64,000 nt of DNA from Adhaeribacter terrigena. GTDB lineage: Bacteria > Bacteroidota > Bacteroidia > Cytophagales > Hymenobacteraceae. The notes beneath the pieces are model-generated. The model ran no database searches. It saw nothing but the letters and a program-made list of their open reading frames with translations, and was not told the origin of the DNA. Position numbers and translations under genes: made by a program. Shown piece after piece: positions 1 to 64,000 of the stretch. Where the stretch lies: the NCBI RefSeq assembly GCF_016623615.1, contig NZ_JAEHFX010000001.1, positions 806,001 to 870,000 on the forward strand, in the 5' to 3' direction. Numbering within the stretch: position 1 is the stretch's first letter; every line of letters starts with the position of its first letter.

Positions 1-1
1 C

Positions 2-421
2 CAGATCGGGATGAGTTACAAACTCGAGCACATGCCGCTGAAATTCTCGCTCACGGCGCACCACCTGCATAAATTCGATATCGTGTATCTCGATACCACC
101 GCTACCGGTAAACTCGACGATAAAAACCAGCCCATAAAACCCAAGAAAACCTTCGGCGATAAGCTGGCGCGGCATTTTGTGGTGGGCGGCGAATTCATGT
201 TCAGCAAAAACTTTAACGTCCGCTTCGGGTATAATCACCTGCGCCGGCGCGAATTGCGCACCGAAGTAAAAGCCGGCGGCGCGGGCATGTCTTTCGGGGC
301 CATGGTGCGCATCCGGAAATTCGAACTTGATTACTCCCGGGCCTACTATCACGTAGCTGGTGCAAGCAATTTCTTTACCGTAAGTACCACGCTGGAAGGT
401 TTTTTTAAGAAATCTAATTAA
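2..421 (+). CDS. porQ: type IX secretion system protein PorQ, C-terminal part
   Basis: This is the C-terminal piece of an outer-membrane beta-barrel protein; the reading frame is open to the window edge, so the true start lies to the left. The tail matches the PorQ pattern as I recall it: a PLKFSLTAHHLHKFD segment, a FGDKLARHFVVGGEF segment, a NFNVRFGYNHLRRRELR strand and a FFKK end. PorQ is an accessory outer-membrane component of the Bacteroidota type IX secretion system. The large CHU_C-type protein at about 30.2 kb is a plausible client. The strands alternate polar and hydrophobic residues as in a barrel. Identity rests on motif memory, not a search. Confidence 0.75.
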   Translation, partial: QIGMSYKLEHMPLKFSLTAHHLHKFDIVYLDTTATGKLDDKNQPIKPKKTFGDKLARHFVVGGEFMFSKNFNVRFGYNHLRRRELRTEVKAGGAGMSFGAMVRIRKFELDYSRAYYHVAGASNFFTVSTTLEGFFKKSN

Positions 422-618
422 ATGGCTTAATGGTTGAATTGCTAAATTGTTTAATGGTTGAACGGTTTTTCCGCTGAAAACCCTACCGTTTTTGAGTTAA
501 AATTCAGCAGGTTTAGAATGTAAAAGTTTCTCTATCAAACCTAAAATGATTTATGTCAACAATTTAACCATTAAAGCATTTAACCATTAAACCATTTAGC
601 CTTTAAGCAATTTAGTTA
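422..618. repeat. spacer edged by inverted low-complexity repeats
   Basis: Directly after the porQ stop the plus strand reads G/T-rich words (TGGTTGAATTG type, about 424-462). Directly before hslU it reads the complementary A/C-rich words (AACCATTAAACCATT type, about 548-618). One 29-bp dispersed element lies between them. The arms abut both coding regions. Confidence 0.7.
464..493 (-). repeat. 29-bp dispersed element, copy 1
   Basis: Core-first on the minus strand: AAAAACGGTAGGG, then TTTTCAGCGG, then AAAAACC. It lies in the middle of the porQ-hslU spacer. Confidence 0.75.
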
Positions 619-2022
619 ATGATCGATTCAACGCAATATTTAACCCCGGCGCAGATTGTAGCCGAACTTGATAAATACATTATTGGCCAGCACGATGCCA
701 AACGCAACGTAGCCATTGCTTTGCGTAACCGCTGGCGCCGTATGCACGCCACTCCGGAAATGCAGAAAGAAATTGTACCGAATAATATCCTGATGATCGG
801 GGCTACGGGCGTGGGTAAAACCGAAATTGCCCGCCGGCTGGCCTCCATTGCCGATGCTCCTTTTGTAAAAGTGGAAGCTTCTAAATTTACCGAGGTGGGG
901 TACGTGGGCCGCGACGTGGAAAGCATGGTGCGTGACCTGGTGGAGCAAGCCGTGAACATGGTGCGCATCAAAAAGAAAGAAGAAGTAAAAGTGCAGGCAG
1001 CGCAGGCGGTAGAAGATATTATTCTGGATGCCCTGATCCCACCGGTAAGTCAGCCGGCGCCCAGAGTTGCCCCGAGTGTTGGCTTCCTGGAAAATGAAAA
1101 TAAAGAACCCGAAACCGATCAGGAATTAAACGAACGCACCCGCGAAAAATTCCGGCTCATGATCCGTAACGGCGAGCTCGACGAACGAAAGATCGAGATC
1201 AAGGTATCGCAAACGGCAAATCCGGGAATTGGCGTAATGGCTCCGGGCATGGACGACGTTTCGATGATGAACATTCAGGAAATGATCGGGGGGATGCTGC
1301 CGAAAAAACAGAAAAAACGCAAAGTATCCATTGCCGAAGCCCGCAAAATTCTGTTGGACGAAGAAGCCGCGAAACTCATCGATATGGATGAAGTGAAGGA
1401 AGAAGCTATTAAAAAAGCCCAGGATTCCGGCGTAATTTTCATCGATGAGATAGACAAGGTAGCCAGCGCGAGCGGCAAAGGGGGCAGCGGCCCCGATGTA
1501 AGTCGCGAAGGCGTGCAGCGCGACCTCTTGCCGATCGTGGAAGGGAGTTCGGTAAACACCAAATACGGCGTGATCAATACCGATCATATTCTTTTTATTG
1601 CAGCCGGCGCTTTCCACGTAGCCAAACCTTCTGATCTTATTCCCGAGCTTCAGGGTCGTTTCCCGATCCGCGTAGAACTGCAAAGCCTGACCAAGGAAGA
1701 TTTCTACCAGATCCTGAAGTTCCCGAAAAACGCCTTAACGAAGCAATACGAAGCGCTGTTAGCCTCCGAAAACGTAACGCTCAGCTTCAACGACGAAAGC
1801 CTGGAAAAACTAGCCGAAATTGCTTTTGAAGTAAACTCCGAAGTTGAGAATATTGGTGCCCGCCGCCTGCACACCGTGATGAGCCGTTTACTGAACGACA
1901 TTCTCTTCGACGTGCCGGATAAAATTGGGGCGAACGCGCACATTGCCGTAACCAAAGAAATGGTAGAAGAACGCTTGAATGACATGGTGAAAAACCGCGA
2001 TCTGAGCCAGTATATTCTCTAA
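619..2022 (+). CDS. hslU: HslU, ATPase subunit of the HslUV protease
   Basis: AAA+ unfoldase that feeds substrates to the HslV peptidase in the cytoplasm. The 467-residue length is normal. Visible features are Walker A GATGVGKT at residues 61-68, the pore loop GYVG at 94-97, a long intermediate domain at roughly 110-245 rich in charged residues, Walker B VIFIDEID at about 272-279, and the typical C-terminus DLSQYIL, which inserts into HslV. The start is the ATG nine residues before the conserved LTPAQIV segment. hslV is not adjacent, unlike the common hslVU order. A hairpin terminator follows at once. Confidence 0.96.
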   Translation: MIDSTQYLTPAQIVAELDKYIIGQHDAKRNVAIALRNRWRRMHATPEMQKEIVPNNILMIGATGVGKTEIARRLASIADAPFVKVEASKFTEVGYVGRDVESMVRDLVEQAVNMVRIKKKEEVKVQAAQAVEDIILDALIPPVSQPAPRVAPSVGFLENENKEPETDQELNERTREKFRLMIRNGELDERKIEIKVSQTANPGIGVMAPGMDDVSMMNIQEMIGGMLPKKQKKRKVSIAEARKILLDEEAAKLIDMDEVKEEAIKKAQDSGVIFIDEIDKVASASGKGGSGPDVSREGVQRDLLPIVEGSSVNTKYGVINTDHILFIAAGAFHVAKPSDLIPELQGRFPIRVELQSLTKEDFYQILKFPKNALTKQYEALLASENVTLSFNDESLEKLAEIAFEVNSEVENIGARRLHTVMSRLLNDILFDVPDKIGANAHIAVTKEMVEERLNDMVKNRDLSQYIL

Positions 2023-2052
2023 GAAAACGCTATCCTTTTAGCCCGAAAAACC
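2023..2052 (+). repeat. 29-bp dispersed element, copy 2
   Basis: Begins at the hslU stop codon: AAAACGCTATCC, TTTTAGCCCG, AAAAACC. Its second A-tract is also the 5' end of the hslU terminator stem. Confidence 0.75.
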
Positions 2053-2080
2053 TTCCGCGTAAAGCGGTTAAGGTTTTTTT
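2049..2080 (+). terminator. rho-independent terminator of hslU
   Basis: Arms AACCTT-CCGC and GCGG-TT-AAGGTT with a five-base loop, followed by a run of seven T. It overlaps the end of the dispersed element. Confidence 0.8.
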
Positions 2081-2194
2081 ATGAAAAATGATCTTGAACC
2101 CGATTCAAAGGATTTTTTTGATGGACAGGATTACGTAGGGACAGGGCTTGACCTGTCCGCACGATATTACGGCAACTTTTCACAACCGCCTGCG

Positions 2195-2224
2195 AAAAAC
2201 GGTATGCTTTCAAGCTTAAAAAGT
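2195..2224 (+). repeat. 29-bp dispersed element, copy 3
   Basis: AAAAACGGTATGC, TTTCAAGCTT, AAAAAGTC. Same orientation as copies 2 and 4 in this spacer. Confidence 0.75.
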
Positions 2225-2229
2225 CTGCA

Positions 2230-2255
2230 CTGAGATTTTCAAAATTAAATCTCAG
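2230..2255. repeat. perfect 9-bp inverted repeat
   Basis: Arms CTGAGATTT and AAATCTCAG around an 8-base loop, between two dispersed elements. There is no T-run after it, so it is not an evident terminator. It could be an operator or an RNA hairpin. Confidence 0.5.
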
Positions 2256-2256
2256 C

Positions 2257-2288
2257 AAAAAACGCTAGGGCAAAAGCCTGAAAAAGTC
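2257..2288 (+). repeat. 29-bp dispersed element, copy 4
   Basis: AAAAAACGCTAGGG, CAAAAGCCTG, AAAAAGTCG. The usual T-tract after the core is missing here, so that part is not strictly conserved. Confidence 0.7.
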
Positions 2289-2332
2289 GTAATTAAAGTC
2301 ATTCACTAATTCCTTCATTCTCTCATTCAAAA

Positions 2333-3061
2333 ATGAAATATTACATCATAACCGGTACCGGTAAAGGCATAGGCAATGCCCTGGCCGAAGAATTATTAAA
2401 GGAAAAAGATACATCCGTAATTGGTATTTCCCGGCATCAAACCATTGTGCATCCGCAGTATCAGCATCAAAATTTAGATCTCTCCGATACGCAAAACCTG
2501 ATCGCCCGCCTGCCTGAAATATTCCCGGATCTTAAGGATGCAGAAGAACTGGCATTGGTAAACAACGCGGGTGTTTTAGGCGAAATTGGTTACGTAGGAG
2601 AGAAGCAGCCGGAAGATTTTGGCTATATTTTTTCCGTGAACATAACCGTGCCGGCTATTTTAATGAACGCTTTTCTCGAGCAATATTCTGCCTTAAATGT
2701 CCCGAAGGTCGTTCTGAACATCAGTTCCGGCGCCGGCAAATACCCGATGGATGGCTGGGCGGGTTATTGCGCTTCCAAAGCTGCTTTAGACCTGTTTTCC
2801 CAAACGGTGCAGCTAGAACAGGATCTTCGCAAGACCGGCGTAAAAGTGTTCTCCCTGGCACCCGGCATTGTAGATACCCAGATGCAAAGCCAGATCCGCT
2901 CCGCCGACGAAGCCCAGTTCAGTCTGCTCGATAAATTTCAGGATTATAAAAGCAGCGGTAGTTTGGCGAGTCCGGAAACGGTAGGAAAAAAGCTTAAAAA
3001 ACTGTTGCAAAACGTGCCCGATGATCTGAAGGTAGTTTGCCGCATCGATGAAATAGCATAA
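2333..3061 (+). CDS. short-chain dehydrogenase/reductase (sepiapterin/benzil reductase-like)
   Basis: A 242-residue classical SDR with a Rossmann fold. The cofactor loop TGTGKGIG is at residues 7-14, NNAG at 77-80, the catalytic Ser in SSGAG near 131-132, and Tyr145 and Lys149 in YCASK. The N-terminus and overall length resemble the YueD/sepiapterin-reductase branch, which reduces diketones or pterin side chains with NADPH. The substrate cannot be read from the sequence. The gene stands alone between repeat-rich spacers and ends in a strong bidirectional terminator. Confidence 0.85.
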   Translation: MKYYIITGTGKGIGNALAEELLKEKDTSVIGISRHQTIVHPQYQHQNLDLSDTQNLIARLPEIFPDLKDAEELALVNNAGVLGEIGYVGEKQPEDFGYIFSVNITVPAILMNAFLEQYSALNVPKVVLNISSGAGKYPMDGWAGYCASKAALDLFSQTVQLEQDLRKTGVKVFSLAPGIVDTQMQSQIRSADEAQFSLLDKFQDYKSSGSLASPETVGKKLKKLLQNVPDDLKVVCRIDEIA

Positions 3062-3094
3062 AAAAAAGGCCGCTCATTGAGCGGCCTTTTTTTT
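3061..3094. terminator. bidirectional terminator
   Basis: Palindrome GGCCGCTCA-T-TGAGCGGCC flanked by A-run and T-run. It starts at the SDR stop codon and can also serve minus-strand transcripts from the convergent gene. Confidence 0.85.
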
Positions 3095-3120
3095 ATGCTT
3101 AGTTTTATAATATTTGCTAA

Positions 3121-3158
3121 AAACTAATTTTAGCTGAATAAAAAGACAAAATTAGTTT
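3121..3158. repeat. perfect 11-bp inverted repeat
   Basis: Arms AAACTAATTTT (3121-3131) and AAAATTAGTTT (3148-3158) with a 16-base loop, between convergent genes. It is A/T-rich with no following T-run. Confidence 0.6.
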
Positions 3159-3185
3159 ACACGAAAACCTTATTCAATGCGTAAC

Positions 3186-3240
3186 ATGCTACAAGAAATT
3201 TATGAAGTAAAATACAGAAATCATAAATTTCTTGCAGCAT
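3186..3240. repeat. 20-bp inverted repeat, long hairpin
   Basis: Arms at 3186-3205 and 3221-3240 pair over 20 positions with a single mismatch around a 15-base loop. It sits 27 bp after the 11-bp inverted repeat. It could be a small structured RNA, a miniature transposable element or a double-strand-forming mRNA end. Confidence 0.65.
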
Positions 3241-3340
3241 TTCAAGAAGAGTAGCTCAATGTTTATTACTACTAGAAGTATTTAATAAGAAAGTTGTAAT
3301 AAGTTAGCTAATTAAATAGTAAGCCCACAAGCTTTGATAA

Positions 3341-4036
3341 TTAGATAGAATTATAGTAGTTAACAAGTTTGGCAGCATCTTCAGGACGTTTTAGCTTTAA
3401 TTTATGGGTTTTTGCGTATTTTTCTACAGCTTCTGCTTTCCGTCCGAATGCCTCAAAATCATTGGCTTTTATTAAAGTAACTTTATTATTCTCGGCTAAA
3501 TAAATTTTTTCTTTTTTAACAATCTTATCTGTTTTGGAGCCGCTATTAGTAATCATGTTGTAATTAGCCCTGATAATTTCTACGTCGGTTTTTACTAACA
3601 ACTGCATTTTAGAACCACCGTTTACTATTTCGTAAAAACCAAAATTATAAACATTATTTACGGGAAATGCATCGGTGTTTACCAATTGCATGCTGTCTGA
3701 CAGACCAGGTTTTTCAAGGTTAAACTGCTTAACCCGATCTCCCGGAAGTACTTTTATACCTTCTTTGGTTTCGATCTCAATCAGATCTTTTTCCATATCG
3801 TAATTCAATTTATACCCTTTAATGCTCTGCTTATTCTTTAAATAAATAGTGCCTTTATTCCAGGTGTCAAAAAGGTAAACTGTTTTCAAAGATTTCTCCT
3901 TAGGGCTAATCCATTCTCGCACAATAAAAAATTGTTCATCTAAAACGGGATTGCGTAAGTTGGGGGTAGCCTGCTGAGCTTGTGTTTCAAAAGCAAGGAA
4001 AAAAGAAAGGCAGACTAAAAGATAAATTATTTTCAT
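3341..4036 (-). CDS. secreted protein of unknown function
   Basis: I do not recognise a family. The 231-residue product begins with a clear signal peptide (hydrophobic residues 4-16, likely cleaved near TQAQ at 18-21), so it is exported to the periplasm or outer membrane. The mature part is a mix of short beta-type segments with many Lys and no membrane span. The C-terminal third is a lysine-rich helix ending in KLVNYYNS. Its terminator is probably the bidirectional hairpin at 3061-3094, some 250 bp downstream. It is separated from the Sus-like operon by another strong terminator, so it is probably transcribed on its own. Confidence 0.7.
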   Translation of the reverse strand: MKIIYLLVCLSFFLAFETQAQQATPNLRNPVLDEQFFIVREWISPKEKSLKTVYLFDTWNKGTIYLKNKQSIKGYKLNYDMEKDLIEIETKEGIKVLPGDRVKQFNLEKPGLSDSMQLVNTDAFPVNNVYNFGFYEIVNGGSKMQLLVKTDVEIIRANYNMITNSGSKTDKIVKKEKIYLAENNKVTLIKANDFEAFGRKAEAVEKYAKTHKLKLKRPEDAAKLVNYYNSI

Positions 4037-4088
4037 GATTAAGGTTAGTGTGTAGTAATCTAATGTTAAATAACAAAAAAAATAGCAT

Positions 4089-4128
4089 AAAAAAAAGGGT
4101 AGCCAAATTTTTGGCTACCCTTTTTTTA
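4089..4128. terminator. bidirectional terminator closing the Sus-like operon
   Basis: Perfect arms AAAGGGTAGCCAAA / TTTGGCTACCCTTT with A- and T-runs on both sides. It lies 12 bp past the stop codon of the last operon gene on the minus strand. Confidence 0.88.
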
Positions 4129-4140
4129 TTTTAAACACTA

Positions 4141-4740
4141 TTAATGTTCGTCTTCCAAAAATCCGGTTCTCTTATAACCAGAAGCACGGTAGATAACGCC
4201 TGGATCATCTTCAAATTCAACATTGAAAATAATACTGTCAGTCACAGCGCCAGACGGAGGGGTAGATCCATCTTCAATTATCCGGCCATCAGTTATCTTA
4301 ACATTGATATCATATGGGATTGGCGGTACGGCAGGCTTAGTAGGGGTCTCAGACTTTGCGGCTTCTACTGCAATGCTTTTATCATTTGCATTAAAAGTCT
4401 TAGATCCAAGGTCTACGTTAGTTCTTACCATATATGTCCAGAAAGTTCCCCGGAAATTGGCATCTGCAAAATTTATAGCCCGTGGATCGCTTAAAATATC
4501 ACCTAACCACATTTCAGTAGCTGTATTAGCAGATGTACTGGATGTTAACAGCGTTGTATAGCCGGAAACATCTTCCCACTGGCCAGTAGAATCCTGTACT
4601 TCGTATTTTACGAACCATTCTCCAGACATTGAGACAACTTCAGTATACTCAACTTCCGGATCATCCATTTCGCAACTGGTTAGCAACCCAGCCGAGAATA
4701 AGGATGCAACCATAAAAACTTTTCTAATTATTTTATTCAT
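4141..4740 (-). CDS. surface lipoprotein, putative lipid-binding (SusE/F-position) protein
   Basis: A 199-residue lipoprotein. The signal peptide ends in lipobox LLTSC with Cys at residue 23, followed by acidic EMDDPEVE, the kind of stretch that in Bacteroidota favours surface export. The MSGEWFVKYEV segment followed by beta-rich sequence resembles the Bacteroidota Lipid_bd/putative hydrolase family often found downstream of SusD genes. It is the last gene of the operon, 24 bp after the preceding gene. It probably assists binding of whatever the SusCD pair imports; the ligand is unknown. Confidence 0.7.
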   Translation of the reverse strand: MNKIIRKVFMVASLFSAGLLTSCEMDDPEVEYTEVVSMSGEWFVKYEVQDSTGQWEDVSGYTTLLTSSTSANTATEMWLGDILSDPRAINFADANFRGTFWTYMVRTNVDLGSKTFNANDKSIAVEAAKSETPTKPAVPPIPYDINVKITDGRIIEDGSTPPSGAVTDSIIFNVEFEDDPGVIYRASGYKRTGFLEDEH

Positions 4741-4764
4741 GATTTTTCTGAATTTAAAATAAGA

Positions 4765-5421
4765 CTATTGTTTTACGAAAGTCCGCGGTGCCGCTCCATA
4801 ACCTGGGTTAATTACCGTCCAGGTATAAGATGCCGGGGTTGTTCCTGCTGCAGGTGAATAAGTCGCGTTAGTTACAGCGAATACACCAGTACCATTGTTT
4901 TGCTCTGGGCCTACCAGCCTGTTACCAGTAGGATTGTAGAAAAAGATTGATGTAGCAGGACCACCAACTGCAACACCACCTACGTTATCTGTAGTGTAAA
5001 GCCCCACGCCAACTTTGGTTACTTTAGAAACCCCGAATACGCCGGCATTACGCTTGTAGTTACCAGATAGATCAGCTGCTGCTGCATCCGGAGCAATTAC
5101 ACCAACATAGCGTTTAGTAGATGCTGAATAACCATCTTTATTCGTGGCAGTGTACGTCATTACATAAACGCCAGGAGTGCTGGTATCTACTACATCGCCG
5201 GTTTTAGTTACCGGAATTGAAGCACCACCCTCTGTAGCAGTAACGCCCGGGTCGTTGAAAGTTCCACCAACCGGAACTGACATAAACTGTTCGCCCGGCA
5301 TATCGAAAACCGGGTAGTTGGTAATTCTAGAGATTCCTTCCGTTTCTAAATCGCGTTCGCAGCTAAATAAAAACGGCAGCGCGAATAAAAGGAAGAAATA
5401 TTTTAAACTATTTTTTTTCAT
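4765..5421 (-). CDS. surface lipoprotein with immunoglobulin-like (DUF5011/5012-type) domain
   Basis: A 218-residue lipoprotein with lipobox LFSC (Cys at residue 20). Residues about 45-105 read as a bacterial Ig-like fold of the DUF5011 kind: VPVGGTFNDPGVTA, then TSTPGVYVMTYTATNKDG. The C-terminal half is a second beta domain rich in Gly and Thr. Such proteins occupy the SusE/SusF place in outer-membrane uptake operons and extend a binding domain from the cell surface. The gene lies 26 bp after susD-like and 24 bp before the next lipoprotein, so the four genes form one operon. Confidence 0.75.
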   Translation of the reverse strand: MKKNSLKYFFLLFALPFLFSCERDLETEGISRITNYPVFDMPGEQFMSVPVGGTFNDPGVTATEGGASIPVTKTGDVVDTSTPGVYVMTYTATNKDGYSASTKRYVGVIAPDAAAADLSGNYKRNAGVFGVSKVTKVGVGLYTTDNVGGVAVGGPATSIFFYNPTGNRLVGPEQNNGTGVFAVTNATYSPAAGTTPASYTWTVINPGYGAAPRTFVKQ

Positions 5422-5447
5422 GATATCTAGATCTTTAAATCAGTTGA

Positions 5448-6998
5448 TTAATTAACATCCCACCAAACCTTATCAGTAATGGTTTTGCTTGCTGCTCCTG
5501 CTGCATTCGGGTTACGGGTGCGCTCGGTTTCCGGAGTTAATAAACGTGCGGCAAAATTACCGTTACCGGTTACGCCTTCAACCGGATAAACAAACTCACC
5601 TGGAATATAACCAGTAGCAGTAGATCTTCCAACAGCACTCGTAGCTGGTATGTTGGTACGGTTACGCTCTAAGTAACCCTCAATACCTTGCTTAGATCCA
5701 CCTAAGGCTACCCATTTCTGAGTAATGATTGCTTTAATTTTATCTGCTGTAGAACCGGTTGCAGGGAAAGCATACACGCCCGCAAGTTTTGCATTAGCGG
5801 TCGAATCGCTTCTACCATTTCTATCTAAAATCGGATCAGCTACAGAAGATACATCTGAGAATTCAGCAACTAACTGGGCATATGAAGCTCTAACGCCAGC
5901 TTCATAAAGCTGTTGTGCATCTCCGGTACCCCAGCCACGAACAACTGCTTCCGCCTGTAAAAAATAGCTTTCGGCTTCTGAAATAAGGTAAACCGGAGCA
6001 GTGGGCGAAATTCTGGCACGGGAAACAGAAAGCGGAGCTACCAGAGTGCTCGGCGTGTTAAATGCTCCTTGTTCCAATGCTTTCTGACCAGCGTTGCCTG
6101 CAATATAGAATGCCTCCAGACGAGGATCGTCATTAGCATCTAAAAACGTGAACATAGTCGTGCTGGCCTTTAAGTTCTGATTGGTATTTAAAGCAGCACT
6201 TTGATCCTGTTCGAAAAGCGGGTTACGCTTGCCGGTTTGGTCAACAAACAGATCTACTTTGGCATCCGTGTTTAAGAAGTTTGCCCCATTCGTGTACAAA
6301 CTACGCACACCGGCTTCTGCAATACCCGGACGAGCCTCGCTTTGGCGTAAGTAGATTTTTAAAAGCAACGTGTTAGCAAACTGTTTCCAGCTATTCATCT
6401 CACCACCAAAAACGATATCGTTTTCACCAACTAAAGAAGTGCCGGTTGTCGGACGATTCAGGGCCGTAGTTACACGGGCAGTAATTCCATCATAAACTTC
6501 CTGACCGGTATTGTATTTCGGGGTCAGGTTGCTAAGGCCCTGCAACGCTTCTTCAAACGGAATCTGATCGTATAGGTCAGTTAATACCTGGTAAGTATAA
6601 GCTTCCATTACGGTTGCCATCAGGTATAAATTATTATTTGCCTTGGCATCAGCTTCTTCCTTTACGTACTTGTAATCGTTAAGTGCACCGGCATATAATT
6701 CACCCCAGCTGTTCTGAAAATCGGTTGGGCGCAGGTTATAAGCATCGTAAGTCTTGTATTGGTTAGAACCGTTGTTTTGGGTCCAAACCTGTGACCAAAT
6801 ACCGCCTAAGATTGCAAAGTTACCACCCACTACACTGGCCGTAGAAGCCACACCTGCCGGAAATACTAATTCAGCCGGAGCAGTAAGTGGGTTATTCGGA
6901 TCTGTGTTTACATCCAGGAAATCATCGCCGCACGAGCTCGCATAGAACATCATGGCTACGGCTAAACCTATATTAAATATTTTTCTTTTCATTTTCAA
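5448..6998 (-). CDS. SusD/RagB-family outer-membrane lipoprotein
   Basis: The surface lid of a SusCD importer. The 516 residues carry lipobox ASSC (Cys near 23), then GDDFLDVNTDPNNP, the hallmark start of SusD-like group-2 proteins. The rest is helical with TPR-like repeats typical of the family. It closes over the SusC barrel and binds the nutrient. It lies 25 bp downstream of the SusC gene. No glycoside hydrolase, peptidase or sulfatase is adjacent, so the substrate cannot be inferred from neighbours. Confidence 0.9.
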   Translation of the reverse strand: MKMKRKIFNIGLAVAMMFYASSCGDDFLDVNTDPNNPLTAPAELVFPAGVASTASVVGGNFAILGGIWSQVWTQNNGSNQYKTYDAYNLRPTDFQNSWGELYAGALNDYKYVKEEADAKANNNLYLMATVMEAYTYQVLTDLYDQIPFEEALQGLSNLTPKYNTGQEVYDGITARVTTALNRPTTGTSLVGENDIVFGGEMNSWKQFANTLLLKIYLRQSEARPGIAEAGVRSLYTNGANFLNTDAKVDLFVDQTGKRNPLFEQDQSAALNTNQNLKASTTMFTFLDANDDPRLEAFYIAGNAGQKALEQGAFNTPSTLVAPLSVSRARISPTAPVYLISEAESYFLQAEAVVRGWGTGDAQQLYEAGVRASYAQLVAEFSDVSSVADPILDRNGRSDSTANAKLAGVYAFPATGSTADKIKAIITQKWVALGGSKQGIEGYLERNRTNIPATSAVGRSTATGYIPGEFVYPVEGVTGNGNFAARLLTPETERTRNPNAAGAASKTITDKVWWDVN

Positions 6999-7023
6999 TT
7001 TAAATTAAATCAAATCAATTCAA

Positions 7024-10000
7024 TTAGAATGATACACGTAAGCTCGCACCTACACTTCTTACACTTGGCCCGCCGGCAAACTCACCAAATTCACCGCTCA
7101 GGTCATTACCAAAGGTAGTGGTCTCAGGGTCGATGATGTTATTTTCCTTAGGAGTTATCAGGAACAGGTTACGACCTACCAAGCTGATGTTTACACTTGC
7201 AAATGGTGTTTTAGAAATTAAGTCTGCTGGTAATGTATAACCCAATGTAGCTTCTCTTAGTTTCAGATAAGTTCTGCTGAATAAGTGCTCTCTTTCAATT
7301 GGTGCATTAGATTGTGGATTCCAGTAATCAACAATGCTACCCACATCTACCGGGTTCACGTTTTCAGAGAAAGTACCATCAGCGTTTTGAACTACTGAAT
7401 TAGGAATTACGAAAGGCAGACGGTCGTTATATAACGTGTTTGTTGTATTTCCCACAAACTGCGTTAAACGCTGCGTGTAAGAGTACATTAAACCACCTTT
7501 GCGATAATCGAACAGGAAGGAGAAGTTAATGTTTTTGTAGTTGAATTCATTGCTTAGGCCCATCATGAAATCAGGTTGAGAATTACCGTAAATTTCTTTT
7601 TCGGTAGTTGGAACCGGGTAGCCTGCAGCACTTACAATTAATTTACCATCTGGAGAGTATGTGTAACCCGGGCCTTTGAATACGCCAAGAGGTTCACCTA
7701 CTGTTGCTACGAAGTTAATGCCGTAAATAGATTGGATAGTAATCTCTTCTAATCCTTCGGTTAACTCTTCAACTTTGTTACGGTTGTTTGAGAAGGTGTA
7801 ACGAATATCCCAGTTGAAATCATCTGTACGAATTGGCGTAACAGTTAAACCAAGCTCAATACCTTTGTTAGAAATTTCACCTAAGTTAGATACCAGGGTA
7901 GAATAACCTGATGAAAGAGCAATTGGAACTGGGAGGATCTGACCTTTAGTAGAGCGGTTGTAGAAAGAGATATCAGATTTGATACGGCTATCTAGGAACT
8001 CAAAGTTACCACCAAATTCAAACTCGCGGGTGATCTCAGGAGCAAGGCTAAGGTTGCCGATCTGGTTAGATCGCTCGTAAGCGCTAACACCGCTAAGTGG
8101 GAAGTTCAGGTTACCAAAACCTAAACCAACTGTACCTGGTACGAATACTGAATTTACTAAGTAAGGAGAAGCATCGTTACCGGTTTTACCCCAAGCAGCA
8201 CGTACTTTACCAAAGTTCATTACGCCTTTCAGATTGGTAAACACATCTGTAAATACGAAGCTACCATTAATGCCAGGGTAGAAGAAACTGTTGTCGCTGG
8301 TTGGTAAAGTAGAAGACCAGTCATTACGGGCTACTAGGGTTAAGAATAAGTAATCACGGAAATTTAAGTCAGCCTGACCGTAAACACCATATAATCTTCT
8401 TAAGCTGGTTGCAGTTGAGGCTTCAACCGGAACTGAGGTATTTGCCAAGTTATAGAAGTTGGGGATAGTTAAGTTGTTGGTGAAAGCGGTACCGTTTCTG
8501 GCATAACGCTCATTCACGTTATAACCAACCAAAGTAGTTAAACGGAGATCTTCGTTGATGTTGTTGTTTGCTGTTAAAATTAAGTTAGCATCCAAATCAC
8601 GGGAGAAACGGTTTCTTTCTGTTACGCGGCCCGGTATGTCTGTATTAGAAGAGTTAGGGCTACCAGGTGTATAAGTACCTTTGGCTATCCAGTCCTGAAT
8701 AACGCCGTGCGCTACATCACCACCACCACGTAAGGTAGCAGTTAACCAATCGGTAAAGTTATAGCTCAAATCAACACCACCAAAAATACGGTTTTCGTCG
8801 AAATCGTTGCCGTTCTGGGTTAATGACCAGTAAGGGTTTTGCGCATAAGGAGTATAGAAATTATCCAGCGTGTTAAAAGGATTATTTAAGTCTTTGTAAT
8901 CAACTATACTGTGATCGACAGGAATCTGGATCATTTCCTGGAACAAGGTTTGGCCTTCGCCGCCCTGACCGGTAGTTACTGCTTTCGCATCTTTTCTTAC
9001 ATAATTCAAGTTAGAAGAAATGGTGATTTTTTTACCTCTGGTCGAACCACGTAAGGCTAAAGTATTACGTTTGTAAGAATCTGCGTCCGTTGGTACTACA
9101 CCGTTCTCGCTAACATTACCATAAGAAGCGTAGAAGCTGGTTTTTTCTGAACCGCCAGATAAAGCGATGGTGTTAATATAGGATTTACCGGTTTCGTAGA
9201 AATCTTTCAGGTTGTCTTTCTGTGCTGAGAAAGGCTTAATTTGCTGTGAGTTATTTACGATGTTACCCCACAGACGGTCTTTCCCATCCAGCATTGGGCC
9301 CCAGCTACCATTTTCTTCAGAAGCGAAGTGTCCATTCCAGCCTTGTCCGAATACCTGTTGGGTTTGAGGTAAGCGTAGCGGTCTGGAGAAAGTAGCAGAA
9401 GTAGTAAAATCTACACCTATCTTTTCAGAAACTCTGCCTTTTTTAGTAGTAATGATAATTACACCACTTGCAGCCCGTGAACCATAAAGGGCAGTTGCAG
9501 AAGCACCTTTCAGGATTGAGATGGATTCTATATCATCCGGGTTGATGTCATTGGCACGGTTACCAAAATCCTGGGTACGGTTCACCGTGTTGGTGCCCTC
9601 ATTCAGGTTGGTAGCAGCGTTGTTCATCGGGATACCATCGATTACGTATAACGGGTTGTTATTTCCGGTAATAGAAGAGTAACCACGAAGAATAACTTTA
9701 GTAGAAGCACCTGGTGAACCCGAAGCAGAAGAAACGTTCATACCTGCTACTTTACCTTGTAGGGCGTTCATCGGGCTGGAAGTACGGCCTTTGGTAATCT
9801 CTTCAGATTTTACTGAAGTTGTAGCATAACCTAAACCTCTTTCCTGGCGCTCAACGCCCATTGCTGTTACTACCACTTCGCCTAATTGCTGGGCATCGGT
9901 ATCCATAGTAACGCTGACGTTTGATTCCGTACCGATTGTGCGCTCGATGGTTTTGTAACCGATAAAGCGGAATTCAAGTGTGTTTGAGCCTGCCGGCACG

Positions 10001-10194
10001 CTTAACGTGTAGCCACCATTTACATCGGTTGCAGTTCCAACACCTGTAAGGCCTTTAACAGAAACGGAAACGCCCGGCAAGCCGGTATTTGTCGCTTTGT
10101 CAATGACCGTACCCGAGATTGTTCTGTCCTGCGCCATTGCCTGCTGTAGCAAGGTAAACACCAGGACCAAACTCATTAAGAGTAGTTTTTTCAT
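7024..10194 (-). CDS. SusC/RagA-family TonB-dependent outer-membrane transporter
   Basis: A 1056-residue importer. A signal peptide is cleaved near MAQD (residue 22). It is followed by a carboxypeptidase-D-like beta domain (about 23-105: GTVIDKATNTGLPGVSVSVK), a TonB-box region LGEVVVTAMG near 103-112, a plug domain with the family motif LYGSRAASGVIIITTKKG near 240, and a 22-strand-type barrel ending in VSF. It couples to TonB-ExbBD for active import across the outer membrane and is the first gene of the four-gene operon. About 400 bp of upstream DNA is free for control; no ECF sigma/anti-sigma pair is next to it. Confidence 0.94.
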   Translation of the reverse strand: MKKLLLMSLVLVFTLLQQAMAQDRTISGTVIDKATNTGLPGVSVSVKGLTGVGTATDVNGGYTLSVPAGSNTLEFRFIGYKTIERTIGTESNVSVTMDTDAQQLGEVVVTAMGVERQERGLGYATTSVKSEEITKGRTSSPMNALQGKVAGMNVSSASGSPGASTKVILRGYSSITGNNNPLYVIDGIPMNNAATNLNEGTNTVNRTQDFGNRANDINPDDIESISILKGASATALYGSRAASGVIIITTKKGRVSEKIGVDFTTSATFSRPLRLPQTQQVFGQGWNGHFASEENGSWGPMLDGKDRLWGNIVNNSQQIKPFSAQKDNLKDFYETGKSYINTIALSGGSEKTSFYASYGNVSENGVVPTDADSYKRNTLALRGSTRGKKITISSNLNYVRKDAKAVTTGQGGEGQTLFQEMIQIPVDHSIVDYKDLNNPFNTLDNFYTPYAQNPYWSLTQNGNDFDENRIFGGVDLSYNFTDWLTATLRGGGDVAHGVIQDWIAKGTYTPGSPNSSNTDIPGRVTERNRFSRDLDANLILTANNNINEDLRLTTLVGYNVNERYARNGTAFTNNLTIPNFYNLANTSVPVEASTATSLRRLYGVYGQADLNFRDYLFLTLVARNDWSSTLPTSDNSFFYPGINGSFVFTDVFTNLKGVMNFGKVRAAWGKTGNDASPYLVNSVFVPGTVGLGFGNLNFPLSGVSAYERSNQIGNLSLAPEITREFEFGGNFEFLDSRIKSDISFYNRSTKGQILPVPIALSSGYSTLVSNLGEISNKGIELGLTVTPIRTDDFNWDIRYTFSNNRNKVEELTEGLEEITIQSIYGINFVATVGEPLGVFKGPGYTYSPDGKLIVSAAGYPVPTTEKEIYGNSQPDFMMGLSNEFNYKNINFSFLFDYRKGGLMYSYTQRLTQFVGNTTNTLYNDRLPFVIPNSVVQNADGTFSENVNPVDVGSIVDYWNPQSNAPIEREHLFSRTYLKLREATLGYTLPADLISKTPFASVNISLVGRNLFLITPKENNIIDPETTTFGNDLSGEFGEFAGGPSVRSVGASLRVSF

Positions 10195-10591
10195 TGTGTT
10201 TGTTTTAGGGTGAAAAGATAAAATTTTAAAATTGAACAGTTTGTCAAGTCAATGTTAACTAAAAGTTTGTAATAAACAAAACGCTGCAAGCATAATTTTT
10301 TCGCACTCACAGTGCATTCTGAGTAGATAAATGGGGTAAAAAAGATAAGGTTGATAGACGGTATTTTAATAGTTTAAGATAACGTATTCAAATTGAATAA
10401 ATTATATGTTGCTTCGGAATAATTCTGTGCTTGCAAAAACTTAAAAACCGGATGAAAATGCTGGAAAAAAAAGTAGGAAATTTCTATAGATCTTTTGATT
10501 TTGGTTAGGTGAACGTTGATTTCATATTGGTCATAAACGACGAAAAGCCCGGTGTATTGCCGGACTTTTCGCACTACGGAAAGCGTAGCTT
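10195..10591. other. spacer between the SusC operon and prfB
   Basis: About 400 bp without a supported gene. The SusC-proximal part is A/T-rich; on the minus strand a TATCTTTT word at 10213-10220 resembles a Bacteroidota -7 box, but no well-spaced -33 box was found. The distal part holds the prfB terminator. A 66-codon minus-strand frame at 10374-10574 has no recognisable features and is not called. Confidence 0.6.
10541..10571. terminator. terminator downstream of prfB
   Basis: Arms CGAAAAG-CCGG and CCGG-CTTTTCG with one mismatch and a 7-base loop, 20 bp after the prfB stop on the minus strand. The T-run is short. Confidence 0.65.
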
Positions 10592-11669
10592 TTAGTTTTG
10601 CATCAGAAAACCTTTTATGTATTCATCTAGGTCGCCATCCAATACTTTCTGCACATCGGTTCGTTCAATTCCGGTGCGAAGATCCTTTATAAGTTTATAA
10701 GGATGCAACACATAATTCCGGATCTGAGAACCAAAGTCGATGCGTTTCTTAGTGCTTTCTATTTTATCACGTTCTTCGTTCTTTTTATCTACTTCAATCT
10801 GGTATAAGCGGGAACGTAGCATGTTTAAAGCGTGCTCTTTGTTCATGAGCTGCGAACGCTCTATCTGGCATTCGATCACAATGCCCGAAGGTTTGTGTTT
10901 TAAACGCACCGCCGTTTCCACTTTGTTCACGTTCTGGCCGCCGGCACCACCGGCCCGATACGTATCCCATTCAATATCGGCCGGGTTAATTTCTATGTTA
11001 ATGGTTTCATCTACGAGCGGGTAAGCAAAAACCGAAGCAAAAGAAGTGTGCCTGCGGCCTCCGGAATCGAATGGAGAAATGCGTACCAGGCGATGCACCC
11101 CGATCTCCGATTTTAAATACCCGTAAGCAAAGTCGCCTTTAATTTCCAGCGTAGCCGATTTTATGCCCGCGCCATCGCCGGGCTGGTAGTTCAGCTGGCG
11201 CACCTGGAAGTTATGGCTTTCAGCCCACATGATGTACATGCGCATGAGCATTTCGGCCCAGTCCTGGCTTTCAGTGCCGCCGGCGCCAGGGTTTATTTCC
11301 ATAATGGCACTCAGCTGGTCTTCTTCGTTGCTGAGCATGCGTTTGAATTCGAGTTGCTCTACAACGGCTTCGGTGGCTTTGAATTCGGCCTCTACTTCTT
11401 CCTGGCTGCCTTCGCCTTCTTTAAAGAATTCGTAAAGCGTTTCGAGATCAGCTAATTTGGCTTCAACGGCTTCGTAATCATCGGTCCAGATCTTAACCGA
11501 TTTAATTTCGCGCAGAATGGTTTCGGCTTTTTTAGAATCGTCCCAGAAACCGGGAGCGGTGGTTTGCGCTTCGGTTGCTACTACCTGCGCTTTTTTGGCA
11601 TCGTAGTCAAAGATACCTCCTCAGGGCCTCTACGCGGCCTCTTAGATCTTTTATTTGTTCGTTAGTCAT
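10592..11669 (-). CDS. prfB: peptide chain release factor 2, with programmed +1 frameshift
   Basis: RF2 reads UGA and UAA stops and releases finished proteins. The gene is split over two frames. A 20-codon leader starts at ATG 11669-11667 ([20 protein letters not shown]) and meets TGA at 11609-11607. The site reads AGGAGG TAT CTT TGA C, the classical RF2 arrangement: an internal Shine-Dalgarno hexamer at 11621-11616, slippery CTT at 11612-11610 and in-frame TGA. After a +1 shift translation continues [10 protein letters not shown] through PGFWDD into the long frame. The main part shows [11 protein letters not shown] and the catalytic GGQ in GAGGQNVNK. The leader is essential; a plain frame call would start wrongly at Met 11338. 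Expression is autoregulated by RF2 level. Confidence 0.96.
11607..11621 (-). promoter_or_regulatory. prfB programmed +1 frameshift site
   Basis: AGGAGG, then TAT, slippery CTT and TGA followed by C. The low-efficiency TGA-C context and the 3-base gap from the purine-rich hexamer to the slippery codon match the known RF2 autoregulatory signal. Confidence 0.95.
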
Positions 11670-11731
11670 ATTTTTATTTTAGCCGGAATTTCAGGATCAT
11701 TTTCCGGTAAAGGTAAGGTAGTTTTTTATTA

Positions 11732-11763
11732 AAAAACGGTACGGTTTCGGGCTGAAAAAGTCG
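11732..11763 (+). repeat. 29-bp dispersed element, copy 5
   Basis: AAAAACGGTACGG, TTTCGGGCTG, AAAAAGTCGG. About 60 bp upstream of the prfB leader start. Confidence 0.75.
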
Positions 11764-12078
11764 GAACAAGATTTTAAGGATTGAAAGGTTTCCAGAATTC
11801 CGTTCAGTTGAAACCTTGATCTTGCCCCTTGTAAAAATTTCTCATTGCGGCCTGCTTTAGCAAACGGTTGTAAAAGGCTGTTATACGGCTTCAGTCAAAT
11901 TGTATTAATCCGTTAAGCATGAAATTTTGGCCAGAGCTCATAAATATTCCCCAGTTATCCGTTAGCTAAAGCAGATGGCTATGAAATTCCGGTAAGAGAA
12001 ATTGATAGCCAATTTAAAGTGGCAATAATATTTTACTGAAAATCTACGAAATCCATGAATCCGTTTAATCAGCGATCC

Positions 12079-12107
12079 AAAATGCTAAGCTTTTCAAACT
12101 AAAAAAT
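12079..12107 (+). repeat. 29-bp dispersed element, copy 6 (degenerate)
   Basis: AAAATGCTAAGC, TTTTCAAACT, AAAAAATG. The core has TG for CG and the end lacks the ST dinucleotide. It lies head-to-tail before copy 7. Confidence 0.5.
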
Positions 12108-12110
12108 GTT

Positions 12111-12174
12111 AAAAAACAGTAGCGTTTCCCTTCATAAAAGTCTAAACTTTTACCCGGAAAACGCTACCGTTTTT
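12111..12174. repeat. two dispersed elements as a convergent palindrome (copies 7 and 8)
   Basis: Copy 7 (+, 12111-12142) and copy 8 (-, 12146-12174) face each other. AAAACAGTAGCGTTT pairs with AAACGCTACCGTTTT, and AAAAGT with ACTTTT around a 4-base centre. The palindrome lies 15 bp past the ilvE stop and could fold into a long hairpin at the ilvE mRNA end. Confidence 0.75.
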
Positions 12175-12189
12175 AACTTAAAAAGTGTT

Positions 12190-13254
12190 TCAGATCTTCG
12201 CCATCCAATTATGAATATCAGCCGCTTCACCGGTTTTGATCTTATCTAATTCCACCGAAACTTTATTGGAGAATTTGCGGGTTTCTACGGCCGGCAGCTC
12301 GTAATCTTTGCCTTCGTAGCCAATGGTAATGATCGGGGCAATTACGGCGGCGGTACCGCAACCAAAAGCTTCTTCCAAGGTTCCGTTGGCGTGCGCGGCC
12401 ACAATTTCATCGGCCGAGATCCGGCGTTCTTCCACGGTCATGCCAAAGTCGCGGGCTAGTTGCATAACGCTGTCGCGGGTAATGCCGGCCAGAATGGAAG
12501 TGCTTAAAGCCGGTGTGATGAGTTTACCATCGATCACGAACATCAGGTTCATGGTGCCGCTTTCTTCCAGGAATTTATGTTCTTTGCCGTCGGTCCAGAT
12601 CAGTTGCTGGTAGCCTTGTTGCTGGGCCAGTTTGGAAGGCAGCATGGAAGCGCCGTAGTTACCGGCGGCTTTGGCAAAACCGGCGCCGCCTTCTACCGAA
12701 CGGGTATATTCGGTTTCGATTTTAACGCGCAGCGGATTGGCATAATAACCACCCACCGGGCAGCAGAAGATCATGAATTTATAGTTTGCCGAAGGACGTA
12801 CGCCTACAAAAGCATCGGTTGCGAACATGAACGGACGGATGTAAAGCGCGCAGCCTTTGGTTGGCGGCACCCACTCCGAATCCAGTTTCAATAGTTCAGT
12901 TAAGCCCTGCATGAAAATTTCTTCCGGAAGGGTAGGCATGCACATGCGTTCGGCGGAAAGGTTCAGGCGGCGGGCGTTATCCAGCGGGCGGAACATCAGT
13001 ACTTCACCTTCGGCATTTTTATACGCTTTCATTCCTTCAAAAATAGCCTGGCCGTAATGCAGCGCCGAAGTTGCCGGGCTGAGGTTAAGGTCGCCGTAAG
13101 GCAGAATTTCTGGCGTTTGCCACTGGCCATCCACGTAATCTACCATGAACATGTGGTCGGCGAAAATTTTACCGAATTCAATATTGTTGTAATCTAACTC
13201 AGAAATGCGCGATTCCGGGGTTTTGGTTATATTTATAAAGCAGGTCTCGATCAT
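12190..13254 (-). CDS. ilvE: branched-chain amino acid aminotransferase
   Basis: A PLP-dependent fold-type IV aminotransferase, cytoplasmic, that moves the amino group between glutamate and the keto acids of Leu, Ile and Val. At 354 residues it matches the long (BCAT-like) group. The PLP lysine is in FAKAAGNYGAS, Lys195. Other family signatures are ALHYGQAIFEGMKAY (about 65-78) and the cofactor segment EESGTMNLMFV. The other ilv/leu genes are not nearby. The start is the ATG at 13254; the upstream spacer is A/T-rich and repeat-bearing. Confidence 0.95.
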   Translation of the reverse strand: MIETCFINITKTPESRISELDYNNIEFGKIFADHMFMVDYVDGQWQTPEILPYGDLNLSPATSALHYGQAIFEGMKAYKNAEGEVLMFRPLDNARRLNLSAERMCMPTLPEEIFMQGLTELLKLDSEWVPPTKGCALYIRPFMFATDAFVGVRPSANYKFMIFCCPVGGYYANPLRVKIETEYTRSVEGGAGFAKAAGNYGASMLPSKLAQQQGYQQLIWTDGKEHKFLEESGTMNLMFVIDGKLITPALSTSILAGITRDSVMQLARDFGMTVEERRISADEIVAAHANGTLEEAFGCGTAAVIAPIITIGYEGKDYELPAVETRKFSNKVSVELDKIKTGEAADIHNWMAKI

Positions 13255-13440
13255 ATTTTTTAATTATTGAATAACTGAATGAGAGATTTATTGAATGATT
13301 GCATGAGAGAATTTGTGATTTAGAGAATGATTGATTTTCGGTAGGAATTTCCGGGATGGAAAGTAGAAGCAAAACAAAAGGTCATTCAGGATCATAATTC
13401 AAATTAGCCAAAATTGTTCAGAAAGCCAAGTTTCGGATTG

Positions 13441-13471
13441 AAAAACGCTATGGTTTTTCCTTTAAAAAGTG
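13441..13471 (+). repeat. 29-bp dispersed element, copy 9
   Basis: AAAAACGCTATGG, TTTTTCCTTT, AAAAAGTGC. The A- and T-tracts follow each other at about one helical turn. Confidence 0.75.
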
Positions 13472-13510
13472 CCTATCCCCGTTTAACGGAATTACTTATG
13501 ATGCAGCCAC

Positions 13511-13541
13511 AAAACGCTATGATTCCAGGCCAAAAAAGTCG
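13511..13541 (+). repeat. 29-bp dispersed element, copy 10
   Basis: AAAACGCTATGA, TTCCAGGCC, AAAAAAGTCG. Exactly 70 bp after copy 9, same direction. Confidence 0.75.
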
Positions 13542-13626
13542 TAGAACGAAAAACACTTCTCATCTTCACCTTCAAAAATTCTCTTATTCGCTCATGCAAG
13601 AATTCCATCACGCTCTCATTAAAAAA

Positions 13627-14175
13627 CTACATCCGTGGTTTCCAGGGCACTTCCTCGGCGTTCAGCTCGTGGGCCATTTTGCGGCTTAAAACAAAGAGGT
13701 AATCCGATAGACGGTTCAAATACTGAATTACCAGTTCTGCTACGAAACTTTCTTCCTGCAAGCCAATAGTTAGGCGTTCGGCACGGCGGCAAACGCAGCG
13801 CGCTAAATGACAAAACGAAACCGACTGATGGCCGCCCGGCAAAACGAAAACCCGCAAAGGCGGCAGTTCGTCATTCATCTTGTCAATTTCGTTTTCGAGT
13901 AAGGTAACGTCTTCGGCATGCAGGTCCGGAATTTTCATTTTAGACTTTTCCGGGTCGGAAGCGAGTGAAGAACCGATGGTAAACAAACGATCCTGGATCC
14001 CTTTCAGCAGGTCTTTACGGCCGGCATTTACTTCCTGATCGCGCACCAGACCAATATAAGAATTCAGTTCATCTACGGTACCGTAGGTTTCGATGCGCAA
14101 ATGCGATTTTTTTACGCGGGTGCCGCCAATCAGCGAGGTTTCGCCTTTGTCGCCGGTTTTGGTATATACTTTCAT
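13627..14175 (-). CDS. cob(I)yrinic acid a,c-diamide adenosyltransferase (PduO type)
   Basis: Transfers adenosyl from ATP to reduced corrinoid, giving adenosylcobalamin. The 182 residues begin with the PduO-family ATP-binding start KVYTKTGDKGETSLIGGTRV and continue with YGTVDELNSYIG. The C-terminal half has the CRRAERL helix and YLNRLSDYLFVL, both typical. The start codon overlaps the stop of the upstream ABC ATPase gene by one base (TGATG), so the two are translationally coupled, although no functional link is known. Confidence 0.93.
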   Translation of the reverse strand: MKVYTKTGDKGETSLIGGTRVKKSHLRIETYGTVDELNSYIGLVRDQEVNAGRKDLLKGIQDRLFTIGSSLASDPEKSKMKIPDLHAEDVTLLENEIDKMNDELPPLRVFVLPGGHQSVSFCHLARCVCRRAERLTIGLQEESFVAELVIQYLNRLSDYLFVLSRKMAHELNAEEVPWKPRM

Positions 14176-14903
14176 CAGATTTTCGGGGCAGTGTTTTGTA
14201 AATGCGTGGCAACTTCCAGGTTCTCAATATCGCTTTCAATCAAGCCATCGCGCAGACGCACAATCCGGTGGGCGTATTTGGCAATGTCTTCTTCGTGCGT
14301 AACCATAATAATGGTGTTGCCTTTTTCGTAAAGTTTCTCGAAAAGGTCCATGATCTCGTAGGAAGTTTTGGAATCGAGGTTACCGGTTGGCTCATCGGCC
14401 AGAATGATGCTGGGGTCGTTTATGAGAGCCCGGGCAATGGCCACGCGCTGCCGCTGCCCGCCGGAAAGTTCGTTGGGCTTATGCTTCGCGCGGTCGGCAA
14501 GACCTACACTGGCCAGCGCCGCCATGGCTTTTTCATCGCGGATCGATTTTTTATAACCGGCATATACCAACGGCAACGCCACGTTATCCAAAGCCGAGGA
14601 ACGAGGCAACAAATTGAAGGTCTGAAACACGAAACCAATCTCTTTATTGCGGACTTCGGCCAGCTCATTATCGGTCATGTTGCTCACATCTTTTCCGTTC
14701 AGAATATACTGGCCGGAACTGGGCGTATCGAGGCAACCTACAATGTTCATTAAAGTGGATTTTCCGGAACCTGAAGGCCCCATAAAAGCTACATATTCGC
14801 CTTTGTTTATGGTTATGGAAATGGAACGGAGCGCGTGAATGGTTTCGCTGCCCATCCGGTAGATCCGGGAAATTTCGTTCGTTTGAATAATGGTTTGTGC
14901 CAT
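14175..14903 (-). CDS. ABC transporter ATP-binding protein (LolD/MacB type)
   Basis: A 242-residue ATPase of the MacB/LolD/FtsE branch. Walker [10 protein letters not shown] is at residues 42-50, the Q-loop at FQTFNLLP, signature [15 protein letters not shown] at about 147, Walker [13 protein letters not shown], and the H-loop in MVTHEED. It energises a mechanotransmission-type permease acting on lipoproteins, peptides or drugs; the permease gene is not next to it in this window. It sits between the large TPR membrane protein (10 bp upstream) and the adenosyltransferase (1-bp overlap). Confidence 0.93.
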
Positions 14904-14913
14904 AGGTGCGCGT

Positions 14914-17900
14914 TTATTCCCAACCAGCGGATATTTCCTGGATTTTGGCCAGTTCCGCCTGGTAAAGCTGGTTAAAGGTAGCGTATTCTTCCGGGCTAAG
15001 CAACGGCGTTAGCTGCTCCATACCGGCGGCGGCGTAACTTTCGAAGCCGGCTTTTAAGCTCTGCAAAACGTACGCCTTGTAGAGCGCCGCCGAAAACGGA
15101 TTATAGGTAATGCCGGCCATTAAAATGTTGTACGCCTCCATGTCATCTTTTTGCTTGTCGCGGTAGAATTTCGAGGCGGCCAGTAAGGCATCTTCGTGGT
15201 ATGGCAGCACTTTTTCTATCCGGTCGTATAGCGTTTTTGCGTCCTTTATTTTGTTTGAATTTTCGGCCAGCAATGCTTTGTAATAAATTTTTTCCCCGGC
15301 AAATTGCGGCTCTAAATACAACTTATCCTGGTTTTGCTGCAAGGCATTTACGTTTTTAGATCTTGCCCAAACCAAGGCCTGCAGGCGGTTGCGGTCCGAT
15401 TGTTCCACGGTTTTAGCGGCCGGATCGGTTGGTCGGGTTTGCAGGAATTGCTGCGCAGCTGGCAGATTGTTTTGTTTGTTCAAACGCGAAACCAGTACAT
15501 TTTCCGCCGCCATTTTCGCCGTTTCGTTCTGAATGGAAGCAATTAAACCGGTAAAATCAATCTGGTCTGAAAGCGGCTGAATTTGCAGGAATTTCACTTT
15601 GTCGGCTTCGTTTTTAAGCGTGAAGGCTTTAGGCAGATCAGCTTCCAGAATAGCCAGTAAATGCGCGGCTTCTTTTACAGTCTCCGGGTTTTCGGCGGTT
15701 TGCAGATTCCGGGCCGCTTCCATTGCTTCAGCTTTCTTACCGGCAAACGCTAAAGCCCAGGCTTCGTGAATTGGTGCTTCCGGAAAACCGTTGCTTTTGG
15801 CTTTGGAAAAATAATCGGCCGCGCCGGCATAAAGTCCCTGTTCCAGCATCCATTGGCCCAGAATATCCTGATAGTATCCGGTTCCGGCAGAAGTAGTGCG
15901 GCTCAGGTTTTCCAGGGTGGCTTTGGCCATTAAGGGTTGCGCATGGTATTGTTCCAGCGCACCTTTCAGCAAGGTGAAATCTTCGGCGTGCGGGGCGTTT
16001 TCTTTTGTCTGGATGTAGCGTTTCAAATGCGAAATGGCGCTCGAATCGGTATGCAAACGGTTTAAAACGGTATGGTAAAGCAGCGTAAAAGCCGGGGTGT
16101 CGAAAATGGTATTGGCGGCCGGATATTCCGGTTTCGGAGTTTCCTGGCCCATCAAATGCTGCAGTAAAACGGCGTTGCTTTTCAGGGGGACATAACCGGT
16201 CCCAGCGTTTTCTTTGGCTACGATCTGGGCCTGTTCGGGCAAGCCATTCTTGATATAGAAAGCCAGTTTGTTGCTCGTGATCAGTTCTTTTTCGTTGCTG
16301 AAATTTTCGGCCAGATCGTAGTAATAATGCGTGGAATCGAGCAGCGAAGTTTTGTTGAAATGCAGCGCCATGTTGTTGTTTAAACGCGCGCTTTCGGGGA
16401 ATTTCTGCAGCGCTTCTTTTAATACAAACTGCTGCTCAAAAAAGTATTGCTTATCCTCGAACAGCGCCGATAAACGGGCATATACTTTCTCGCTGGGCCG
16501 TTTGCGGAGCGCTTCTTTCAGATACACGATCTCGGTATTCCGGAAATTCTTTTCGCGGCTTATGCCGGCCAGGCTGTAGTTAGCTTTTACGTTGTGATGC
16601 TCCAGAATATCACTTTCGCGGTAAAAACGTTCGGCCAGTAACTCTTCGCCAGAAACGTTATACAGATCGCCGAGATAATTGTAAAAACCGGCGCGCGCCT
16701 GGCTGTAGGTAAACCACTGCGTTTTGGCAAACAAAAACAGCGTGGCAATGCTGCCCATGGTAATTACGGTAAAAAACGGTAGCCTTTTGGGGTCGTAAAC
16801 TACTTTGTAAACCTGCAGTTTCTGGCCCAGCAATCGGCCGAAATTTACCATTACATAGAGGAAGAACATGAACCCGTAACCCAGGTGCAAATAAATGATC
16901 AGCGAGCGGTAGGCGGCAATTAACGGATCATTGGCAGTAGCAAAAACATAGCCGATATTCAGGAACGTGATGCTGGCAAAGATCAGGAACAAGAAAGCCG
17001 CGCCCGGCCAGAAAGCCACCATGCCACCGTAAACTTCTTCGCGTTTGCGCAAGCCCCAGAAACCCGCCAGCGCCGATAAAAATAAAATCAGGAAGGCATT
17101 TACCTGCAAAATATCGATGTCGTAAACGCCCGCTTCGTTCAGGAAAAATATGGTAAGGCTGGCCAGGTAGATCAGGGCAATGAACATGAACTGCCACATG
17201 CCGTGCCGCCGTTGCGGGTTTTGCGCCTGCGTATTTACCCACACTAAAAAGTGAATGATTTCATAAGCCACCCACACAATGAACAAAATAGAAGCAATGA
17301 GCAAAGCCGGAGCTACGTGGCTGATAAGATGCAGCGAAGTTAGTTCAGCAGAAAGCGGGCTGCGGCTGAAAATGAAAATGCCCAGCAAACCGACCAGCAA
17401 GGCAAAAATGCCCAATCTTTTAGCAAAAGAAACGGTAGGGTAGAAGGCCTGAAAAGTATAAGCCGGGCCCGCCAGCAAAAGCATAACGGGCAGCAAAATA
17501 AACGTGCGTCCGCCCGGAATCAGTTCCAGCCCTTCGAGCGTGGCCGTTACCAGGAAAAACATGAGCAGCAGCATGGCCGCCAGAAAGGTCCAGCGTTTTA
17601 AAGTAGAAGCAACCGTTAAAAAATAGACCAGCAGCACGCCCAGAAAAGCCAGGAAAATATGCGCGGCAAAAACGTTTATATAAGGCAGGCTGGCATCGTA
17701 GCGTTCGGTGAGTAAATAGCCGTTAGCTTTAATGGTAAAAGTTTGCTGCGCCTGCGTAAACTGGTTAATAATGGCATCTACGGGCTCCAGGTGCGACACT
17801 TTTTCCCACCGGATCATGGCATTGTCGGCGGTGAAGTAGGCAAAAATGCCCAGGCCGGCGGCCGAAATGGTTAAGAAAAGCAACACCAGGTACGGGTACT

Positions 17901-17988
17901 TCAGCGCCGGAGATTGGTTTTGCAGGAAATTAGTTGTTCGTTGTTGGTTTGGGGTTATTGGTGTTTTACTTTTCAGGGGTAAAAGCAT
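14914..17988 (-). CDS. large polytopic membrane protein with C-terminal TPR repeats
   Basis: 1024 residues. About eleven hydrophobic spans are visible between residues 30 and 425, for example [19 protein letters not shown] and the segments near [13 protein letters not shown] and [16 protein letters not shown]. The remaining 600 residues are helical with TPR-like A/L/Y spacing, so a large soluble TPR domain is attached to a membrane anchor. No catalytic motif is seen. The start is uncertain: the only ATG lies inside a dispersed element, and the first 25 codons are made of that element plus AACAACGAACAAC-type repeat. A later CTG or GTG before YPYLVL is possible. Confidence 0.8.
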
Positions 17989-18092
17989 AGCGTTTTGGGC
18001 AAGGAATCAGATGAATTTTGGTCCGGAAAAGGCCGGCTGAAAATTACCGGCTCCCGAACGACGAATAACGAACAACGAGCAACGAGCAACGA
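17930..18092. repeat. inverted AACAACGA-type repeats around the gatC/TPR-gene spacer
   Basis: The plus strand reads TTAGTTGTTCGTTGTTGG at 17930-17948 and the inverse ACGAACAACGAGCAACGAGC-type words at 18055-18092, just past the gatC stop. A dispersed element lies between them. The left arm is inside the called TPR gene. Confidence 0.7.
17968..17996 (-). repeat. 29-bp dispersed element overlapping a start codon
   Basis: AAAACGCTATGC, TTTTACCCCTG, AAAAGT on the minus strand. The ATG of the TPR membrane gene is the ATG of its CGCTATGC core. Confidence 0.8.
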
Positions 18093-18094
18093 AA

Positions 18095-18382
18095 TTATTC
18101 CATCACTTTTGGTACCCGGAAATAATCGGAATCTTTTTTAGGCGCATTGCGCAGCGCTTCCTCGTGGGTAACCGTGTTTTTGGCAAAATCTTCGCGCATC
18201 ACGTTCACTTCCTCGCTCATGTGAATGAGAGGTTCCACGTTATCGGTATTCAGTTCATTGAGCTGCTCCATCCAGTTCAGGATCTTGTTCAGATCCGAAA
18301 GCATTTCCTGCTCTTTGGTTTCGTTAAATTCAAGCCGCGCTAAGTGGGCCAGATTTCTGATGGTGTTTATGTCGGTCTTCAT
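18095..18382 (-). CDS. gatC: Asp-tRNA(Asn)/Glu-tRNA(Gln) amidotransferase subunit C
   Basis: The small subunit of GatCAB, which converts misacylated Glu-tRNA(Gln) and Asp-tRNA(Asn). The 95 residues are full length: RNLAHLARLEFNETK at the N-terminus, a helical hairpin LNKILNWMEQLNELNTDNVEPL, and a C-terminal PKKDSDYFRVPKVME tail. The gene overlaps the 3' end of the acyltransferase gene by 53 bp in another frame. The start is secure because the conserved helix begins at residue 8. gatA and gatB are not in the window. Confidence 0.93.
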   Translation of the reverse strand: MKTDINTIRNLAHLARLEFNETKEQEMLSDLNKILNWMEQLNELNTDNVEPLIHMSEEVNVMREDFAKNTVTHEEALRNAPKKDSDYFRVPKVME

Positions 18383-19217
18383 AAATATCGGTTACGAATT
18401 CGGTTTTTATAATATTAAATACTTGTGCTTTCAGGGTTTCCAGATCGTTCATCGTCATGTTCGTAGTATCGATCGGCTCGTGAAAAACGATCTTGAGCGG
18501 ATGACGATTTACAATGAACTGGCCTTTTACATCGGGCAGAAAAATGTGGTTGAACGGCATGGTTACCGGCACCAGCGGAATTTTTCGTTCTATTGCCAGC
18601 CGGAACGGACCATCCTTGAATTCAGCCAGTTCTTTGCCCACATTCTCATCCGGAATTTTACCTTCCGGGAAGATCACCAGGCTACGGCCTTCGTCTAAGG
18701 TTTTGTTGGAGTAAAGGTACGTTTTAGCGCGGCTCATCCGGCTGTCGCGGTCTACGGAAATGTAAAGCGCTTTAAAGATCGGCCCCCAGAGCGGCACCCG
18801 CGTAAGCGAAGCTTTTCCTACAAAATTCAGAAACCCGGGCACGGTGCTGAGCAACAACGGAATATCGATGTAAGAGGAATGGTTGGGCGCGTAAATGTAT
18901 TGTTGCTTCGGGTTATAATTGCCTTTCCGGATCACTTCTACCCGCACGCCATACATGTGCAATTGCAGCCAGCTCCAGAAACGGTTCAGCGCCCCGGCAT
19001 ATTTAAACCATTCCTTCCGGAGAATAAAAAGCCGGAAGAAAGGCAACAAAATTATAAAAGGCAGCAGGAAACTGAAAACGCACCAGACCCTGTAAAGATT
19101 ATTGCCAAACTTTTTTAAACCGCTCATACCGCCCAAATTTACGAATAAATCGTTGTTCCCGAATGCTAATCCTTCGGCGTTATTTGTTTTTCCGTTTTCA
19201 AAAATAGAAGTTTTCAT
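18330..19217 (-). CDS. plsC: 1-acyl-sn-glycerol-3-phosphate acyltransferase (PlsC-like)
   Basis: A membrane enzyme that acylates lysophosphatidate, giving phosphatidate for phospholipids. The 295 residues contain a hydrophobic span near 45-65, the catalytic NHSSYID (NHxxxxD) motif near residue 114, and FPEG near 183. The start at 19217 is supported by a strong GGGAGG ribosome-binding sequence five bases upstream, rare in this window; the 30 residues before MSGLKKF look like an added polar tail. The C-terminal 17 codons are shared with gatC in another frame. Confidence 0.88.
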   Translation of the reverse strand: MKTSIFENGKTNNAEGLAFGNNDLFVNLGGMSGLKKFGNNLYRVWCVFSFLLPFIILLPFFRLFILRKEWFKYAGALNRFWSWLQLHMYGVRVEVIRKGNYNPKQQYIYAPNHSSYIDIPLLLSTVPGFLNFVGKASLTRVPLWGPIFKALYISVDRDSRMSRAKTYLYSNKTLDEGRSLVIFPEGKIPDENVGKELAEFKDGPFRLAIERKIPLVPVTMPFNHIFLPDVKGQFIVNRHPLKIVFHEPIDTTNMTMNDLETLKAQVFNIIKTEFVTDIYEDRHKHHQKSGPLSAA

Positions 19218-19365
19218 ATTTGCCTCCCTTTTTATGTTCCAAACCCTACCATATTTTCTATATTTAAATATACTTTATTGGTAGTAATTGGTTGAATTTC
19301 AGGAAGATGATTTTTATAATTTTCTAAAGAACCGAAAACGGCGAAGGAAAAACGAACAACGAATT

Positions 19366-19917
19366 TTACAAACCTAACAAACGCGCCACTTTCAAAATTC
19401 CGGCCACGCTGATGGCATCGGTAATTTCGTCGCGCATCACCATTTCTACGGCTTCTTTAAGCGGCAATTTCCGGAGTTGCAGGTCTTCGGTTTCTTCAAA
19501 TTCGGTTTCGCCTGCAGTTAATTCCTGCGCCAGATAAACAAAGCCTTCTTCGTCGGTTACCGAGTTAGTAGTGTGCAAACGGCAGACTTTGGTCCATTTG
19601 GCGGCCGTAAAACCGGTTTCTTCTTTTAGTTCGCGTTTAGCGCTTTCCAGAATGTCTTTTTCCAGCAAGCCGCCGCCCATGGGTATTTCCCAGCTGTATT
19701 CGTTCAGCGCGTAGCGGTACTGGCCCACGAGCCAGGTGTTCATTTCTGCGTCTACCGGAATAATGCCCAGCGCCTTGTTTTTAAAGGAAACCACGCCGTA
19801 AATGCCCTGGCCGCCTTTGGGGTTTATTACCTGGTCTTCGCGCACGCTGATCCAGGGGTTTTGGTATATTGCTTTGGTGGCCAGCGTTTGCCACGGGTTT
19901 TTTATTTCTTCTTCCAT
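19366..19917 (-). CDS. NUDIX hydrolase (ADP-ribose pyrophosphatase-like)
   Basis: About 183 residues from the ATG at 19917 (MEEEIKNPWQT). The frame is open further upstream to 19998, but that would overlap the divergent rnhB start, so the shorter form is chosen. The NUDIX box is complete: a glycine pair, then ILESAKRELKEETGF. IPMGGG before it and WLVGQYRYALNEYSWEIP point to the ADP-ribose/nucleoside-diphosphate-sugar group. It probably hydrolyses ADP-ribose or a related dinucleotide in the cytoplasm. Just past its stop the spacer reads AACGAACAACGAA, one of the spacer-edge repeats. Confidence 0.85.
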   Translation of the reverse strand: MEEEIKNPWQTLATKAIYQNPWISVREDQVINPKGGQGIYGVVSFKNKALGIIPVDAEMNTWLVGQYRYALNEYSWEIPMGGGLLEKDILESAKRELKEETGFTAAKWTKVCRLHTTNSVTDEEGFVYLAQELTAGETEFEETEDLQLRKLPLKEAVEMVMRDEITDAISVAGILKVARLLGL

Positions 19918-19990
19918 ATTTTTTCTGAACTGAAAACTGCTGCAAATAACGTAATTTCGGGCTGAATTTTTTACCGGTTTATTTTGTCTG

Positions 19991-20596
19991 ATGAACATGT
20001 TGCTGCCTAACCATAGCGGAAAAATCCTGGAAGCAGGCCTCGATGAAGCCGGCCGCGGTTGCCTGGCCGGTCCGGTAATGGCTGCGGCCGTAATCTTACC
20101 GGCTGATTATTATCATCCGTTACTCAACGATTCGAAGCAACTGAGTAAAAAAGACCGGGAAATGCTGCGCGAAGAGATCTGCAAAGAAGCCGTGCAGTGG
20201 GCTGTAGCCGAAGTTTCGCACGCCGAAATTGACGAAATAAACATCCTGAACGCTTCCTTTCTGGCCATGCACCGCGCAGTAGACCAGTTTTCAACCCATC
20301 CTGAATTTCTGATCGTGGACGGAAACCGGTTTAAAAAGTACCGCGAGATTCCGCACGCATGCATTGTAAAAGGCGACGGTAAATATTTTTCCATTGCGGC
20401 AGCTTCTATTCTGGCCAAAACCTTCCGCGACGACCTGATGGAAAAGCTGGCCCTTGATTTTCCGGCCTACGGCTGGGAAACGAATGCCGGTTACCCCACC
20501 ATCAAGCACCGCGAGGCGATCTCAAAATTCGGTGCCACGCCGCATCACCGCCTGAGTTTTAAATTACTGGCCGAAGTTCCGGAGCTAAGCTTTTAA
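19991..20596 (+). CDS. rnhB: ribonuclease HII
   Basis: Cuts RNA in RNA-DNA hybrids and at single ribonucleotides in DNA. The 201 residues show the signature [14 protein letters not shown] with the catalytic Asp-Glu pair, then [10 protein letters not shown], the third acidic residue in FLIVDGNRF, and a GYPTIKH...[10 protein letters not shown] end. The start could be ATG 19991 or the ATG two codons on. Its stop codon is formed inside a dispersed 29-bp element. Confidence 0.95.
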
Positions 20597-20625
20597 AAAC
20601 GCTAGGGTTTCGGGGCAAAAAAGTC
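20595..20625 (+). repeat. 29-bp dispersed element, copy 11, on the rnhB stop codon
   Basis: AAAAACGCTAGGG, TTTCGGGGC, AAAAAAGTC. The rnhB TAA (20594-20596) merges with its first A-tract. Confidence 0.8.
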
Positions 20626-20689
20626 AGGAAAGTGCAATGTTTCTGTTTTACGAGCGACTTCCGGGAAACTAACCAGGTCTACTATTAAA

Positions 20690-21361
20690 TTATTTTTTTG
20701 CAGCCTTTTCAAGCACTTCCGCAATGGCGGTGAAGTTGCGTTTTCTGGCGTGTTGGAGGGCGGTTACGCCATCTTTATCCGGAATATTAACGTTGCAGCC
20801 GGCCGCGATCAGGGTTTTGGTAACTTCTACATAGGTTTTGCTACCATCGCCCAGCACTACGGTTTCCATCAAAGCGGTCCAGCCCAGCCGGTTTACGTGG
20901 TCAATGGGGAATCCTTTGGTGTTGGCCAGCAGCTTTACAGTTTCCAGGTGGCCTCGCTCACAGGCCGGGATCAGAGCCGTGCCGCCATAACGGTTGAAAA
21001 CATCGAAACGGGCGCCGTTTTCCAGAAATAACTTTACGAAAGGCGTATAGCCGGATGCCCCTGCAAATAGAAAAGGACTGTCCTGGATATCGTCCTGCTG
21101 GTTTACGTTCGCGCCATGGGCCACCAGCAACTGCGCCATTTTCAGGTCTTTAGCGTGGGTTGCGAGCAGTAAAAGCGAGCGTTTGTTCTTGTCAGTCGTG
21201 TTCACGTCGGCGCCGTTTTTTAAGGCAGTTTCCACTTCTGTCAGGTTCCCGTTTTTTACGGCTTCAATTAAAGAAGCCTGGCTGGTTTGCGTTTGCATAG
21301 CGTTTTCTGAAGAGCAGGTGGTGAAAAATAAAAAGGAAAGCAGCAATAATAAAGTATCCAT
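20690..21361 (-). CDS. ankyrin-repeat lipoprotein
   Basis: About 223 residues from ATG 21361; the open frame reaches a GTG nine codons upstream, but MDTLLLLLSFLFFTTC is a clean lipoprotein signal with Cys at residue 16. The rest is about five ankyrin repeats (VKNGNLTEVETALKNGADVN, LLLATHAKDLKMAQLLVAHGAN, and so on to DGVTALQHARKRNF). It is therefore a membrane-anchored protein-binding scaffold in the periplasm or at the surface. No partner is evident next to it. Confidence 0.85.
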   Translation of the reverse strand: MDTLLLLLSFLFFTTCSSENAMQTQTSQASLIEAVKNGNLTEVETALKNGADVNTTDKNKRSLLLLATHAKDLKMAQLLVAHGANVNQQDDIQDSPFLFAGASGYTPFVKLFLENGARFDVFNRYGGTALIPACERGHLETVKLLANTKGFPIDHVNRLGWTALMETVVLGDGSKTYVEVTKTLIAAGCNVNIPDKDGVTALQHARKRNFTAIAEVLEKAAKK

Positions 21362-21661
21362 ATAGCAGGCATTTTTTAGCGATTTCACTTTTCATGCTTC
21401 TGAGTTTTCAGGCTTTTACGTATACGGTTTTACCTGAAAATAAATGCTTTTATGGTATTAAAGGTCCTGGGGTAAAGCAGGTAAATTGCTTTAATTCAAG
21501 CTTTTAGCCGGTTGTATTTCTGCGGGTTAATAAATCTCTCGGCAATTCGGTTGACCTAAATTATCCTAAAGGCTTTGCGCACCGACATTAGAAGAGAATA
21601 AACGGTATGATTTTCAGCCGGAAAAGTCTGAAACAGTTTTTATGCTTAAATGGCTACCGTT
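21362..21661. other. 300-bp spacer before the CPA2 antiporter
   Basis: No gene seen. Near the antiporter stop lie two dispersed elements facing each other (21600-21664). A weak degenerate element-like word (AAAACCGTATACG on the minus strand, about 21410-21432) was not counted. Confidence 0.6.
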
Positions 21662-21664
21662 TTA
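21600..21664. repeat. two dispersed elements as a convergent palindrome (copies 12 and 13)
   Basis: Copy 12 (+, 21600-21628: AAACGGTATGATTTTC, AGCCGG, AAAAGTC) faces copy 13 (-, 21634-21664: AAAACGGTAGCC, ATTTAAGCAT, AAAAACTG). The right end overlaps the antiporter stop codon, so the antiporter mRNA ends with the palindrome. Confidence 0.72.
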
Positions 21665-23821
21665 TTTATTCGGGTTGAAGATGTTGCGCAAATATTTCTT
21701 GTCGTGGCCAAAATCGGTCAGCGGTCCGATAAACGTTTCAGTTTCAGATGCTTCCCCAAACTCCTGGTCGTTCTGCTCTGCGAGAAATTGTTTCGGATAT
21801 AAAATTAAAAAGCTGTGCTGCCCGAAATAGCTGGTTAAATAATACGGCAGTTTATCGAGGTGTATATTGTACGATAAATGACCTTTGCGCGAAGTTACGA
21901 TCACAAAAAGGTCGTTCTGGTGAAGTTCCCGGCTAAAGATCAGGAAATCTTCCCATTTGCTAAATGGCCGAAATTCGGCTTTAACCGGGCTGGCGCTTTG
22001 TTTGTTTTGCGCCTGCAGGGCTTCCAGGGTAGCCGGGTGCCCGAAAAACACCATGGAAAGGCCGGCCTCGGAAGCAATGGTAGTCAGTTTTTCGAACCAG
22101 TGTGCAAAGCCCGGCTCCAGTTCAGCCTTGGGGGTAACGGCTACCAGCATGCGGTTCAGGGTGTTGATAGGCTGTACCGATTTGTAGATGAAGATCGTTT
22201 CGGAAGTGCTTTTTACGATGCCATCGGCAATAGGACCCAGGAAAATTTTTTGATTCGATTCCTGGTGCAGACCGATGAGCACATCGGTAATGTTTTGTTC
22301 CTTAATGGTGTAAACAATGCCTTTGCTTACCGAACTATCGAAACGGGTGAGCGGAATAAGCTCATTTTCGGTGGCGGCAGCGTGCATGGTGGCTTTTTCC
22401 AGGATCTTTTTGCTCGCGTTCTGAGCCAGGTCCTTATCATCTTCATCGGTGGTTATGTGCAGGGCATAAACCGGGGTTTCGCTTTTTTTAGGTTTCAGGA
22501 ATAAGCCCAGGTCCACCAGTTCCGGAACGGAATCGAGGTAAGCCATCGGGATCAGGATCTTATCTTTTCTGCCGGATTTATTTACGGGCTTGCTGGCTTC
22601 CTGCAGCGCTAAATTCCGGGAAGCTTTTTCTACCACAAACGAACTGATGGCGCAGCTGATAAGAATGAGTAAAATGGTACCGTTCAGCACGTCTTCATTC
22701 AGAAAACGGATGGGTTCCCCGTTGGGCATTTCCCCGATAATAATGTTGTAACCCACCAGAATAATGGCCAGAGTAGCGGCCGCGTGCGAAGTACTTAAAC
22801 CGAAGATCATTTTGCCTTCATCTTCCGATAACCGGAAGATCTTTTGCGTGATCCAGGCGGCGGCATATTTGGTGACAACTGCTACCACCACAATTACGCC
22901 GGCAACTTTCAAGGCGCCCCAGCCTTTCACCAGCACAGTAATATCTACGAGCATGCCCACGCTTATCAGGAAGAAGGGAATAAAAAGCGCGTTGCCCACA
23001 AAATCGATGCGGTTCATTAAGGGCGAAGAATGCGGCACGAACCGGTTAAGCACCAGCCCGGAAAAGAACGCACCGATAATCGCTTCTATGCCTGCAACCT
23101 CGGCTAAGAAAGAAGCCAGGAAAACAATGCCTAAAACAAAAATGTATTGCGAAACGCTGTCTTCGAATTTCTTGAAAAACCACCGGATGATGATGGGGAA
23201 AATAAAGAAAATTACGCCCACAAAAACCAGCGTAGAAACGCCCAGCGTAACCCAGAACGACGAGGTAACTTCGCCTTTGGCCATGCCCGCCACGCCGGCC
23301 AGAATTAGCAGGGCCAGAATATCGGTGATCATGGTTCCGCCAATGGTGAGCGTTACAGCGCGGTTGCGGGCTATGCCGTAGCGGCTGGCAATGGGGTAGG
23401 CAATAAGCGTATGGGTAGAAAACATGCTCGCCAGCAATAACGACGGTAAAAATTCGTATTGCAACACGTAATAAGAGGCCAGCGTGCCTGCAATGAGGGG
23501 CAGCAGAAAAGTGGTTAATCCGAAAACCAGGATTTTGTTCCGGTTCTTTTTAAATTCGGTCATGTCAATCTCCAGCCCGGCCAGGAACATGATGTAAAGC
23601 AAGCCCACCGTACCGAAAAGCACGATACTGCTGTCGCGGCTAAGCAGATTTAAACCGTAGGGCCCCACAATTACCCCGGCCAGAATAAGCCCGATAATAT
23701 GCGGCACTTTTATTTTCCTGAAAAGAATGGGTGCAAAAAGGATAATGAAGAGTACCAGCGAAAAAATGATCACCGGGTTTTTAAGGGGTAGCGAAAAGTC
23801 TAATTGCGATAATAGGATCAT
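21662..23821 (-). CDS. CPA2-family cation/proton antiporter with UspA-like C-terminus
   Basis: 719 residues. The N-terminal 400 form about twelve spans in the Kef/NhaP-like CPA2 arrangement (LFIILFAPILFRKIKVPHI, SRYGIARNRAVTLTIGGTMITDILALLIL with the ion-site TD pair, GAFFSGLVLNR). The last 300 are soluble with a universal-stress-like alpha/beta pattern (KILIPMAYLDSV, ITDVLIGLH). It should exchange Na+ or K+ for H+ at the inner membrane; the USP part probably senses nucleotides. No KTN/RCK glycine motif is seen, so it is not a classical KefC. Confidence 0.85.
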   Translation of the reverse strand: MILLSQLDFSLPLKNPVIIFSLVLFIILFAPILFRKIKVPHIIGLILAGVIVGPYGLNLLSRDSSIVLFGTVGLLYIMFLAGLEIDMTEFKKNRNKILVFGLTTFLLPLIAGTLASYYVLQYEFLPSLLLASMFSTHTLIAYPIASRYGIARNRAVTLTIGGTMITDILALLILAGVAGMAKGEVTSSFWVTLGVSTLVFVGVIFFIFPIIIRWFFKKFEDSVSQYIFVLGIVFLASFLAEVAGIEAIIGAFFSGLVLNRFVPHSSPLMNRIDFVGNALFIPFFLISVGMLVDITVLVKGWGALKVAGVIVVVAVVTKYAAAWITQKIFRLSEDEGKMIFGLSTSHAAATLAIILVGYNIIIGEMPNGEPIRFLNEDVLNGTILLILISCAISSFVVEKASRNLALQEASKPVNKSGRKDKILIPMAYLDSVPELVDLGLFLKPKKSETPVYALHITTDEDDKDLAQNASKKILEKATMHAAATENELIPLTRFDSSVSKGIVYTIKEQNITDVLIGLHQESNQKIFLGPIADGIVKSTSETIFIYKSVQPINTLNRMLVAVTPKAELEPGFAHWFEKLTTIASEAGLSMVFFGHPATLEALQAQNKQSASPVKAEFRPFSKWEDFLIFSRELHQNDLFVIVTSRKGHLSYNIHLDKLPYYLTSYFGQHSFLILYPKQFLAEQNDQEFGEASETETFIGPLTDFGHDKKYLRNIFNPNK

Positions 23822-23874
23822 ATTGTATCAATAAGGTTCAAAAGAATAAGTACAGCAACGTGATCGTTCCGCCG

Positions 23875-24447
23875 CTATTCCCTGCTCATTTGTAACTCAT
23901 AAATAATCTTACAACCGGTTGCCCTGGTAATTTCGCGCTGGCCTTCGAGGGTGTTTTCTGAAGCTTTTCTTAAACGGGCAATTATCTTTACGGCCGGCTG
24001 GTTGGGGGTTGCTGCTTCATCTGCAATCAGTTCCAGCGTGTTGCCGGTGTAGATGCCGCTATACATCCGAACCTGGTTGTTGTTGGCTATCGCTTTGGCA
24101 ATGAATTTATTATCCTGATAAGTGATTTCCCATTGTTCCGTTTTGGTGTCGCCCACCGCAGAACCCGGGCAGGTGGTTTCGCTGCAGGTCATTTTTACGG
24201 CCCATTTGCCTAATAAGGCTTCGTTTACGGCCGCCAGGGTATCGGTAACTACGGGTTGTTTTAAGGCTTCTTCCCGCTCTGCAAGCGCCGCTTCTTTTAA
24301 TTCCAGGGTTTTTTCTTTCACCAGCAATTCCTGTTCTTTTTGCAGCAGGCTTGCTTCCTTTTGGCGGAGGTTTTCCTGTTGGGTTTTTGAATTGCAGGCG
24401 GAAAGGAGGGGAAGAAGAAAAAGGATAAAAAGGCTAAGCTGCTTCAT
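23875..24447 (-). CDS. lipoprotein with coiled-coil stalk, unknown function
   Basis: 190 residues. The signal ends in LLSAC (Cys at 18). Residues 24-62 form a strongly charged coiled coil (NLRQKEASLLQKEQELLV, then VKEKTLELKEAALAEREE). The C-terminal domain (about 75-185) is beta-rich and contains a CSETTC pair plus one later Cys. It is probably an outer-membrane-anchored protein with a lipocalin-sized domain; the family is not recognised. It shares the strand of the antiporter, 53 bp apart. Confidence 0.72.
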   Translation of the reverse strand: MKQLSLFILFLLPLLSACNSKTQQENLRQKEASLLQKEQELLVKEKTLELKEAALAEREEALKQPVVTDTLAAVNEALLGKWAVKMTCSETTCPGSAVGDTKTEQWEITYQDNKFIAKAIANNNQVRMYSGIYTGNTLELIADEAATPNQPAVKIIARLRKASENTLEGQREITRATGCKIIYELQMSRE

Positions 24448-24606
24448 GAAAAATCAGTTAGTTTCAGTAAGTTAAAAGACACTGGTAGCAAGATAAGGAA
24501 TGTTGCTATAGTCCAGAAATGTAACCGGCGGTATGTTGGTATAAAGTATGCCGATATTGTTAAGGCTGCTTATTTAAAAGCTTCATGCAGTTTAAACGAA
24601 ACCACT

Positions 24607-24635
24607 GACTTTTTATTGAAAAAAAGATAGCGTTT
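24607..24635 (-). repeat. 29-bp dispersed element, copy 14
   Basis: AAACGCTATCT, TTTTTTCAAT, AAAAAGTC on the minus strand. Confidence 0.68.
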
Positions 24636-24781
24636 CGGCAGCCGCAGAACCTGTATCCGGTAATAAGATCAAAATAAACCGGGAATTTTTGCTGATTTTA
24701 AGAATACGAAAAAACGTGTTATTCCTTAAATGTCGGCCAATACGTGGAAGGTTTGCTCTGAATGGAAACCTTTATGGTATT

Positions 24782-24819
24782 AAAAAAACAGGCTTGTAGT
24801 AAATGCAAGCCTGTTTTTT
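24782..24819. terminator. terminator of the two-component operon
   Basis: Arms ACAGGCTTG and CAAGCCTGT with A- and T-runs on both sides, 24 bp after the response regulator stop on the minus strand. Confidence 0.85.
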
Positions 24820-24843
24820 AGCTAAATGCTTAACAAGAATAAT

Positions 24844-25281
24844 TTATTTGATCTTCAGCAAGTCCAGCATTAAGCTGAAACTGTCGATGGTAGAATTTTC
24901 GCCGCCGAATTTATCGAAGGAAAGCGGTTTTACGATGTAACCGGTTGCGTTCAGGTTCTGAGCCGCCAGGCGGTCACTTTCTTCGTTCGAGGTCGTCATG
25001 ATAAACACGTTCAGGTCGCGGAACTCGGGGTCTTTGCGTACGGCTTCCAGGAATTCGATCCCGTTCATTTTCGGCATGTTGATATCCAGGAGCACCACGC
25101 TTGGCTTAGGGATGATCTTGGTAGCGCCGCCTTCGCCTTTCAGCATGTTCAGCGCCTCGCGGCCGTTCCGGGCCACGTGCAGAGGAAGATTTATATTAAG
25201 TTTCTTCAGCTCGCGTTCAACGTTCATGATGTCTAAATAATCATCTTCCACAAGCAGAATACTAACTTGATTTTCGGTCAT
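24844..25281 (-). CDS. single-domain response regulator (Rcp1/CheY-like)
   Basis: 145 residues, receiver domain only. The acidic pocket is VEDD at residues 11-14, the phospho-acceptor Asp66 in LLDINMP, the Thr/Ser switch in IMTTSN, and Lys in IVKPLSF. No output domain follows, so it acts by protein contact or phosphorelay, like the Rcp1 group that serves phytochrome-type or CHASE-type kinases. It lies 27 bp after the histidine kinase gene and is surely its co-transcribed partner. Confidence 0.93.
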   Translation of the reverse strand: MTENQVSILLVEDDYLDIMNVERELKKLNINLPLHVARNGREALNMLKGEGGATKIIPKPSVVLLDINMPKMNGIEFLEAVRKDPEFRDLNVFIMTTSNEESDRLAAQNLNATGYIVKPLSFDKFGGENSTIDSFSLMLDLLKIK

Positions 25282-25308
25282 GTTTGTTTGGGCAGTTAAA
25301 ATTTTTAA

Positions 25309-26820
25309 TTAAATACTCGAAATCATAGAATTGGTTTCCAGCGGCGCAGTTTTAGGCCAGTTAAAAGTAAAGGTTGCCCCATCGCCTGGCTCAGAATCTA
25401 CGGAAATTGTGCCGCCCTGCCGTTCTATAATTTTTTTCACAATGGCCAGTCCCACGCCGGTGCTTTCCATTGCGTCGCGTTCCTGCAGGGTCTGGAAGAT
25501 CACAAATATCCGGTCGTGATATTCCGGGTCAATGCCCGGACCATTGTCTGTAAAAGAAAAGGAATAGAACTGATTCGATTCCTGGCAGGTAATGGTCAGG
25601 TTGCCTTCCGGTTTATCGTTATACTTTATCGCGTTGGAAATCAGATTGGAAAAAACCTGCTCCAAATAAATCCGGACGGTGTAAATATGTGGCATTTTCT
25701 CCGGAATTACAATTGAAAAGTTCTTCGGGATGCTGATCGAATCGATAATATCCAATACCAGCTGGCGCACATCTACCAGTTCATCCATTCGTTTGGTACG
25801 GCCGATACGGGCCAGGTCCAGAATACCGTTGATGAGGTTTTCCATGCGGTGTACGCGCACGCGCATCATCATTAAATATTCCTGAATATTAGCCGGCAAG
25901 GTGTTTCCCATGTCTTCTTCTATCCAGCGCGAAGCATTTTCGATGCCCCGCAAAGGCGCCTTTAAGTCGTGCGAAACCACGTAGGCAAACTGGTCCAGTT
26001 CTTTATTTTTGCGTTCCAGTTCGGTAATGTTGCGGTCAATGGTGCCGGCCATGATGTTCAGGGAAGCAGAAAGCTTGCTGAGTTCATCTTGCTCAGTATC
26101 TACCAGCTTGGTTTTATAATCGCCTTTGGAAATTTTATCAGCCAGCCTTACCATAGTCATGATGCGGTTGGAAATGATCTTGGTAATGTAATAAGCCCAG
26201 GCCAGCCCTAAGAGCACCGAAAAAATGGTTAAGCCCGTAGAAACGTTGCGGGTATAGTTAATGGTCTGGCTCAGGCGCTGGGTGCGTTCTTCGCGGATCT
26301 GGTATTCAATGGCATTGAAATTCTTGAACTGTACCCGGATCGAATCATTAAGCTGCTTGCCGAATTGGGCCTTTACTTTATCGGCGCTCCTTAATTCCGA
26401 AAGGCCGGAACGCGGTTCATTTTCCATTTGCTCGCGTTTCTCGGCAATCAGTTTTTCGGCAAATTCATTCATCCATTGGGTGTGGAGCGTGCGGATGAGG
26501 CGGAGGTATTTCTGCTGCCCCGGCGAATTTACCGTCATTTCTGTCAGGCTCTGGAAAAGGGGCTGCACCTGGTCTTTAGACTGCACATACGGCTCCAGAA
26601 ACTCTTCCTGACCGGTAAGCAGGTAACCACGCAGACCAGATTCCATATCGGAAATATTGCGTTGCAGCGAAGCCGAGTTCCGGGTAATGATCTGCGATTG
26701 CGAAACCCAGGAGCTGCTGGCCAGCACATCCTGCGAGAGGTTGTAGTTAATATAAGTTACCGCCAAAAAGATAAACGATACAATAGAAAAGCCGGCAAAC
26801 AGCTTGGTAGATAACTTCAT
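25309..26820 (-). CDS. sensor histidine kinase (CHASE3-HAMP-HisKA-HATPase)
   Basis: 503 residues. A short cytoplasmic start and a first span (residues 8-26) lead into a periplasmic helical CHASE3 domain (about 30-185). A second span (195-213), a HAMP linker (215-270), the phospho-acceptor His284 in VVSHDLKAPLRG and an ATPase domain with DNGPGIDPEYHDRIF, then GVGLAIVKKIIERQGG follow. The signal sensed is unknown. A well-formed promoter (26825-26855) lies just upstream, with a dispersed element directly behind it. Confidence 0.94.
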   Translation of the reverse strand: MKLSTKLFAGFSIVSFIFLAVTYINYNLSQDVLASSSWVSQSQIITRNSASLQRNISDMESGLRGYLLTGQEEFLEPYVQSKDQVQPLFQSLTEMTVNSPGQQKYLRLIRTLHTQWMNEFAEKLIAEKREQMENEPRSGLSELRSADKVKAQFGKQLNDSIRVQFKNFNAIEYQIREERTQRLSQTINYTRNVSTGLTIFSVLLGLAWAYYITKIISNRIMTMVRLADKISKGDYKTKLVDTEQDELSKLSASLNIMAGTIDRNITELERKNKELDQFAYVVSHDLKAPLRGIENASRWIEEDMGNTLPANIQEYLMMMRVRVHRMENLINGILDLARIGRTKRMDELVDVRQLVLDIIDSISIPKNFSIVIPEKMPHIYTVRIYLEQVFSNLISNAIKYNDKPEGNLTITCQESNQFYSFSFTDNGPGIDPEYHDRIFVIFQTLQERDAMESTGVGLAIVKKIIERQGGTISVDSEPGDGATFTFNWPKTAPLETNSMISSI

Positions 26821-26824
26821 GGGG

Positions 26825-26855
26825 TAAAAGTATAAGAAACAAGTTAACTATGCAA
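26825..26855 (-). promoter_or_regulatory. candidate promoter of the histidine kinase operon
   Basis: On the minus strand TTG (26855-26853), 20 bases, then TACTTTTA (26832-26825). This fits the Bacteroidota TTTG-N19-TAnnTTTG pattern except for the last base, and ends 4 bp before the start codon, so the leader would be very short. Confidence 0.4.
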
Positions 26856-26861
26856 GCTGGT

Positions 26862-26889
26862 AAACGCTAGGGTTTTAGGCCAGAAAAGT
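26862..26889 (+). repeat. 29-bp dispersed element, copy 15
   Basis: AAACGCTAGGG, TTTTAGGCCAG, AAAAGTG, directly upstream of the candidate histidine-kinase promoter. Confidence 0.7.
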
Positions 26890-26961
26890 GTTTCTTATTT
26901 AAAAATAATTGGTTATTAATGATTCAGATTCCGGGTTGGCCGGGTAAAAATACGAGCTGTT

Positions 26962-27594
26962 TTAAAGGGTATCCAGCACCTCGTCGGAGGCTTTGGGCGA
27001 GGTAATTTTATCTAAAAGCTGCAGGCCTTTTTCGGTGAGTAAACCACGGAGGTAATACTCGATGGCCAGTTTAAAAACTACCCCGAAATTATTTTCTTTT
27101 TCGTTCAGAACATTGGTTTCCACGATGGCGTAAGTTTGCGCAATAAGCAGTTGGCTCACCAACGGGGCTTTGATTTCCGGTTTTAAAAGTTCCTGCTCTT
27201 TGGCCGCAATTACCTGGCTGGTTAAAGCGCCCTGTAAATAATTATTGGAAAATTCCTGGGTTTTGAGCCAGCAACCAGGGTAAGCTGTTTTCATATCGGG
27301 CAGGAACGACGGGTGATGCCCGGCAAGCGCTTTCAGGTTGGCGTGCAGCAATTGCATAAGTGCTTCTACGGGGTTAGCCGCAACTTCTAATAAACCTGCA
27401 AAATGAGCCATGCGCCGGGTTAAGGCAGCATCTACGCACTGATCCAGCAAAGCTTCCTTCGTTTTGGCAATACCCTGCAAGGTGCCTTTTGAAATGCCAA
27501 GTTGCGCCAGCATATCTTCCATGGTCAGGTTCTTAATCCCGTGCCGCTGAAAAATATGCATACCTTCTTCTAAAACCGTCTGCCTGAAATCCAT
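26962..27594 (-). CDS. TetR-family transcriptional regulator
   Basis: About 210 residues from the ATG at 27594, which has a GGAGG sequence four bases upstream. The longer frame to 27666 only adds codons from a dispersed element and is rejected. The N-terminal helix-turn-helix reads ILQ-free MDFRQTVLEEGMHIFQRHG, then MEDMLAQLGISKGTLQG. The C-terminal 140 residues are a helical ligand/dimer domain. TetR proteins usually repress a neighbouring gene; no efflux gene is adjacent here, so the target is unknown. Confidence 0.85.
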   Translation of the reverse strand: MDFRQTVLEEGMHIFQRHGIKNLTMEDMLAQLGISKGTLQGIAKTKEALLDQCVDAALTRRMAHFAGLLEVAANPVEALMQLLHANLKALAGHHPSFLPDMKTAYPGCWLKTQEFSNNYLQGALTSQVIAAKEQELLKPEIKAPLVSQLLIAQTYAIVETNVLNEKENNFGVVFKLAIEYYLRGLLTEKGLQLLDKITSPKASDEVLDTL

Positions 27595-27645
27595 AATCCC
27601 TCCAAAAATAAATTCTTCAAGCGCTCTCCGGAACCAGGAGCATAT

Positions 27646-27675
27646 AGTTTTACAGCTCAAAACCATAGCGTTTTT
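27646..27675 (-). repeat. 29-bp dispersed element, copy 16
   Basis: AAAAACGCTATGG, TTTTGAGCTG, TAAAACT on the minus strand, in the TetR gene's upstream region. Confidence 0.75.
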
Positions 27676-27964
27676 GTCCGGGAAATTACATCAGTTCAAA
27701 TATATTTTTTAAAATATATAACGAAATTGATACAATAGAACGCTTTTTTGCCTATATTATTACGAAGATGTTTTGCACCAGGTTTTGTAACTTTCAGGCA
27801 AATTATTGTAACTGTACCGGAAAAAGAACCGGCCATTCTTTTAAAAGCGGATCTTTGGCTTTATAGAAAAGGTTTATGCTGCTGCAATATCTGCTGCGCA
27901 TAAAATGAAAGGTAATTGTATAAAATTCAGAAACTGCCCGGCCAGGCAAGGTTGAAAAATCTGG

Positions 27965-27995
27965 TTTCAGAAACAATTTTAAATCAGTACTTTTG
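27965..27995 (+). promoter_or_regulatory. candidate promoter of gcvT
   Basis: TTTC (27965-27968), 19 bases, then TACTTTTG (27988-27995), a full match to the Bacteroidota -7 box TAnnTTTG. It ends 36 bp before the gcvT ATG. Confidence 0.55.
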
Positions 27996-28031
27996 CGCAC
28001 AATTATTAAGCCTCTCTAAAGATCCTGAACC

Positions 28032-29120
28032 ATGGAATTGAAAAAAGTTGCCCTGAATGATGTGCACGAAGCCTTAGGTGCCAAAATGGTGCCGTTTGCC
28101 GGTTACAACATGCCGGTGCGTTACAGCTCCGACATTGAAGAACATAAAACCGTACGCGAAGCGGTTGGTATTTTCGACGTGTCGCACATGGGGGAATTTA
28201 TGGTGAAAGGCCCGAAAGCGCTGGACCTGATCCAGCGGGTAACGTCAAACGATGCCAGCAAACTGGTGCCGGGTAAAATTCAGTACACCTGCCTTCCGAA
28301 CGAAGAAGGCGGCATTGTAGACGATCTGCTGGTTTACCAGATGGCCGAAAACGAATACATGCTGGTAGTGAACGCTTCGAACATTGAAAAAGACTGGAAC
28401 TGGATCTCTAAATTCAATACGGAAGGCGCGGAGCTGGAAAATATTTCTGACAGCATGTCTTTATTTGCCGTGCAGGGACCGAAAACGGCCGATGCGCTGC
28501 AAAGCCTCACCAGCCTTGATCTGCACAACATGACTTATTACACCTTCGAAAAAGGCGAATTTGCCGGCGTGCCAAACGTAATTGTTTCTGCCACGGGTTA
28601 TACCGGTGCGGGCGGATTTGAAATTTACGTGCCGAACGAAAACGCGAAAGCAGTTTGGGATAAGATCATGGAAGCCGGCAAAGCGTTCGGCATTAAGCCG
28701 ATCGGTTTAGGCGCCCGCGATACGCTGCGTCTGGAAATGGGCTTCTGCTTATACGGCAACGATATTTCCGATACTACTTCGCCGCTGGAAGCCGGTTTGG
28801 GCTGGGTTACCAAATTCAACAAGGAGTTTACCAATTCTCAGAACCTGAAGGCGCAGAAAGAAGCCGGCGTGAGCCGCAAGCTGGTGGGTTTCGAAATGGT
28901 AGAGCAAGGCATTCCGCGCGCGCATTACGAAATTGCCAACGCCGAAGGCGAAACCATTGGCGAAGTTACTTCCGGTACGCAAAGCCCGATGCTGAGCAAA
29001 GGAATTGGCCTGGGTTATGTGAAAACTGAATTTGCCGGTCCCGGTTCAGAAGTTTATATCAAGATCCGGAACAAGGCCGTGAAAGCCAACGTGGTTAAAC
29101 TGCCTTTCTACAAAGCTTAA
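28032..29120 (+). CDS. gcvT: aminomethyltransferase, T-protein of the glycine cleavage system
   Basis: Moves the aminomethyl group from the lipoyl H-protein to tetrahydrofolate. The 362 residues are full length: [16 protein letters not shown] at the folate side, [42 protein letters not shown] and the C-terminal barrel. gcvH and gcvP are not in the window, as is common when Bacteroidota gcv genes are dispersed. It has its own promoter and terminator, so it is monocistronic. Confidence 0.96.
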
Positions 29121-29131
29121 TCTGACCTATT

Positions 29132-29160
29132 ACGGCCTCGCTTTGCGGGGCCGTTCTTTT
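29132..29160 (+). terminator. terminator of gcvT
   Basis: Arms ACGGCC-CGC and GCG-GGCCGT around TTT, followed by TCTTTT, 12 bp past the stop codon. Confidence 0.75.
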
Positions 29161-29199
29161 ACCCTTATATCGAATTCTTACTATTTAAATTAAAAATAT

Positions 29200-29922
29200 A
29201 TGTTAACGGTTGACGTTTGTTTCAGCCCCGAATTATTACACTTATATAATTTGCAGGGCCGTGTTGTAGTGGTGGTAGATATTTTGCGGGCTACATCCAG
29301 TATGGTTACGGCTTTTGCGCACGGCGTAGAAAAAATGGTGCCCGTAAGCAAACTGCAGGAGTGCATGGCTTACCGCAAAAAAGGATTTTTAACCGCTGCC
29401 GAACGCGACGGGCAAAAAGCCGAAGGTTTTGACCTGGGCAATTCGCCTTTCAGCTACATGGAAGAAAGCATTAAAGGCAAAGCCGTGGCCATTACTACTA
29501 CCAACGGTACGCAAGCCATCCGGCTTTCCATTTCTGCCGATACGGTGGTAATTGGTTCATTCCTGAATATTTCGGCGGTGGCGAAGTTTGTGCAGATGCA
29601 GCAGAAAAGCGTGATCATTGTGTGCGCCGCCTGGAAAGGAAAATTTAACCTGGAAGATACCTTGTTTGCCGGCGCTTTAATTGAAAAACTGGGCAGCGAA
29701 TTTGAACCGGAAAACGATTCTACTTTAGCCGCCACCGTTCTTTGGGATGCTGCCAAAGCTGACCGCCGCGCGTTCCTGAACAACTCGAGCCACGTAAAAC
29801 GCCTCGCCCGCCTGGATATTACCAAAGATGTAGATTTCTGTTTGCAGGAAGATGTTTACGACGCCGTGCCGGTTTGGCAGGGCGCGTATTTAACTAAAGC
29901 CGTTCCGGTGCTGGTAGATTAG
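29200..29922 (+). CDS. comB: 2-phosphosulfolactate phosphatase (ComB family)
   Basis: 240 residues. The family motifs are present: VVVVDILRATSSM near residue 23, TAAERDGQKAEGFDLGNSP near 64-82, and TTTNGTQAIR near 99. In methanogens ComB makes sulfolactate for coenzyme M. In bacteria without that cofactor the role is unsettled; Cytophagales make sulfonolipids, but these are thought to derive from cysteate, so a link is only a guess. No comA or comC is adjacent. The ATG sits in an A/T-rich leader without a Shine-Dalgarno. Confidence 0.88.
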   Translation: MLTVDVCFSPELLHLYNLQGRVVVVVDILRATSSMVTAFAHGVEKMVPVSKLQECMAYRKKGFLTAAERDGQKAEGFDLGNSPFSYMEESIKGKAVAITTTNGTQAIRLSISADTVVIGSFLNISAVAKFVQMQQKSVIIVCAAWKGKFNLEDTLFAGALIEKLGSEFEPENDSTLAATVLWDAAKADRRAFLNNSSHVKRLARLDITKDVDFCLQEDVYDAVPVWQGAYLTKAVPVLVD

Positions 29923-29930
29923 TTGCTGTT

Positions 29931-29961
29931 GACTTTTTAAGGCGGAAAACCTACCGTTTTT
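29931..29961 (-). repeat. 29-bp dispersed element, copy 17
   Basis: AAAAACGGTAGG, TTTTCCGCCTT, AAAAAGTC on the minus strand, 8 bp after the comB stop. Confidence 0.8.
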
Positions 29962-29966
29962 ATTTC

Positions 29967-30002
29967 AAACCTGTGAGATTTTAAAACCTCACAGGTTTTT
30001 TT
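29967..30002 (+). terminator. terminator of comB
   Basis: Arms AAACCTGTGAG and CTCACAGGTTT with a 10-base loop and seven T. The CCTGTGAGG word is a common Bacteroidota spacer hairpin. Confidence 0.8.
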
Positions 30003-30023
30003 GTGCGAAAGCCTACCGTTTTT
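29996..30023 (-). repeat. 29-bp dispersed element, copy 18 (partial)
   Basis: AAAAACGGTAGGC, TTTCGCAC, AAAAAAA on the minus strand. Its second A-tract is the T-run of the comB terminator. Confidence 0.6.
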
Positions 30024-30116
30024 GATCGCGGATTAAGCGGATTAAAGGATTTCGCAGATTTCTGGCAGGAAGGGGAAGCGTTTTGGAGTGTCAGATTTTA
30101 TTATGCGTTAGGAAGT

Positions 30117-30147
30117 GAGTTTTTTGTTTCAAAAGGCTACCGTTTTT
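30117..30147 (-). repeat. 29-bp dispersed element, copy 19
   Basis: AAAAACGGTAGCC, TTTTGAAAC, AAAAAACTC on the minus strand. Confidence 0.75.
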
Positions 30148-30229
30148 GCATTCTAGAAACAAATAGTTAATTGCTGTTTTTTATTGTTACAGATTTTTTA
30201 GTTTTGTAACGAAACCTGCTTTTCCTGGA

Positions 30230-32758
30230 ATGAACAAGACTGTTTTTCTTTTCTGCTTTTTTATTATAAACCTGGTTGTAGGGAAAGCTGCTGCCCAGCA
30301 AAAAGAAGGTGCCTGGTGGTTTTTTGGCTCAAGAGATTTTACCACTAGTAATTATTGGGGCCCCTCGTTGCATTTCAATGGCAATAAATTAGCGATTGGT
30401 AAACATAGTGATCCTTCAGGTATATGGGGTAACAGTACCATAAGCGATAACCAAGGCAATTTGCTTTTCTATACCAAATACGGATTCCCTTATACCCGGA
30501 ATTTTACCCTGTCTGGCAACCCGCCCATTCCAGAGTATCCAATGATACCAGCTAGTTTTAACCAGCAATATCCAAAAAGTATTGGATCCAGCCATCTTGA
30601 AATGCTTGTGCAAAGCCCGGCGGACCCACAGGTTTACTTCCATTTTTTTCTTACTCAATTCGGTTGGTCACTCGGTGGAATTGGCCAAACAACAGACACT
30701 ACTTATTTTAACGTAGGCCAGTTAAGTTTGCGGCTTAATAACGGCTTTGGCGATGCCATACCCAATGCACTTCGGGTAATCCAAAAGAACGCGGCCATAA
30801 AAATGGCGGCCCTGCTGCATACCAACAACCGCGATACCTGGATCCTGACCCATAACCGGGAAGGCACCCATTTTTACGCCTACCTGCTTTCGCCTGCCGG
30901 TATTTCTGCCCCAGTAATAACGCCCACCGGCCGGCCGCTAGCCGAAATCGGGCGGCTTAAAAGCTCGCCAAACAGCGGCCAGTTTACAACCAACAGCGCG
31001 GCCGGCATCGAGCTCTTCGATTTTGATCGTAGCACAGGTATTCCTATTTTCCGACAAACCTTAACCATTCCGGTAATAAACCCGCTTTATTTCGCTTATT
31101 CCACGGCCTTTTCCCCGGATGGCAGTAAATTGTATGTTGGCTCCGGGAACCCCGATTACATCGGTGTGAATCCACCGGATATTCCTACGTATAAAGCCTA
31201 TTTATACCAATTTAACCTTGCATCCGGCAGCCCGGCGGCCATTCAGAATTCGCGCTTCCACGTTTTTACTTTCGACAGCACTCATACCGTTTTTGATATG
31301 CAAATTGCCATAGACGGTAAAATCTATCTTACCAAAGGCTATCATGATGGCAGCAAATACCTGAGCCGGATCAATTGCCCGGACCAGCCGGGCGCGGCCT
31401 GTCGTTTCCGGTACAACGAAATTTACCTGCAGGGAAGTTTAAGTGGCCGGAATCTTCCCGCCCTCAACCAAACCATTTTCCGGAACGCAGGTTTTTTGCA
31501 GGCGCAGGCATTAAGAGATACGATTTGCTACGGCGATTCGGTGCAGCTTTCGGCTTACGGGGCAGGCGCGGAGCGTTTCCAATGGCAGTTAGCCAATGGC
31601 TTAACTGCTCCGGATGATACGTTGGCCAATCCTTTTGTAAAACCCACGCAAACCACTACTTATTCAGTTACCGGTTCGAGCGATTGCAGCCAACGTACAG
31701 CTTCGGTAACGGTGGTGGTTTTGCCTAAGCCGATGGTTACTATCAGCGGTTCGGCCTCGGTTTGTCCGCAGGTGCAGGGCGTTTGGTACAAGGCAAGCAA
31801 TCCCGAGAAGCTGCCAATAAGCTGGGGCGTTAAAGGCGGCACCGTGGCTACTACTTCCAACGACAGCATTTCGGTAAACTGGGGCAATGCAAGCAACACG
31901 GCGCAGGTTTGGGCTTTGCCAAGAAACCGCTTAGGCTGCCCCGGCGATACGGTTTTCTTCCCGGTGAACATTAACGTAATTCTGGCTACTGAAACCCCGA
32001 AAGGCGCGGATACGCTTTGCCTGAACCAAGCGAAAAACGTAAGTTACCGCATTGCTCCAACTACTGGTTCGGTTTACACCTGGGGCATAAACGGCGGAAT
32101 AATTATAAGCGGACAAAGCACCAACAGCATACGGGTAAACTGGCAGCAAGCCGGAAATAATAAACTCTGGGTACAGGAAGAAAGCCGCACCAGCACCTCG
32201 CATTGTTTCGGCGTTTCCGATACCTTGCTCGTGTTTGTTCAATCATCACCGGCCGAAATAAATAAAATATCCGGCCCGACGCAGGTTTTTACTTTTGCCC
32301 AAAATCAGGTTTATGAAATTGAAGATCCGCAGTTGGGTTTATCTTACAACTGGCAGATTAGCGGCGGCGCAATTACTTCCGGACAAGGCAACAACAGTAT
32401 AAAAGTAAACTGGAAAAATACCGGAATCGGTCTGATAGAAGTTTCAGTTGCGAATGCGCAAGGTTGCGAAAGCAGTAAAACAGTTTTGAAAGTAGAAATT
32501 TCGGGTGCGCCGCTTCCGGTTTTCTACAACATCATCACGCCAAACGCTGACCATAAAAACGATGCTTTTGTAATAGAAAATCTGAAATGGTATGCAGAAA
32601 ATGAACTGGTAATTTACAACCGCTGGGGCATAGAAGTTTTCCGGAGCCGAGATTATAAAAACGACTGGCAAGCTGAAAAACTAAGCAGCGGCGTTTACTT
32701 CTATCGTTTCCAGGCTCAAGGCAAAAGCTGGAAGGGCTGGCTGGAAGTAGCGAAATAG
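30230..32758 (+). CDS. large secreted protein with PKD-like repeats and CHU_C/T9SS type B C-terminus
   Basis: 842 residues. A signal peptide ends near KAAAQ (residue 23). The N-terminal half (about 30-420) has propeller-like repeats (TAFSPDGSKLYVGSGNPDY, IAIDGKIYLTKGYHD). Then come PKD-like modules (SVQLSAYGAGAERFQWQL; TWGINGGIIISGQSTNSIRV; NWQISGGAITSGQGNNSIKV). The last 85 residues, NIITPNADHKNDAFVIENL...YNRWGIEVFRS...SSGVYFYRF, are the gliding-motility-associated C-terminal domain used as a type IX secretion signal. It should be exported through the T9SS, whose PorQ gene lies at the left edge, and stay on or leave the surface. Confidence 0.88.
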   Translation: MNKTVFLFCFFIINLVVGKAAAQQKEGAWWFFGSRDFTTSNYWGPSLHFNGNKLAIGKHSDPSGIWGNSTISDNQGNLLFYTKYGFPYTRNFTLSGNPPIPEYPMIPASFNQQYPKSIGSSHLEMLVQSPADPQVYFHFFLTQFGWSLGGIGQTTDTTYFNVGQLSLRLNNGFGDAIPNALRVIQKNAAIKMAALLHTNNRDTWILTHNREGTHFYAYLLSPAGISAPVITPTGRPLAEIGRLKSSPNSGQFTTNSAAGIELFDFDRSTGIPIFRQTLTIPVINPLYFAYSTAFSPDGSKLYVGSGNPDYIGVNPPDIPTYKAYLYQFNLASGSPAAIQNSRFHVFTFDSTHTVFDMQIAIDGKIYLTKGYHDGSKYLSRINCPDQPGAACRFRYNEIYLQGSLSGRNLPALNQTIFRNAGFLQAQALRDTICYGDSVQLSAYGAGAERFQWQLANGLTAPDDTLANPFVKPTQTTTYSVTGSSDCSQRTASVTVVVLPKPMVTISGSASVCPQVQGVWYKASNPEKLPISWGVKGGTVATTSNDSISVNWGNASNTAQVWALPRNRLGCPGDTVFFPVNINVILATETPKGADTLCLNQAKNVSYRIAPTTGSVYTWGINGGIIISGQSTNSIRVNWQQAGNNKLWVQEESRTSTSHCFGVSDTLLVFVQSSPAEINKISGPTQVFTFAQNQVYEIEDPQLGLSYNWQISGGAITSGQGNNSIKVNWKNTGIGLIEVSVANAQGCESSKTVLKVEISGAPLPVFYNIITPNADHKNDAFVIENLKWYAENELVIYNRWGIEVFRSRDYKNDWQAEKLSSGVYFYRFQAQGKSWKGWLEVAK

Positions 32759-32802
32759 TTGTTGGTTGTTCGTTGCTGGTTGTTGGTTAAATAGATGATC
32801 GT

Positions 32803-32831
32803 AAAACGGTAGGGATTTGTCGTGAAAAACT
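32803..32831 (+). repeat. 29-bp dispersed element, copy 20
   Basis: AAAACGGTAGGG, ATTTGTCGTG, AAAAACTG. It abuts the left arm of the 121-bp inverted-repeat element. Confidence 0.75.
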
Positions 32832-32952
32832 GCTCCACGCCTTAAAAGGCGTGGCAATTAAACTGTAGTGCCAAACCGGTGTGAGGATTTAAATAAATTA
32901 AATAACCCATTCAACCATTTAACTAATTACCACGCTTTTTAAGGCGTGGAGC
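32832..32952. mobile_element. 121-bp MITE-like inverted-repeat element
   Basis: Terminal arms at 32832-32854 and 32930-32952 pair over 23 positions with one mismatch, and each arm is itself a small hairpin (CCACGCCTT / AAGGCGTGG). The inside is A/T-rich and non-coding. Dispersed elements stand on both sides. No transposase is present; the call as a miniature mobile element is by shape only. Confidence 0.5.
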
Positions 32953-32963
32953 ACAGGAGTTAA

Positions 32964-32992
32964 AAAAACGGTAGGGTTTAAACCCAAAAACC
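32964..32992 (+). repeat. 29-bp dispersed element, copy 21
   Basis: AAAAAACGGTAGGG, TTTAAACCC, AAAAACC, 12 bp past the right arm of the inverted-repeat element. Confidence 0.72.
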
Positions 32993-33006
32993 ATTTAACA
33001 ATTAAA

Positions 33007-33333
33007 TCAAAATAATTTCTCGTTGTTTTTGTGCCTTTCTGCATCGCGGATGGTTTTCTTGTCGAGGTTTTTTTGCAGGGCTTCGGTTAAATTTACGCCG
33101 GTTTGGTTGGCCAGACAGATAACTACAAAAAGCACATCGGCCAGTTCATCGGCCAGGTTTTTGTCTTTATCCGAAGGTTTGAACGATTGCTCGCCGTATT
33201 GACGGGCAATGATGCGCGCTACTTCGCCTACTTCTTCGGTAAGCATGGCCATGTTGGTGAGTTCGTTGAAATACCGCACGCCGGTGGTTTTAATCCAGGT
33301 ATCTACGGTTTGCTGCGCTTCTTCTATGGTCAT
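33007..33333 (-). CDS. MazG-like nucleotide pyrophosphohydrolase
   Basis: 108 residues, one MazG/NTP-PPase four-helix domain. The metal-binding acidic pattern is visible as TEEVGEVARIIARQYGE (about 32-48) and ADELADVLFVVICLAN (about 61-76). It hydrolyses nucleoside triphosphates to monophosphates, probably as a house-cleaning enzyme. The short form is typical of single-domain members such as the RS21-C6/MazG-related group. It is bounded by repeat-edged spacers on both sides. Confidence 0.9.
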   Translation of the reverse strand: MTIEEAQQTVDTWIKTTGVRYFNELTNMAMLTEEVGEVARIIARQYGEQSFKPSDKDKNLADELADVLFVVICLANQTGVNLTEALQKNLDKKTIRDAERHKNNEKLF

Positions 33334-33366
33334 TTCTGTGTATTGTTAATTGTTTATTGCTAATTG

Positions 33367-33398
33367 AAAAACGCTATGGTTCTGGGTTTGAAAAGTCA
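33367..33398 (+). repeat. 29-bp dispersed element, copy 22
   Basis: AAAACGCTATGG, TTCTGGGTTTG, AAAAGTC. Confidence 0.75.
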
Positions 33399-33433
33399 GA
33401 TTATTCTATTGCTGGATAATTATTCCCATTGGG

Positions 33434-33463
33434 AAAACGCTATGGTTTAAGGGCGGAAAAGTC
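33434..33463 (+). repeat. 29-bp dispersed element, copy 23
   Basis: AAAACGCTATGG, TTTAAGGGCGG, AAAAGTC, 67 bp after copy 22 in the same direction, like the 70-bp spacing of copies 9 and 10. Confidence 0.78.
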
Positions 33464-33571
33464 ACTGAAATTTTTTGCCATCAAGAATCACATAACGTTT
33501 ATAAAAAAAAGGAATAGTAAGGCCAAAAGATTTAACAATTGTCAATTAACAATCAGCAATTAACAATTCAA

Positions 33572-34024
33572 TCATTCCCGGTTCTGGGAGTCGATGATGA
33601 TGGTTACCGGGCCGTCGTTTACCAGCGAAACTTTCATGTCGGCGCCGAATTCTCCGGTCTGAATGGGTTTGCCAAGGTCGGTTTGGAGTTGGGTTATGAA
33701 TTGCTCGTATAGTGGAATGGCAATGGCCGGCGGCGCAGCGTTAATGTACGAAGGGCGGTTTCCTTTTTTAGTATTGGCGAAAAGCGTAAACTGGCTGATG
33801 AGTAAAAGTTCACCCTTTACATCCAACACGCTTAAGTTCATTTTGTCGTCAGCATCTGAAAAAATACGCAACTGCACCAGCTTTTTCGAGGTCCAGATCA
33901 GGTCTTCGGTAGTATCGGAAGCTGTCAAGCCGGCCAATATCAATAAACCCTGACCGATCGCACCTTTAATCTGACCGTCAATTTTTACCGATGCTTCGCT
34001 CACGCGCTGAATAACTACCCGCAT
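33572..34024 (-). CDS. dtd: D-aminoacyl-tRNA deacylase
   Basis: Removes D-amino acids (and glycine from tRNA-Ala) mischarged on tRNA. The 150 residues are full length with the two family motifs: LISQFTLFA near residue 78 and the C-terminal NDGPVTIIID carrying the Gly-cisPro-like GPVT at about 138-141. MRVVIQRVSEASVKIDG is the standard N-terminus. It is soluble and cytoplasmic. Confidence 0.95.
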   Translation of the reverse strand: MRVVIQRVSEASVKIDGQIKGAIGQGLLILAGLTASDTTEDLIWTSKKLVQLRIFSDADDKMNLSVLDVKGELLLISQFTLFANTKKGNRPSYINAAPPAIAIPLYEQFITQLQTDLGKPIQTGEFGADMKVSLVNDGPVTIIIDSQNRE

Positions 34025-34100
34025 ATTTTTCTGAAATTATTCTTTTTTGCAAGTTAAGGTTTCCCGAAAAGAATGCCGCGTTCTGAAACGCAAATACCAT

Positions 34101-34138
34101 AAAAAAAAGTCAGCCTGAACGTTCAGGCTGACTTTTTT
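34101..34138. terminator. terminator of the FadL/SGNH operon
   Basis: Perfect 18-bp arms AAAAAAGTCAGCCTGAAC / GTTCAGGCTGACTTTTTT. Its AAAAAAGTC word also forms the end of the next dispersed element. Confidence 0.88.
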
Positions 34139-34161
34139 ACAATAAAACTATAGCGTTTTTT
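34131..34161 (-). repeat. 29-bp dispersed element, copy 24
   Basis: AAAAAACGCTATAG, TTTTATTGT, AAAAAAGTC on the minus strand. It starts at the stop codon of the SGNH-like gene and ends inside its terminator. Confidence 0.78.
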
Positions 34162-35524
34162 ACAGGCCCATGGCCGGATAATCGTTCACGTTAACTTCCG
34201 GGATCTTTGTTCCGAAACCAGAGAACTGCGGCGATTTTGGCAATACTTCCTGGTTCATTGCCTGGATGATCTTGTTGGCAACAATTGCCTGGCCGCGTGG
34301 CGTGAGGGTGAAATTATCGAGCGAGAAAACGCCGCCTTTTACCGGCGAAAGGTCGTATTTCACGCCGTTATAGATCACGCCGTTGCGCAGCGTACCAAAC
34401 AGCTGTTTCATATCGGCTACAATTACCATGTTGGCAAAAGCAGGATTCTTTACAATATCGGTGATCTTTACATTGTAGCGGTTCATGCGGGCCGTTAAAT
34501 GCTGAATTTCTTTGTAATTCAGTACTTCATCAGAATTCAGCGGATGTTGTTTGCTCAAACCATGCCCCTGCACGCCAATCGTAGTTCTGCCTTTCGGAGT
34601 GAGAATATCTTTAGCAACCACAACTACAGTGTCTACACCCTGGCTTGGTACATTCATGTTTTTCAGCACTTTTACCCAGATGGTTAAATTACTGTTGCCG
34701 GTTTGTTTGCGCAGATCGTCCTGAATTTTTACCAGGTCAGGCGCATAAGCAATCGGAAAATCTTCGTAAGAAGGCAGGTTCAGAATCACCCCTTTGCGTT
34801 CGGCTTTGCCGTTTGGCTGCCGCTTCGTCAGGTTATCGAGCAGGCTGTTCATCTCCGTAGTAAATTCAGCTTCTTCGGGAAGGGTACCGCAGGCGGCGCC
34901 ACTCATGATATAAGAGATCACGTCGCTCATGCCAAACCAGGCCGTAAAGAAAGTTGGGTTACTGGTACCGGCTACTTCCAGGTAACTGCGGTTATCGCTG
35001 GCGGGTAATATGCGTTCGAAATAAGGATTAAAGCCGGCTGTGTTCTGATTGGCTGAATTACCAAGGCCTGGCGTTTTAAGCTGCTTGATTTTAAGAGCCG
35101 GAACCCCAAAGTTCTGAACTTTTGCAAGATCACCGCCATAGGGTTTATTCAGGCTGGGCAGGCCAGTGCACTCTGCTAAAGTAAGTTTTACAAATTCTTC
35201 TGAATTCCGGATAGCCGGAGCCCCATTTTCCGAAGCAAGGGTCATCATGGGCGTGCCTTCGCCGGAAAAATACGGTTGTTCGAACGTGGCAGGTGCGCCG
35301 AATAAAGCAAATTGTTTAGCCAGAATAGCCGGGTAAGCATTTTGCTGGCTTTCGCGGGACAAGCCGCCGTTCATAAATCCAGCCGTAATATAATCGCCGT
35401 AGGCTACGTATCTGGTCAGGTTCAGGTCGGCGGAATTGGTATCGGGCGCTTCTATATCCGGCTGACAGGAAACTGCCAGAACTGATAATGCAAGGCCGGG
35501 AATTAAATATAAAAAACGTTTCAT
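34160..35524 (-). CDS. SGNH/GDSL-like outer-membrane lipoprotein lacking catalytic residues
   Basis: About 454 residues from ATG 35524; the open frame has a TTG three codons earlier. The lipobox is AVSC (Cys near 20). It resembles the Bacteroidota SGNH hydrolase lipoproteins that normally start YVxxGNSLTAGFxNGGL. Here the block reads YVAYGDYITAGFMNGGL, with Tyr where the nucleophilic Ser belongs. Near the C-terminus the usual DGVHLTPRG block reads LDNFTLTPRG, with Thr for His. It is probably a binding protein, not an esterase. The gene is 9 bp downstream of a FadL-type porin, suggesting a joint role with hydrophobic compounds. Confidence 0.75.
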   Translation of the reverse strand: MKRFLYLIPGLALSVLAVSCQPDIEAPDTNSADLNLTRYVAYGDYITAGFMNGGLSRESQQNAYPAILAKQFALFGAPATFEQPYFSGEGTPMMTLASENGAPAIRNSEEFVKLTLAECTGLPSLNKPYGGDLAKVQNFGVPALKIKQLKTPGLGNSANQNTAGFNPYFERILPASDNRSYLEVAGTSNPTFFTAWFGMSDVISYIMSGAACGTLPEEAEFTTEMNSLLDNLTKRQPNGKAERKGVILNLPSYEDFPIAYAPDLVKIQDDLRKQTGNSNLTIWVKVLKNMNVPSQGVDTVVVVAKDILTPKGRTTIGVQGHGLSKQHPLNSDEVLNYKEIQHLTARMNRYNVKITDIVKNPAFANMVIVADMKQLFGTLRNGVIYNGVKYDLSPVKGGVFSLDNFTLTPRGQAIVANKIIQAMNQEVLPKSPQFSGFGTKIPEVNVNDYPAMGL

Positions 35525-35533
35525 CTTCAGCAA

Positions 35534-36754
35534 TTAAAACTTGTAATTAAGGCCTAAACCTACACCATTTACCAGGGTACGGTATTTACCGGCCACATTT
35601 GCAACATTGGTTTTGGTAATATCAGTTACTGCGTTGCGTTCCGCCACTTTCTCAAACAGGTAAGCTGCATCGAGTTCAAAACGTTCCGAAAGTTTATAAG
35701 AAAGTCCGGCGGTTAAACCTATGCGGCTGCCGTCCGGCAATTCCGGCGAAATATATTCGTCGCGCACCGGGGTCTCGTCGTAGAAAAGACCGGCCCGGAA
35801 AGCCAGGTTGTCGCTGTGGCCATATTCGGTTCCCACCCGGAAAGCCATGGCATCTTCATATTTGCGGCCGGCCCGGCTGTCTGGCGTGGCAGCGTTTTCG
35901 AAGTTGAAGTTCAGCGAATCGTAGCTAGACCAGCCGGTGAGGTTAAATTCGAAAGCCACTAAAATTTTCTGATTAATGCGGTTGGTAAACCCAACGGAAA
36001 GGGTAGAAGGCAGCTCGAGGGTAGATTTGAAATTCTGGTTCGGGAACTGGCTGCTTAAGCTGGCCGGCACATTGGTGAAAGTGGCTTTTCCTTTGTCGAG
36101 GTTGAAATTTACGTTGGAACGGTAGGTAATGCCGAAGGAAAGTTCATCCTGGATCTTACCAAAAACGCCCGCATTAAAACCAAAGCCCGAAGCCGTACCG
36201 GTTAATTTGGCGTTGCTGTTAATTTCCCCGATCTGCCGGCGCACCAGCACATCGCCATAGGCATAAACCAGTCCGGCGCCGGCGCTGAAATTATCGGTAA
36301 TGCGGTAAGAAAGCGTAGGTTGCACGTAAAATGTTTTCAGGTTCACTTCCTGGCTCACCGAGCGGCCTTCCCAGTTATCTTCCCATTTCGTGCCAAGGCC
36401 GTAAGGGCTGTTCACGCTTAAACCCGCCGTTATTCTTTTGCTAACCGGAATGGCGGCGTACAGATAAGAAGGGAAAAATACCTGGCTTTCCATTTCGGAA
36501 ACAGTAGCCGTGTTGGCTGAAAGAAAGGTAGTTTTAGGCATCAGGAAGGTAGAGCCCACGCTGATGTAGCGACCTGAATCGAGCATGGACAAGGCACCGG
36601 GATTATAATAGGCCGCCGAGGCATCTTTGTTGTAAGCGCTGAACGCACCGCCCATACCAAGAGCCTTCTGCCCCTGCGTATTTACCTGGAAACCACCGGC
36701 CTGAGCCAGCATGGCTGCCGAAAGCAGGTAAATTGATAATAAAGTTTTCTTCAT
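35534..36754 (-). CDS. OmpP1/FadL-family outer-membrane transporter
   Basis: About 406 residues from ATG 36754; an in-frame TTG six codons upstream is rejected because MKKTLLSIYLLSAAMLAQAG is a clean signal peptide. The N-terminus after cleavage, GGFQVNTQGQKALGMGGAF, then AAYYNPGALSML, is the hallmark of FadL/TodX porins, followed by a 14-strand-type barrel ending in a final aromatic residue. It should let long-chain fatty acids or other hydrophobic molecules cross the outer membrane. It is first in an operon with the SGNH-like lipoprotein. Confidence 0.9.
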   Translation of the reverse strand: MKKTLLSIYLLSAAMLAQAGGFQVNTQGQKALGMGGAFSAYNKDASAAYYNPGALSMLDSGRYISVGSTFLMPKTTFLSANTATVSEMESQVFFPSYLYAAIPVSKRITAGLSVNSPYGLGTKWEDNWEGRSVSQEVNLKTFYVQPTLSYRITDNFSAGAGLVYAYGDVLVRRQIGEINSNAKLTGTASGFGFNAGVFGKIQDELSFGITYRSNVNFNLDKGKATFTNVPASLSSQFPNQNFKSTLELPSTLSVGFTNRINQKILVAFEFNLTGWSSYDSLNFNFENAATPDSRAGRKYEDAMAFRVGTEYGHSDNLAFRAGLFYDETPVRDEYISPELPDGSRIGLTAGLSYKLSERFELDAAYLFEKVAERNAVTDITKTNVANVAGKYRTLVNGVGLGLNYKF

Positions 36755-36913
36755 TTGTTCGAGTAAACGCAATTTGGCGCAAAGTTACGAAACCCTGCGC
36801 GAAACCTTAGCACTTTCCGTTATTTTATTGTTATCTGCCTGGGGCATTCAGGAAGATTCTGAGAGGATTCTGAAAGAAGTTCGGCAAATATGATCGTGCA
36901 AAATGCGGCAGGC

Positions 36914-36942
36914 ACTTTTTGTGGTTAAAACCCTACCATTTT
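36914..36942 (-). repeat. 29-bp dispersed element, copy 25
   Basis: AAAATGGTAGGG, TTTTAACCAC, AAAAAGT on the minus strand; TG replaces CG in the core. Confidence 0.7.
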
Positions 36943-37120
36943 CGAGCTTAAAACGTTCCTAACGGAAGCTATTCTTTTGAATTTAATTGTTGGTGCGAGC
37001 TTGCCACTCTTTCCTGTCTTTGTTCAAGCAAATGAGCTACCGGGCGCACCGGTGAATTTTAATTGGATTTTCAGCAAATTCTTTGCTGTATAATTTATAA
37101 TACTGGATTTCAGGGATTAG

Positions 37121-37151
37121 AAAAATGCTATGCATTCAGGCTTAAAAAGTG
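37121..37151 (+). repeat. 29-bp dispersed element, copy 26
   Basis: AAAAATGCTATGC, ATTCAGGCTT, AAAAAGTGC; TG replaces CG in the core. Confidence 0.7.
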
Positions 37152-37185
37152 CTGAAGCATTCCGTTTGAGCAATCAAAAAAAAGA

Positions 37186-37728
37186 TCAGAAATCGCTTTT
37201 ATCGTACCACGAACGCATTTTCCAGTTATCGTTGCGGTTTTTGCGGGTGAGTACAATGCGGGCTGAACCTACCCCGCGGTAAATGGTGGCGTCATCCTGG
37301 TTAATGGTAAGGTTGAAGGCGCGTTCGGCAATGGCTACGGTGTCGGAAATGGCGGTATCGGCTAAAATATACTGGTTCCATTGCAGGGAAGTGGCGCGCA
37401 CCCCCCGGAAAAGCTTGTAGGTGGTGCTCATTTCCACGTCGCGGGGCCAGCTTACTTCGGTGTTGTTGGTAAAATCGAAATACGTGAACCGGAAATCGGG
37501 CGCTACGATCTGGCCATATAAAGTAGAGTCGCGGAGCTGGTAGGAATTGCGGAACCACTCGAAAAACCCGTTCACGGTTTTACGGTCACCCAGCAGTTTG
37601 TTCGGGTCGGTTACGGCATCGTCGAGTTCCGGGGCAAAAGGGTTGCAGGCCGCCAGCGAAGCGACCAGAACCAGCGGTAAAAGCCGGGTCAGCGCGCAAT
37701 AAAATGTTTTTTCAGATCGCTCCAGCAT
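37186..37728 (-). CDS. lipoprotein of unknown function (paralogue 2)
   Basis: 180 residues with lipobox SLAAC (Cys near 28). The mature part begins with a helix (VNGFFEWFRNSYQLRDSTLYGQIVAPDF split by turns) and ends in RIVLTRKNRNDNWKMRSWYD, a helix-plus-sheet pattern like the NTF2/SnoaL fold. The same layout, ending RLVLTRKNNEWLIAKWED, is present in the upstream neighbour, so the two are tandem paralogues. The start codon lies 40 bp inside the upstream gene. Confidence 0.7.
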   Translation of the reverse strand: MLERSEKTFYCALTRLLPLVLVASLAACNPFAPELDDAVTDPNKLLGDRKTVNGFFEWFRNSYQLRDSTLYGQIVAPDFRFTYFDFTNNTEVSWPRDVEMSTTYKLFRGVRATSLQWNQYILADTAISDTVAIAERAFNLTINQDDATIYRGVGSARIVLTRKNRNDNWKMRSWYDKSDF

Positions 37729-38252
37729 GCCTGGTTTTCCCGGTTATCTTCCCATTTGGCAATAAGCCACTCGTTATTTTTTCGCGTAAGGACCAGCCGC
37801 ATGGTGCCCGTAAAATCGTGAGGCTTGAGGGTGGTATCGGTGTGCGAAGTACGTAATTTATAAGAAAAAAACTGTTCCAGCGAATCGGCCCGGAAAAAAT
37901 TCTCACGCGTTTTGGTCAGGTCCAGCAAATTCAGGGCATTGCCGGCAGATTTGTTTTTCAGGCTGTTGAAGTAATCGCGTTCTTCGGCCGCAGTCCAGTT
38001 TTCAAATAAAGCGGTGTTGGCGCCCGCCGTGGCCGGATCGGCTTTGAACCGGAAACCGGGCGTAAAGCAGCGACTGTAAACGGAAATATTCAGGGTGCGT
38101 ACGGCTTTGGAAAAATTGTCGGTTAAAATATCGGGCTGGGTAGGCGGGGTCCATTCGCTTATGGCATCGGGTTTTTCGGGCTCGCGCACGTTAAAGCAGC
38201 CGCCGCAAAGCACTACAAGCAGCAAGAGCCAAACCACAGACCACTTTTGCAT
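37689..38252 (-). CDS. lipoprotein of unknown function (paralogue 1)
   Basis: About 187 residues from ATG 38252 (the frame reaches a TTG nine codons upstream). Signal MQKWSVVWLLLLVVLCGGC with Cys at 19. The mature domain has the same helix-then-sheet order as the next gene, with FSKAVRTLNISVYSRCFTPGFRF near the front and the RLVLTRKNNEWLIAKWED block near the end. Two mature Cys residues are present. It overlaps the start of paralogue 2 by 40 bp, so translation is coupled. Confidence 0.7.
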   Translation of the reverse strand: MQKWSVVWLLLLVVLCGGCFNVREPEKPDAISEWTPPTQPDILTDNFSKAVRTLNISVYSRCFTPGFRFKADPATAGANTALFENWTAAEERDYFNSLKNKSAGNALNLLDLTKTRENFFRADSLEQFFSYKLRTSHTDTTLKPHDFTGTMRLVLTRKNNEWLIAKWEDNRENQACWSDLKKHFIAR

Positions 38253-38301
38253 AAAAAGATAATTTCTATAAAAATACAAAGAATACCTGAAGCTGCCAAA
38301 C

Positions 38302-38331
38302 TACTTTTCCGGCCCCAAACCCTACCGTTTT
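38302..38331 (-). repeat. 29-bp dispersed element, copy 27
   Basis: AAAACGGTAGGG, TTTGGGGCCGG, AAAAGTAG on the minus strand, in the divergent region before the next gene. Confidence 0.75.
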
Positions 38332-38389
38332 GCAGCAGTTTCGGGTTTGCTGCGTAAAAGTGGAGCGGGCAGTCAGGCGGGTTAAAAGC

Positions 38390-38419
38390 TTTGCGGCGGA
38401 GAAAATTTAGTTATTTTTG
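38390..38419 (+). promoter_or_regulatory. candidate promoter of the propeller-protein gene
   Basis: TTTG (38390-38393), 18 bases, then TATTTTTG (38412-38419): both Bacteroidota boxes match in full. The ATG follows 18 bp later. Confidence 0.6.
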
Positions 38420-38437
38420 CCCTTCACCTTTTTGCGC

Positions 38438-41173
38438 ATGCCGAAGAAATATATTTTTTATTTGGTGGGATTGCTGCTGCTGGCCGGACTCGGTTATTAC
38501 GGTTTCAGTAAATGGACCGAGGCCCGCGAAAAAGTAGACCTCTGGACGCTGGTGCCCGACGATGCGGTTTTCGTGATAGAAAGTGGTAACCACGCCGATA
38601 TGGTAGACCGCCTGAAACGCACCCAGATCTGGGAATCGCTTTCGGAAGTTACGTATTTGCGCCGCCTGGAAGAAAACCTGGTGCTGGTAGACAGCCTGGC
38701 CGATAACCGCGAAACGCTATTTAAATTTCTGGGCGATAAAAAAGTGCTGAGCTCGGTGCATGTAACGGGTAAAAGCGATTTCGAACTGGTTTTTTACCTC
38801 CCGATCAGCACCGTAAAAGAGCACCGCTACATGCGCACGCTGGTAGAGAACCTGGAAAAGAACGGGCAGTTCGAGCACACCACAGATCAATATCAGGGTA
38901 CAACCATCACTTCATTCAGAAACCAGGCAAACCGCCAGAGCCTTTCGTATTTTACGTATCGCAACAATCTGATCCTGAGTTCTTCGCCGGCTTTGCTCGA
39001 AGGCATTGTGCGCAGGATCAAGCGGAAGCAATTCGTTTCGGTGGCTGCCGATTTTAAGAATATCAATTACCTGAACCAGGAAAAAGTTTACGCCAACGTA
39101 TTCATTAATTACCGCAACCTGCCGCCTTTTCTCAATCTTTTTGTGAAGCCGGAACTGCAGCCCGACCTGGAATATCTGTGTGGCCTGAGCCGCAACAGCA
39201 TGCTGGAGTTCAGGCTCGAAAACAACAAACTTTTCCTGAACGGTTTTTCTAACCCCGAAACGCTGAGCCAGACTTTTTTTGAGCACCTTTCGGGCCAGAA
39301 GCCCAAACCCATGGCTTTGGAGCAGCTTGTGTCTAACCGGGTAGCTTTTTTCATGCATTTCGGGCTCGATAAGGCAGCCCGGCTCCGCCAGTATAAAGGT
39401 GCCAAACTGCCGGAATTGTTGCCGGAATATAAAGCGCAGACCGATACGCTTGCCCAATTATTTGGCGGTGAATTAGGGCTGGCTTATCTGCAAACATTTA
39501 ACCCCAATACTTCGCCGGAGAAAGTTATTTTTGCCCAGACCAGTGCACCGGCCCATGTTTTAAAACGCCTCAATGCCCTGGCCCTGGATATAAACCTGCT
39601 AAACAAAACGGTACCTTATAAAGAACAAAAAGGCAGTTATGTGATCCGGATGGTGCCGGTTAAAGATTTTCCGCAACGCCTTTTCGGGCGGCTTTTCCGG
39701 GGTTTCGGGCAATGCTATTTTGTAGACGTGCAGCAATATATCGTTTTTGCCGATAACCCCGCGGCGCTGCGCAGTGTGCTCAACGATATTGAAGCCGGCA
39801 ACGTGTGGGGCAAATCGGTGGCACAAAAAGCTTTTCTGGAGGAAACCCAGCACGAAACCAATTTCAGCGTTTTTCTGAATTCGGAGAACGCCTGGCCCAT
39901 GCTGAGCCGCTACGTAAACACCGATAAACGCGAAAGCCTGCTGCGCAACGAAAACCTGATCAAAGATTTTAACCAGTTCAGTTTGCAGTTCAGCCAGGTA
40001 GAGAAACAGTATTATACCACTATTTTACTCCGGCAGCAAGATGCGCTGGCCATTGAGGACCTGCAGGCCGATACCTTCGAAATTGAAAAAACCATCCCTT
40101 TCCGTAGTAAGCTTATTGCAGGCCCTTTTGCGGTGCGCAGCCCGTTGAACCGCGGCCTGGAAATGATGGTGCAGGACTCGGGTTCGGTATTACACAACGT
40201 TTCGTACGAAGGCCGCATTACCTGGTCCGATACCCTGAACGAAGCTATAAAAGGAGAAATTCTGCAGGCGCCTTTTGGTTCGGATGGCAAAACCAAATAC
40301 CTGTTTGCCACTTCCCACAAAATTCACTGCCTGGACCGGAATGGGAAGGATGTTGAAAATTTCCCGTATTTTCTGCCCGATTCACTGCATTTGCAACGCC
40401 TTACCATTTTAGATTTTAATAAGAACGGCGACCATAAATTACTGGTAGATGATGAACTGGGGAATCTGTTCATGTTCAACGAAACCGGTGACCTGCTGCC
40501 GGGCTGGGAACCGCGCAGCCTCGATAGCCGCCTGGCAGTTGCGCCGCAGTATTTTAGGGTGGGCAGCAAAAATGTGATTGTGGTGGTGCTTGAAAACGGG
40601 CTGGTATATGCCCTGGATGAAGCAGGTGAAACGTATCCGGGCTTTCCTTTCAGCGTGCGGGCTAGCGTGCGTTCCGGCATGTTCGGGAAACCGGGCAGCA
40701 ACCTGCAAAAATCGGAAATGACGCTGGTAACTTTGCGCGGCGAAGTAATAACCTTTAACCTGGCCGGCGAGATTCTGAAACGCCACCAACTGGTGCGGCC
40801 TGACCGTAATGCCACCTTTGAACTGATTCCGGAAAACGCCGGGAAATCGTACCTGATCGCGCGGCAGAGCCTGGGGCGGGTAACGTTGCTAAGCCCTGAT
40901 TTTAAATTGTTGCTGGAGCGGAACTTCTTTACTTCGTCGCGCAAAATTGTGCAGTATTACCTGTTTGGCGGCGATAATGTTGTGTACGTAATTACCGAAA
41001 CAGGCCCGCAGAAAACTTATCTTTTCGATGTAAAGGCGCAGCCGATCGGAAACCGCGTGATCGAGAACCGCAGCCCGGTAAAGTTGTTTTACAACGATAT
41101 TACCCGCGAGTTCCAACTTTACAAGATATTCGGCCGCGAACTGAAAAAAATAACCCTCGAACGCAAGAATTAA
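38438..41173 (+). CDS. membrane-anchored protein with DUF3352-like region and C-terminal beta-propeller
   Basis: 911 residues from ATG 38438 (an in-frame TTG seven codons before is inside the promoter and is rejected). An N-terminal anchor (KYIFYLVGLLLLAGLGYYG) is followed by a large domain beginning VPDDAVFVIESGN, the pattern of DUF3352-type proteins. The C-terminal 330 residues are propeller-like blades (LLVDDELGNLFMFNETGDLLPGW-type repeats with Asp/Asn-Gly turns; VYALDEAGETYPGF). It is exported and periplasm-facing. Function is unknown; propellers of this kind bind proteins or cell-wall material. Confidence 0.78.
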   Translation: MPKKYIFYLVGLLLLAGLGYYGFSKWTEAREKVDLWTLVPDDAVFVIESGNHADMVDRLKRTQIWESLSEVTYLRRLEENLVLVDSLADNRETLFKFLGDKKVLSSVHVTGKSDFELVFYLPISTVKEHRYMRTLVENLEKNGQFEHTTDQYQGTTITSFRNQANRQSLSYFTYRNNLILSSSPALLEGIVRRIKRKQFVSVAADFKNINYLNQEKVYANVFINYRNLPPFLNLFVKPELQPDLEYLCGLSRNSMLEFRLENNKLFLNGFSNPETLSQTFFEHLSGQKPKPMALEQLVSNRVAFFMHFGLDKAARLRQYKGAKLPELLPEYKAQTDTLAQLFGGELGLAYLQTFNPNTSPEKVIFAQTSAPAHVLKRLNALALDINLLNKTVPYKEQKGSYVIRMVPVKDFPQRLFGRLFRGFGQCYFVDVQQYIVFADNPAALRSVLNDIEAGNVWGKSVAQKAFLEETQHETNFSVFLNSENAWPMLSRYVNTDKRESLLRNENLIKDFNQFSLQFSQVEKQYYTTILLRQQDALAIEDLQADTFEIEKTIPFRSKLIAGPFAVRSPLNRGLEMMVQDSGSVLHNVSYEGRITWSDTLNEAIKGEILQAPFGSDGKTKYLFATSHKIHCLDRNGKDVENFPYFLPDSLHLQRLTILDFNKNGDHKLLVDDELGNLFMFNETGDLLPGWEPRSLDSRLAVAPQYFRVGSKNVIVVVLENGLVYALDEAGETYPGFPFSVRASVRSGMFGKPGSNLQKSEMTLVTLRGEVITFNLAGEILKRHQLVRPDRNATFELIPENAGKSYLIARQSLGRVTLLSPDFKLLLERNFFTSSRKIVQYYLFGGDNVVYVITETGPQKTYLFDVKAQPIGNRVIENRSPVKLFYNDITREFQLYKIFGRELKKITLERKN

Positions 41174-41177
41174 CCCT

Positions 41178-41205
41178 GAGTTTTTCAGCTGAAAAGCATA
41201 GCGTT
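41178..41205 (-). repeat. 29-bp dispersed element, copy 28
   Basis: AAACGCTATGC, TTTTCAGCTG, AAAAACTC on the minus strand, 5 bp past the preceding stop codon. It is nearly the exact inverse of copy 29, 130 bp away. Confidence 0.8.
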
Positions 41206-41335
41206 TGTTGCCGGTTTTATAAAGTCGCTATGGTTTTCCCAGACTTCAGGCAGTGCGGTACAAACCGAAGTAATCTCATTTTTGAGCAAATAATTTTATT
41301 GGATTTTCCGCTGGAAAAAGAGTTGTGTAGTGCTG

Positions 41336-41364
41336 AAAAACGGTATGCTTTCAGCTGAAAAACT
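41336..41364 (+). repeat. 29-bp dispersed element, copy 29
   Basis: AAAAACGGTATGC, TTTCAGCTG, AAAAACTC. It shares even the variable middle with copy 28. Confidence 0.8.
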
Positions 41365-41377
41365 CCCGAGTCGGTAT

Positions 41378-42487
41378 TTATTTGAACCAGCCTTTCCGGT
41401 AGAAAAAATAGATCTGGCCCAGGATCAAAGCACCCATTAAAAATAGCAGCGTTATGTAACCGTACGGCTGGTAAAGTTCCGGCATGTTCAGGTAATTAAT
41501 GCTGCCGTCCGGGTTTTCGCGCGAGAAGTTCATGCCGTAAATGCCTACAATAAAACTGAGCGGAATGAAGATACTCGAAATAATGGTAAGTACTTTCATG
41601 ATCTCGTTCATGCGGTTGTTGATGTTCGATAAATAAAGTTCTACCAAACTGCCCGACATCTCTTTGTAATTTTCTACCAGGTCTATGATCTGCACCGAAT
41701 GGTCGTAGGTATCGCGGAAATAGATCTTCAGGTCATCCGGAATTACTTCGGGCGATGATCGCAGCAGTTCGCTTATTTTGTCGCGTTCGGGCCAGATGAT
41801 GCGGCGCAACTTTACAATTTCCCGCTTTACCGACAGGATCCGGCTCAGAATTTCTTTTTTCGGCTGTTTGAACAAACAATCTTCCAGTTCATCGAGGTAG
41901 TCGCTCATTTCGGCCAGCACCGGGAAATAGTGGTCCAGCACCACGTCCATGATCGCGTAAGCCATGTAAACAACCGGCCTTTTCCGGATAATGCCTTTTC
42001 CACCCCGAATGCGCAAACGCAGCGGATTGAGGCAATCTTCGTAATCGCTCTGAAAGGTAAGTACGTAGTTGGGGCCGGTAAAAATGCTGAGCTGATCGTC
42101 GTCTATTAATTTTTTGGGAGTAAAAGTAACCATCCGCGAGATCATGAAAAGCGAGCCGCTTTCTTCTTCCACTTTGGGCCGCTGGTAATCACTGATCACG
42201 TCTTCGAGCTGCAGCGGGTGGATGTTGAAATCGCGGGCAATGTTTTCCAGAATTTCCAGGTTGCCGTAGCCGCGCACATCGAGCCAATGGCGCTGGTGCG
42301 GGCGTTGCTGCATGTAGGCAAAAAGTTCGTCGTAGCTTTCGTATTCTTTTTCTACCAGTTCAAATTCGTCGAATGAGATCAGGAACAAGCGGGTATCGAA
42401 CGCGTTTTCGGGCCGGAAAAGGAAGCCTGGTTTTTGCCCGACTTTGGTGCTGATTTTGTTTTGCTGCAGAATGCGCGGTTTTACCAT
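41378..42487 (-). CDS. corA: CorA-family magnesium/cobalt transporter
   Basis: 369 residues. The cytoplasmic funnel occupies the first 300 residues. The two C-terminal spans are present: IISSIFIPLSFIVGIYGMNF, ending in the selectivity motif YGMN, and YITLLFLMGALILGQIYFFY, followed by a basic tail. It forms a pentameric Mg2+ channel in the inner membrane. The start codon lies inside a degenerate dispersed element, so residues 1-4 (MVKP) come from it. Confidence 0.95.
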   Translation of the reverse strand: MVKPRILQQNKISTKVGQKPGFLFRPENAFDTRLFLISFDEFELVEKEYESYDELFAYMQQRPHQRHWLDVRGYGNLEILENIARDFNIHPLQLEDVISDYQRPKVEEESGSLFMISRMVTFTPKKLIDDDQLSIFTGPNYVLTFQSDYEDCLNPLRLRIRGGKGIIRKRPVVYMAYAIMDVVLDHYFPVLAEMSDYLDELEDCLFKQPKKEILSRILSVKREIVKLRRIIWPERDKISELLRSSPEVIPDDLKIYFRDTYDHSVQIIDLVENYKEMSGSLVELYLSNINNRMNEIMKVLTIISSIFIPLSFIVGIYGMNFSRENPDGSINYLNMPELYQPYGYITLLFLMGALILGQIYFFYRKGWFK

Positions 42488-42504
42488 AAAAAAGGATACC
42501 GTTT
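42478..42504 (-). repeat. 29-bp dispersed element over the corA start codon (degenerate)
   Basis: AAACGGTATCC, TTTTTTATGG, TAAAACC on the minus strand. The corA ATG falls within it. Confidence 0.5.
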
Positions 42505-42537
42505 AAAAAGGAAACGCCTGGATAAACCGGCCGTTTA

Positions 42538-42566
42538 TAGTTTTTGGGTTTAGAAAGATAGCGTTT
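42538..42566 (-). repeat. 29-bp dispersed element, copy 30
   Basis: AAAACGCTATCT, TTCTAAACCC, AAAAACT on the minus strand, 20 bp past the YigZ-gene stop in the direction of corA's upstream region. Confidence 0.72.
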
Positions 42567-42587
42567 TCAGCCCGATTTAGTTACAAA

Positions 42588-43205
42588 TTATTGCAGCAGG
42601 CCGGCTTGCACATCGTCCAGTTTTTCAAGGCGCGCCATAATTTTTTCGCTTAACTGTTTTCTGACTTCCACGGTTATCTCGCAGCTTATTTCAAAATGCT
42701 GGCTGGCCATCTGCAGGTCAAATTCCTTGATCAGGCTCATCACATCGTTCATTTGCGGGTACTGAAATTCGATCCTGATGAAAGCCGTTTCGTGTTTTTC
42801 TACGGTCTGGGCCTGGCTCAGGGCTTCGGCAGTGGCGGTTTTATAAGCGTAGATTAAACCGCCCACGCCCAGCTTGGTGCCGCCGAAATAACGCACCACA
42901 ATTACCAGCACGTTGCTCAGACCCGAAGAGCGGATCTGGCCTAAGATCGGATCGCCGGCCGAATGGTTTGGTTCGCCATCGTCGTTGGCCCGGTACACTT
43001 TTTTAGCCGCACCCAGCAAATATGCATAGCAATGGTGGCGCGCATCAAAATAGGTTTTGCGCACTTCGGCCAGTTTTTCTTTTATGTCGGCTTCGGAATA
43101 TACCGGGAAAGCGAGCGCAATAAATTTGCTGCCTTTTTCTTTATAAAGCCCTTCGGCCGGTTCGGCCAGCGTAATGTAGGTATCAGGATTTTCGGCAACA
43201 GTCAA
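42588..43205 (-). CDS. YigZ/IMPACT-family protein
   Basis: 205 residues with the UPF0029/IMPACT domain (KGSKFIALAFPV near 25, DARHHCYAYLLG, NDDGEPNHSAGDPIL near 78-92, VVRYFGGTKLGVGGLIYAY) and a C-terminal ferredoxin-like domain. Eukaryotic IMPACT controls the Gcn2 kinase; the bacterial role is unclear, perhaps RNA or translation related. No ATG is available: an in-frame TAA stands a few codons upstream, and the first start codon is TTG at 43205. Confidence 0.88.
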   Translation of the reverse strand: MTVAENPDTYITLAEPAEGLYKEKGSKFIALAFPVYSEADIKEKLAEVRKTYFDARHHCYAYLLGAAKKVYRANDDGEPNHSAGDPILGQIRSSGLSNVLVIVVRYFGGTKLGVGGLIYAYKTATAEALSQAQTVEKHETAFIRIEFQYPQMNDVMSLIKEFDLQMASQHFEISCEITVEVRKQLSEKIMARLEKLDDVQAGLLQ

Positions 43206-43274
43206 AGCAATAATTTTTTAAGAAGAAGAAAACCACCGCAAATTTGCGTTTATTTACGCGTTTTCCGGTTATTT

Positions 43275-44321
43275 ATGCATAATTTCGTTACTCAGGCAAA
43301 ACTATCCATGGCAACCGGAATGGTTTCTGGAAAGATGCCCGATTTTTTCCCGGTTCTAATACCCATGCAGCTGCAAAATAACCGCTATTTAATTGCTATT
43401 GCTCCCGAAAGCCAGCCGCAGGAATTTGCCTTCGACCCTTTCCTTTTTTTACGCCAGGCGCATTTGCAAACGCAGGCCGAAGATGAGCAGCTGATTTTTC
43501 AGTTACTCGACCAGAAAACCAATAAAATTGCCGCGCACCTGCCTTTTTTTCTCGACGGAAAGGGCTTGGCTTACAGCCCCGGAAAAGCGCCATTCGGTTC
43601 GGTTCAGTTTAAAAAACGGTTGCCCGAAGAAGTCCTGGCGGAATTTCTGTTGCACGCAAAACGGTATCTGTTGGAGCAAAAAAACTGCCGCAACATTCAG
43701 ATAAAAAGTTACCCGTTCGCTTACGCTACCCACGAAAGTGCGGTGCTTACCGATATTTTTTTAAAGCAGGGTTTCCGGGTCAGCCATTCCGAGATCAACC
43801 ATCATATTGCCATAACTGAAGCGCCTTTCGAAACAAAATTGCATCCTTCGGCCCGCCGGCGTTTGCATAAATGCGTGAAAAACGGTTTTGCGTTTCAGGA
43901 AGAAGAAGTGAAAATATTGCCGGAAGTCTGGAATTTTATCCGGGATTGCCGCCTGGAAAGAAATTACGAACCGCCCATGCCTTTAAAAAAACTGGCCGCT
44001 TTATTTCAGGATTTTCCGCAGGATTTCCGGCTTTTTTCGGTGCGGCACCAAAACGAACTGGCGGCGGCCACCATTGCCGTGCGCATAAACGGGCAAACGC
44101 TTTATAACTTTTATCCGGCCAATCCGCTTCGCTTCAATGCTTTCAGCCCGGTTGTGTTTTTAACCGAAGGCTTGTACGAAGTTTGCCAGCAGGAGTATTT
44201 TGAAACGCTGGATCTGGGAACTTCGAATTTGCCGACCGGCCCGAATTTTCCGCTAATTGCTTTTAAAAAACACCTGGGCGGAGAACCCACTTTAAAACTT
44301 ACTTTTGAGTTTAACGCTTAG
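43275..44321 (+). CDS. GNAT/FemAB-like acyltransferase domain protein
   Basis: About 348 residues if started at ATG 43275; ATG 43365 (MQLQNNRYLIAIAPE) is a good alternative, where the compact domain begins. The longer frame back to 42963 is antisense to the YigZ gene and is rejected. The second half (LHPSARRRLHKCVKNGFAFQEEE, ELAAATIAVRINGQTLYNFYPA) resembles FemAB/GNAT folds that join amino acids to lipid or peptide. It sits 35 bp before a glycosyltransferase on the same strand, which suggests envelope or surface-glycan assembly. The exact reaction is unknown. Confidence 0.72.
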   Translation: MHNFVTQAKLSMATGMVSGKMPDFFPVLIPMQLQNNRYLIAIAPESQPQEFAFDPFLFLRQAHLQTQAEDEQLIFQLLDQKTNKIAAHLPFFLDGKGLAYSPGKAPFGSVQFKKRLPEEVLAEFLLHAKRYLLEQKNCRNIQIKSYPFAYATHESAVLTDIFLKQGFRVSHSEINHHIAITEAPFETKLHPSARRRLHKCVKNGFAFQEEEVKILPEVWNFIRDCRLERNYEPPMPLKKLAALFQDFPQDFRLFSVRHQNELAAATIAVRINGQTLYNFYPANPLRFNAFSPVVFLTEGLYEVCQQEYFETLDLGTSNLPTGPNFPLIAFKKHLGGEPTLKLTFEFNA

Positions 44322-44356
44322 CTGAATCTTGTAAATAAGAACTTCTGAAAGTACCT

Positions 44357-45313
44357 ATGCAGCCCCTCGTTTCGGTTATTTGCCTTTGCTACAACCACGC
44401 CCGTTTTTTAAGAGAAGCCCTCGATTCGGTGCTCAACCAGACCTATCAGAACCTGGAAATAATAGTAGTAGATGATCTGAGCACCGATAATAGCCGCGAA
44501 ATCATTGAAGATTACGTAAGGCGTTTTCCGCAAATCAAATACCTGCCAAACGCACAGAATCTGGGCAATTGTGTAGCTTTTAACCGGGCTTACAGACTTT
44601 CGAAAGGAAAATACCTGATCGATTTTGCCACCGACGATGTTTTAATGCCCGAAAGAATCGCCGAACAGGTGGCAGCGTTTGAAAAGCTGGATGAAAGCTA
44701 CGGTATTTTATTTACTGATGCTGAATTCATAGACGACTTCGGCAACCATTTACTTAATTTTTACAAGCGCGATAAAAACGGCAACCTGGCCGAAAATGTA
44801 CCCGATGGCGATGTTTTTGCCCACGTAATTGCCCGCCATTACATTTGTTCCCCCACCATGATCATGCGGCGCACGGTTTTCGATAAACTGAACGGCTACG
44901 ACGAAACGCTGGCTTACGAAGATTTCGATTTGTGGGTAAGATCGGCGCCTGATTTTAAATATTTCTTCCTCGATAGAATTCTCACGAAACGGCGTATCCA
45001 TGCGGCTCAGATGTCGCAGCAGCAATATAAGCCTAACGATAAGCAGATCTTTTCTACCATAACGGTATGCAAAAAAGCCCAAAAACTGCTGCGTACCGAA
45101 AGGGAAAAACAAGCCTTAAAAAAACGCGTAATACACGAATTGATCCAGGCAGTTTTTACGCGTAATTTTGAAGCAACACGTCAGCTTTACGGACTGCTGC
45201 AGGATTTAGGGCCGGTACCGGCAAAAATGAAAATGCTGGTTGCAATACATAAATTACCGTTCCCTTTTGAGCGCACCCGGCAGCTTTATCAGCAGATCCG
45301 GTTCGGCAAATAA
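44357..45313 (+). CDS. family 2 glycosyltransferase
   Basis: 318 residues, GT-A fold. The nucleotide-sugar part reads PLVSVICLCYNHARFLREAL, then IIVVDDLSTDNS, and the acidic metal site is in FATDDVLMPERIA near 95. A downstream LAYEDFDLWVR carries the usual catalytic ED pair. It transfers a sugar from an activated donor to a polysaccharide, lipid or protein acceptor in the cytoplasm. It follows the FemAB-like gene by 35 bp, probably in one transcript. Confidence 0.92.
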   Translation: MQPLVSVICLCYNHARFLREALDSVLNQTYQNLEIIVVDDLSTDNSREIIEDYVRRFPQIKYLPNAQNLGNCVAFNRAYRLSKGKYLIDFATDDVLMPERIAEQVAAFEKLDESYGILFTDAEFIDDFGNHLLNFYKRDKNGNLAENVPDGDVFAHVIARHYICSPTMIMRRTVFDKLNGYDETLAYEDFDLWVRSAPDFKYFFLDRILTKRRIHAAQMSQQQYKPNDKQIFSTITVCKKAQKLLRTEREKQALKKRVIHELIQAVFTRNFEATRQLYGLLQDLGPVPAKMKMLVAIHKLPFPFERTRQLYQQIRFGK

Positions 45314-45422
45314 TACCTTTTTTCAGAATATGGAAGCCTGGTGTTTTTCAGGTTATGTATAATAATTCTAATATTTGACGGCGCTTTGAAACAAGAAGCT
45401 TTAAAAATCAGTTAGAAAATAG

Positions 45423-45430
45423 TATCTTTG
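45423..45430 (+). promoter_or_regulatory. candidate -7 box of the desaturase gene
   Basis: TATCTTTG, a full TAnnTTTG match 22 bp before the ATG at 45453. The expected -33 TTTG is replaced by CTTT at the right distance. Confidence 0.4.
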
Positions 45431-45452
45431 GAGTTTACACAGCTTGATAATT

Positions 45453-46433
45453 ATGATTGCAACGGCCATTTCGCGCGGCGAAGTTTTAACATACCTTGAA
45501 AAATTTCTTGATTATAACTTCGATTCATTGTTAAAAACGGTAGAGGATAGCTGGCAACCCGCTGACCTGCTTCCGGATTCCCGTTTCGATAATTTTCTGG
45601 ATGAAGTAAAACAACTCCGAGAAAGAGCAAAAGACCTTTCTTATGACCTGATGGCGGTGCTGATCGGCGATACCATTACCGAAGAAGCCCTGCCAACCTA
45701 CGAAAGCTGGCTGATGAGTACCGATGGTCTGACCAAAGACCCGAATAGCGGCTGGATGAAATGGATCCGTGCCTGGACGGCCGAAGAAAACCGCCACGGC
45801 GACCTGCTGAACCGTTATTTATACCTTTCCGGCCGCGTGAATATGCGCGAAATGGAAGCCTCAACCCAATATTTGATTGCCGATGGTTTCGACCTGCAAA
45901 CCGGAACCGATCCGTATCGCGCCTTCGTTTATACTTCTTTCCAGGAAACGGCCACCAATATTTCGCACCGCCGCGTAGCTGCTTTGGCTAAAAAATCGGG
46001 CGACCTGATGCTGGCCAAGCTTTGCGGCAATATTGCTTCTGACGAAGCACGCCACGCAAAAGCGTATAAAGGTTTTGTAGAGAAAATTTTTGAAGTAGAT
46101 CCGAACGGGATGATGATGGCCTTTGAAGACATGATGCGGAAAAAAATCGTGATGCCGGCTCATTACCTGCGCGAACTTGGCGTAAATATCGGCCAGACCT
46201 TCGGTCATTTTACCGATGCTGCTCAACGCATTGGCGTTTATACCTCTGCCGATTATACCGATATTCTGGAAGACCTGATAAAAGAATGGAAAATTGAAAG
46301 CATGACCGGCCTGAACGATACCAGCGAAAAAGCCCGCGATTACGTAATGGCGCTGCCGGCCCGTTTACGCCGCGTTGCCGAACGGATGCGCGTTCCGGAA
46401 CTGCAATATAAATTCCGCTGGATCGAAGGGTAA
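45453..46433 (+). CDS. acyl-ACP desaturase (soluble diiron)
   Basis: About 326 residues from ATG 45453 (a TTG three codons upstream is less likely). The two diiron motifs are present: EENRHGD at about 111-117 and DEARHAKAY about 85 residues later, with further ligands in TEEALPTYE and FQETATNISHRR. The enzyme puts a double bond into saturated acyl chains on acyl carrier protein, adjusting membrane fluidity. It has its own -7 box and a strong terminator, so it is monocistronic. Confidence 0.93.
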   Translation: MIATAISRGEVLTYLEKFLDYNFDSLLKTVEDSWQPADLLPDSRFDNFLDEVKQLRERAKDLSYDLMAVLIGDTITEEALPTYESWLMSTDGLTKDPNSGWMKWIRAWTAEENRHGDLLNRYLYLSGRVNMREMEASTQYLIADGFDLQTGTDPYRAFVYTSFQETATNISHRRVAALAKKSGDLMLAKLCGNIASDEARHAKAYKGFVEKIFEVDPNGMMMAFEDMMRKKIVMPAHYLRELGVNIGQTFGHFTDAAQRIGVYTSADYTDILEDLIKEWKIESMTGLNDTSEKARDYVMALPARLRRVAERMRVPELQYKFRWIEG

Positions 46434-46455
46434 TTCCTCAAAATATTCTGATCAG

Positions 46456-46487
46456 AAGCTCCGGGTGAAAATCCGGAGCTTTTTTAT
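46456..46487 (+). terminator. terminator of the desaturase gene
   Basis: Arms AAGCTCCGG and CCGGAGCTT with an 8-base loop and a T-run, 22 bp past the stop codon. Confidence 0.85.
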
Positions 46488-46496
46488 TTATCTGAG

Positions 46497-46534
46497 CCAG
46501 GATTTATAGGATTAATGGATTGAAGGATTTTTTT
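46497..46534. repeat. GGATT-type low-complexity repeat
   Basis: The spacer reads CAGGATTTATAGGATTAATG and then GATTGAAGGATTTTTTTT. Related words occur at about 2100-2130, 30026-30062 and, inverted, 12047-12076. Similar GGATT repeats are common in Bacteroidota spacers. Confidence 0.6.
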
Positions 46535-46709
46535 TCGTTAAAAGGAGTAAAAAATCTAAAGTAAAATGTAGCAGGAAGAAAGGGCCAACCCCGCCAGGCA
46601 TATCATTTCCTGCCTGCAGAACGTTTACTATTGGTGCAAAGGCGTAAACGTTTTTGTACATTTAATCAGGCTGCCTGCTGATCTTAAAATTTCCGACAGC
46701 TATATATAT

Positions 46710-46738
46710 AGTTTTTTATGCCTGCAAACTACCGTTTT
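46710..46738 (-). repeat. 29-bp dispersed element over the VWA-gene start codon
   Basis: AAAAACGGTAGT, TTGCAGGCAT, AAAAAACT on the minus strand. The plus-strand gene's ATG and its first codons (MPANYRF) are read from its inverse. Confidence 0.65.
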
Positions 46739-47818
46739 TCCGATTATATACCGCCTGAAGATAACGCTCCGGGTTTTGAAAGCCTGCTCAAGATCTTCCT
46801 GCAACTCGTAACCATGACCTCCGGCGACGTGCGTGAAGCCCTGGAATGGATGAACCAGCTCGATAAAGAGTATAACCTTACTTCCGACGATTACGGCATG
46901 GGCGATTTTCTGGAAGACCTGAAACGCAAGGGCTACTTAAGCGAAGATCCGGGTTCCGGTGAAATAAAAATATCCCCAAAAAGCGAACAAAAGATCCGCA
47001 AAAGTGCCCTGGAAGAGATTTTCGGCAAACTCAAAAAAGGCGGCAAAGGCAGCCACGCCACGCCGCACTCCGGCTTCGGTGATGAAGCCGGTACCGACCG
47101 CCGCGAATTTCAGTTCGGCGATGCGCTGGAACAGATCCAGATGACCGATTCGATCCGGAACGCACAACTAAATCATGGCCTTGGTGCAGATTTCTTCCTG
47201 ACCGAAAAAGACCTGGAAGTAAACGAAACCGAGCACAAAACCAACGCGGCTACGGTGCTCATGATCGATATTTCGCACTCCATGATCCTGTACGGTGAAG
47301 ACCGCATTACGCCGGCCAAAAAAGTAGCCATGGCCCTGGCCGAACTCATCAAACAAAAGTACCCGAAAGACACGCTCGATATTATTGTGTTCGGCAACGA
47401 TGCCTGGCAGATTACGGTGAAAGACCTGCCGTACCTGAACGTTGGGCCCTTTCACACGAATACGGTTGCCGGGCTGGAATTAGCCATGGATCTGCTCCGT
47501 AAACGCAAAACCCCGAACAAGCAGATCTTCATGATAACCGATGGCAAACCCACCTGCTTGAAAGAAGGCCTGAAATACTACAAAAACAGCTTCGGCCTGG
47601 ACCGCAAAGTAGTAAACAAAACCCTGACCTTAGCCGCGCAGGCCCGCCGCCTCAAAATCCCGATTACTACCTTCATGATCGCCTCTGATCCGTATTTGCA
47701 GGAGTTTGTAGAGGAGTTCACGAAAGTGAATAACGGGCAGGCATATTACAGTAGTTTGCAGGGCTTAGGGAATCTGGTTTTTGAAGATTACAAGCGGAAC
47801 CGGAGGAAGCGGGTTTAA
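46718..47818 (+). CDS. von Willebrand factor A domain protein, partner of an AAA+ ATPase
   Basis: 366 residues. An N-terminal helical half (about 1-165) leads into a VWA domain with the metal site DISHSM near 187-192 (DxSxS), the Thr position near TVAG, and ITDGKP near 270. The protein stands before an AAA+ ATPase of the MoxR/BchI kind, the classic pair (as in BchI-BchD, RavA-ViaA, MoxR-VWA), which uses ATP to insert metals or remodel complexes. No target enzyme is adjacent. The start codon lies within a dispersed element. Confidence 0.85.
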   Translation: MPANYRFSDYIPPEDNAPGFESLLKIFLQLVTMTSGDVREALEWMNQLDKEYNLTSDDYGMGDFLEDLKRKGYLSEDPGSGEIKISPKSEQKIRKSALEEIFGKLKKGGKGSHATPHSGFGDEAGTDRREFQFGDALEQIQMTDSIRNAQLNHGLGADFFLTEKDLEVNETEHKTNAATVLMIDISHSMILYGEDRITPAKKVAMALAELIKQKYPKDTLDIIVFGNDAWQITVKDLPYLNVGPFHTNTVAGLELAMDLLRKRKTPNKQIFMITDGKPTCLKEGLKYYKNSFGLDRKVVNKTLTLAAQARRLKIPITTFMIASDPYLQEFVEEFTKVNNGQAYYSSLQGLGNLVFEDYKRNRRKRV

Positions 47819-47848
47819 ATTTGAAGATCTAGAAATGCCAAAATATCG

Positions 47849-47986
47849 GTCATCCCGAGCGAAACCGAGGAAACTTATAAAGCCATTATCAGGAATTTAT
47901 TTCAAGATAAATTTAAAAGTCATTTCCCGCTTTGCTGAAATGCCATAGGAGTACGCATAAGTTTCCTCGGCTTCACCCGGAATGAC
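47849..47986. mobile_element. 138-bp MITE-like inverted-repeat element
   Basis: Arms at 47849-47878 and 47957-47986 pair well over 30 bp. The plus strand reads GTCATCCCGAGCGAAACCG at the left and TCGGCTTCACCCGGAATGAC at the right. The inside is A/T-rich and non-coding. The GTCATTCCGAGCGAAGCCGA word is a familiar Bacteroidota spacer repeat. A worn fragment (CATTCCCGGCTCAATTGTGC) lies at about 49614-49645. It separates the VWA and AAA+ genes. Confidence 0.6.
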
Positions 47987-48040
47987 GCAAAAGCTTGAGA
48001 AATAAAGCAATCAAAAATCAACTATCAGCAACAAATTAAA

Positions 48041-49564
48041 ATGAACTATAAAGACATTCCTGCAAAGGAACTCCATCACATAAAAACGCTTGGCCAGTTG
48101 AAAGCTGCCGGGTACGAACCAAGATCCGTAAAACAGGAACTCCGCGATAATTTAATTGCCAAACTGCAGGTCAAAGAAGAAGTTTTTCCGGGCATTTACG
48201 GCTACGAAGAAACGGTAGTGCCCGATCTGCAACGCGCCATCTTGAGCATGCACCACATCAACCTGCTGGGCTTGCGCGGACAGGCTAAAACCCGGCTGGC
48301 GCGCATGATGGTAGATCTGTTAGACGAATACATCCCGGTAGTGGAAGGCTCGGAACTGAACGACGATCCGCTGCAACCGCTTTCGGTTTATGCCTTGGAG
48401 CAGATCAAGCGGCATGGCGATGAAACGCCCATTAACTGGCTACATCGTTCTGATCGCTACACCGAAAAACTGGCTACCCCGGATGTTTCCGTAGCAGACC
48501 TGATTGGTGATGCGGACCCGATAAAAGCGGCTACATTGAAATTGCCTTATTCCGATGAACGGGTTATCCATTTCGGTTTGATCCCGCGTTCGCACCGGGG
48601 CATTTTTGTGATAAATGAATTGCCCGATCTGCAGGCGCGGATCCAGGTTTCCTTGTTCAATATTCTGCAGGAAGGCGATATTCAGATCCGGGGCTTTAAG
48701 GTGCGTTTGCCATTGGATATTCAGTTCGTTTTCACGGCCAACCCGGAAGATTATACCAACCGGGGCAGCATCGTTACGCCGTTAAAAGACCGCATCGACA
48801 GCCAGATCATTACGCATTATCCGAAAAGTATCGAGATCGGGAAGAAAATCACGAAACAGGAAGCGAGAATTAAAGAACCGCAGAAAAAACTGGTGCAGAC
48901 GCATGAACTGGTAAGCGACCTCATCGAACAGGTGGCCATTGAAGCGCGGACGAGCGAGTATGTGGATGCGAAATCCGGCGTTTCGGCACGTTTAACAATT
49001 TCGGCTTTTGAGAATCTGATGAGTGCCGCCGAGCGCCGGGCTTTGATAAACGGTGAAAAACAAACCCACGTGCGGATAGCCGATTTCCTGGCAGCAGTGC
49101 CGGCCATTACCGGGAAAGTGGAGCTGGTGTATGAAGGCGAGCAGGAGGGAGCCGGCATGGTGGCGCACAACCTGATGGGCAAAGCCATCCGTTCGCAATT
49201 CCTGCATTACTTCCCGGACCCGGACAAAGAGAAAAAGAAGAAAGACAAAACCAAGAACGTGTACAAAGCCATTACCGACTGGTTCAGTGAAGGCAATACC
49301 CTGGATCTGTTGCACGACGTGCCCGATAAAGAATATAAAAAGCTGTTAAACTCTGTACCTGGTCTCCGGGATCTGATCGATTTTTACCAGAAAGATCAGC
49401 CTGAAGATGCAAAGCTTTTCTTAATGGAATTTTGTCTGCACGGTCTGGCGGAACATTCGCAACTGAGCCGCAATCCGTTAACTGCCGGAACCCAATTTAA
49501 AGACCTGTTCAGCAGCATGTTCTCGATGCCGAGTTTTGGCAAAGAGGATTTTGATGAGAATTAA
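48041..49564 (+). CDS. AAA+ ATPase (magnesium-chelatase-like, MoxR/BchI group)
   Basis: 507 residues. The P-loop reads LLGLRGQAKTRLA (about 73-85), with Ala in place of the second glycine. The sensor region VFTANPEDYTNRGSIVTPLKDRIDSQI (about 229-256) is typical of the Mg-chelatase I group, with INELPDLQ as the Walker B-like segment (VINELPD). The C-terminal 200 residues include a KKKKDKTKN basic stretch. It should hydrolyse ATP to drive conformational work with the upstream VWA protein. A MITE-like inverted repeat lies between the two genes, so co-transcription is likely but not certain. Confidence 0.88.
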   Translation: MNYKDIPAKELHHIKTLGQLKAAGYEPRSVKQELRDNLIAKLQVKEEVFPGIYGYEETVVPDLQRAILSMHHINLLGLRGQAKTRLARMMVDLLDEYIPVVEGSELNDDPLQPLSVYALEQIKRHGDETPINWLHRSDRYTEKLATPDVSVADLIGDADPIKAATLKLPYSDERVIHFGLIPRSHRGIFVINELPDLQARIQVSLFNILQEGDIQIRGFKVRLPLDIQFVFTANPEDYTNRGSIVTPLKDRIDSQIITHYPKSIEIGKKITKQEARIKEPQKKLVQTHELVSDLIEQVAIEARTSEYVDAKSGVSARLTISAFENLMSAAERRALINGEKQTHVRIADFLAAVPAITGKVELVYEGEQEGAGMVAHNLMGKAIRSQFLHYFPDPDKEKKKKDKTKNVYKAITDWFSEGNTLDLLHDVPDKEYKKLLNSVPGLRDLIDFYQKDQPEDAKLFLMEFCLHGLAEHSQLSRNPLTAGTQFKDLFSSMFSMPSFGKEDFDEN

Positions 49565-49572
49565 TCCCACTT

Positions 49573-49606
49573 AAATCCTCCCCTAATTCAGGGGAGGATT
49601 TCTTTT
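49573..49606 (+). terminator. terminator of the VWA/AAA+ genes
   Basis: Arms AAATCCTCCCCT and AGGGGAGGATTT around AATTC, then CTTTT, 8 bp after the stop codon. Confidence 0.85.
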
Positions 49607-49681
49607 GCCTGTCATTCCCGGCTCAATTGTGCTCAGAATGCCACGGTTACTATATAGCAAGCTTTGCTCTGATTCTATTTG

Positions 49682-50038
49682 CTAACCTACCAGCCAGTTC
49701 AGCGCATCGTTTCGTTCTTCGCTTTTAAACACCCGGATCTCGGCCGGTACCAGCGGCGAAACCAGTTTGGTAATAGCCGCAAGCCATTCTGGTTCGCCAA
49801 TTATAGCCACGTGGCTGAAATCGTTGTAGTGCTTAATGTCCATTTTCAGGTCTTCCCAAATGGCAGGCAACGTTGGTAACCCCAGGTGCTCGATCTCAGC
49901 ATAAAGTTTTATTTTGCCGAATTGCCGGATCCTGGTTTCCAGCGTAGGTTTGATCCGGTCGTAATCGGCTTTGGTAAGGGTGCCGCTGATCTTCAGGGCA
50001 ATTAAATTTTCTTTCGGGCTTGGTAGTAATGCAATCAT
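49682..50038 (-). CDS. SpoIIAA-like (STAS/SEC14-type) protein
   Basis: 118 residues with the SpoIIAA-like pattern: LIALKISGTLTKADYDRIKPTLE at the front and IKLYAEIEHLG, then DFSHVAIIGEPEWLAAITKLV. Small proteins of this group bind nucleotides or lipids, or act as anti-sigma antagonists; the role here is unknown. A dispersed element lies between its start and the stop of the upstream DUF1622 gene. A similar but distinct protein is encoded at 55480-55905. Confidence 0.8.
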   Translation of the reverse strand: MIALLPSPKENLIALKISGTLTKADYDRIKPTLETRIRQFGKIKLYAEIEHLGLPTLPAIWEDLKMDIKHYNDFSHVAIIGEPEWLAAITKLVSPLVPAEIRVFKSEERNDALNWLVG

Positions 50039-50043
50039 AAAGC

Positions 50044-50073
50044 AGTTTTTTAGGTGAAAATCATAGCGTTTTT
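50044..50073 (-). repeat. 29-bp dispersed element, copy 33
   Basis: AAAAACGCTATGA, TTTTCACCT, AAAAAACTG on the minus strand. It fills the whole gap between the DUF1622 stop codon and the SpoIIAA-like start codon. Confidence 0.8.
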
Positions 50074-50448
50074 TTACGATAAGCCTGTTCTGTTTAAATC
50101 ATTCAGCCGCATGGGGTTTGCTTTTTCCTCTTTCATTTCCAGCTCCAGGAAATAGTTCAGGCCGGTACGGAGCACAGCAATAGCGGCCAGTTTGCCAATA
50201 TCATCCCAGGTTGGGGCAACGGCAGTTTGCAGAATATCGGCGCCCAGTAAAAATTCCAGCGCCAGGGCCAGCGATCTGCCTAAATTGTGCCTGATCCCGC
50301 TGCGCGGAATAAAGGGAGTTTTATTCAGGAAAAGATCCCGCAAATAAAGATAGAACGCTTTTAAAGTGGCGAAACCTATGATCAAGGCCGCCCCCGCCTC
50401 CACGAAACGCGCCAGGTAAATGGTTATCATTTTAATGAATTCTTCCAT
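50074..50448 (-). CDS. DUF1622 membrane protein
   Basis: 124 residues with about three hydrophobic segments (YLARFVEAGAALIIGFATLK, LALALEFLLGADILQTAV, LAAIAVLRTGLNYFLELEM). The second and third carry the family pattern of DUF1622: LEFLLGADIL and VLRTGLNYFLELE. It is an inner-membrane protein of unknown function. It precedes the SpoIIAA-like gene on the minus strand, joined by a dispersed element. Confidence 0.85.
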   Translation of the reverse strand: MEEFIKMITIYLARFVEAGAALIIGFATLKAFYLYLRDLFLNKTPFIPRSGIRHNLGRSLALALEFLLGADILQTAVAPTWDDIGKLAAIAVLRTGLNYFLELEMKEEKANPMRLNDLNRTGLS

Positions 50449-50610
50449 GCAGGCTTAGCTAGTTGCCCCGGAATTATCCGGAAGCTTTTTATACCGGAAA
50501 GTACGTAATCAACGCAAAAAAGACTTTTCAGGCTGTCATTTCATTCCGGAATTGGAAAAACGAAATAGAATAGGACAATTCCTTCCGCCTAAAATGCTGC
50601 TAATTTTACG

Positions 50611-50618
50611 TAAATTTG
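50611..50618 (+). promoter_or_regulatory. candidate -7 box upstream of the gene at 50677
   Basis: TAAATTTG fits TAnnTTTG and lies 58 bp before the ATG. The -33 position has no TTTG. Confidence 0.35.
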
Positions 50619-50676
50619 AATTTTAAATTGGCAGCGGCAGATCAAAAATAAAGCCTGCTGCGTTTAAGCATTACCT

Positions 50677-51195
50677 ATGAATAATTTCCTGAGAACCGCC
50701 GCCCTGCTCGCTTTTTGCTACCTTTTTACCTTTACGGCATCTGCCCAGAATCTGAAATTCGATGAACTGAAAACCAGTTTTACGGCTCAGAATTACCCGG
50801 AAGGTTTATTTGAAATGGTGGAGGCGAAAGGCTTTTACCGCGTAGATAAACAATACCTGCCTTATTGCGACCGGGTAATTTACGCGTATGTGAAAAACGA
50901 CCGGCCGGTAATGTTTGTAAATCCAGTGGTTTGCCCCAAGCCGCAGCGCAGCGAAATTTTTCCGATGAAAGTGAAAAATGAACTGGAGCTGCAATACCAG
51001 AAAACCGGCCGCCCTCAGTTTGAAAGTTTGCATGAGCAGATCCGGAAAACCTGCAAAGCGCTGCCAGATGAAAACGGTACGGTTCCGGGCCCGAAAAGTA
51101 AAACTACCAAGCGCGCCTACCGTCACGAAGCCAGCGGAATAACTTTTGTGGTGATCAATACGGCCCCGGTGGCCTACATTTATTTGCTTAAATAA
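50677..51195 (+). CDS. small secreted protein of unknown function
   Basis: 172 residues. The signal peptide (hydrophobic 7-20) is cleaved near ASAQN at about 23. The mature part has two or three conserved-looking Cys (LPYCDR, PVVCPKP, KTCKALPD) and a C-terminal ITFVVINTAPVAYIYLL sheet. No family is recognised. A weak dispersed element follows its stop codon, then the LigD-type gene 53 bp downstream on the same strand; joint transcription is possible. Confidence 0.72.
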   Translation: MNNFLRTAALLAFCYLFTFTASAQNLKFDELKTSFTAQNYPEGLFEMVEAKGFYRVDKQYLPYCDRVIYAYVKNDRPVMFVNPVVCPKPQRSEIFPMKVKNELELQYQKTGRPQFESLHEQIRKTCKALPDENGTVPGPKSKTTKRAYRHEASGITFVVINTAPVAYIYLLK

Positions 51196-51208
51196 AGCTA
51201 CCGTTTTT
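51183..51208 (-). repeat. 29-bp dispersed element, copy 34 (weak)
   Basis: AAAAACGGTAGC, TTTATTTAAG, CAAAT on the minus strand, overlapping the stop codon of the preceding gene; the second A-tract is broken. Confidence 0.45.
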
Positions 51209-51248
51209 CAGGTTTTACGTATGGCCAAAAGAACACATTTTTGCCTGC

Positions 51249-52865
51249 ATGAGCCTTGAAACCTACAACCAGAAACGCGATTTTAAGCAAACTCCCGAAC
51301 CCAAAACCAACGGAAAAAGTGCCAAAGGCGCCCTGCGTTTTGTAGTACAGCGCCACGATGCTTCCAGCCTGCATTACGATTTCCGGCTCGAAATGGAAGG
51401 CGTGCTCAAAAGCTGGGCCGTACCCAAAGGCCCGAGTATGAACCCTGCCGACAAGCGTCTGGCCGTGGAAGTGGAAGACCATCCGTACAGCTACCGCACT
51501 TTTGAAGGCGATATTCCGGCGGGCAATTATGGCGCCGGGCACGTAGATATCTGGGACGAAGGAACTTACCACCACACCGAAACTTCCGATGAGCCCGAAG
51601 GCGAAAAAACGCTCCTGGAAGAACTGAAAAAAGGCCGCATTCATTTTGTGCTGGAAGGCGGAAAACTCAAGGGCGCTTTCACTTTAATGAAAATGAAGGG
51701 CCGCGGCGAAAACAACTGGCTCCTGCTGAAAAAAGACGATGCCTTTGCCGTGCACGAAACCTACGATCCGGAAGAACACCTGGGGAAAACGGTAGCGAAA
51801 AGTAAAAAAAAAGTAGCGGCCAAGATGGTAAAGGAAACTGAAGCTACAAAAGTTGCAAAAGCTGTAAAGCCAGCGAAAACCGGCATGCCGCACCACATTG
51901 TGCCCATGATGGCGCGCCTTACCGATAAGCCTTTCGATCATCCGGATTGGATCTTTGAGAATAAATGGGACGGTTTCCGGGCGATTGCCGAAGTAGAAAA
52001 AGGGAAAACGGCGCTTTACTCGCGCAGCGGAAATTCCTTTAAAGATCAATATCCGCAACTGGTAAAAGCACTGGAAAAATTACCTGCAGATCAGGTAGTT
52101 CTGGATGGCGAAATTGTGGTGCAGGACGAAAACGGCCGCGTAATTTTCCAGCATCTGCAGAATTTTCAGAACACGCCCACCGAACATTTATATTACTACG
52201 TTTTCGATATTTTATACCTGAACGGGCAGGACCTGCGGGATCTGCCATTGCTGGAACGAAAAAAACATTTGGAAAAACTTTTGCAAAATACCGGTCCGGT
52301 CCGATACAGCGAACACCGGGTTGAAAAGGGAATTGATTTCTTCCGGGAAGCCGAAAAGCTGAAAACCGAAGGCATCATGGCCAAAAAAGCCGACAGCAAA
52401 TATTTAACCGGCAAACGTTCCGACGATTGGCTGAAAGTAAAAACGCACCTGCGGCAGGAAGTAGTAATAGGCGGCTACACCGAACCCAAAGGCAGCCGCA
52501 TTCATATCGGGGCCTTATTATTAGGCGTTTACGAAAACGGAAAACTGCAATACATTGGCCAGAGCGGCAGCGGCTTTAACCGCGAAAGCCTGGAAATGCT
52601 GATCAGAAAACTAAAACCCTTGGAGCAGGAAGAATCGCCGTTTGCCGGGAAAGTGAAAGTGAGCCGGGAGGCCACCTGGGTAAAGCCCGAACTGGTGTGC
52701 GAAATTTCTTTTGCCGAATGGACTGCCGCCGGACTGGTGCGTCAGGCAATTTTCGAAGGGTTGCGCGAAGATAAAAAAGCCCTCCAGGTAAGCCGCGAAC
52801 AGGAAGTTTCAGCCAAGGAGGTTGTAAAGGAAAAAGCGAAAAAAAACGGTAGGGTTTCGGGCTGA
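51249..52865 (+). CDS. ligD: LigD-type ATP-dependent DNA ligase (phosphoesterase plus ligase)
   Basis: 538 residues for non-homologous end joining, in two parts. The N-terminal 3'-phosphoesterase domain (about 28-170) has VVQRHDASSLHYDFRLE with His36, His42, Asp44 and Arg46. The ligase domain (about 210-510) has Lys239 in ENKWDGFRA, then VVLDGEIVV, YVFDILYL, EGIMAKKADSKY and DDWLKVK. A Lys-rich linker joins them. The primase/polymerase domain of the full three-domain LigD is absent, and no ku gene is in the window. The last codons (KNGRVSG) are read from a dispersed element. Confidence 0.93.
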   Translation: MSLETYNQKRDFKQTPEPKTNGKSAKGALRFVVQRHDASSLHYDFRLEMEGVLKSWAVPKGPSMNPADKRLAVEVEDHPYSYRTFEGDIPAGNYGAGHVDIWDEGTYHHTETSDEPEGEKTLLEELKKGRIHFVLEGGKLKGAFTLMKMKGRGENNWLLLKKDDAFAVHETYDPEEHLGKTVAKSKKKVAAKMVKETEATKVAKAVKPAKTGMPHHIVPMMARLTDKPFDHPDWIFENKWDGFRAIAEVEKGKTALYSRSGNSFKDQYPQLVKALEKLPADQVVLDGEIVVQDENGRVIFQHLQNFQNTPTEHLYYYVFDILYLNGQDLRDLPLLERKKHLEKLLQNTGPVRYSEHRVEKGIDFFREAEKLKTEGIMAKKADSKYLTGKRSDDWLKVKTHLRQEVVIGGYTEPKGSRIHIGALLLGVYENGKLQYIGQSGSGFNRESLEMLIRKLKPLEQEESPFAGKVKVSREATWVKPELVCEISFAEWTAAGLVRQAIFEGLREDKKALQVSREQEVSAKEVVKEKAKKNGRVSG

Positions 52866-52871
52866 AAAACT
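52842..52871 (+). repeat. 29-bp dispersed element, copy 35, over the LigD C-terminus
   Basis: AAAAACGGTAGGG, TTTCGGGCTG, AAAAACT. The LigD stop TGA (52863-52865) lies in its middle. Confidence 0.82.
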
Positions 52872-52876
52872 ATTGT

Positions 52877-53353
52877 TTAGCTTTCAGGATAATCGAACAA
52901 GGCTACGCTGTAGCGTTTCAGATCATAAATTTCCAGCACGCTTTCACAGATCTTTTCCCGGATCACCAGGATCAGGTTCAGGTGATCAGGCAGGTCAGCA
53001 AAAATATTTTCCAGCGCCGGGTTCAGGCCCTTGCCTTGCAGTTCCAGCGGCCCGATCTCATCAATTACAAGCCATTTAAGCTCGGGTAAGCGGCTGGCTT
53101 GCAGTAAAATTTTATTGGCCCAGGCAAACGTCTTTTCCGAAAAGGTATAGCGGCCTACCTGTTGCACCTCGGTTTCATCCAGGTCTGCTTCCATGGCTTG
53201 CCATTCCTGGGTGCGGATATTCTGGAAACAGCGTTTTTCAAATACGATCGGCGAAAGCAACCCACCCACATCCGTGCGGCCGCTGCACCAATGGGTCAGG
53301 CGGGTAGTCTTGCGACTTTGTGTAGGTCCGGTTATAAGAAAGATCTTGGCCAC
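52877..53353 (-). CDS. P-loop NTPase, THEP1/NTPase_1-like
   Basis: 158 residues. P-loop GPTQSRKTT at residues 9-17, Walker B LVIDEIGPLELQ at about 95-106. DEIGPLEL is a hallmark of the THEP1-type nucleoside-triphosphatases. The P-loop has Arg14 (codon CGC) where the invariant second glycine is expected; GGC would differ by one base. The gene lies 40 bp downstream of the membrane protein gene at 53394, probably in one transcript with it, with a dispersed element in the gap. Confidence 0.75.
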   Translation of the reverse strand: MAKIFLITGPTQSRKTTRLTHWCSGRTDVGGLLSPIVFEKRCFQNIRTQEWQAMEADLDETEVQQVGRYTFSEKTFAWANKILLQASRLPELKWLVIDEIGPLELQGKGLNPALENIFADLPDHLNLILVIREKICESVLEIYDLKRYSVALFDYPES

Positions 53354-53362
53354 TTGTAAAAG

Positions 53363-53392
53363 AAAACGGTATGGTTTAGCAGGAAAAAACTG
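53363..53392 (+). repeat. 29-bp dispersed element, copy 36
   Basis: AAAACGGTATGG, TTTAGCAGG, AAAAAACTG, filling the gap between the two minus-strand genes. Confidence 0.78.
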
Positions 53393-53393
53393 C

Positions 53394-54437
53394 TTAGGAA
53401 GGAAGTATAAATAATTGCCGGAAAGCCAGTTTTACGAACCTCCGAAGCCTTTTTAAACCCGGATTGTCTGCACTTTGCTGCCAGCTTTTTTTCAGGAGCG
53501 CACCCATTTCCGGCAGCAGGTTCACAATGGTTTCGAGTTCGGTTTGCAACTGGTTTTTTTTGCCGGCCAGCCACTTTTTCAGAATACGCATAAGCAACGG
53601 CGAAATTACAAAATACCACACCGAAACAATCAATACCGATCGGATCAGGATCTGAAAGATCTTATGTTGCGGTAAAAGTGCCGGCCCGATCCCGAAATAA
53701 GACTGCAGAAAAACCGCCAGCAAAACCAGCCATACAACTACCAGGCTGAACTGAAGTTTCAATCTTTTCTTTTTCGGCTTCGGTTCAATATTTAAAGGGA
53801 AGGTTGCGGCCGGCGAAAGTTCTTCTGCAGAAATTTCTGAAATAGTGGGTAAACGGGAGGGCAAATTTGCAGCCACCAAACCAATTAAGATACCCGCCAA
53901 AGCATGCACTGCTACATAAATAGCAGCCAGGTAAACCGTAAAAGGCCCGTTTTCCAGCCCAAGGGTCTGCGCAATTTTACCCATATATTCATCCAATGCC
54001 GTCCAAAGATCAATTCCGAAAACCAGCACCAATTTGCCAATATGCAGTAAAGCCGATTGTAATTGCGTAAAAAAACCGAACAGAAGGCAGTTGAGTCTAA
54101 AATTTTTGCCGGAAAAAAAGAAGAGTTCAGCGAGCAGGCCCTGGCTTAAAACCGCAATGTAAGCGGCCAGTGGCGCGTGTGGGCTGAGCATAGCCTTCAC
54201 CAGCAAAACCAGGATGGTAGCTTTTAAAAGATCTCCCCGCCGCCGCCGGAACCGCGCCAGCAAACTTAAACAGCAAACGGCAATGCTCCCAACAACCAGG
54301 CCGGTAACCGGCAAATGCAAGGCATGCAGAATACCGCCCAAAACCCCTTCGGCCAACGCCCACACCGCAATAAGCCGATGCTGCAAGCGCATAGAAACGG
54401 TATCGGAAAGGGAGGAAAAACTCGGTGCGGTTGCCAT
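53394..54437 (-). CDS. polytopic membrane protein, possible partner of the NTPase
   Basis: 347 residues. Five or six N-terminal spans (for example LIAVWALAEGVLGGILHALH, LPVTGLVVGSIAVCCLSLLA, GLLAELFFFSGKNF) recall the S-component of energy-coupling-factor transporters. A proline-rich linker (PKPKKKRLK) and two or three more spans with a long amphipathic tail follow. I do not recognise the family. The pairing with a P-loop NTPase and the nearby molybdenum-enzyme genes might suggest cofactor or metal traffic, but this is a guess. Confidence 0.62.
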   Translation of the reverse strand: MATAPSFSSLSDTVSMRLQHRLIAVWALAEGVLGGILHALHLPVTGLVVGSIAVCCLSLLARFRRRRGDLLKATILVLLVKAMLSPHAPLAAYIAVLSQGLLAELFFFSGKNFRLNCLLFGFFTQLQSALLHIGKLVLVFGIDLWTALDEYMGKIAQTLGLENGPFTVYLAAIYVAVHALAGILIGLVAANLPSRLPTISEISAEELSPAATFPLNIEPKPKKKRLKLQFSLVVVWLVLLAVFLQSYFGIGPALLPQHKIFQILIRSVLIVSVWYFVISPLLMRILKKWLAGKKNQLQTELETIVNLLPEMGALLKKSWQQSADNPGLKRLRRFVKLAFRQLFILPS

Positions 54438-54589
54438 GATTTTAAACGAGAGATGAGAAAATTAAGCCCGTTTGGTAAAGTTAAGCAAATTTCCAACATC
54501 CAACTTTCCGAATTTGGCTAAGACCCGCGGCTAAAACTGCTTTAAAAAAGAATTTGCAGTGGTTTTACCGGAAAGGAAATGGCCCGTTA

Positions 54590-55399
54590 TCAATCGATGA
54601 TCTGCAGCAATTGCCCTACTTTCAGCGTGGTGCCGGTACCGTTATGGATCAGGTTCTGGCCGAAATTTACTTTGTTGTTTTGCGTGCGGTAGGTGGCCAG
54701 CGTTTTTAAAGGCTCAGCCGATTGTTCAGCCGTTTCCTGGTTTATAGTGGTTACTACGCAGCGGGCGCAGGGTTTTACCGGGAAAAAAGTGGTGTCGCCG
54801 ATGGCAAGTTCGGTCCAGGTATCTTCATCAAAAGCGCCGCCGCCGGTAAAAACCAGGTTCGGCCGGAAACGGTTCATGGGCAATGCTTCGGACAGGCGGC
54901 TGTTCAGATCATTCAGACTTTCCTGCCCGATCATCATGAACGGATAGGCATCGGCAAAACTTACCAGATCTTTGGGGCGGGCATATTCCGGGTCTACGTG
55001 GCGGATAGCGTTATCGGGCATATGCACCAGTTTGCAGGGCATTCCCAGGGCTTCCGAAAACCAGGCATTGGCTTCATTATTAACTTCAAAAGCAAAACAG
55101 ACATCGTTCCAGATGCTTACCAGTTTGGTTTTTTCGTCGTTGGCCTCGAAAGGAATCTGTAAAGGAGGGAGTTTTTGTTGCTTGTGCGAAACCAGTAAAC
55201 CAGCTGCCGCAATTTCCACCTGCAGCAAAGCCATATGGGCAAATTTACGTTGGGTCAGAAAGTTACCCTTTTCATCGATAAGCATCCAGCGGCGGTCGTA
55301 TTGCAGGCCCCGTTTCTCCACGAGAGCTTCCTTTACCTGAATGCCGCCTAACGATTTGATGGGGTAAATATAAATGCCGGAAAGGGTATAATCTGCCAT
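54590..55399 (-). CDS. MOSC-domain protein (mARC/YcbX-like)
   Basis: 269 residues. The N-terminal MOSC_N beta-barrel (YTLSGIYIYPIKSLGGI, YDRRWMLIDEKGNFLTQR) leads into the MOSC domain with the conserved Cys in FPVKPCARCVVTTIN near 212 and FGQNLIHNGTGTTLKVGQ. Such proteins bind a molybdenum cofactor and reduce N-hydroxylated compounds, or sulfurate the cofactor. Two genes away are the xanthine dehydrogenase genes, which need a sulfurated cofactor, so a supply role is plausible. Confidence 0.88.
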   Translation of the reverse strand: MADYTLSGIYIYPIKSLGGIQVKEALVEKRGLQYDRRWMLIDEKGNFLTQRKFAHMALLQVEIAAAGLLVSHKQQKLPPLQIPFEANDEKTKLVSIWNDVCFAFEVNNEANAWFSEALGMPCKLVHMPDNAIRHVDPEYARPKDLVSFADAYPFMMIGQESLNDLNSRLSEALPMNRFRPNLVFTGGGAFDEDTWTELAIGDTTFFPVKPCARCVVTTINQETAEQSAEPLKTLATYRTQNNKVNFGQNLIHNGTGTTLKVGQLLQIID

Positions 55400-55479
55400 G
55401 GAAAAGTCTGGATGTAAGGCTGCAAAGCTACTTGAATTCCGGGCAATTTACGGGAAAATAAGGATACAGTTTTTAGGGA

Positions 55480-55905
55480 TCAGAGGGCGTAGCTTTGCAT
55501 TTGCATGTTTTTAAGCCACTGCTCTGCCTTCTTCACATCACCAAAAATCTGCATGGTAAAAGCATCGGTGGTGCGGCGGTGCAGATCCTGCGCCGATAAT
55601 GCACCGGCTACGTTGGGAGCCAGTACGTGGGCAAAATACTGCAGGCCGGCTTCTTTTACCTGTGGTACCCAATTGCATTCCAAATGGTCGTTAGACCTAT
55701 CCCAAGGCCCGAGCAGTTGCCGGTTGTCGTTTAAAATGTAGGCGTAATGTTCTTTCCGAACCACTTCCAGGATCAGATTGGCGCCTTTTATGATATTTTC
55801 ATGCGAAACAAAACCAATCCAGTTCAGATATAGCCAATCGTTTTCTTTATCGTACTCCCATTGCAGGAAAGGTTTGTTCAGGTTATTTAATAATTCTTGC
55901 GGCAT
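55480..55905 (-). CDS. small STAS/SpoIIAA-like protein of unknown function
   Basis: 141 residues beginning MPQELLNNLNKPFLQWEYD. The middle reads ENIIKGANLILEVVRKEHYAYILNDNRQL, like a STAS or SpoIIAA fold; the tail ends KKAEQWLKNMQMQSYAL. It may be soluble and regulatory, but no family can be named with certainty. It is divergent from xdhA across a 243-bp spacer that carries a perfect 9-bp hairpin. Confidence 0.65.
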   Translation of the reverse strand: MPQELLNNLNKPFLQWEYDKENDWLYLNWIGFVSHENIIKGANLILEVVRKEHYAYILNDNRQLLGPWDRSNDHLECNWVPQVKEAGLQYFAHVLAPNVAGALSAQDLHRRTTDAFTMQIFGDVKKAEQWLKNMQMQSYAL

Positions 55906-56003
55906 GCCTGCGGGTATAAAGGTGAGAAACTTGAGGCAAGTTATCGTAATAAAACTTCACTAAGTATATTAATACTCATTTCATTAGAAAAAGGATCGTC
56001 TTT

Positions 56004-56026
56004 CTTGTTTATTTTTCATAAACAAG
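56004..56026. repeat. perfect 9-bp inverted repeat upstream of the xanthine dehydrogenase genes
   Basis: Arms CTTGTTTAT and ATAAACAAG around TTTTC, between divergent genes. It could be an operator for a dimeric regulator; no regulator gene is next to it. Confidence 0.5.
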
Positions 56027-56087
56027 AGCTGTATAATCCGTTGTTGTTGAAAAAAGACGTTTCTGTAGGAAAATTCTGAGCCGGCGA

Positions 56088-56120
56088 ATTGCTGCATCTG
56101 ACCGGAAAAACTTATATTTA
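56088..56120 (+). promoter_or_regulatory. candidate promoter of xdhA
   Basis: ATTG (56088-56091), 21 bases, then TATATTTA (56113-56120), one base short of TAnnTTTG. It ends 28 bp before the ATG. Confidence 0.4.
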
Positions 56121-56148
56121 CCTGGTTCCGCTTTCTTAAAAATCCGCC

Positions 56149-57567
56149 ATGACCCGATTTATTTTAAATCAGCAAAGCATCTGCACCAACCAGCCGCCGG
56201 GCTTGCCGCTGCTCGATTTTATCCGTTATCAGCAGCACCTGAAAGGTACCAAGATTGGCTGTCGAGAAGGCGATTGCGGCGCTTGTACCGTATTGGTTGG
56301 AAGCCTGGAAAACGGACACGTAACTTACCGCTCGGTTACTTCCTGTTTAATGCCGTTGGCCAACGCCGGGGGAAAGCATATTGTAACGGTAGAAGGCCTG
56401 AACCTGCCCGAACTCAGCCCGGTGCAAAAAGCCATTGTGGAAGAAAACGGCACGCAATGCGGTTTTTGTACGGTAGGTTTTGTGGTTTCGCTTTCCGGGT
56501 TCTGCATTTCTGAAAAAGCGCCTACCGTACAAAAAGCAATAGCGGCCATGGACGGCAATATTTGCCGCTGCACAGGGTATAAATCTTTGGAGCGCGCCGC
56601 CGGAAAACTGGTAACGAACCTGCAGGAAAAATCGGCGGAAAACGCGATGCGCTGGCTTGTAGAAAATAATTTCCTGCCCGCGTACTTCCCGGAAATTCCG
56701 CAGCGGCTGGAAAGCCTGCAAGCTGAAGAAGCTGCCGAAACGGTAGGGATTCCGGAGGAAAAAGTCGCATATTATATTGCCGGCGGTACCGATCTTCTGG
56801 TGCAGAAACCGGAAACGGTACAGCTTTCGGCAGTAAAAGTGCTTACCCGGGAAACCGGTTTAAAAGGTATTTCCAGCGATGTGGGGCAAATCATTATCGG
56901 CGGTGGCACAACGGTAGAAGAACTGCGCCAAAGCCCGGAAATGCAGGCCGCTTTTCCGGAACTGCATCAATACGTGAAACTGGTTTCTTCTACCCAGATC
57001 CGCAACATGGGCACCGTGGCCGGGAACTTTGCCAACGCTTCGCCCATCGGCGATCTGACTATCTGTTTTCTGGCTTTAAACGCTACCGTTTTTATCCGGA
57101 AAAATGAACATTTGCGCGAGCTGCCCTTGCGGGAACTTTATCTGGGCTATAAACAGCTGGCCAAAGATCCCGACGAAATCATTGAAAAAATCGCTTTTGA
57201 TATTCCGGACGCAAACACGCATTTCAATTTTGAAAAAGTAAGCAAACGCACGCATCTGGATATTGCCAGCGTAAATTCGGCTATCAGATTAAAAACCGAA
57301 CTGAACGTGATCTACGAAGCGCATTTTTCGGCCGGCGGTGTGGGCCCGGTTCCTAAATATTTAAACAAAACTTCGGCGTTTCTGCTCGGGAAGGAAATTG
57401 AGCCGGCAACCCTGAAAGAAGCTTCAGAAATTTTGCAAACCGAAATTGCCCCGATCAGCGATGCGCGTGGTTCCGAAACCTATAAACGTTTGCTGCTGCG
57501 CCAGCTTTTCTTTGCGCATTTCCTGAAATTATTTCCCGAAACGATAACCGCCGAAAACCTGCTATGA
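56149..57567 (+). CDS. xdhA: xanthine dehydrogenase small subunit (2Fe-2S and FAD)
   Basis: 472 residues that take electrons from the molybdenum subunit. The plant-type [2Fe-2S] cluster is bound by Cys38, 43, 46 and 66. The second cluster is bound by C104 and C107 in QCGFCTVG and by C139 and C141 in ICRCTGYKS. The FAD domain starts near residue 205 (YYIAGGTDLLVQKPE, IIGGGTTVEELRQ, RNMGTVAGNFANASPIGD). The linker between the two parts contains a sequence close to the dispersed 29-bp element (56738-56766). xdhA overlaps xdhB by four bases (ATGA), so the two are coupled. Confidence 0.93.
   Translation: MTRFILNQQSICTNQPPGLPLLDFIRYQQHLKGTKIGCREGDCGACTVLVGSLENGHVTYRSVTSCLMPLANAGGKHIVTVEGLNLPELSPVQKAIVEENGTQCGFCTVGFVVSLSGFCISEKAPTVQKAIAAMDGNICRCTGYKSLERAAGKLVTNLQEKSAENAMRWLVENNFLPAYFPEIPQRLESLQAEEAAETVGIPEEKVAYYIAGGTDLLVQKPETVQLSAVKVLTRETGLKGISSDVGQIIIGGGTTVEELRQSPEMQAAFPELHQYVKLVSSTQIRNMGTVAGNFANASPIGDLTICFLALNATVFIRKNEHLRELPLRELYLGYKQLAKDPDEIIEKIAFDIPDANTHFNFEKVSKRTHLDIASVNSAIRLKTELNVIYEAHFSAGGVGPVPKYLNKTSAFLLGKEIEPATLKEASEILQTEIAPISDARGSETYKRLLLRQLFFAHFLKLFPETITAENLL
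56738..56766 (+). repeat. element-like copy inside xdhA, interdomain linker
   Basis: GAAACGGTAGGG, ATTCCGGAGG, AAAAAGTCG, in frame as AETVGIPEEKVA between the iron-sulfur and FAD domains. Confidence 0.5.
57063..57093 (-). repeat. element-like copy inside xdhA, FAD domain
   Basis: AAAAACGGTAGCG, TTTAAAGCCAG, AAAACAG on the minus strand, encoding CFLALNATVF in the plus-strand gene. Confidence 0.45.
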
Positions 57568-59828
57568 GAAACATCGATGCTTTAAATCACGTGCGCGGCG
57601 AATCGGTTTACCTCGATGATATTCCGGTGCGACAAGGCACGCTTTACGCCTGGGTTTTCAGTTCGCCGGTGGCGCATGGCAGGATCCTGAACCTTGATCT
57701 TTCAGAAGCCGAAAAAATGCCGGGCGTGGTAAAAATTTTTACCGCTCAGGATATTCCCGGCCAGAACCAGATCGGCGGCATTATTCCTGACGAACCGCTT
57801 TTAGCCGAAAGCGAAGTGCATTTCTGGGGACAACCCGTTGCCGTATTATTAGCCGAAACCGAATTACAGGCCCGACTCGCTTCGCATAAAATTCAGATCG
57901 AAATAGAAAAACTGCCCGTAATTACCGAGCCGCGGGATGCGCATAAAGCCGGGAAATTAATCATGCCGCCGCGCACCTTTACTTTAGGCAATACAGAAAC
58001 TGCTTTTGCCGGTTGCGAATACGTTTTTGAAGGCAATGCCGAAAGCGGCGGCCAGGAACATTTGTACATCGAAACGCAGGGCGCTTATGCTTACGTGAAG
58101 GAAAATGGCAGCTTTTACGTAGCTTCTTCCACGCAAGGGCCAACGGCAGTGCAACGCCACGCGGCGGTAGTTTTGGGCATTAGCATGTCTAAAATTGAAG
58201 TGGATGTGATGCGTTTAGGCGGCGGCTTTGGGGGCAAGGAAGATCAGGCTACGCCCTGGGCAGTAATGGCTTTGCTGGGCACGGCTTTAACCAAACGACC
58301 GGTAAAATTAGCCCTGCACCGCCCCGAAGACATGCGCATGACCGGCAAACGCCACCCGTATTCCTCTGATTTTAAAATCGGTTTCGATAAAGAACTTAGA
58401 ATTCAGGCTTACGAAGTTACGTTTTACCAGAATGCGGGCGCGGCCGCCGATCTTTCGCCTGCGGTGCTGGAGCGCACCTTATTTCACTGCACCAATTCCT
58501 ATTTTATCCCGAACGTAAAGGCTACGGCTTACAGCTGCAAAACCAATTTGCCGCCCAATACGGCTTTCCGCGGGTTTGGCGGTCCGCAGGGCATGTTCGT
58601 GATCGAATCGGCTTTGGCACACGCGGCTGAAAAATTGGGCCTGGAAACCTGGGAATTGCAGGAGAAAAATCTGCTAAAAGACGGCGATGAATTTCCGTAC
58701 GGGCAAATTACTGAAGGCTGCGAAGCGCAAAACTGCTGGCAAACCGCTGCTGAAAAATACGATCTGCCAAAGCTACGCGAAGAAATTGCTGCTTTCAACC
58801 AGCAACATAAATTCCTGAAAAAAGGTCTGGCTTTAATGCCCATCTGTTTCGGAATTTCCTTTACCAAAACGGCCATGAACCAGTCGCGCGCGTTGGTGCA
58901 TATTTACCAGGACGGCAGCGTGGGCGTGAGTACCGGCGCCGTAGAAATGGGGCAGGGTGTAAACACCAAAATGCTGCAGGTGGCGGCTACGGTTTTAGGC
59001 ATCGATCCCAACCGCATCCGCATCGAAACCACCAATACTACGCGCGTAGCCAATACCTCGCCCTCGGCTGCTTCTGCCACCGCCGACCTGAACGGGAAAG
59101 CGGTGCAAATGGCCTGCGAAGCTTTGAGAGAACGCCTGAAATTGCACATTGCCATTCAGTTAGATTTGCCCGAAAATACGCCGATCGAAATCCAGGATGA
59201 ACAGGTTTGGGTGGCTGGCAAAACGGTAGAACTTCCGTGGGAAAAACTCGTATTTTCGGCTTACTGGAGCCGGATCAGCCTGAGCGAAAATGCGCATTAC
59301 GCCACCCCGGAAATTCATTTCAATCCGGCAATTGAAAAAGGCCACCCGTTTGCGTATCACGTTTACGGAACTGCTCTGGTAACGGCCACCGTAGATTGCC
59401 TGCGCGGTACCTATGAGTTCGACAGCGTAAAAATTGCCCACGATTTTGGCTCGAGCATGAACACCAACGTGGACCTGGGGCAGATAGAAGGCGGGCTGGT
59501 GCAGGGAATTGGCTGGATGACGCTGGAAGAACTGCTTTTTAACCCGGAAGGCCGTTTGCTTTCCAATGCGCTTTCTACCTACAAAGTGCCCGATATTTAC
59601 GCCGTTCCGAAAGAAATTGCCGTGCATTTTATGGCTACCCAAGGCATCAAACTGGCTATTTTCGGTTCAAAAGCCGTGGGCGAACCGCCGCTGATGTACG
59701 GAATCGGGGCTTATTTTGCCTTACGCAACGCCATAAAAGCTTTCCGCCTGGAAGCAGTACCAAGATTTTCTGCCCCGATGACGCCTGAAAAAGTATTGCT
59801 AAATTTGTATCCGGATTTCGGAACGTAA
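57564..59828 (+). CDS. xdhB: xanthine dehydrogenase molybdopterin-binding subunit
   Basis: 754 residues that hydroxylate hypoxanthine and xanthine to urate. RLGGGFGGKEDQA is near residue 217, the substrate arginine region in FRGFGGPQGMFV near 333, MGQGVNTKM, and the catalytic Glu in VGEPPLMYGIG near 715. It works with xdhA, whose stop overlaps its start by ATGA, and with XdhC, which sulfurates the cofactor. Substrate specificity within the xanthine/aldehyde oxidase group is inferred from the neighbours. Confidence 0.94.
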   Translation: MRNIDALNHVRGESVYLDDIPVRQGTLYAWVFSSPVAHGRILNLDLSEAEKMPGVVKIFTAQDIPGQNQIGGIIPDEPLLAESEVHFWGQPVAVLLAETELQARLASHKIQIEIEKLPVITEPRDAHKAGKLIMPPRTFTLGNTETAFAGCEYVFEGNAESGGQEHLYIETQGAYAYVKENGSFYVASSTQGPTAVQRHAAVVLGISMSKIEVDVMRLGGGFGGKEDQATPWAVMALLGTALTKRPVKLALHRPEDMRMTGKRHPYSSDFKIGFDKELRIQAYEVTFYQNAGAAADLSPAVLERTLFHCTNSYFIPNVKATAYSCKTNLPPNTAFRGFGGPQGMFVIESALAHAAEKLGLETWELQEKNLLKDGDEFPYGQITEGCEAQNCWQTAAEKYDLPKLREEIAAFNQQHKFLKKGLALMPICFGISFTKTAMNQSRALVHIYQDGSVGVSTGAVEMGQGVNTKMLQVAATVLGIDPNRIRIETTNTTRVANTSPSAASATADLNGKAVQMACEALRERLKLHIAIQLDLPENTPIEIQDEQVWVAGKTVELPWEKLVFSAYWSRISLSENAHYATPEIHFNPAIEKGHPFAYHVYGTALVTATVDCLRGTYEFDSVKIAHDFGSSMNTNVDLGQIEGGLVQGIGWMTLEELLFNPEGRLLSNALSTYKVPDIYAVPKEIAVHFMATQGIKLAIFGSKAVGEPPLMYGIGAYFALRNAIKAFRLEAVPRFSAPMTPEKVLLNLYPDFGT
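59220..59249 (+). repeat. element-like copy inside xdhB (moderate)
   Basis: AAAACGGTAGAAC, TTCCGTGGG, AAAAACTC, encoding KTVELPWEKL. The core, spacing and end match; the middle does not. Chance cannot be excluded. Confidence 0.35.
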
Positions 59829-59832
59829 TTTT

Positions 59833-59862
59833 AGTTTTTTGCTTCCAAACCCTACCGTTTTT
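59833..59862 (-). repeat. 29-bp dispersed element, copy 39
   Basis: AAAAACGGTAGGG, TTTGGAAGC, AAAAAACTA on the minus strand, between the xdhB stop and the next gene. Confidence 0.78.
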
Positions 59863-59882
59863 ACCCGTTAAGTTTTTATTTT

Positions 59883-60371
59883 TTGAATTTCATTTACAGC
59901 CGTTCTAATATTTTAAGGGGTTTGCTCATCTATGCTTCCGGCGATACGGTGGCGACGCTTTTGCAAAACCAGTTTTCCTTTAGCCGCATGCTGGGCATGA
60001 TGGTTTTGGGCGCTACCATTTATGCTTTCGAGATCCCGAATTATTTCCGCTGGCTCGATGGCAAGCTGGTGAAGACCTATACCTTTAAAAATTCGCTGCA
60101 ACGCACCTTGCTTTCGCTGGCTTATTTCAGCCCTTTATGGATTACACGCCACCTGTTTTTTATCAAGCTTTTTTCCGGTAATTTTCAGGAAATAACCTGG
60201 GACCTTTTCCGGATCGCAACAATTTCTTTTGTAGTGAATCTGCCGGTTTCTTTAACGGCCAATTACCTGATCCAGAATAAAGTGCCTTACCGCCACCGTT
60301 TTATGGCAAGTGCCCTTTTTTCGGCAGTTATGGCGGTTTATTTTGCGCTGGCCGCGAACTGGTTTAAGTAA
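59883..60371 (+). CDS. small membrane protein between xdhB and xdhC (Mpv17-like?)
   Basis: 162 residues with four hydrophobic segments (ILRGLLIYASGDTVATLL, MLGMMVLGATIYAFEIPNYF, ISFVVNLPVSLTANYLI, FMASALFSAVMAVYFALAA). The GDTVATLLQ start and a later WxxxR pattern vaguely recall Mpv17/PMP22 proteins, but the family is uncertain. No ATG precedes the first span; the frame starts at TTG 59883 with an in-frame stop at 59832. It may be a substrate or metal channel for the xanthine dehydrogenase locus. Confidence 0.6.
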   Translation: MNFIYSRSNILRGLLIYASGDTVATLLQNQFSFSRMLGMMVLGATIYAFEIPNYFRWLDGKLVKTYTFKNSLQRTLLSLAYFSPLWITRHLFFIKLFSGNFQEITWDLFRIATISFVVNLPVSLTANYLIQNKVPYRHRFMASALFSAVMAVYFALAANWFK

Positions 60372-60386
60372 TGATTAATGATTATT

Positions 60387-60583
60387 CATTAACGGATAGT
60401 GATTAAGAAAGAAATTCGTTAATGGTTGGGTTTACTTTTGGGGCTGAAAAGGATAGCGTTTTTTATCATGGAAATAAAAGCGAAGCTGGCGGAGTAATTC
60501 CTGATTTTTATTAATTAAATGCCTTTGGGCTTATAATTTAATTTTGCATTTTTAACTTATTAGTTGCTCATTTATAATAAGTT
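60387..60583. repeat. two inverted repeats upstream of xdhC
   Basis: CATTAACG/CGTTAATG (60387-60394 and 60417-60424) and AACTTATTA/TAATAAGTT (60554-60562 and 60575-60583). A minus-oriented dispersed element lies between the two structures. These may be operators or hairpins in the xdhC leader. Confidence 0.45.
60434..60464 (-). repeat. 29-bp dispersed element, copy 40
   Basis: AAAAAACGCTATCC, TTTTCAGCCC, CAAAAGT on the minus strand. Confidence 0.75.
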
Positions 60584-60621
60584 AATAAAAGAATATTTAT
60601 TGAAATACCGATTACTGAATA

Positions 60622-61581
60622 ATGAAAGATCTACAGGTTTGGGAGTTTGTGCGGAAGCGTTTGCAGCGGGGGGCACCGGTAGCTTTGCTGGCAGTTTTAC
60701 ATCACGAAGGCAGCAGCCCCGGGCGGCAGGGTTTTAAAATGGCCGTGCGCATTTCGGGCGAAATGTGCGGCTCCATTGGCGGCGGCATCATGGAGCACAA
60801 ACTGGTGGAGCTGGCTAAAAATATGCTGGCCGAAAACCAAACCAAACCGGTGCTGAAGCACCAGATCCATTCGAAACTGGCTGCGCAAAACCAGTCGGGC
60901 ATGATCTGTTCCGGACATCAGTCGGTGGGCATTTATCCTTTACAGGTTGCTGATCTTCCGGAGGTTGATAAAATAATTACGGCTATTAAGAACCGGAAAA
61001 AAGGCGTGCTCCAGCTTATTGAAAAAGGCGTGAGCTTTTTTCCGGAAATGCACCAGCCTGTGCGTTATGGTTTTTCTTCGCAAAAGCCTACCGTTTGGCA
61101 ATATACCGAAGTGCTGCCCGAACGCGATACGGTTTACATTGTAGGCGCCGGGCACGTGGCGCTGGCTTTCTCGAAAGTAATGAGCCTGCTCGATTTTGAT
61201 CTGCATTTATTCGACGACCGCGAAGGGCTGGATACTTTTGAGCAAAACCAGATCGTGCACTTCAAAACCCTAACGCCTTTTTCCAAGCTTGCAGCCTTAA
61301 TTCCGGAGGACGAGCAAAGCTACGTGGTGATCATGACCTTTGGCTACCGTTCTGACAAAGAAGCGCTGAAACAACTGGCCGGTAAAAAGTTTAAATACCT
61401 GGGTTTGATGGGGAGCAAAACCAAAGTAGACCAACTTTTCAGCGAGCTGCGCGATGAAGGCTTTACCGAAGAAACCCTGCAAAAAGTATTTTCCCCGATC
61501 GGGCTCCAGATAAAAAGCGAAACGCCCGAAGAAATTGCCATCAGCGTAGCTGCCCAGATCATTCAGATTAAGAATGGTTAA
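60622..61581 (+). CDS. xdhC: XdhC/CoxI-family molybdenum-cofactor maturation protein
   Basis: 319 residues that bind the molybdenum cofactor and help insert its sulfurated form into xanthine dehydrogenase. The N-terminal XdhC/CoxI part has SPGRQGFKMAV and CGSIGGGIMEH near 50-58. The C-terminal Rossmann domain starts at VYIVGAGHVALAF near 171 and ends GLMGSKTKVDQLF and the SETPEEIAISVAAQI tail. The linker between the two domains carries an element-like stretch (61069-61095). It ends in a palindrome shared with the convergent gene. Confidence 0.92.
   Translation: MKDLQVWEFVRKRLQRGAPVALLAVLHHEGSSPGRQGFKMAVRISGEMCGSIGGGIMEHKLVELAKNMLAENQTKPVLKHQIHSKLAAQNQSGMICSGHQSVGIYPLQVADLPEVDKIITAIKNRKKGVLQLIEKGVSFFPEMHQPVRYGFSSQKPTVWQYTEVLPERDTVYIVGAGHVALAFSKVMSLLDFDLHLFDDREGLDTFEQNQIVHFKTLTPFSKLAALIPEDEQSYVVIMTFGYRSDKEALKQLAGKKFKYLGLMGSKTKVDQLFSELRDEGFTEETLQKVFSPIGLQIKSETPEEIAISVAAQIIQIKNG
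61069..61095 (-). repeat. element-like copy inside xdhC, interdomain linker
   Basis: AAACGGTAGGC, TTTTGCGAAG, AAAAACC on the minus strand, encoding GFSSQKPTVW between the two XdhC domains. Confidence 0.45.
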
Positions 61582-61763
61582 ATGGTTTAATTGTTGAATG
61601 GTTAAATTGTTAAATGGCTTAATGGTTAAGTTTAAATAAAAAACGCTGCAGAAACTGCAGCGTTTTTTATTTAGTGGTTGTTTTATGAATACAATTTAAT
61701 GATTACAACTTTCAATTCAACAATTAAACCATTTAACAATTAAACCATTCAACAATTCAACCA
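61582..61763. repeat. spacer edged by inverted AACCATTTAAC-type repeats
   Basis: Directly after the xdhC stop the plus strand reads ATGGTTTAATTGTTGAATGG-type words. Directly before the DUF2911-gene stop it reads the inverse AACAATTAAACCATTC-type words. A terminator sits in the centre, so the whole spacer could fold as one long hairpin. Confidence 0.72.
61638..61669. terminator. bidirectional terminator between xdhC and the DUF2911 gene
   Basis: Arms AAAAAACGCTGCAG and CTGCAGCGTTTTTT around AAA, placed between convergent genes. Confidence 0.85.
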
Positions 61764-62648
61764 TTAAACCGCCTTCTGTTTGGTGAGTTTTTTCCATTGG
61801 GCAATGTAGCGCTGGTTTAGTTTTACGTAGTCTTCGTTGCGGGCTTTTTTGGCCAGGAAAACCGATTCGTTGGCAGCGGCAATGGCTTGGTCGTATTTCT
61901 TTTGCTTGGCCAGGATCTTCGATTTTAAATGCACTGTCCAGTATTTCGGATCGATGGAAATGGATTTGTTGATCCATTCCAGGGCCTGGGTCAGGTTTTT
62001 GTCGTTGTTGTATAAGTAACCGGCCGCCAGGTAATATAAACTGTAGTCGGGCTCTTTCTGGTTTTTAATGCGTTCCTCAATTTCGGCCATTACTTTGGCA
62101 TCTACTTCGGTTTCGATCCGGAATTTAACGGCGGTTTTGGCCCAAAGCAATTCCACATCTGCAGAATTCTGGGTGTAGTTGGTCAGGTCTATGGTGAAGG
62201 CTTCTACGTCGTTGGCATTTTTTTGAGCCGGCACATTGAATCGCAGCAAGTCGTTGGCCTGGTTGTAATTGTCGGATCCCCAAAGGCTTATGTCTTTGTG
62301 AATGATAATGGTCCATTGGTCGGCGCCGGGAATGGTATAAAGCGCATAAGTACCGGCCGGCACGCGGTTGCCTTCTAAGGTAACATTGTCGGCAAAGGTA
62401 ATTTTAGTAGATTCGTTGGCACCGGTGCGCCATACTTTGCCGTAAGAAACCAGATCGCCGAAAATTTTACGACCCTGCACACTCGGGCGCGAATAATCGA
62501 AGGTAACATCGGTAAGGCCTACTTTCTGGGTCAGTTTGGCCCGGGGGCTGATGGGCGGCAATTCAACCTGGGCAAAGGCAGCATTGGAAAGCAGGAAGGT
62601 GAAGCTTAGCAGGAAGGAGAGGAGCAGGTAAGAATTTCGTTTGTACAT
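61764..62648 (-). CDS. secreted DUF2911-domain protein with TPR-like tail
   Basis: 294 residues. Signal peptide MYKRNSYLLLSFLLSFTFLL, cleaved near AFAQ. The DUF2911 domain (about 30-175) has LPPISPRAKLTQKVGLTDV, YSRPSVQGRKIFG, YGKVWRTGANEST and GTYALYTIPG. The tail from about 205 is TPR-like (YYLAAGYLYNNDKNLTQALEW and so on). Proteins with this layout are common and uncharacterised in Bacteroidota; the domain is thought to lie in the periplasm or on the surface. Confidence 0.87.
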   Translation of the reverse strand: MYKRNSYLLLSFLLSFTFLLSNAAFAQVELPPISPRAKLTQKVGLTDVTFDYSRPSVQGRKIFGDLVSYGKVWRTGANESTKITFADNVTLEGNRVPAGTYALYTIPGADQWTIIIHKDISLWGSDNYNQANDLLRFNVPAQKNANDVEAFTIDLTNYTQNSADVELLWAKTAVKFRIETEVDAKVMAEIEERIKNQKEPDYSLYYLAAGYLYNNDKNLTQALEWINKSISIDPKYWTVHLKSKILAKQKKYDQAIAAANESVFLAKKARNEDYVKLNQRYIAQWKKLTKQKAV

Positions 62649-62751
62649 ATAAGTTGTTTTTAGTTAGCAATCGGTAATTCCCCGAAACTGGAAAATACCT
62701 TAAAAGGTTGTGGGCTGCCTTACTAAAACTTTGCCAAAAATTTAATGCAAT

Positions 62752-62782
62752 AAAAAAGGCTGCCCTTAAAGGCAGCCTTTTT
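62752..62782. terminator. terminator of the ABC exporter gene
   Basis: Arms AAAAAGGCTGCC and GGCAGCCTTTTT around CTTAAA. A dispersed element stands directly between it and the stop codon. Confidence 0.85.
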
Positions 62783-62811
62783 AGTTTTTCAGCTTAAAAG
62801 CATAGCGTTTT
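62783..62811 (-). repeat. 29-bp dispersed element, copy 42
   Basis: AAAACGCTATGC, TTTTAAGCTG, AAAAACT on the minus strand, from the ABC-gene stop codon to the terminator. Confidence 0.8.
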
Positions 62812-64000
62812 AATGTTGTTGCAATTGCAGTTTTAACAGGTTCGCATACAGGCCGTTATCTTCAGAAAGCGCTTCGTGCGAACCTTCTTCGGCAATCTGG
62901 CCGCCATCGATTACCAGAATTTTATCAGCTTTGCGGATGGTGCTTAAACGGTGGGCAATAATGATGCTGGTGCGGTCTTTCATGAGTTCGTCCATGGCAT
63001 CCTGCACCAGTTTTTCGCTTTCCGAATCGAGGGAGCTTGTGGCTTCGTCTAATACCAGAATGGCCGGGTTTTTCAGGATGGCCCGCGCTATGGCAATGCG
63101 TTGGCGCTGGCCGCCGGAAAGCTTGATGCCGCGTTCGCCAACCACAGTTTCAAAACCTTCGGGGAAAGAAGAAACGAACTGGTACGCATTGGCTTTCCGG
63201 GCGGCTTCGGTAATTTCTTCCAACGTAGCGTTTGGTTTCCCGTAGGCAATATTTTCGCGGATGGTGCCGCCAAATAAAATGGTTTCCTGCGGTACAATGC
63301 CGATGTTGTGGCGCAGCTGCGTGAGATTGAACGCATTAATATCTTTTCCATCGATGCTGATGGTACCGCTTTGCAGGTCGTAGAATTTCATGAGCAGCTG
63401 CACAATGGTCGATTTACCGGCCCCGCTCGGGCCAACCAGCGCAATTTTTTCGCCGCTTTTAATGCTGAAGCTGATGTTTTTGAGTACCTGCACATCGGGG
63501 CGGGTAGGGTAGGAGAAGGCCACATTCTGGTAGGAAATATTGCCCTGTACCCGCGAAGCCGCGTTGTTGAACGGTTCGCTTTCCTGCACCGGTTCTTCGG
63601 TTTCGTCCAGAATTTCCAGTACCCGTTCCGAAGCGCCCAACGACACTTGTAACTTGCTGTACAGATCGCCCAAGCCGCCCACGGAAGCGCCAATGAATGT
63701 GGTGTACATCACGAAAGAAAGCAGCTCGCCGATAGTAATATCACCGTTTTGCACCAGCGTGGCGCCGTACCAGATAATGGCAATGATGCCCCCGAAAATG
63801 CCGATGATGATGAATGAAACGAACGCGCCGCGGTAATAGGAAGCCTGCAGGGCGGTGCGAACCGTTTTATTCAGGGCGGTGTTGTAGCGTTTTATTTCGA
63901 AGAATTCGTTTGTGAAAGCTTTTACGGCGTTGATGGCTTGCAGCGTTTCTTCCACGATCACGTTCGTTTTAGCGAGTTCATCCTGGGTGCTGCGGCTCAG
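62810..64000 (-). CDS. ABC exporter, permease-ATPase fusion, C-terminal part
   Basis: About 396 residues are visible; the frame is open to the right edge, so the N-terminal membrane part is missing. The remaining spans and coupling region (ASYYRGAFVSFIIIGIFGGI, LLSFVMYTTFIGASVGGLG) lead into a nucleotide-binding domain with Walker [25 protein letters not shown], Walker B ILVLDEATSSLDSESE and the H-loop IAHRLSTI. It belongs to the type IV half-transporter group (MsbA/MdlB-like), exporting lipids, peptides or drugs. The substrate is unknown. Confidence 0.92.
   Translation of the reverse strand: MSRSTQDELAKTNVIVEETLQAINAVKAFTNEFFEIKRYNTALNKTVRTALQASYYRGAFVSFIIIGIFGGIIAIIWYGATLVQNGDITIGELLSFVMYTTFIGASVGGLGDLYSKLQVSLGASERVLEILDETEEPVQESEPFNNAASRVQGNISYQNVAFSYPTRPDVQVLKNISFSIKSGEKIALVGPSGAGKSTIVQLLMKFYDLQSGTISIDGKDINAFNLTQLRHNIGIVPQETILFGGTIRENIAYGKPNATLEEITEAARKANAYQFVSSFPEGFETVVGERGIKLSGGQRQRIAIARAILKNPAILVLDEATSSLDSESEKLVQDAMDELMKDRTSIIIAHRLSTIRKADKILVIDGGQIAEEGSHEALSEDNGLYANLLKLQLQQH

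Follow-up and report, generated by a model that had tools for sequence, protein, structure and literature searches.

What could be the use of a lipoprotein that has the fold of an SGNH esterase, has lost the residues of its active site, and is encoded directly behind a FadL-type porin? The question is raised by two genes on the minus strand of the window (the whole stretch of 64,000 nucleotides that was analysed). The first, 35534-36754, encodes a FadL-family outer-membrane transporter of 406 aa, assigned by a PF03349 match, a structure model and an alignment; the second, 34160-35524, encodes a lipoprotein of 454 aa, which according to alignment and model has an SGNH fold and is a putative pseudoenzyme without the catalytic Ser, Asn and His. 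Between the FadL stop and the lipoprotein start lie 9 bp (35525-35533), and the coordinates of the open reading frames agree with the positions, the strand and the spacing given in the initial annotation of this DNA. Judging by the 9-bp gap, the two genes are likely to be on one transcript. A terminator-like hairpin (34103-34138, minus strand; -23.6 kcal/mol, z -8.57), with a stem of 16 pairs and a U run, is located 3' of the lipoprotein gene; it is absent from the output of the consensus scan. Since the hairpin separates the lipoprotein gene from dtd (33572-34024), which lies beyond it, a two-gene unit is likely. Two overlapping lipoprotein-like genes (37186-37728 and 37689-38279) are found on the same strand upstream of FadL; neither has an NCBIfam match or a significant Pfam match, and relatives of both also precede the pair in Adhaeribacter soli (L119), another member of Hymenobacteraceae.

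The AlphaFold2 model of the lipoprotein (119 aligned sequences; pLDDT 90.2, pTM 0.92) has the SGNH three-layer fold, and the closest structure among the matches listed is a GDSL esterase of Photobacterium (8hwp; Z 17.3, 247 residues, rmsd 3.8); some of the further matches are SGNH enzymes whose structures were determined in the presence of oleic acid, lauric acid and palmitate. Foldseek alone also ranks SGNH hydrolases at the top, none of them at E 0.001 or better. At the sequence level, PF00657 (Lipase_GDSL) gives 22.9 bits, just below its cut-off of 23.6, and the best E value of a PDB sequence search was 0.58. The origin from a protein of the SGNH esterase type, which the initial annotation proposed, is supported.

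The same annotation described the loss of Ser and His in the blocks YGDYITAGF and LDNFTLTPRG. Both blocks read as claimed, and an alignment of 121 relatives upholds the two losses: Tyr45 (35390-35392, minus strand, as are all codons below; GDYITAG) stands in the column of the nucleophile Ser, and Thr406 (34307-34309; LDNFTLTPRG for LDGVHLTPRG) in that of the catalytic His. It overlooked a third loss, that of the oxyanion-hole Asn in the GxND block, where Ser200 is found (34925-34927; GMSD for GNND), and also the fact that the loss extends to a whole clade, in which Ser is still present in 23 of 42 members. Gly140, by its alignment position the candidate for the oxyanion glycine of block II, is conserved (38/42 in the clade and 78/79 outside it). 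Sequencing error was considered as a cause of the replacements and is ruled out by a relative from the same genus (L003) and by 43 open copies of the gene. In an SGNH lipase, Ser10, Asn82 and His216 are each essential according to passages of PMC10779480; and judging by its sequence, the protein of the window most probably does not hydrolyse esters.

The clade was delimited by a search with profile A1, built of 17 rows; in a contig scan this alignment retrieved 51 loci of clade and non-clade relatives, and a single-protein query retrieved none. Members scoring 498 bits or more are found in 43 of the 204 genomes of the family, two of them in Adhaeribacter, the genus of the window, and 41 in Hymenobacter. 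Non-clade matches reach at most 327.3 bits in a sample of the order (390 genomes), and the top match outside the family reaches 294.6 bits in a sample of the phylum (296 genomes). Once sequences repeated over their last 300 residues had been dropped, together with open reading frames shorter than 380 aa, 121 rows were left of 147 matches: 42 distinct clade members (43 genomes minus one repeat) and 79 relatives outside the clade. Alignment A2 contains 119 of 120 sequences from a list that excluded rows outside 395-520 aa. In the counts the clade was labelled by two cysteines, Cys119 (35168-35170) and Cys212 (34889-34891), each present in 42/42 members and in 0/79 others; this gives the same set as the score, for which the loci were listed by hand. 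In the window lipoprotein these two residues may form a disulfide.

The catalytic columns behave differently from one another. The His column of the clade contains only Ser (26) and Thr (16), and the Asn column contains Asp (28), Gly (9), Glu (3) and Ser (2), so both residues are lost in 42/42 members. The Ser column is mixed: Ser 23, Thr 7, Gly 6, Asn 2, Tyr 2, Ala 1 and Leu 1. Considering that Ser is present in 23/42, what the clade has in common is that His and Asn are lost, rather than Ser. All three residues are gone in 19/42 members, against all three kept in 76/79 relatives outside (Ser in 78/78 scorable rows, one row having a gap; Asn in 77; His in 78). With the catalytic columns removed from the alignment, a branch with support 99 sets the clade apart; again without these columns, a mixture model on 61 of the 121 rows (hand-picked) gives this branch a support of 100/100. 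On the clade tree the Ser column requires at least 9 changes versus a median of 7 across 396 columns, the His column requires 10, all between Ser and Thr, and Asp403 none. Most simply, His and Asn would have been lost once, early, with Ser drifting later; that the ancestor of the clade had all three residues would follow from the wider superfamily, the tree being unrooted. The module in both genera presumably descends vertically, although a transfer between the genera is also possible.

The lost conserved positions are not concentrated in the active-site blocks (6/23 there versus 8/40 elsewhere, Fisher p 0.75), from which it follows that the lipoprotein has changed as a whole. One relative outside the clade deserves a separate mention. 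The locus L141:2569-4056 (Hymenobacter, genome G168) is a tandem second SGNH copy with the blocks GSS-F, GTSD and DGVY; it is the sole relative outside the clade without His, with Asn lost as well and Ser kept. Here the same decay seems to have begun independently.

Could the protein still be a hydrolase or a transferase that operates through other residues? In favour of this one can mention the invariant Asp403 (42/42), the Ser present in 23 of the 42 members, and a GDSL hydrolase of a fungus, for which an SGGI set is proposed and which passages of PMC11372007 report as active. The fungal enzyme keeps its Ser, and according to the same passages it was judged to be without Asn and His from a poor homology model; its activity implies that clade members keeping Ser might have some residual activity. 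The initial annotation would have been overturned by a true Ser-His pair elsewhere in the protein. All columns were searched, and none has His in at least 20% of the 42 clade rows; a Ser-His pair conserved at another place is thus lacking. Together with the changes in the Ser column and the joint lack of Ser, Asn and His in the window lipoprotein, this makes other chemistry improbable in our opinion.

Another possibility is that the gene is a decaying duplicate without a function. This would agree with the lack of a clade member in 161 of the 204 family genomes and with 19 regions, hand-picked from genomes without a listed clade member, of which 5 have the same neighbourhood but not the pair; in these five, mltG is beside gene c0 and no open reading frame of at least 80 aa is kept between them. 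Loss of the pair at these sites and gain elsewhere fit equally. The coding sequences themselves tell against decay. The dN/dS ratio is 0.024-0.134 in eight close pairs of clade members, including two pairs with Gly in place of Ser (0.024 and 0.055); it is 0.039-0.226 in seven pairs from outside, and the remaining one of 16 pairs in all, L001/L003, has no dS value. The reading frame has no internal stop in 43/43 clade copies, and the two cysteines are present in 42/42. The clade lipoprotein is kept under strong purifying selection, and we consider decay without function hardly credible.

The pair is near dtd in 14 and near mazG in 13 of 21 neighbourhoods, namely in the window and at many Hymenobacter loci. 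In Hymenobacter it often follows mltG and a RamB-like regulator and adjoins malate synthase (L113, L121, L123, L124 and others); the likeness of the regulator to RamB is distant (48.5 bits versus a cut-off of 700). A functional link to this block was considered and dropped, as L205, L221 and L222 have the same neighbours without the pair; the gene context is for this reason not used as an indication of function. A gene of about 500-560 aa (L126:6878-8386 and relatives, without a Pfam or NCBIfam match) adjoins and faces the lipoprotein gene in the 20 retrieved neighbourhoods but not in the window, and it is also found at sites without the pair.

FadL directly precedes the lipoprotein gene in 42/42 clade members and in 73/79 other relatives, the tandem copy L141 being one of the six exceptions; outside the family it does so at 14 of 17 loci of the phylum sample, from 8 families. 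No fewer than 8 further families of Bacteroidota have FadL-SGNH pairs with Ser and His. The partner porins of the clade (41 in the tree) are likewise set apart by a branch with support 99, and the distances of porins and lipoproteins correlate with r 0.886 over 41 pairs, which partly reflects the shared history of the species.

The genome of the window contains two PF03349 porins at E 1e-5, each followed by an SGNH lipoprotein. The initial annotation had paired the lipoprotein with FadL, which is true of the entire clade, but it missed this second pair. The second lipoprotein (L002:1489-2811, at G000:C20), the only other relative in the genome, also follows a FadL gene and shares 36.0% identity with that of the window over 378 columns, the genome search having given 35%. 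Its blocks GNSL, GNID and LDGVH contain Ser and His, both cysteines are absent, and its Lipase_GDSL score is 37.7 bits versus 22.9. In its block III, GNID stands where the relatives have GNND, i.e., Asn is shifted by one. All 17 genomes of the order sample that have a clade member also carry a second, lower-scoring match; among the second copies, which were retrieved for 15 of the 17, Ser and His are present in 15/15 and Asn in 14/15, with the exception in the genome of the window.

The porin of the window was correctly recognized as FadL-type in the initial annotation, and its model is that of a transport-type member. PF03349 gives 223.4 bits versus a cut-off of 29.7. The model (pLDDT 91.9), in which the start of the mature chain was set by hand after a 19-residue leader, superposes on E. 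coli FadL with Z 50.0 and rmsd 2.2 over 376 residues, and its residues 1-387 align with residues 1-421, including the N-terminal hatch. The values are Z about 34 for BamG and about 27 for chains of type 9 secretion, which we take to be PorV. The motif GGFQ directly follows the leader, GFQ matching the E. coli chain at residue 2; F3, NP and D307 (hand-aligned to E. coli D348) are the same in the porin of the window, and the solved entries matched include F3 and D348 mutants. In alignment A3 (93 of 111 porins, hand-picked), F3 is present in 35/39 clade partners, with Tyr in the other 4, versus 28/54 other porins, with Tyr in 24; D307, by the same hand alignment, is present in 37/39 versus 46/54. 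By sequence and model, this porin looks like a FadL of the transport type.

This matters for the reading in which the lipoprotein docks on the extracellular loops of FadL and plays a structural or gating part, its old pocket binding nothing important. Such docking has a precedent: according to passages of PMC12611786 and PMC12578637, the FadL-family BamG anchors the surface lipoprotein BamH via strands 3-7. The joint occurrence of the porin and lipoprotein genes (42/42) and the spread of change over the whole lipoprotein rather than the active site alone also speak for docking. However, the same passages describe the proximal end of BamH as a carbohydrate-binding fold, and the porin of the window is not BamG. 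It fails the NCBIfam BamG equivalog (65.6 bits, cut-off 250), which another gene of the genome passes with 380.3 bits as the actual BamG. The 19 residues before GGFQ leave no room for an N-terminal extension of the BamG type: in three BamG chains the counterparts of residue 2 of the model are residues 33, 36 and 46 (entry numbering), and the extension that passes through the lateral opening of B. thetaiotaomicron BamG comprises residues 23-37 (passages of PMC12578637). The identity of the pair with BamG/BamH was ruled out by the equivalog score, the separate BamG gene and the fold of BamH described in those passages. Docking also leaves the retention of the SGNH fold without explanation, and we regard it as a possible but doubtful solution.

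We favour, with a probability of about one half, the reading that the pair is a second FadL-SGNH module whose lipoprotein has turned into a non-hydrolytic partner and likely serves the porin by binding a lipid-like ligand. The genes of FadL and an SGNH lipoprotein would form a two-gene module in several families of Bacteroidota, and a second version of the whole module would have arisen in the lineage of Adhaeribacter and Hymenobacter. The lipoprotein of this version would have lost His and Asn and later, several times, Ser, and would be kept, catalytically empty, as a partner of its own FadL. At the outer membrane, its old acyl pocket would probably still hold a hydrophobic ligand, acyl-like or other, and hand it on to the FadL barrel, somewhat as SusD lipoproteins serve SusC barrels; the second FadL-SGNH pair in this cell may hydrolyse as well as import. 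The lack of hydrolysis, the binding of a ligand, its hand-off, the contact between lipoprotein and porin, the surface location and the activity of the other pair are what we infer here.

As to the surface location, lipobox Cys20 of the window lipoprotein (35465-35467) is followed by QPDIEA, with two acidic residues among the first six, and from this display at the surface is plausible; the rule, at least two acidic residues of six after Cys, is that used in PMC12578637. Only 13/42 clade members satisfy it, versus 69/79 relatives outside (3 of the 79 not scorable), which makes surface display unclear for the clade in general.

It is tempting to go further and to regard FadL-SGNH as a widespread module of Bacteroidota for hydrophobic nutrients, a lipid counterpart of SusCD, in which a surface esterase lipoprotein on a FadL barrel would cut acyl esters and feed the product in, the esterase of the clade having become a lid that only binds the ligand and has a porin to itself. 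We offer this generalization as speculation that is rather unlikely to hold in full. To our knowledge, little is known about the import of long-chain and other hydrophobic molecules through the outer membrane of Bacteroidota. The observation provides a clear case of a putative pseudoenzyme, with His and Asn gone throughout and Ser drifted across 42 sequences; the pair is kept in dozens of species, often beside a second pair with an intact-looking esterase. A single genome with versions that have and lack the catalytic residues offers a matched pair for separating cutting, binding and holding.

No FadL-SGNH pair is described in the titles and abstracts of the literature searched, the coverage of which excludes most subscription journals, or in the passages of PMC12611786, PMC12578637, PMC10779480, PMC12853789, PMC11372007 and PMC13304423. 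The only hint comes from passages of PMC12045153 on Flavobacterium johnsoniae, where Fjoh_4941 is a likely FadL, Fjoh_4940 is the adjoining lipoprotein, and a functional link between them might exist; the pair has in common with ours a FadL and a lipoprotein neighbour, but Fjoh_4940 is not called SGNH in those passages.

With the SGNH/GDSL superfamily (PF00657) the window protein shares the fold, the order of the motif blocks and the Asp at position -3 relative to the His column; it differs in having Ser, Asn and His replaced and in being a lipoprotein of 454 aa. The L002 pair and similar pairs of Bacteroidota have the same gene order, FadL partner and lipoprotein. The porin model superposes over its length on E. 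coli FadL (1t16, 3pf1), for which we know of no lipoprotein partner gene. BamG-BamH of the BAM complex of Bacteroidota is likewise a FadL-family barrel with a lipoprotein partner. We believe that the parts are of known kinds and that what is new is the separate retention of a pair in which the lipoprotein is catalytically empty. SusC-SusD combines a barrel with a ligand-binding lipoprotein, and the likeness of the window pair to it, for which no homology is claimed, would be in the possible way of working only.
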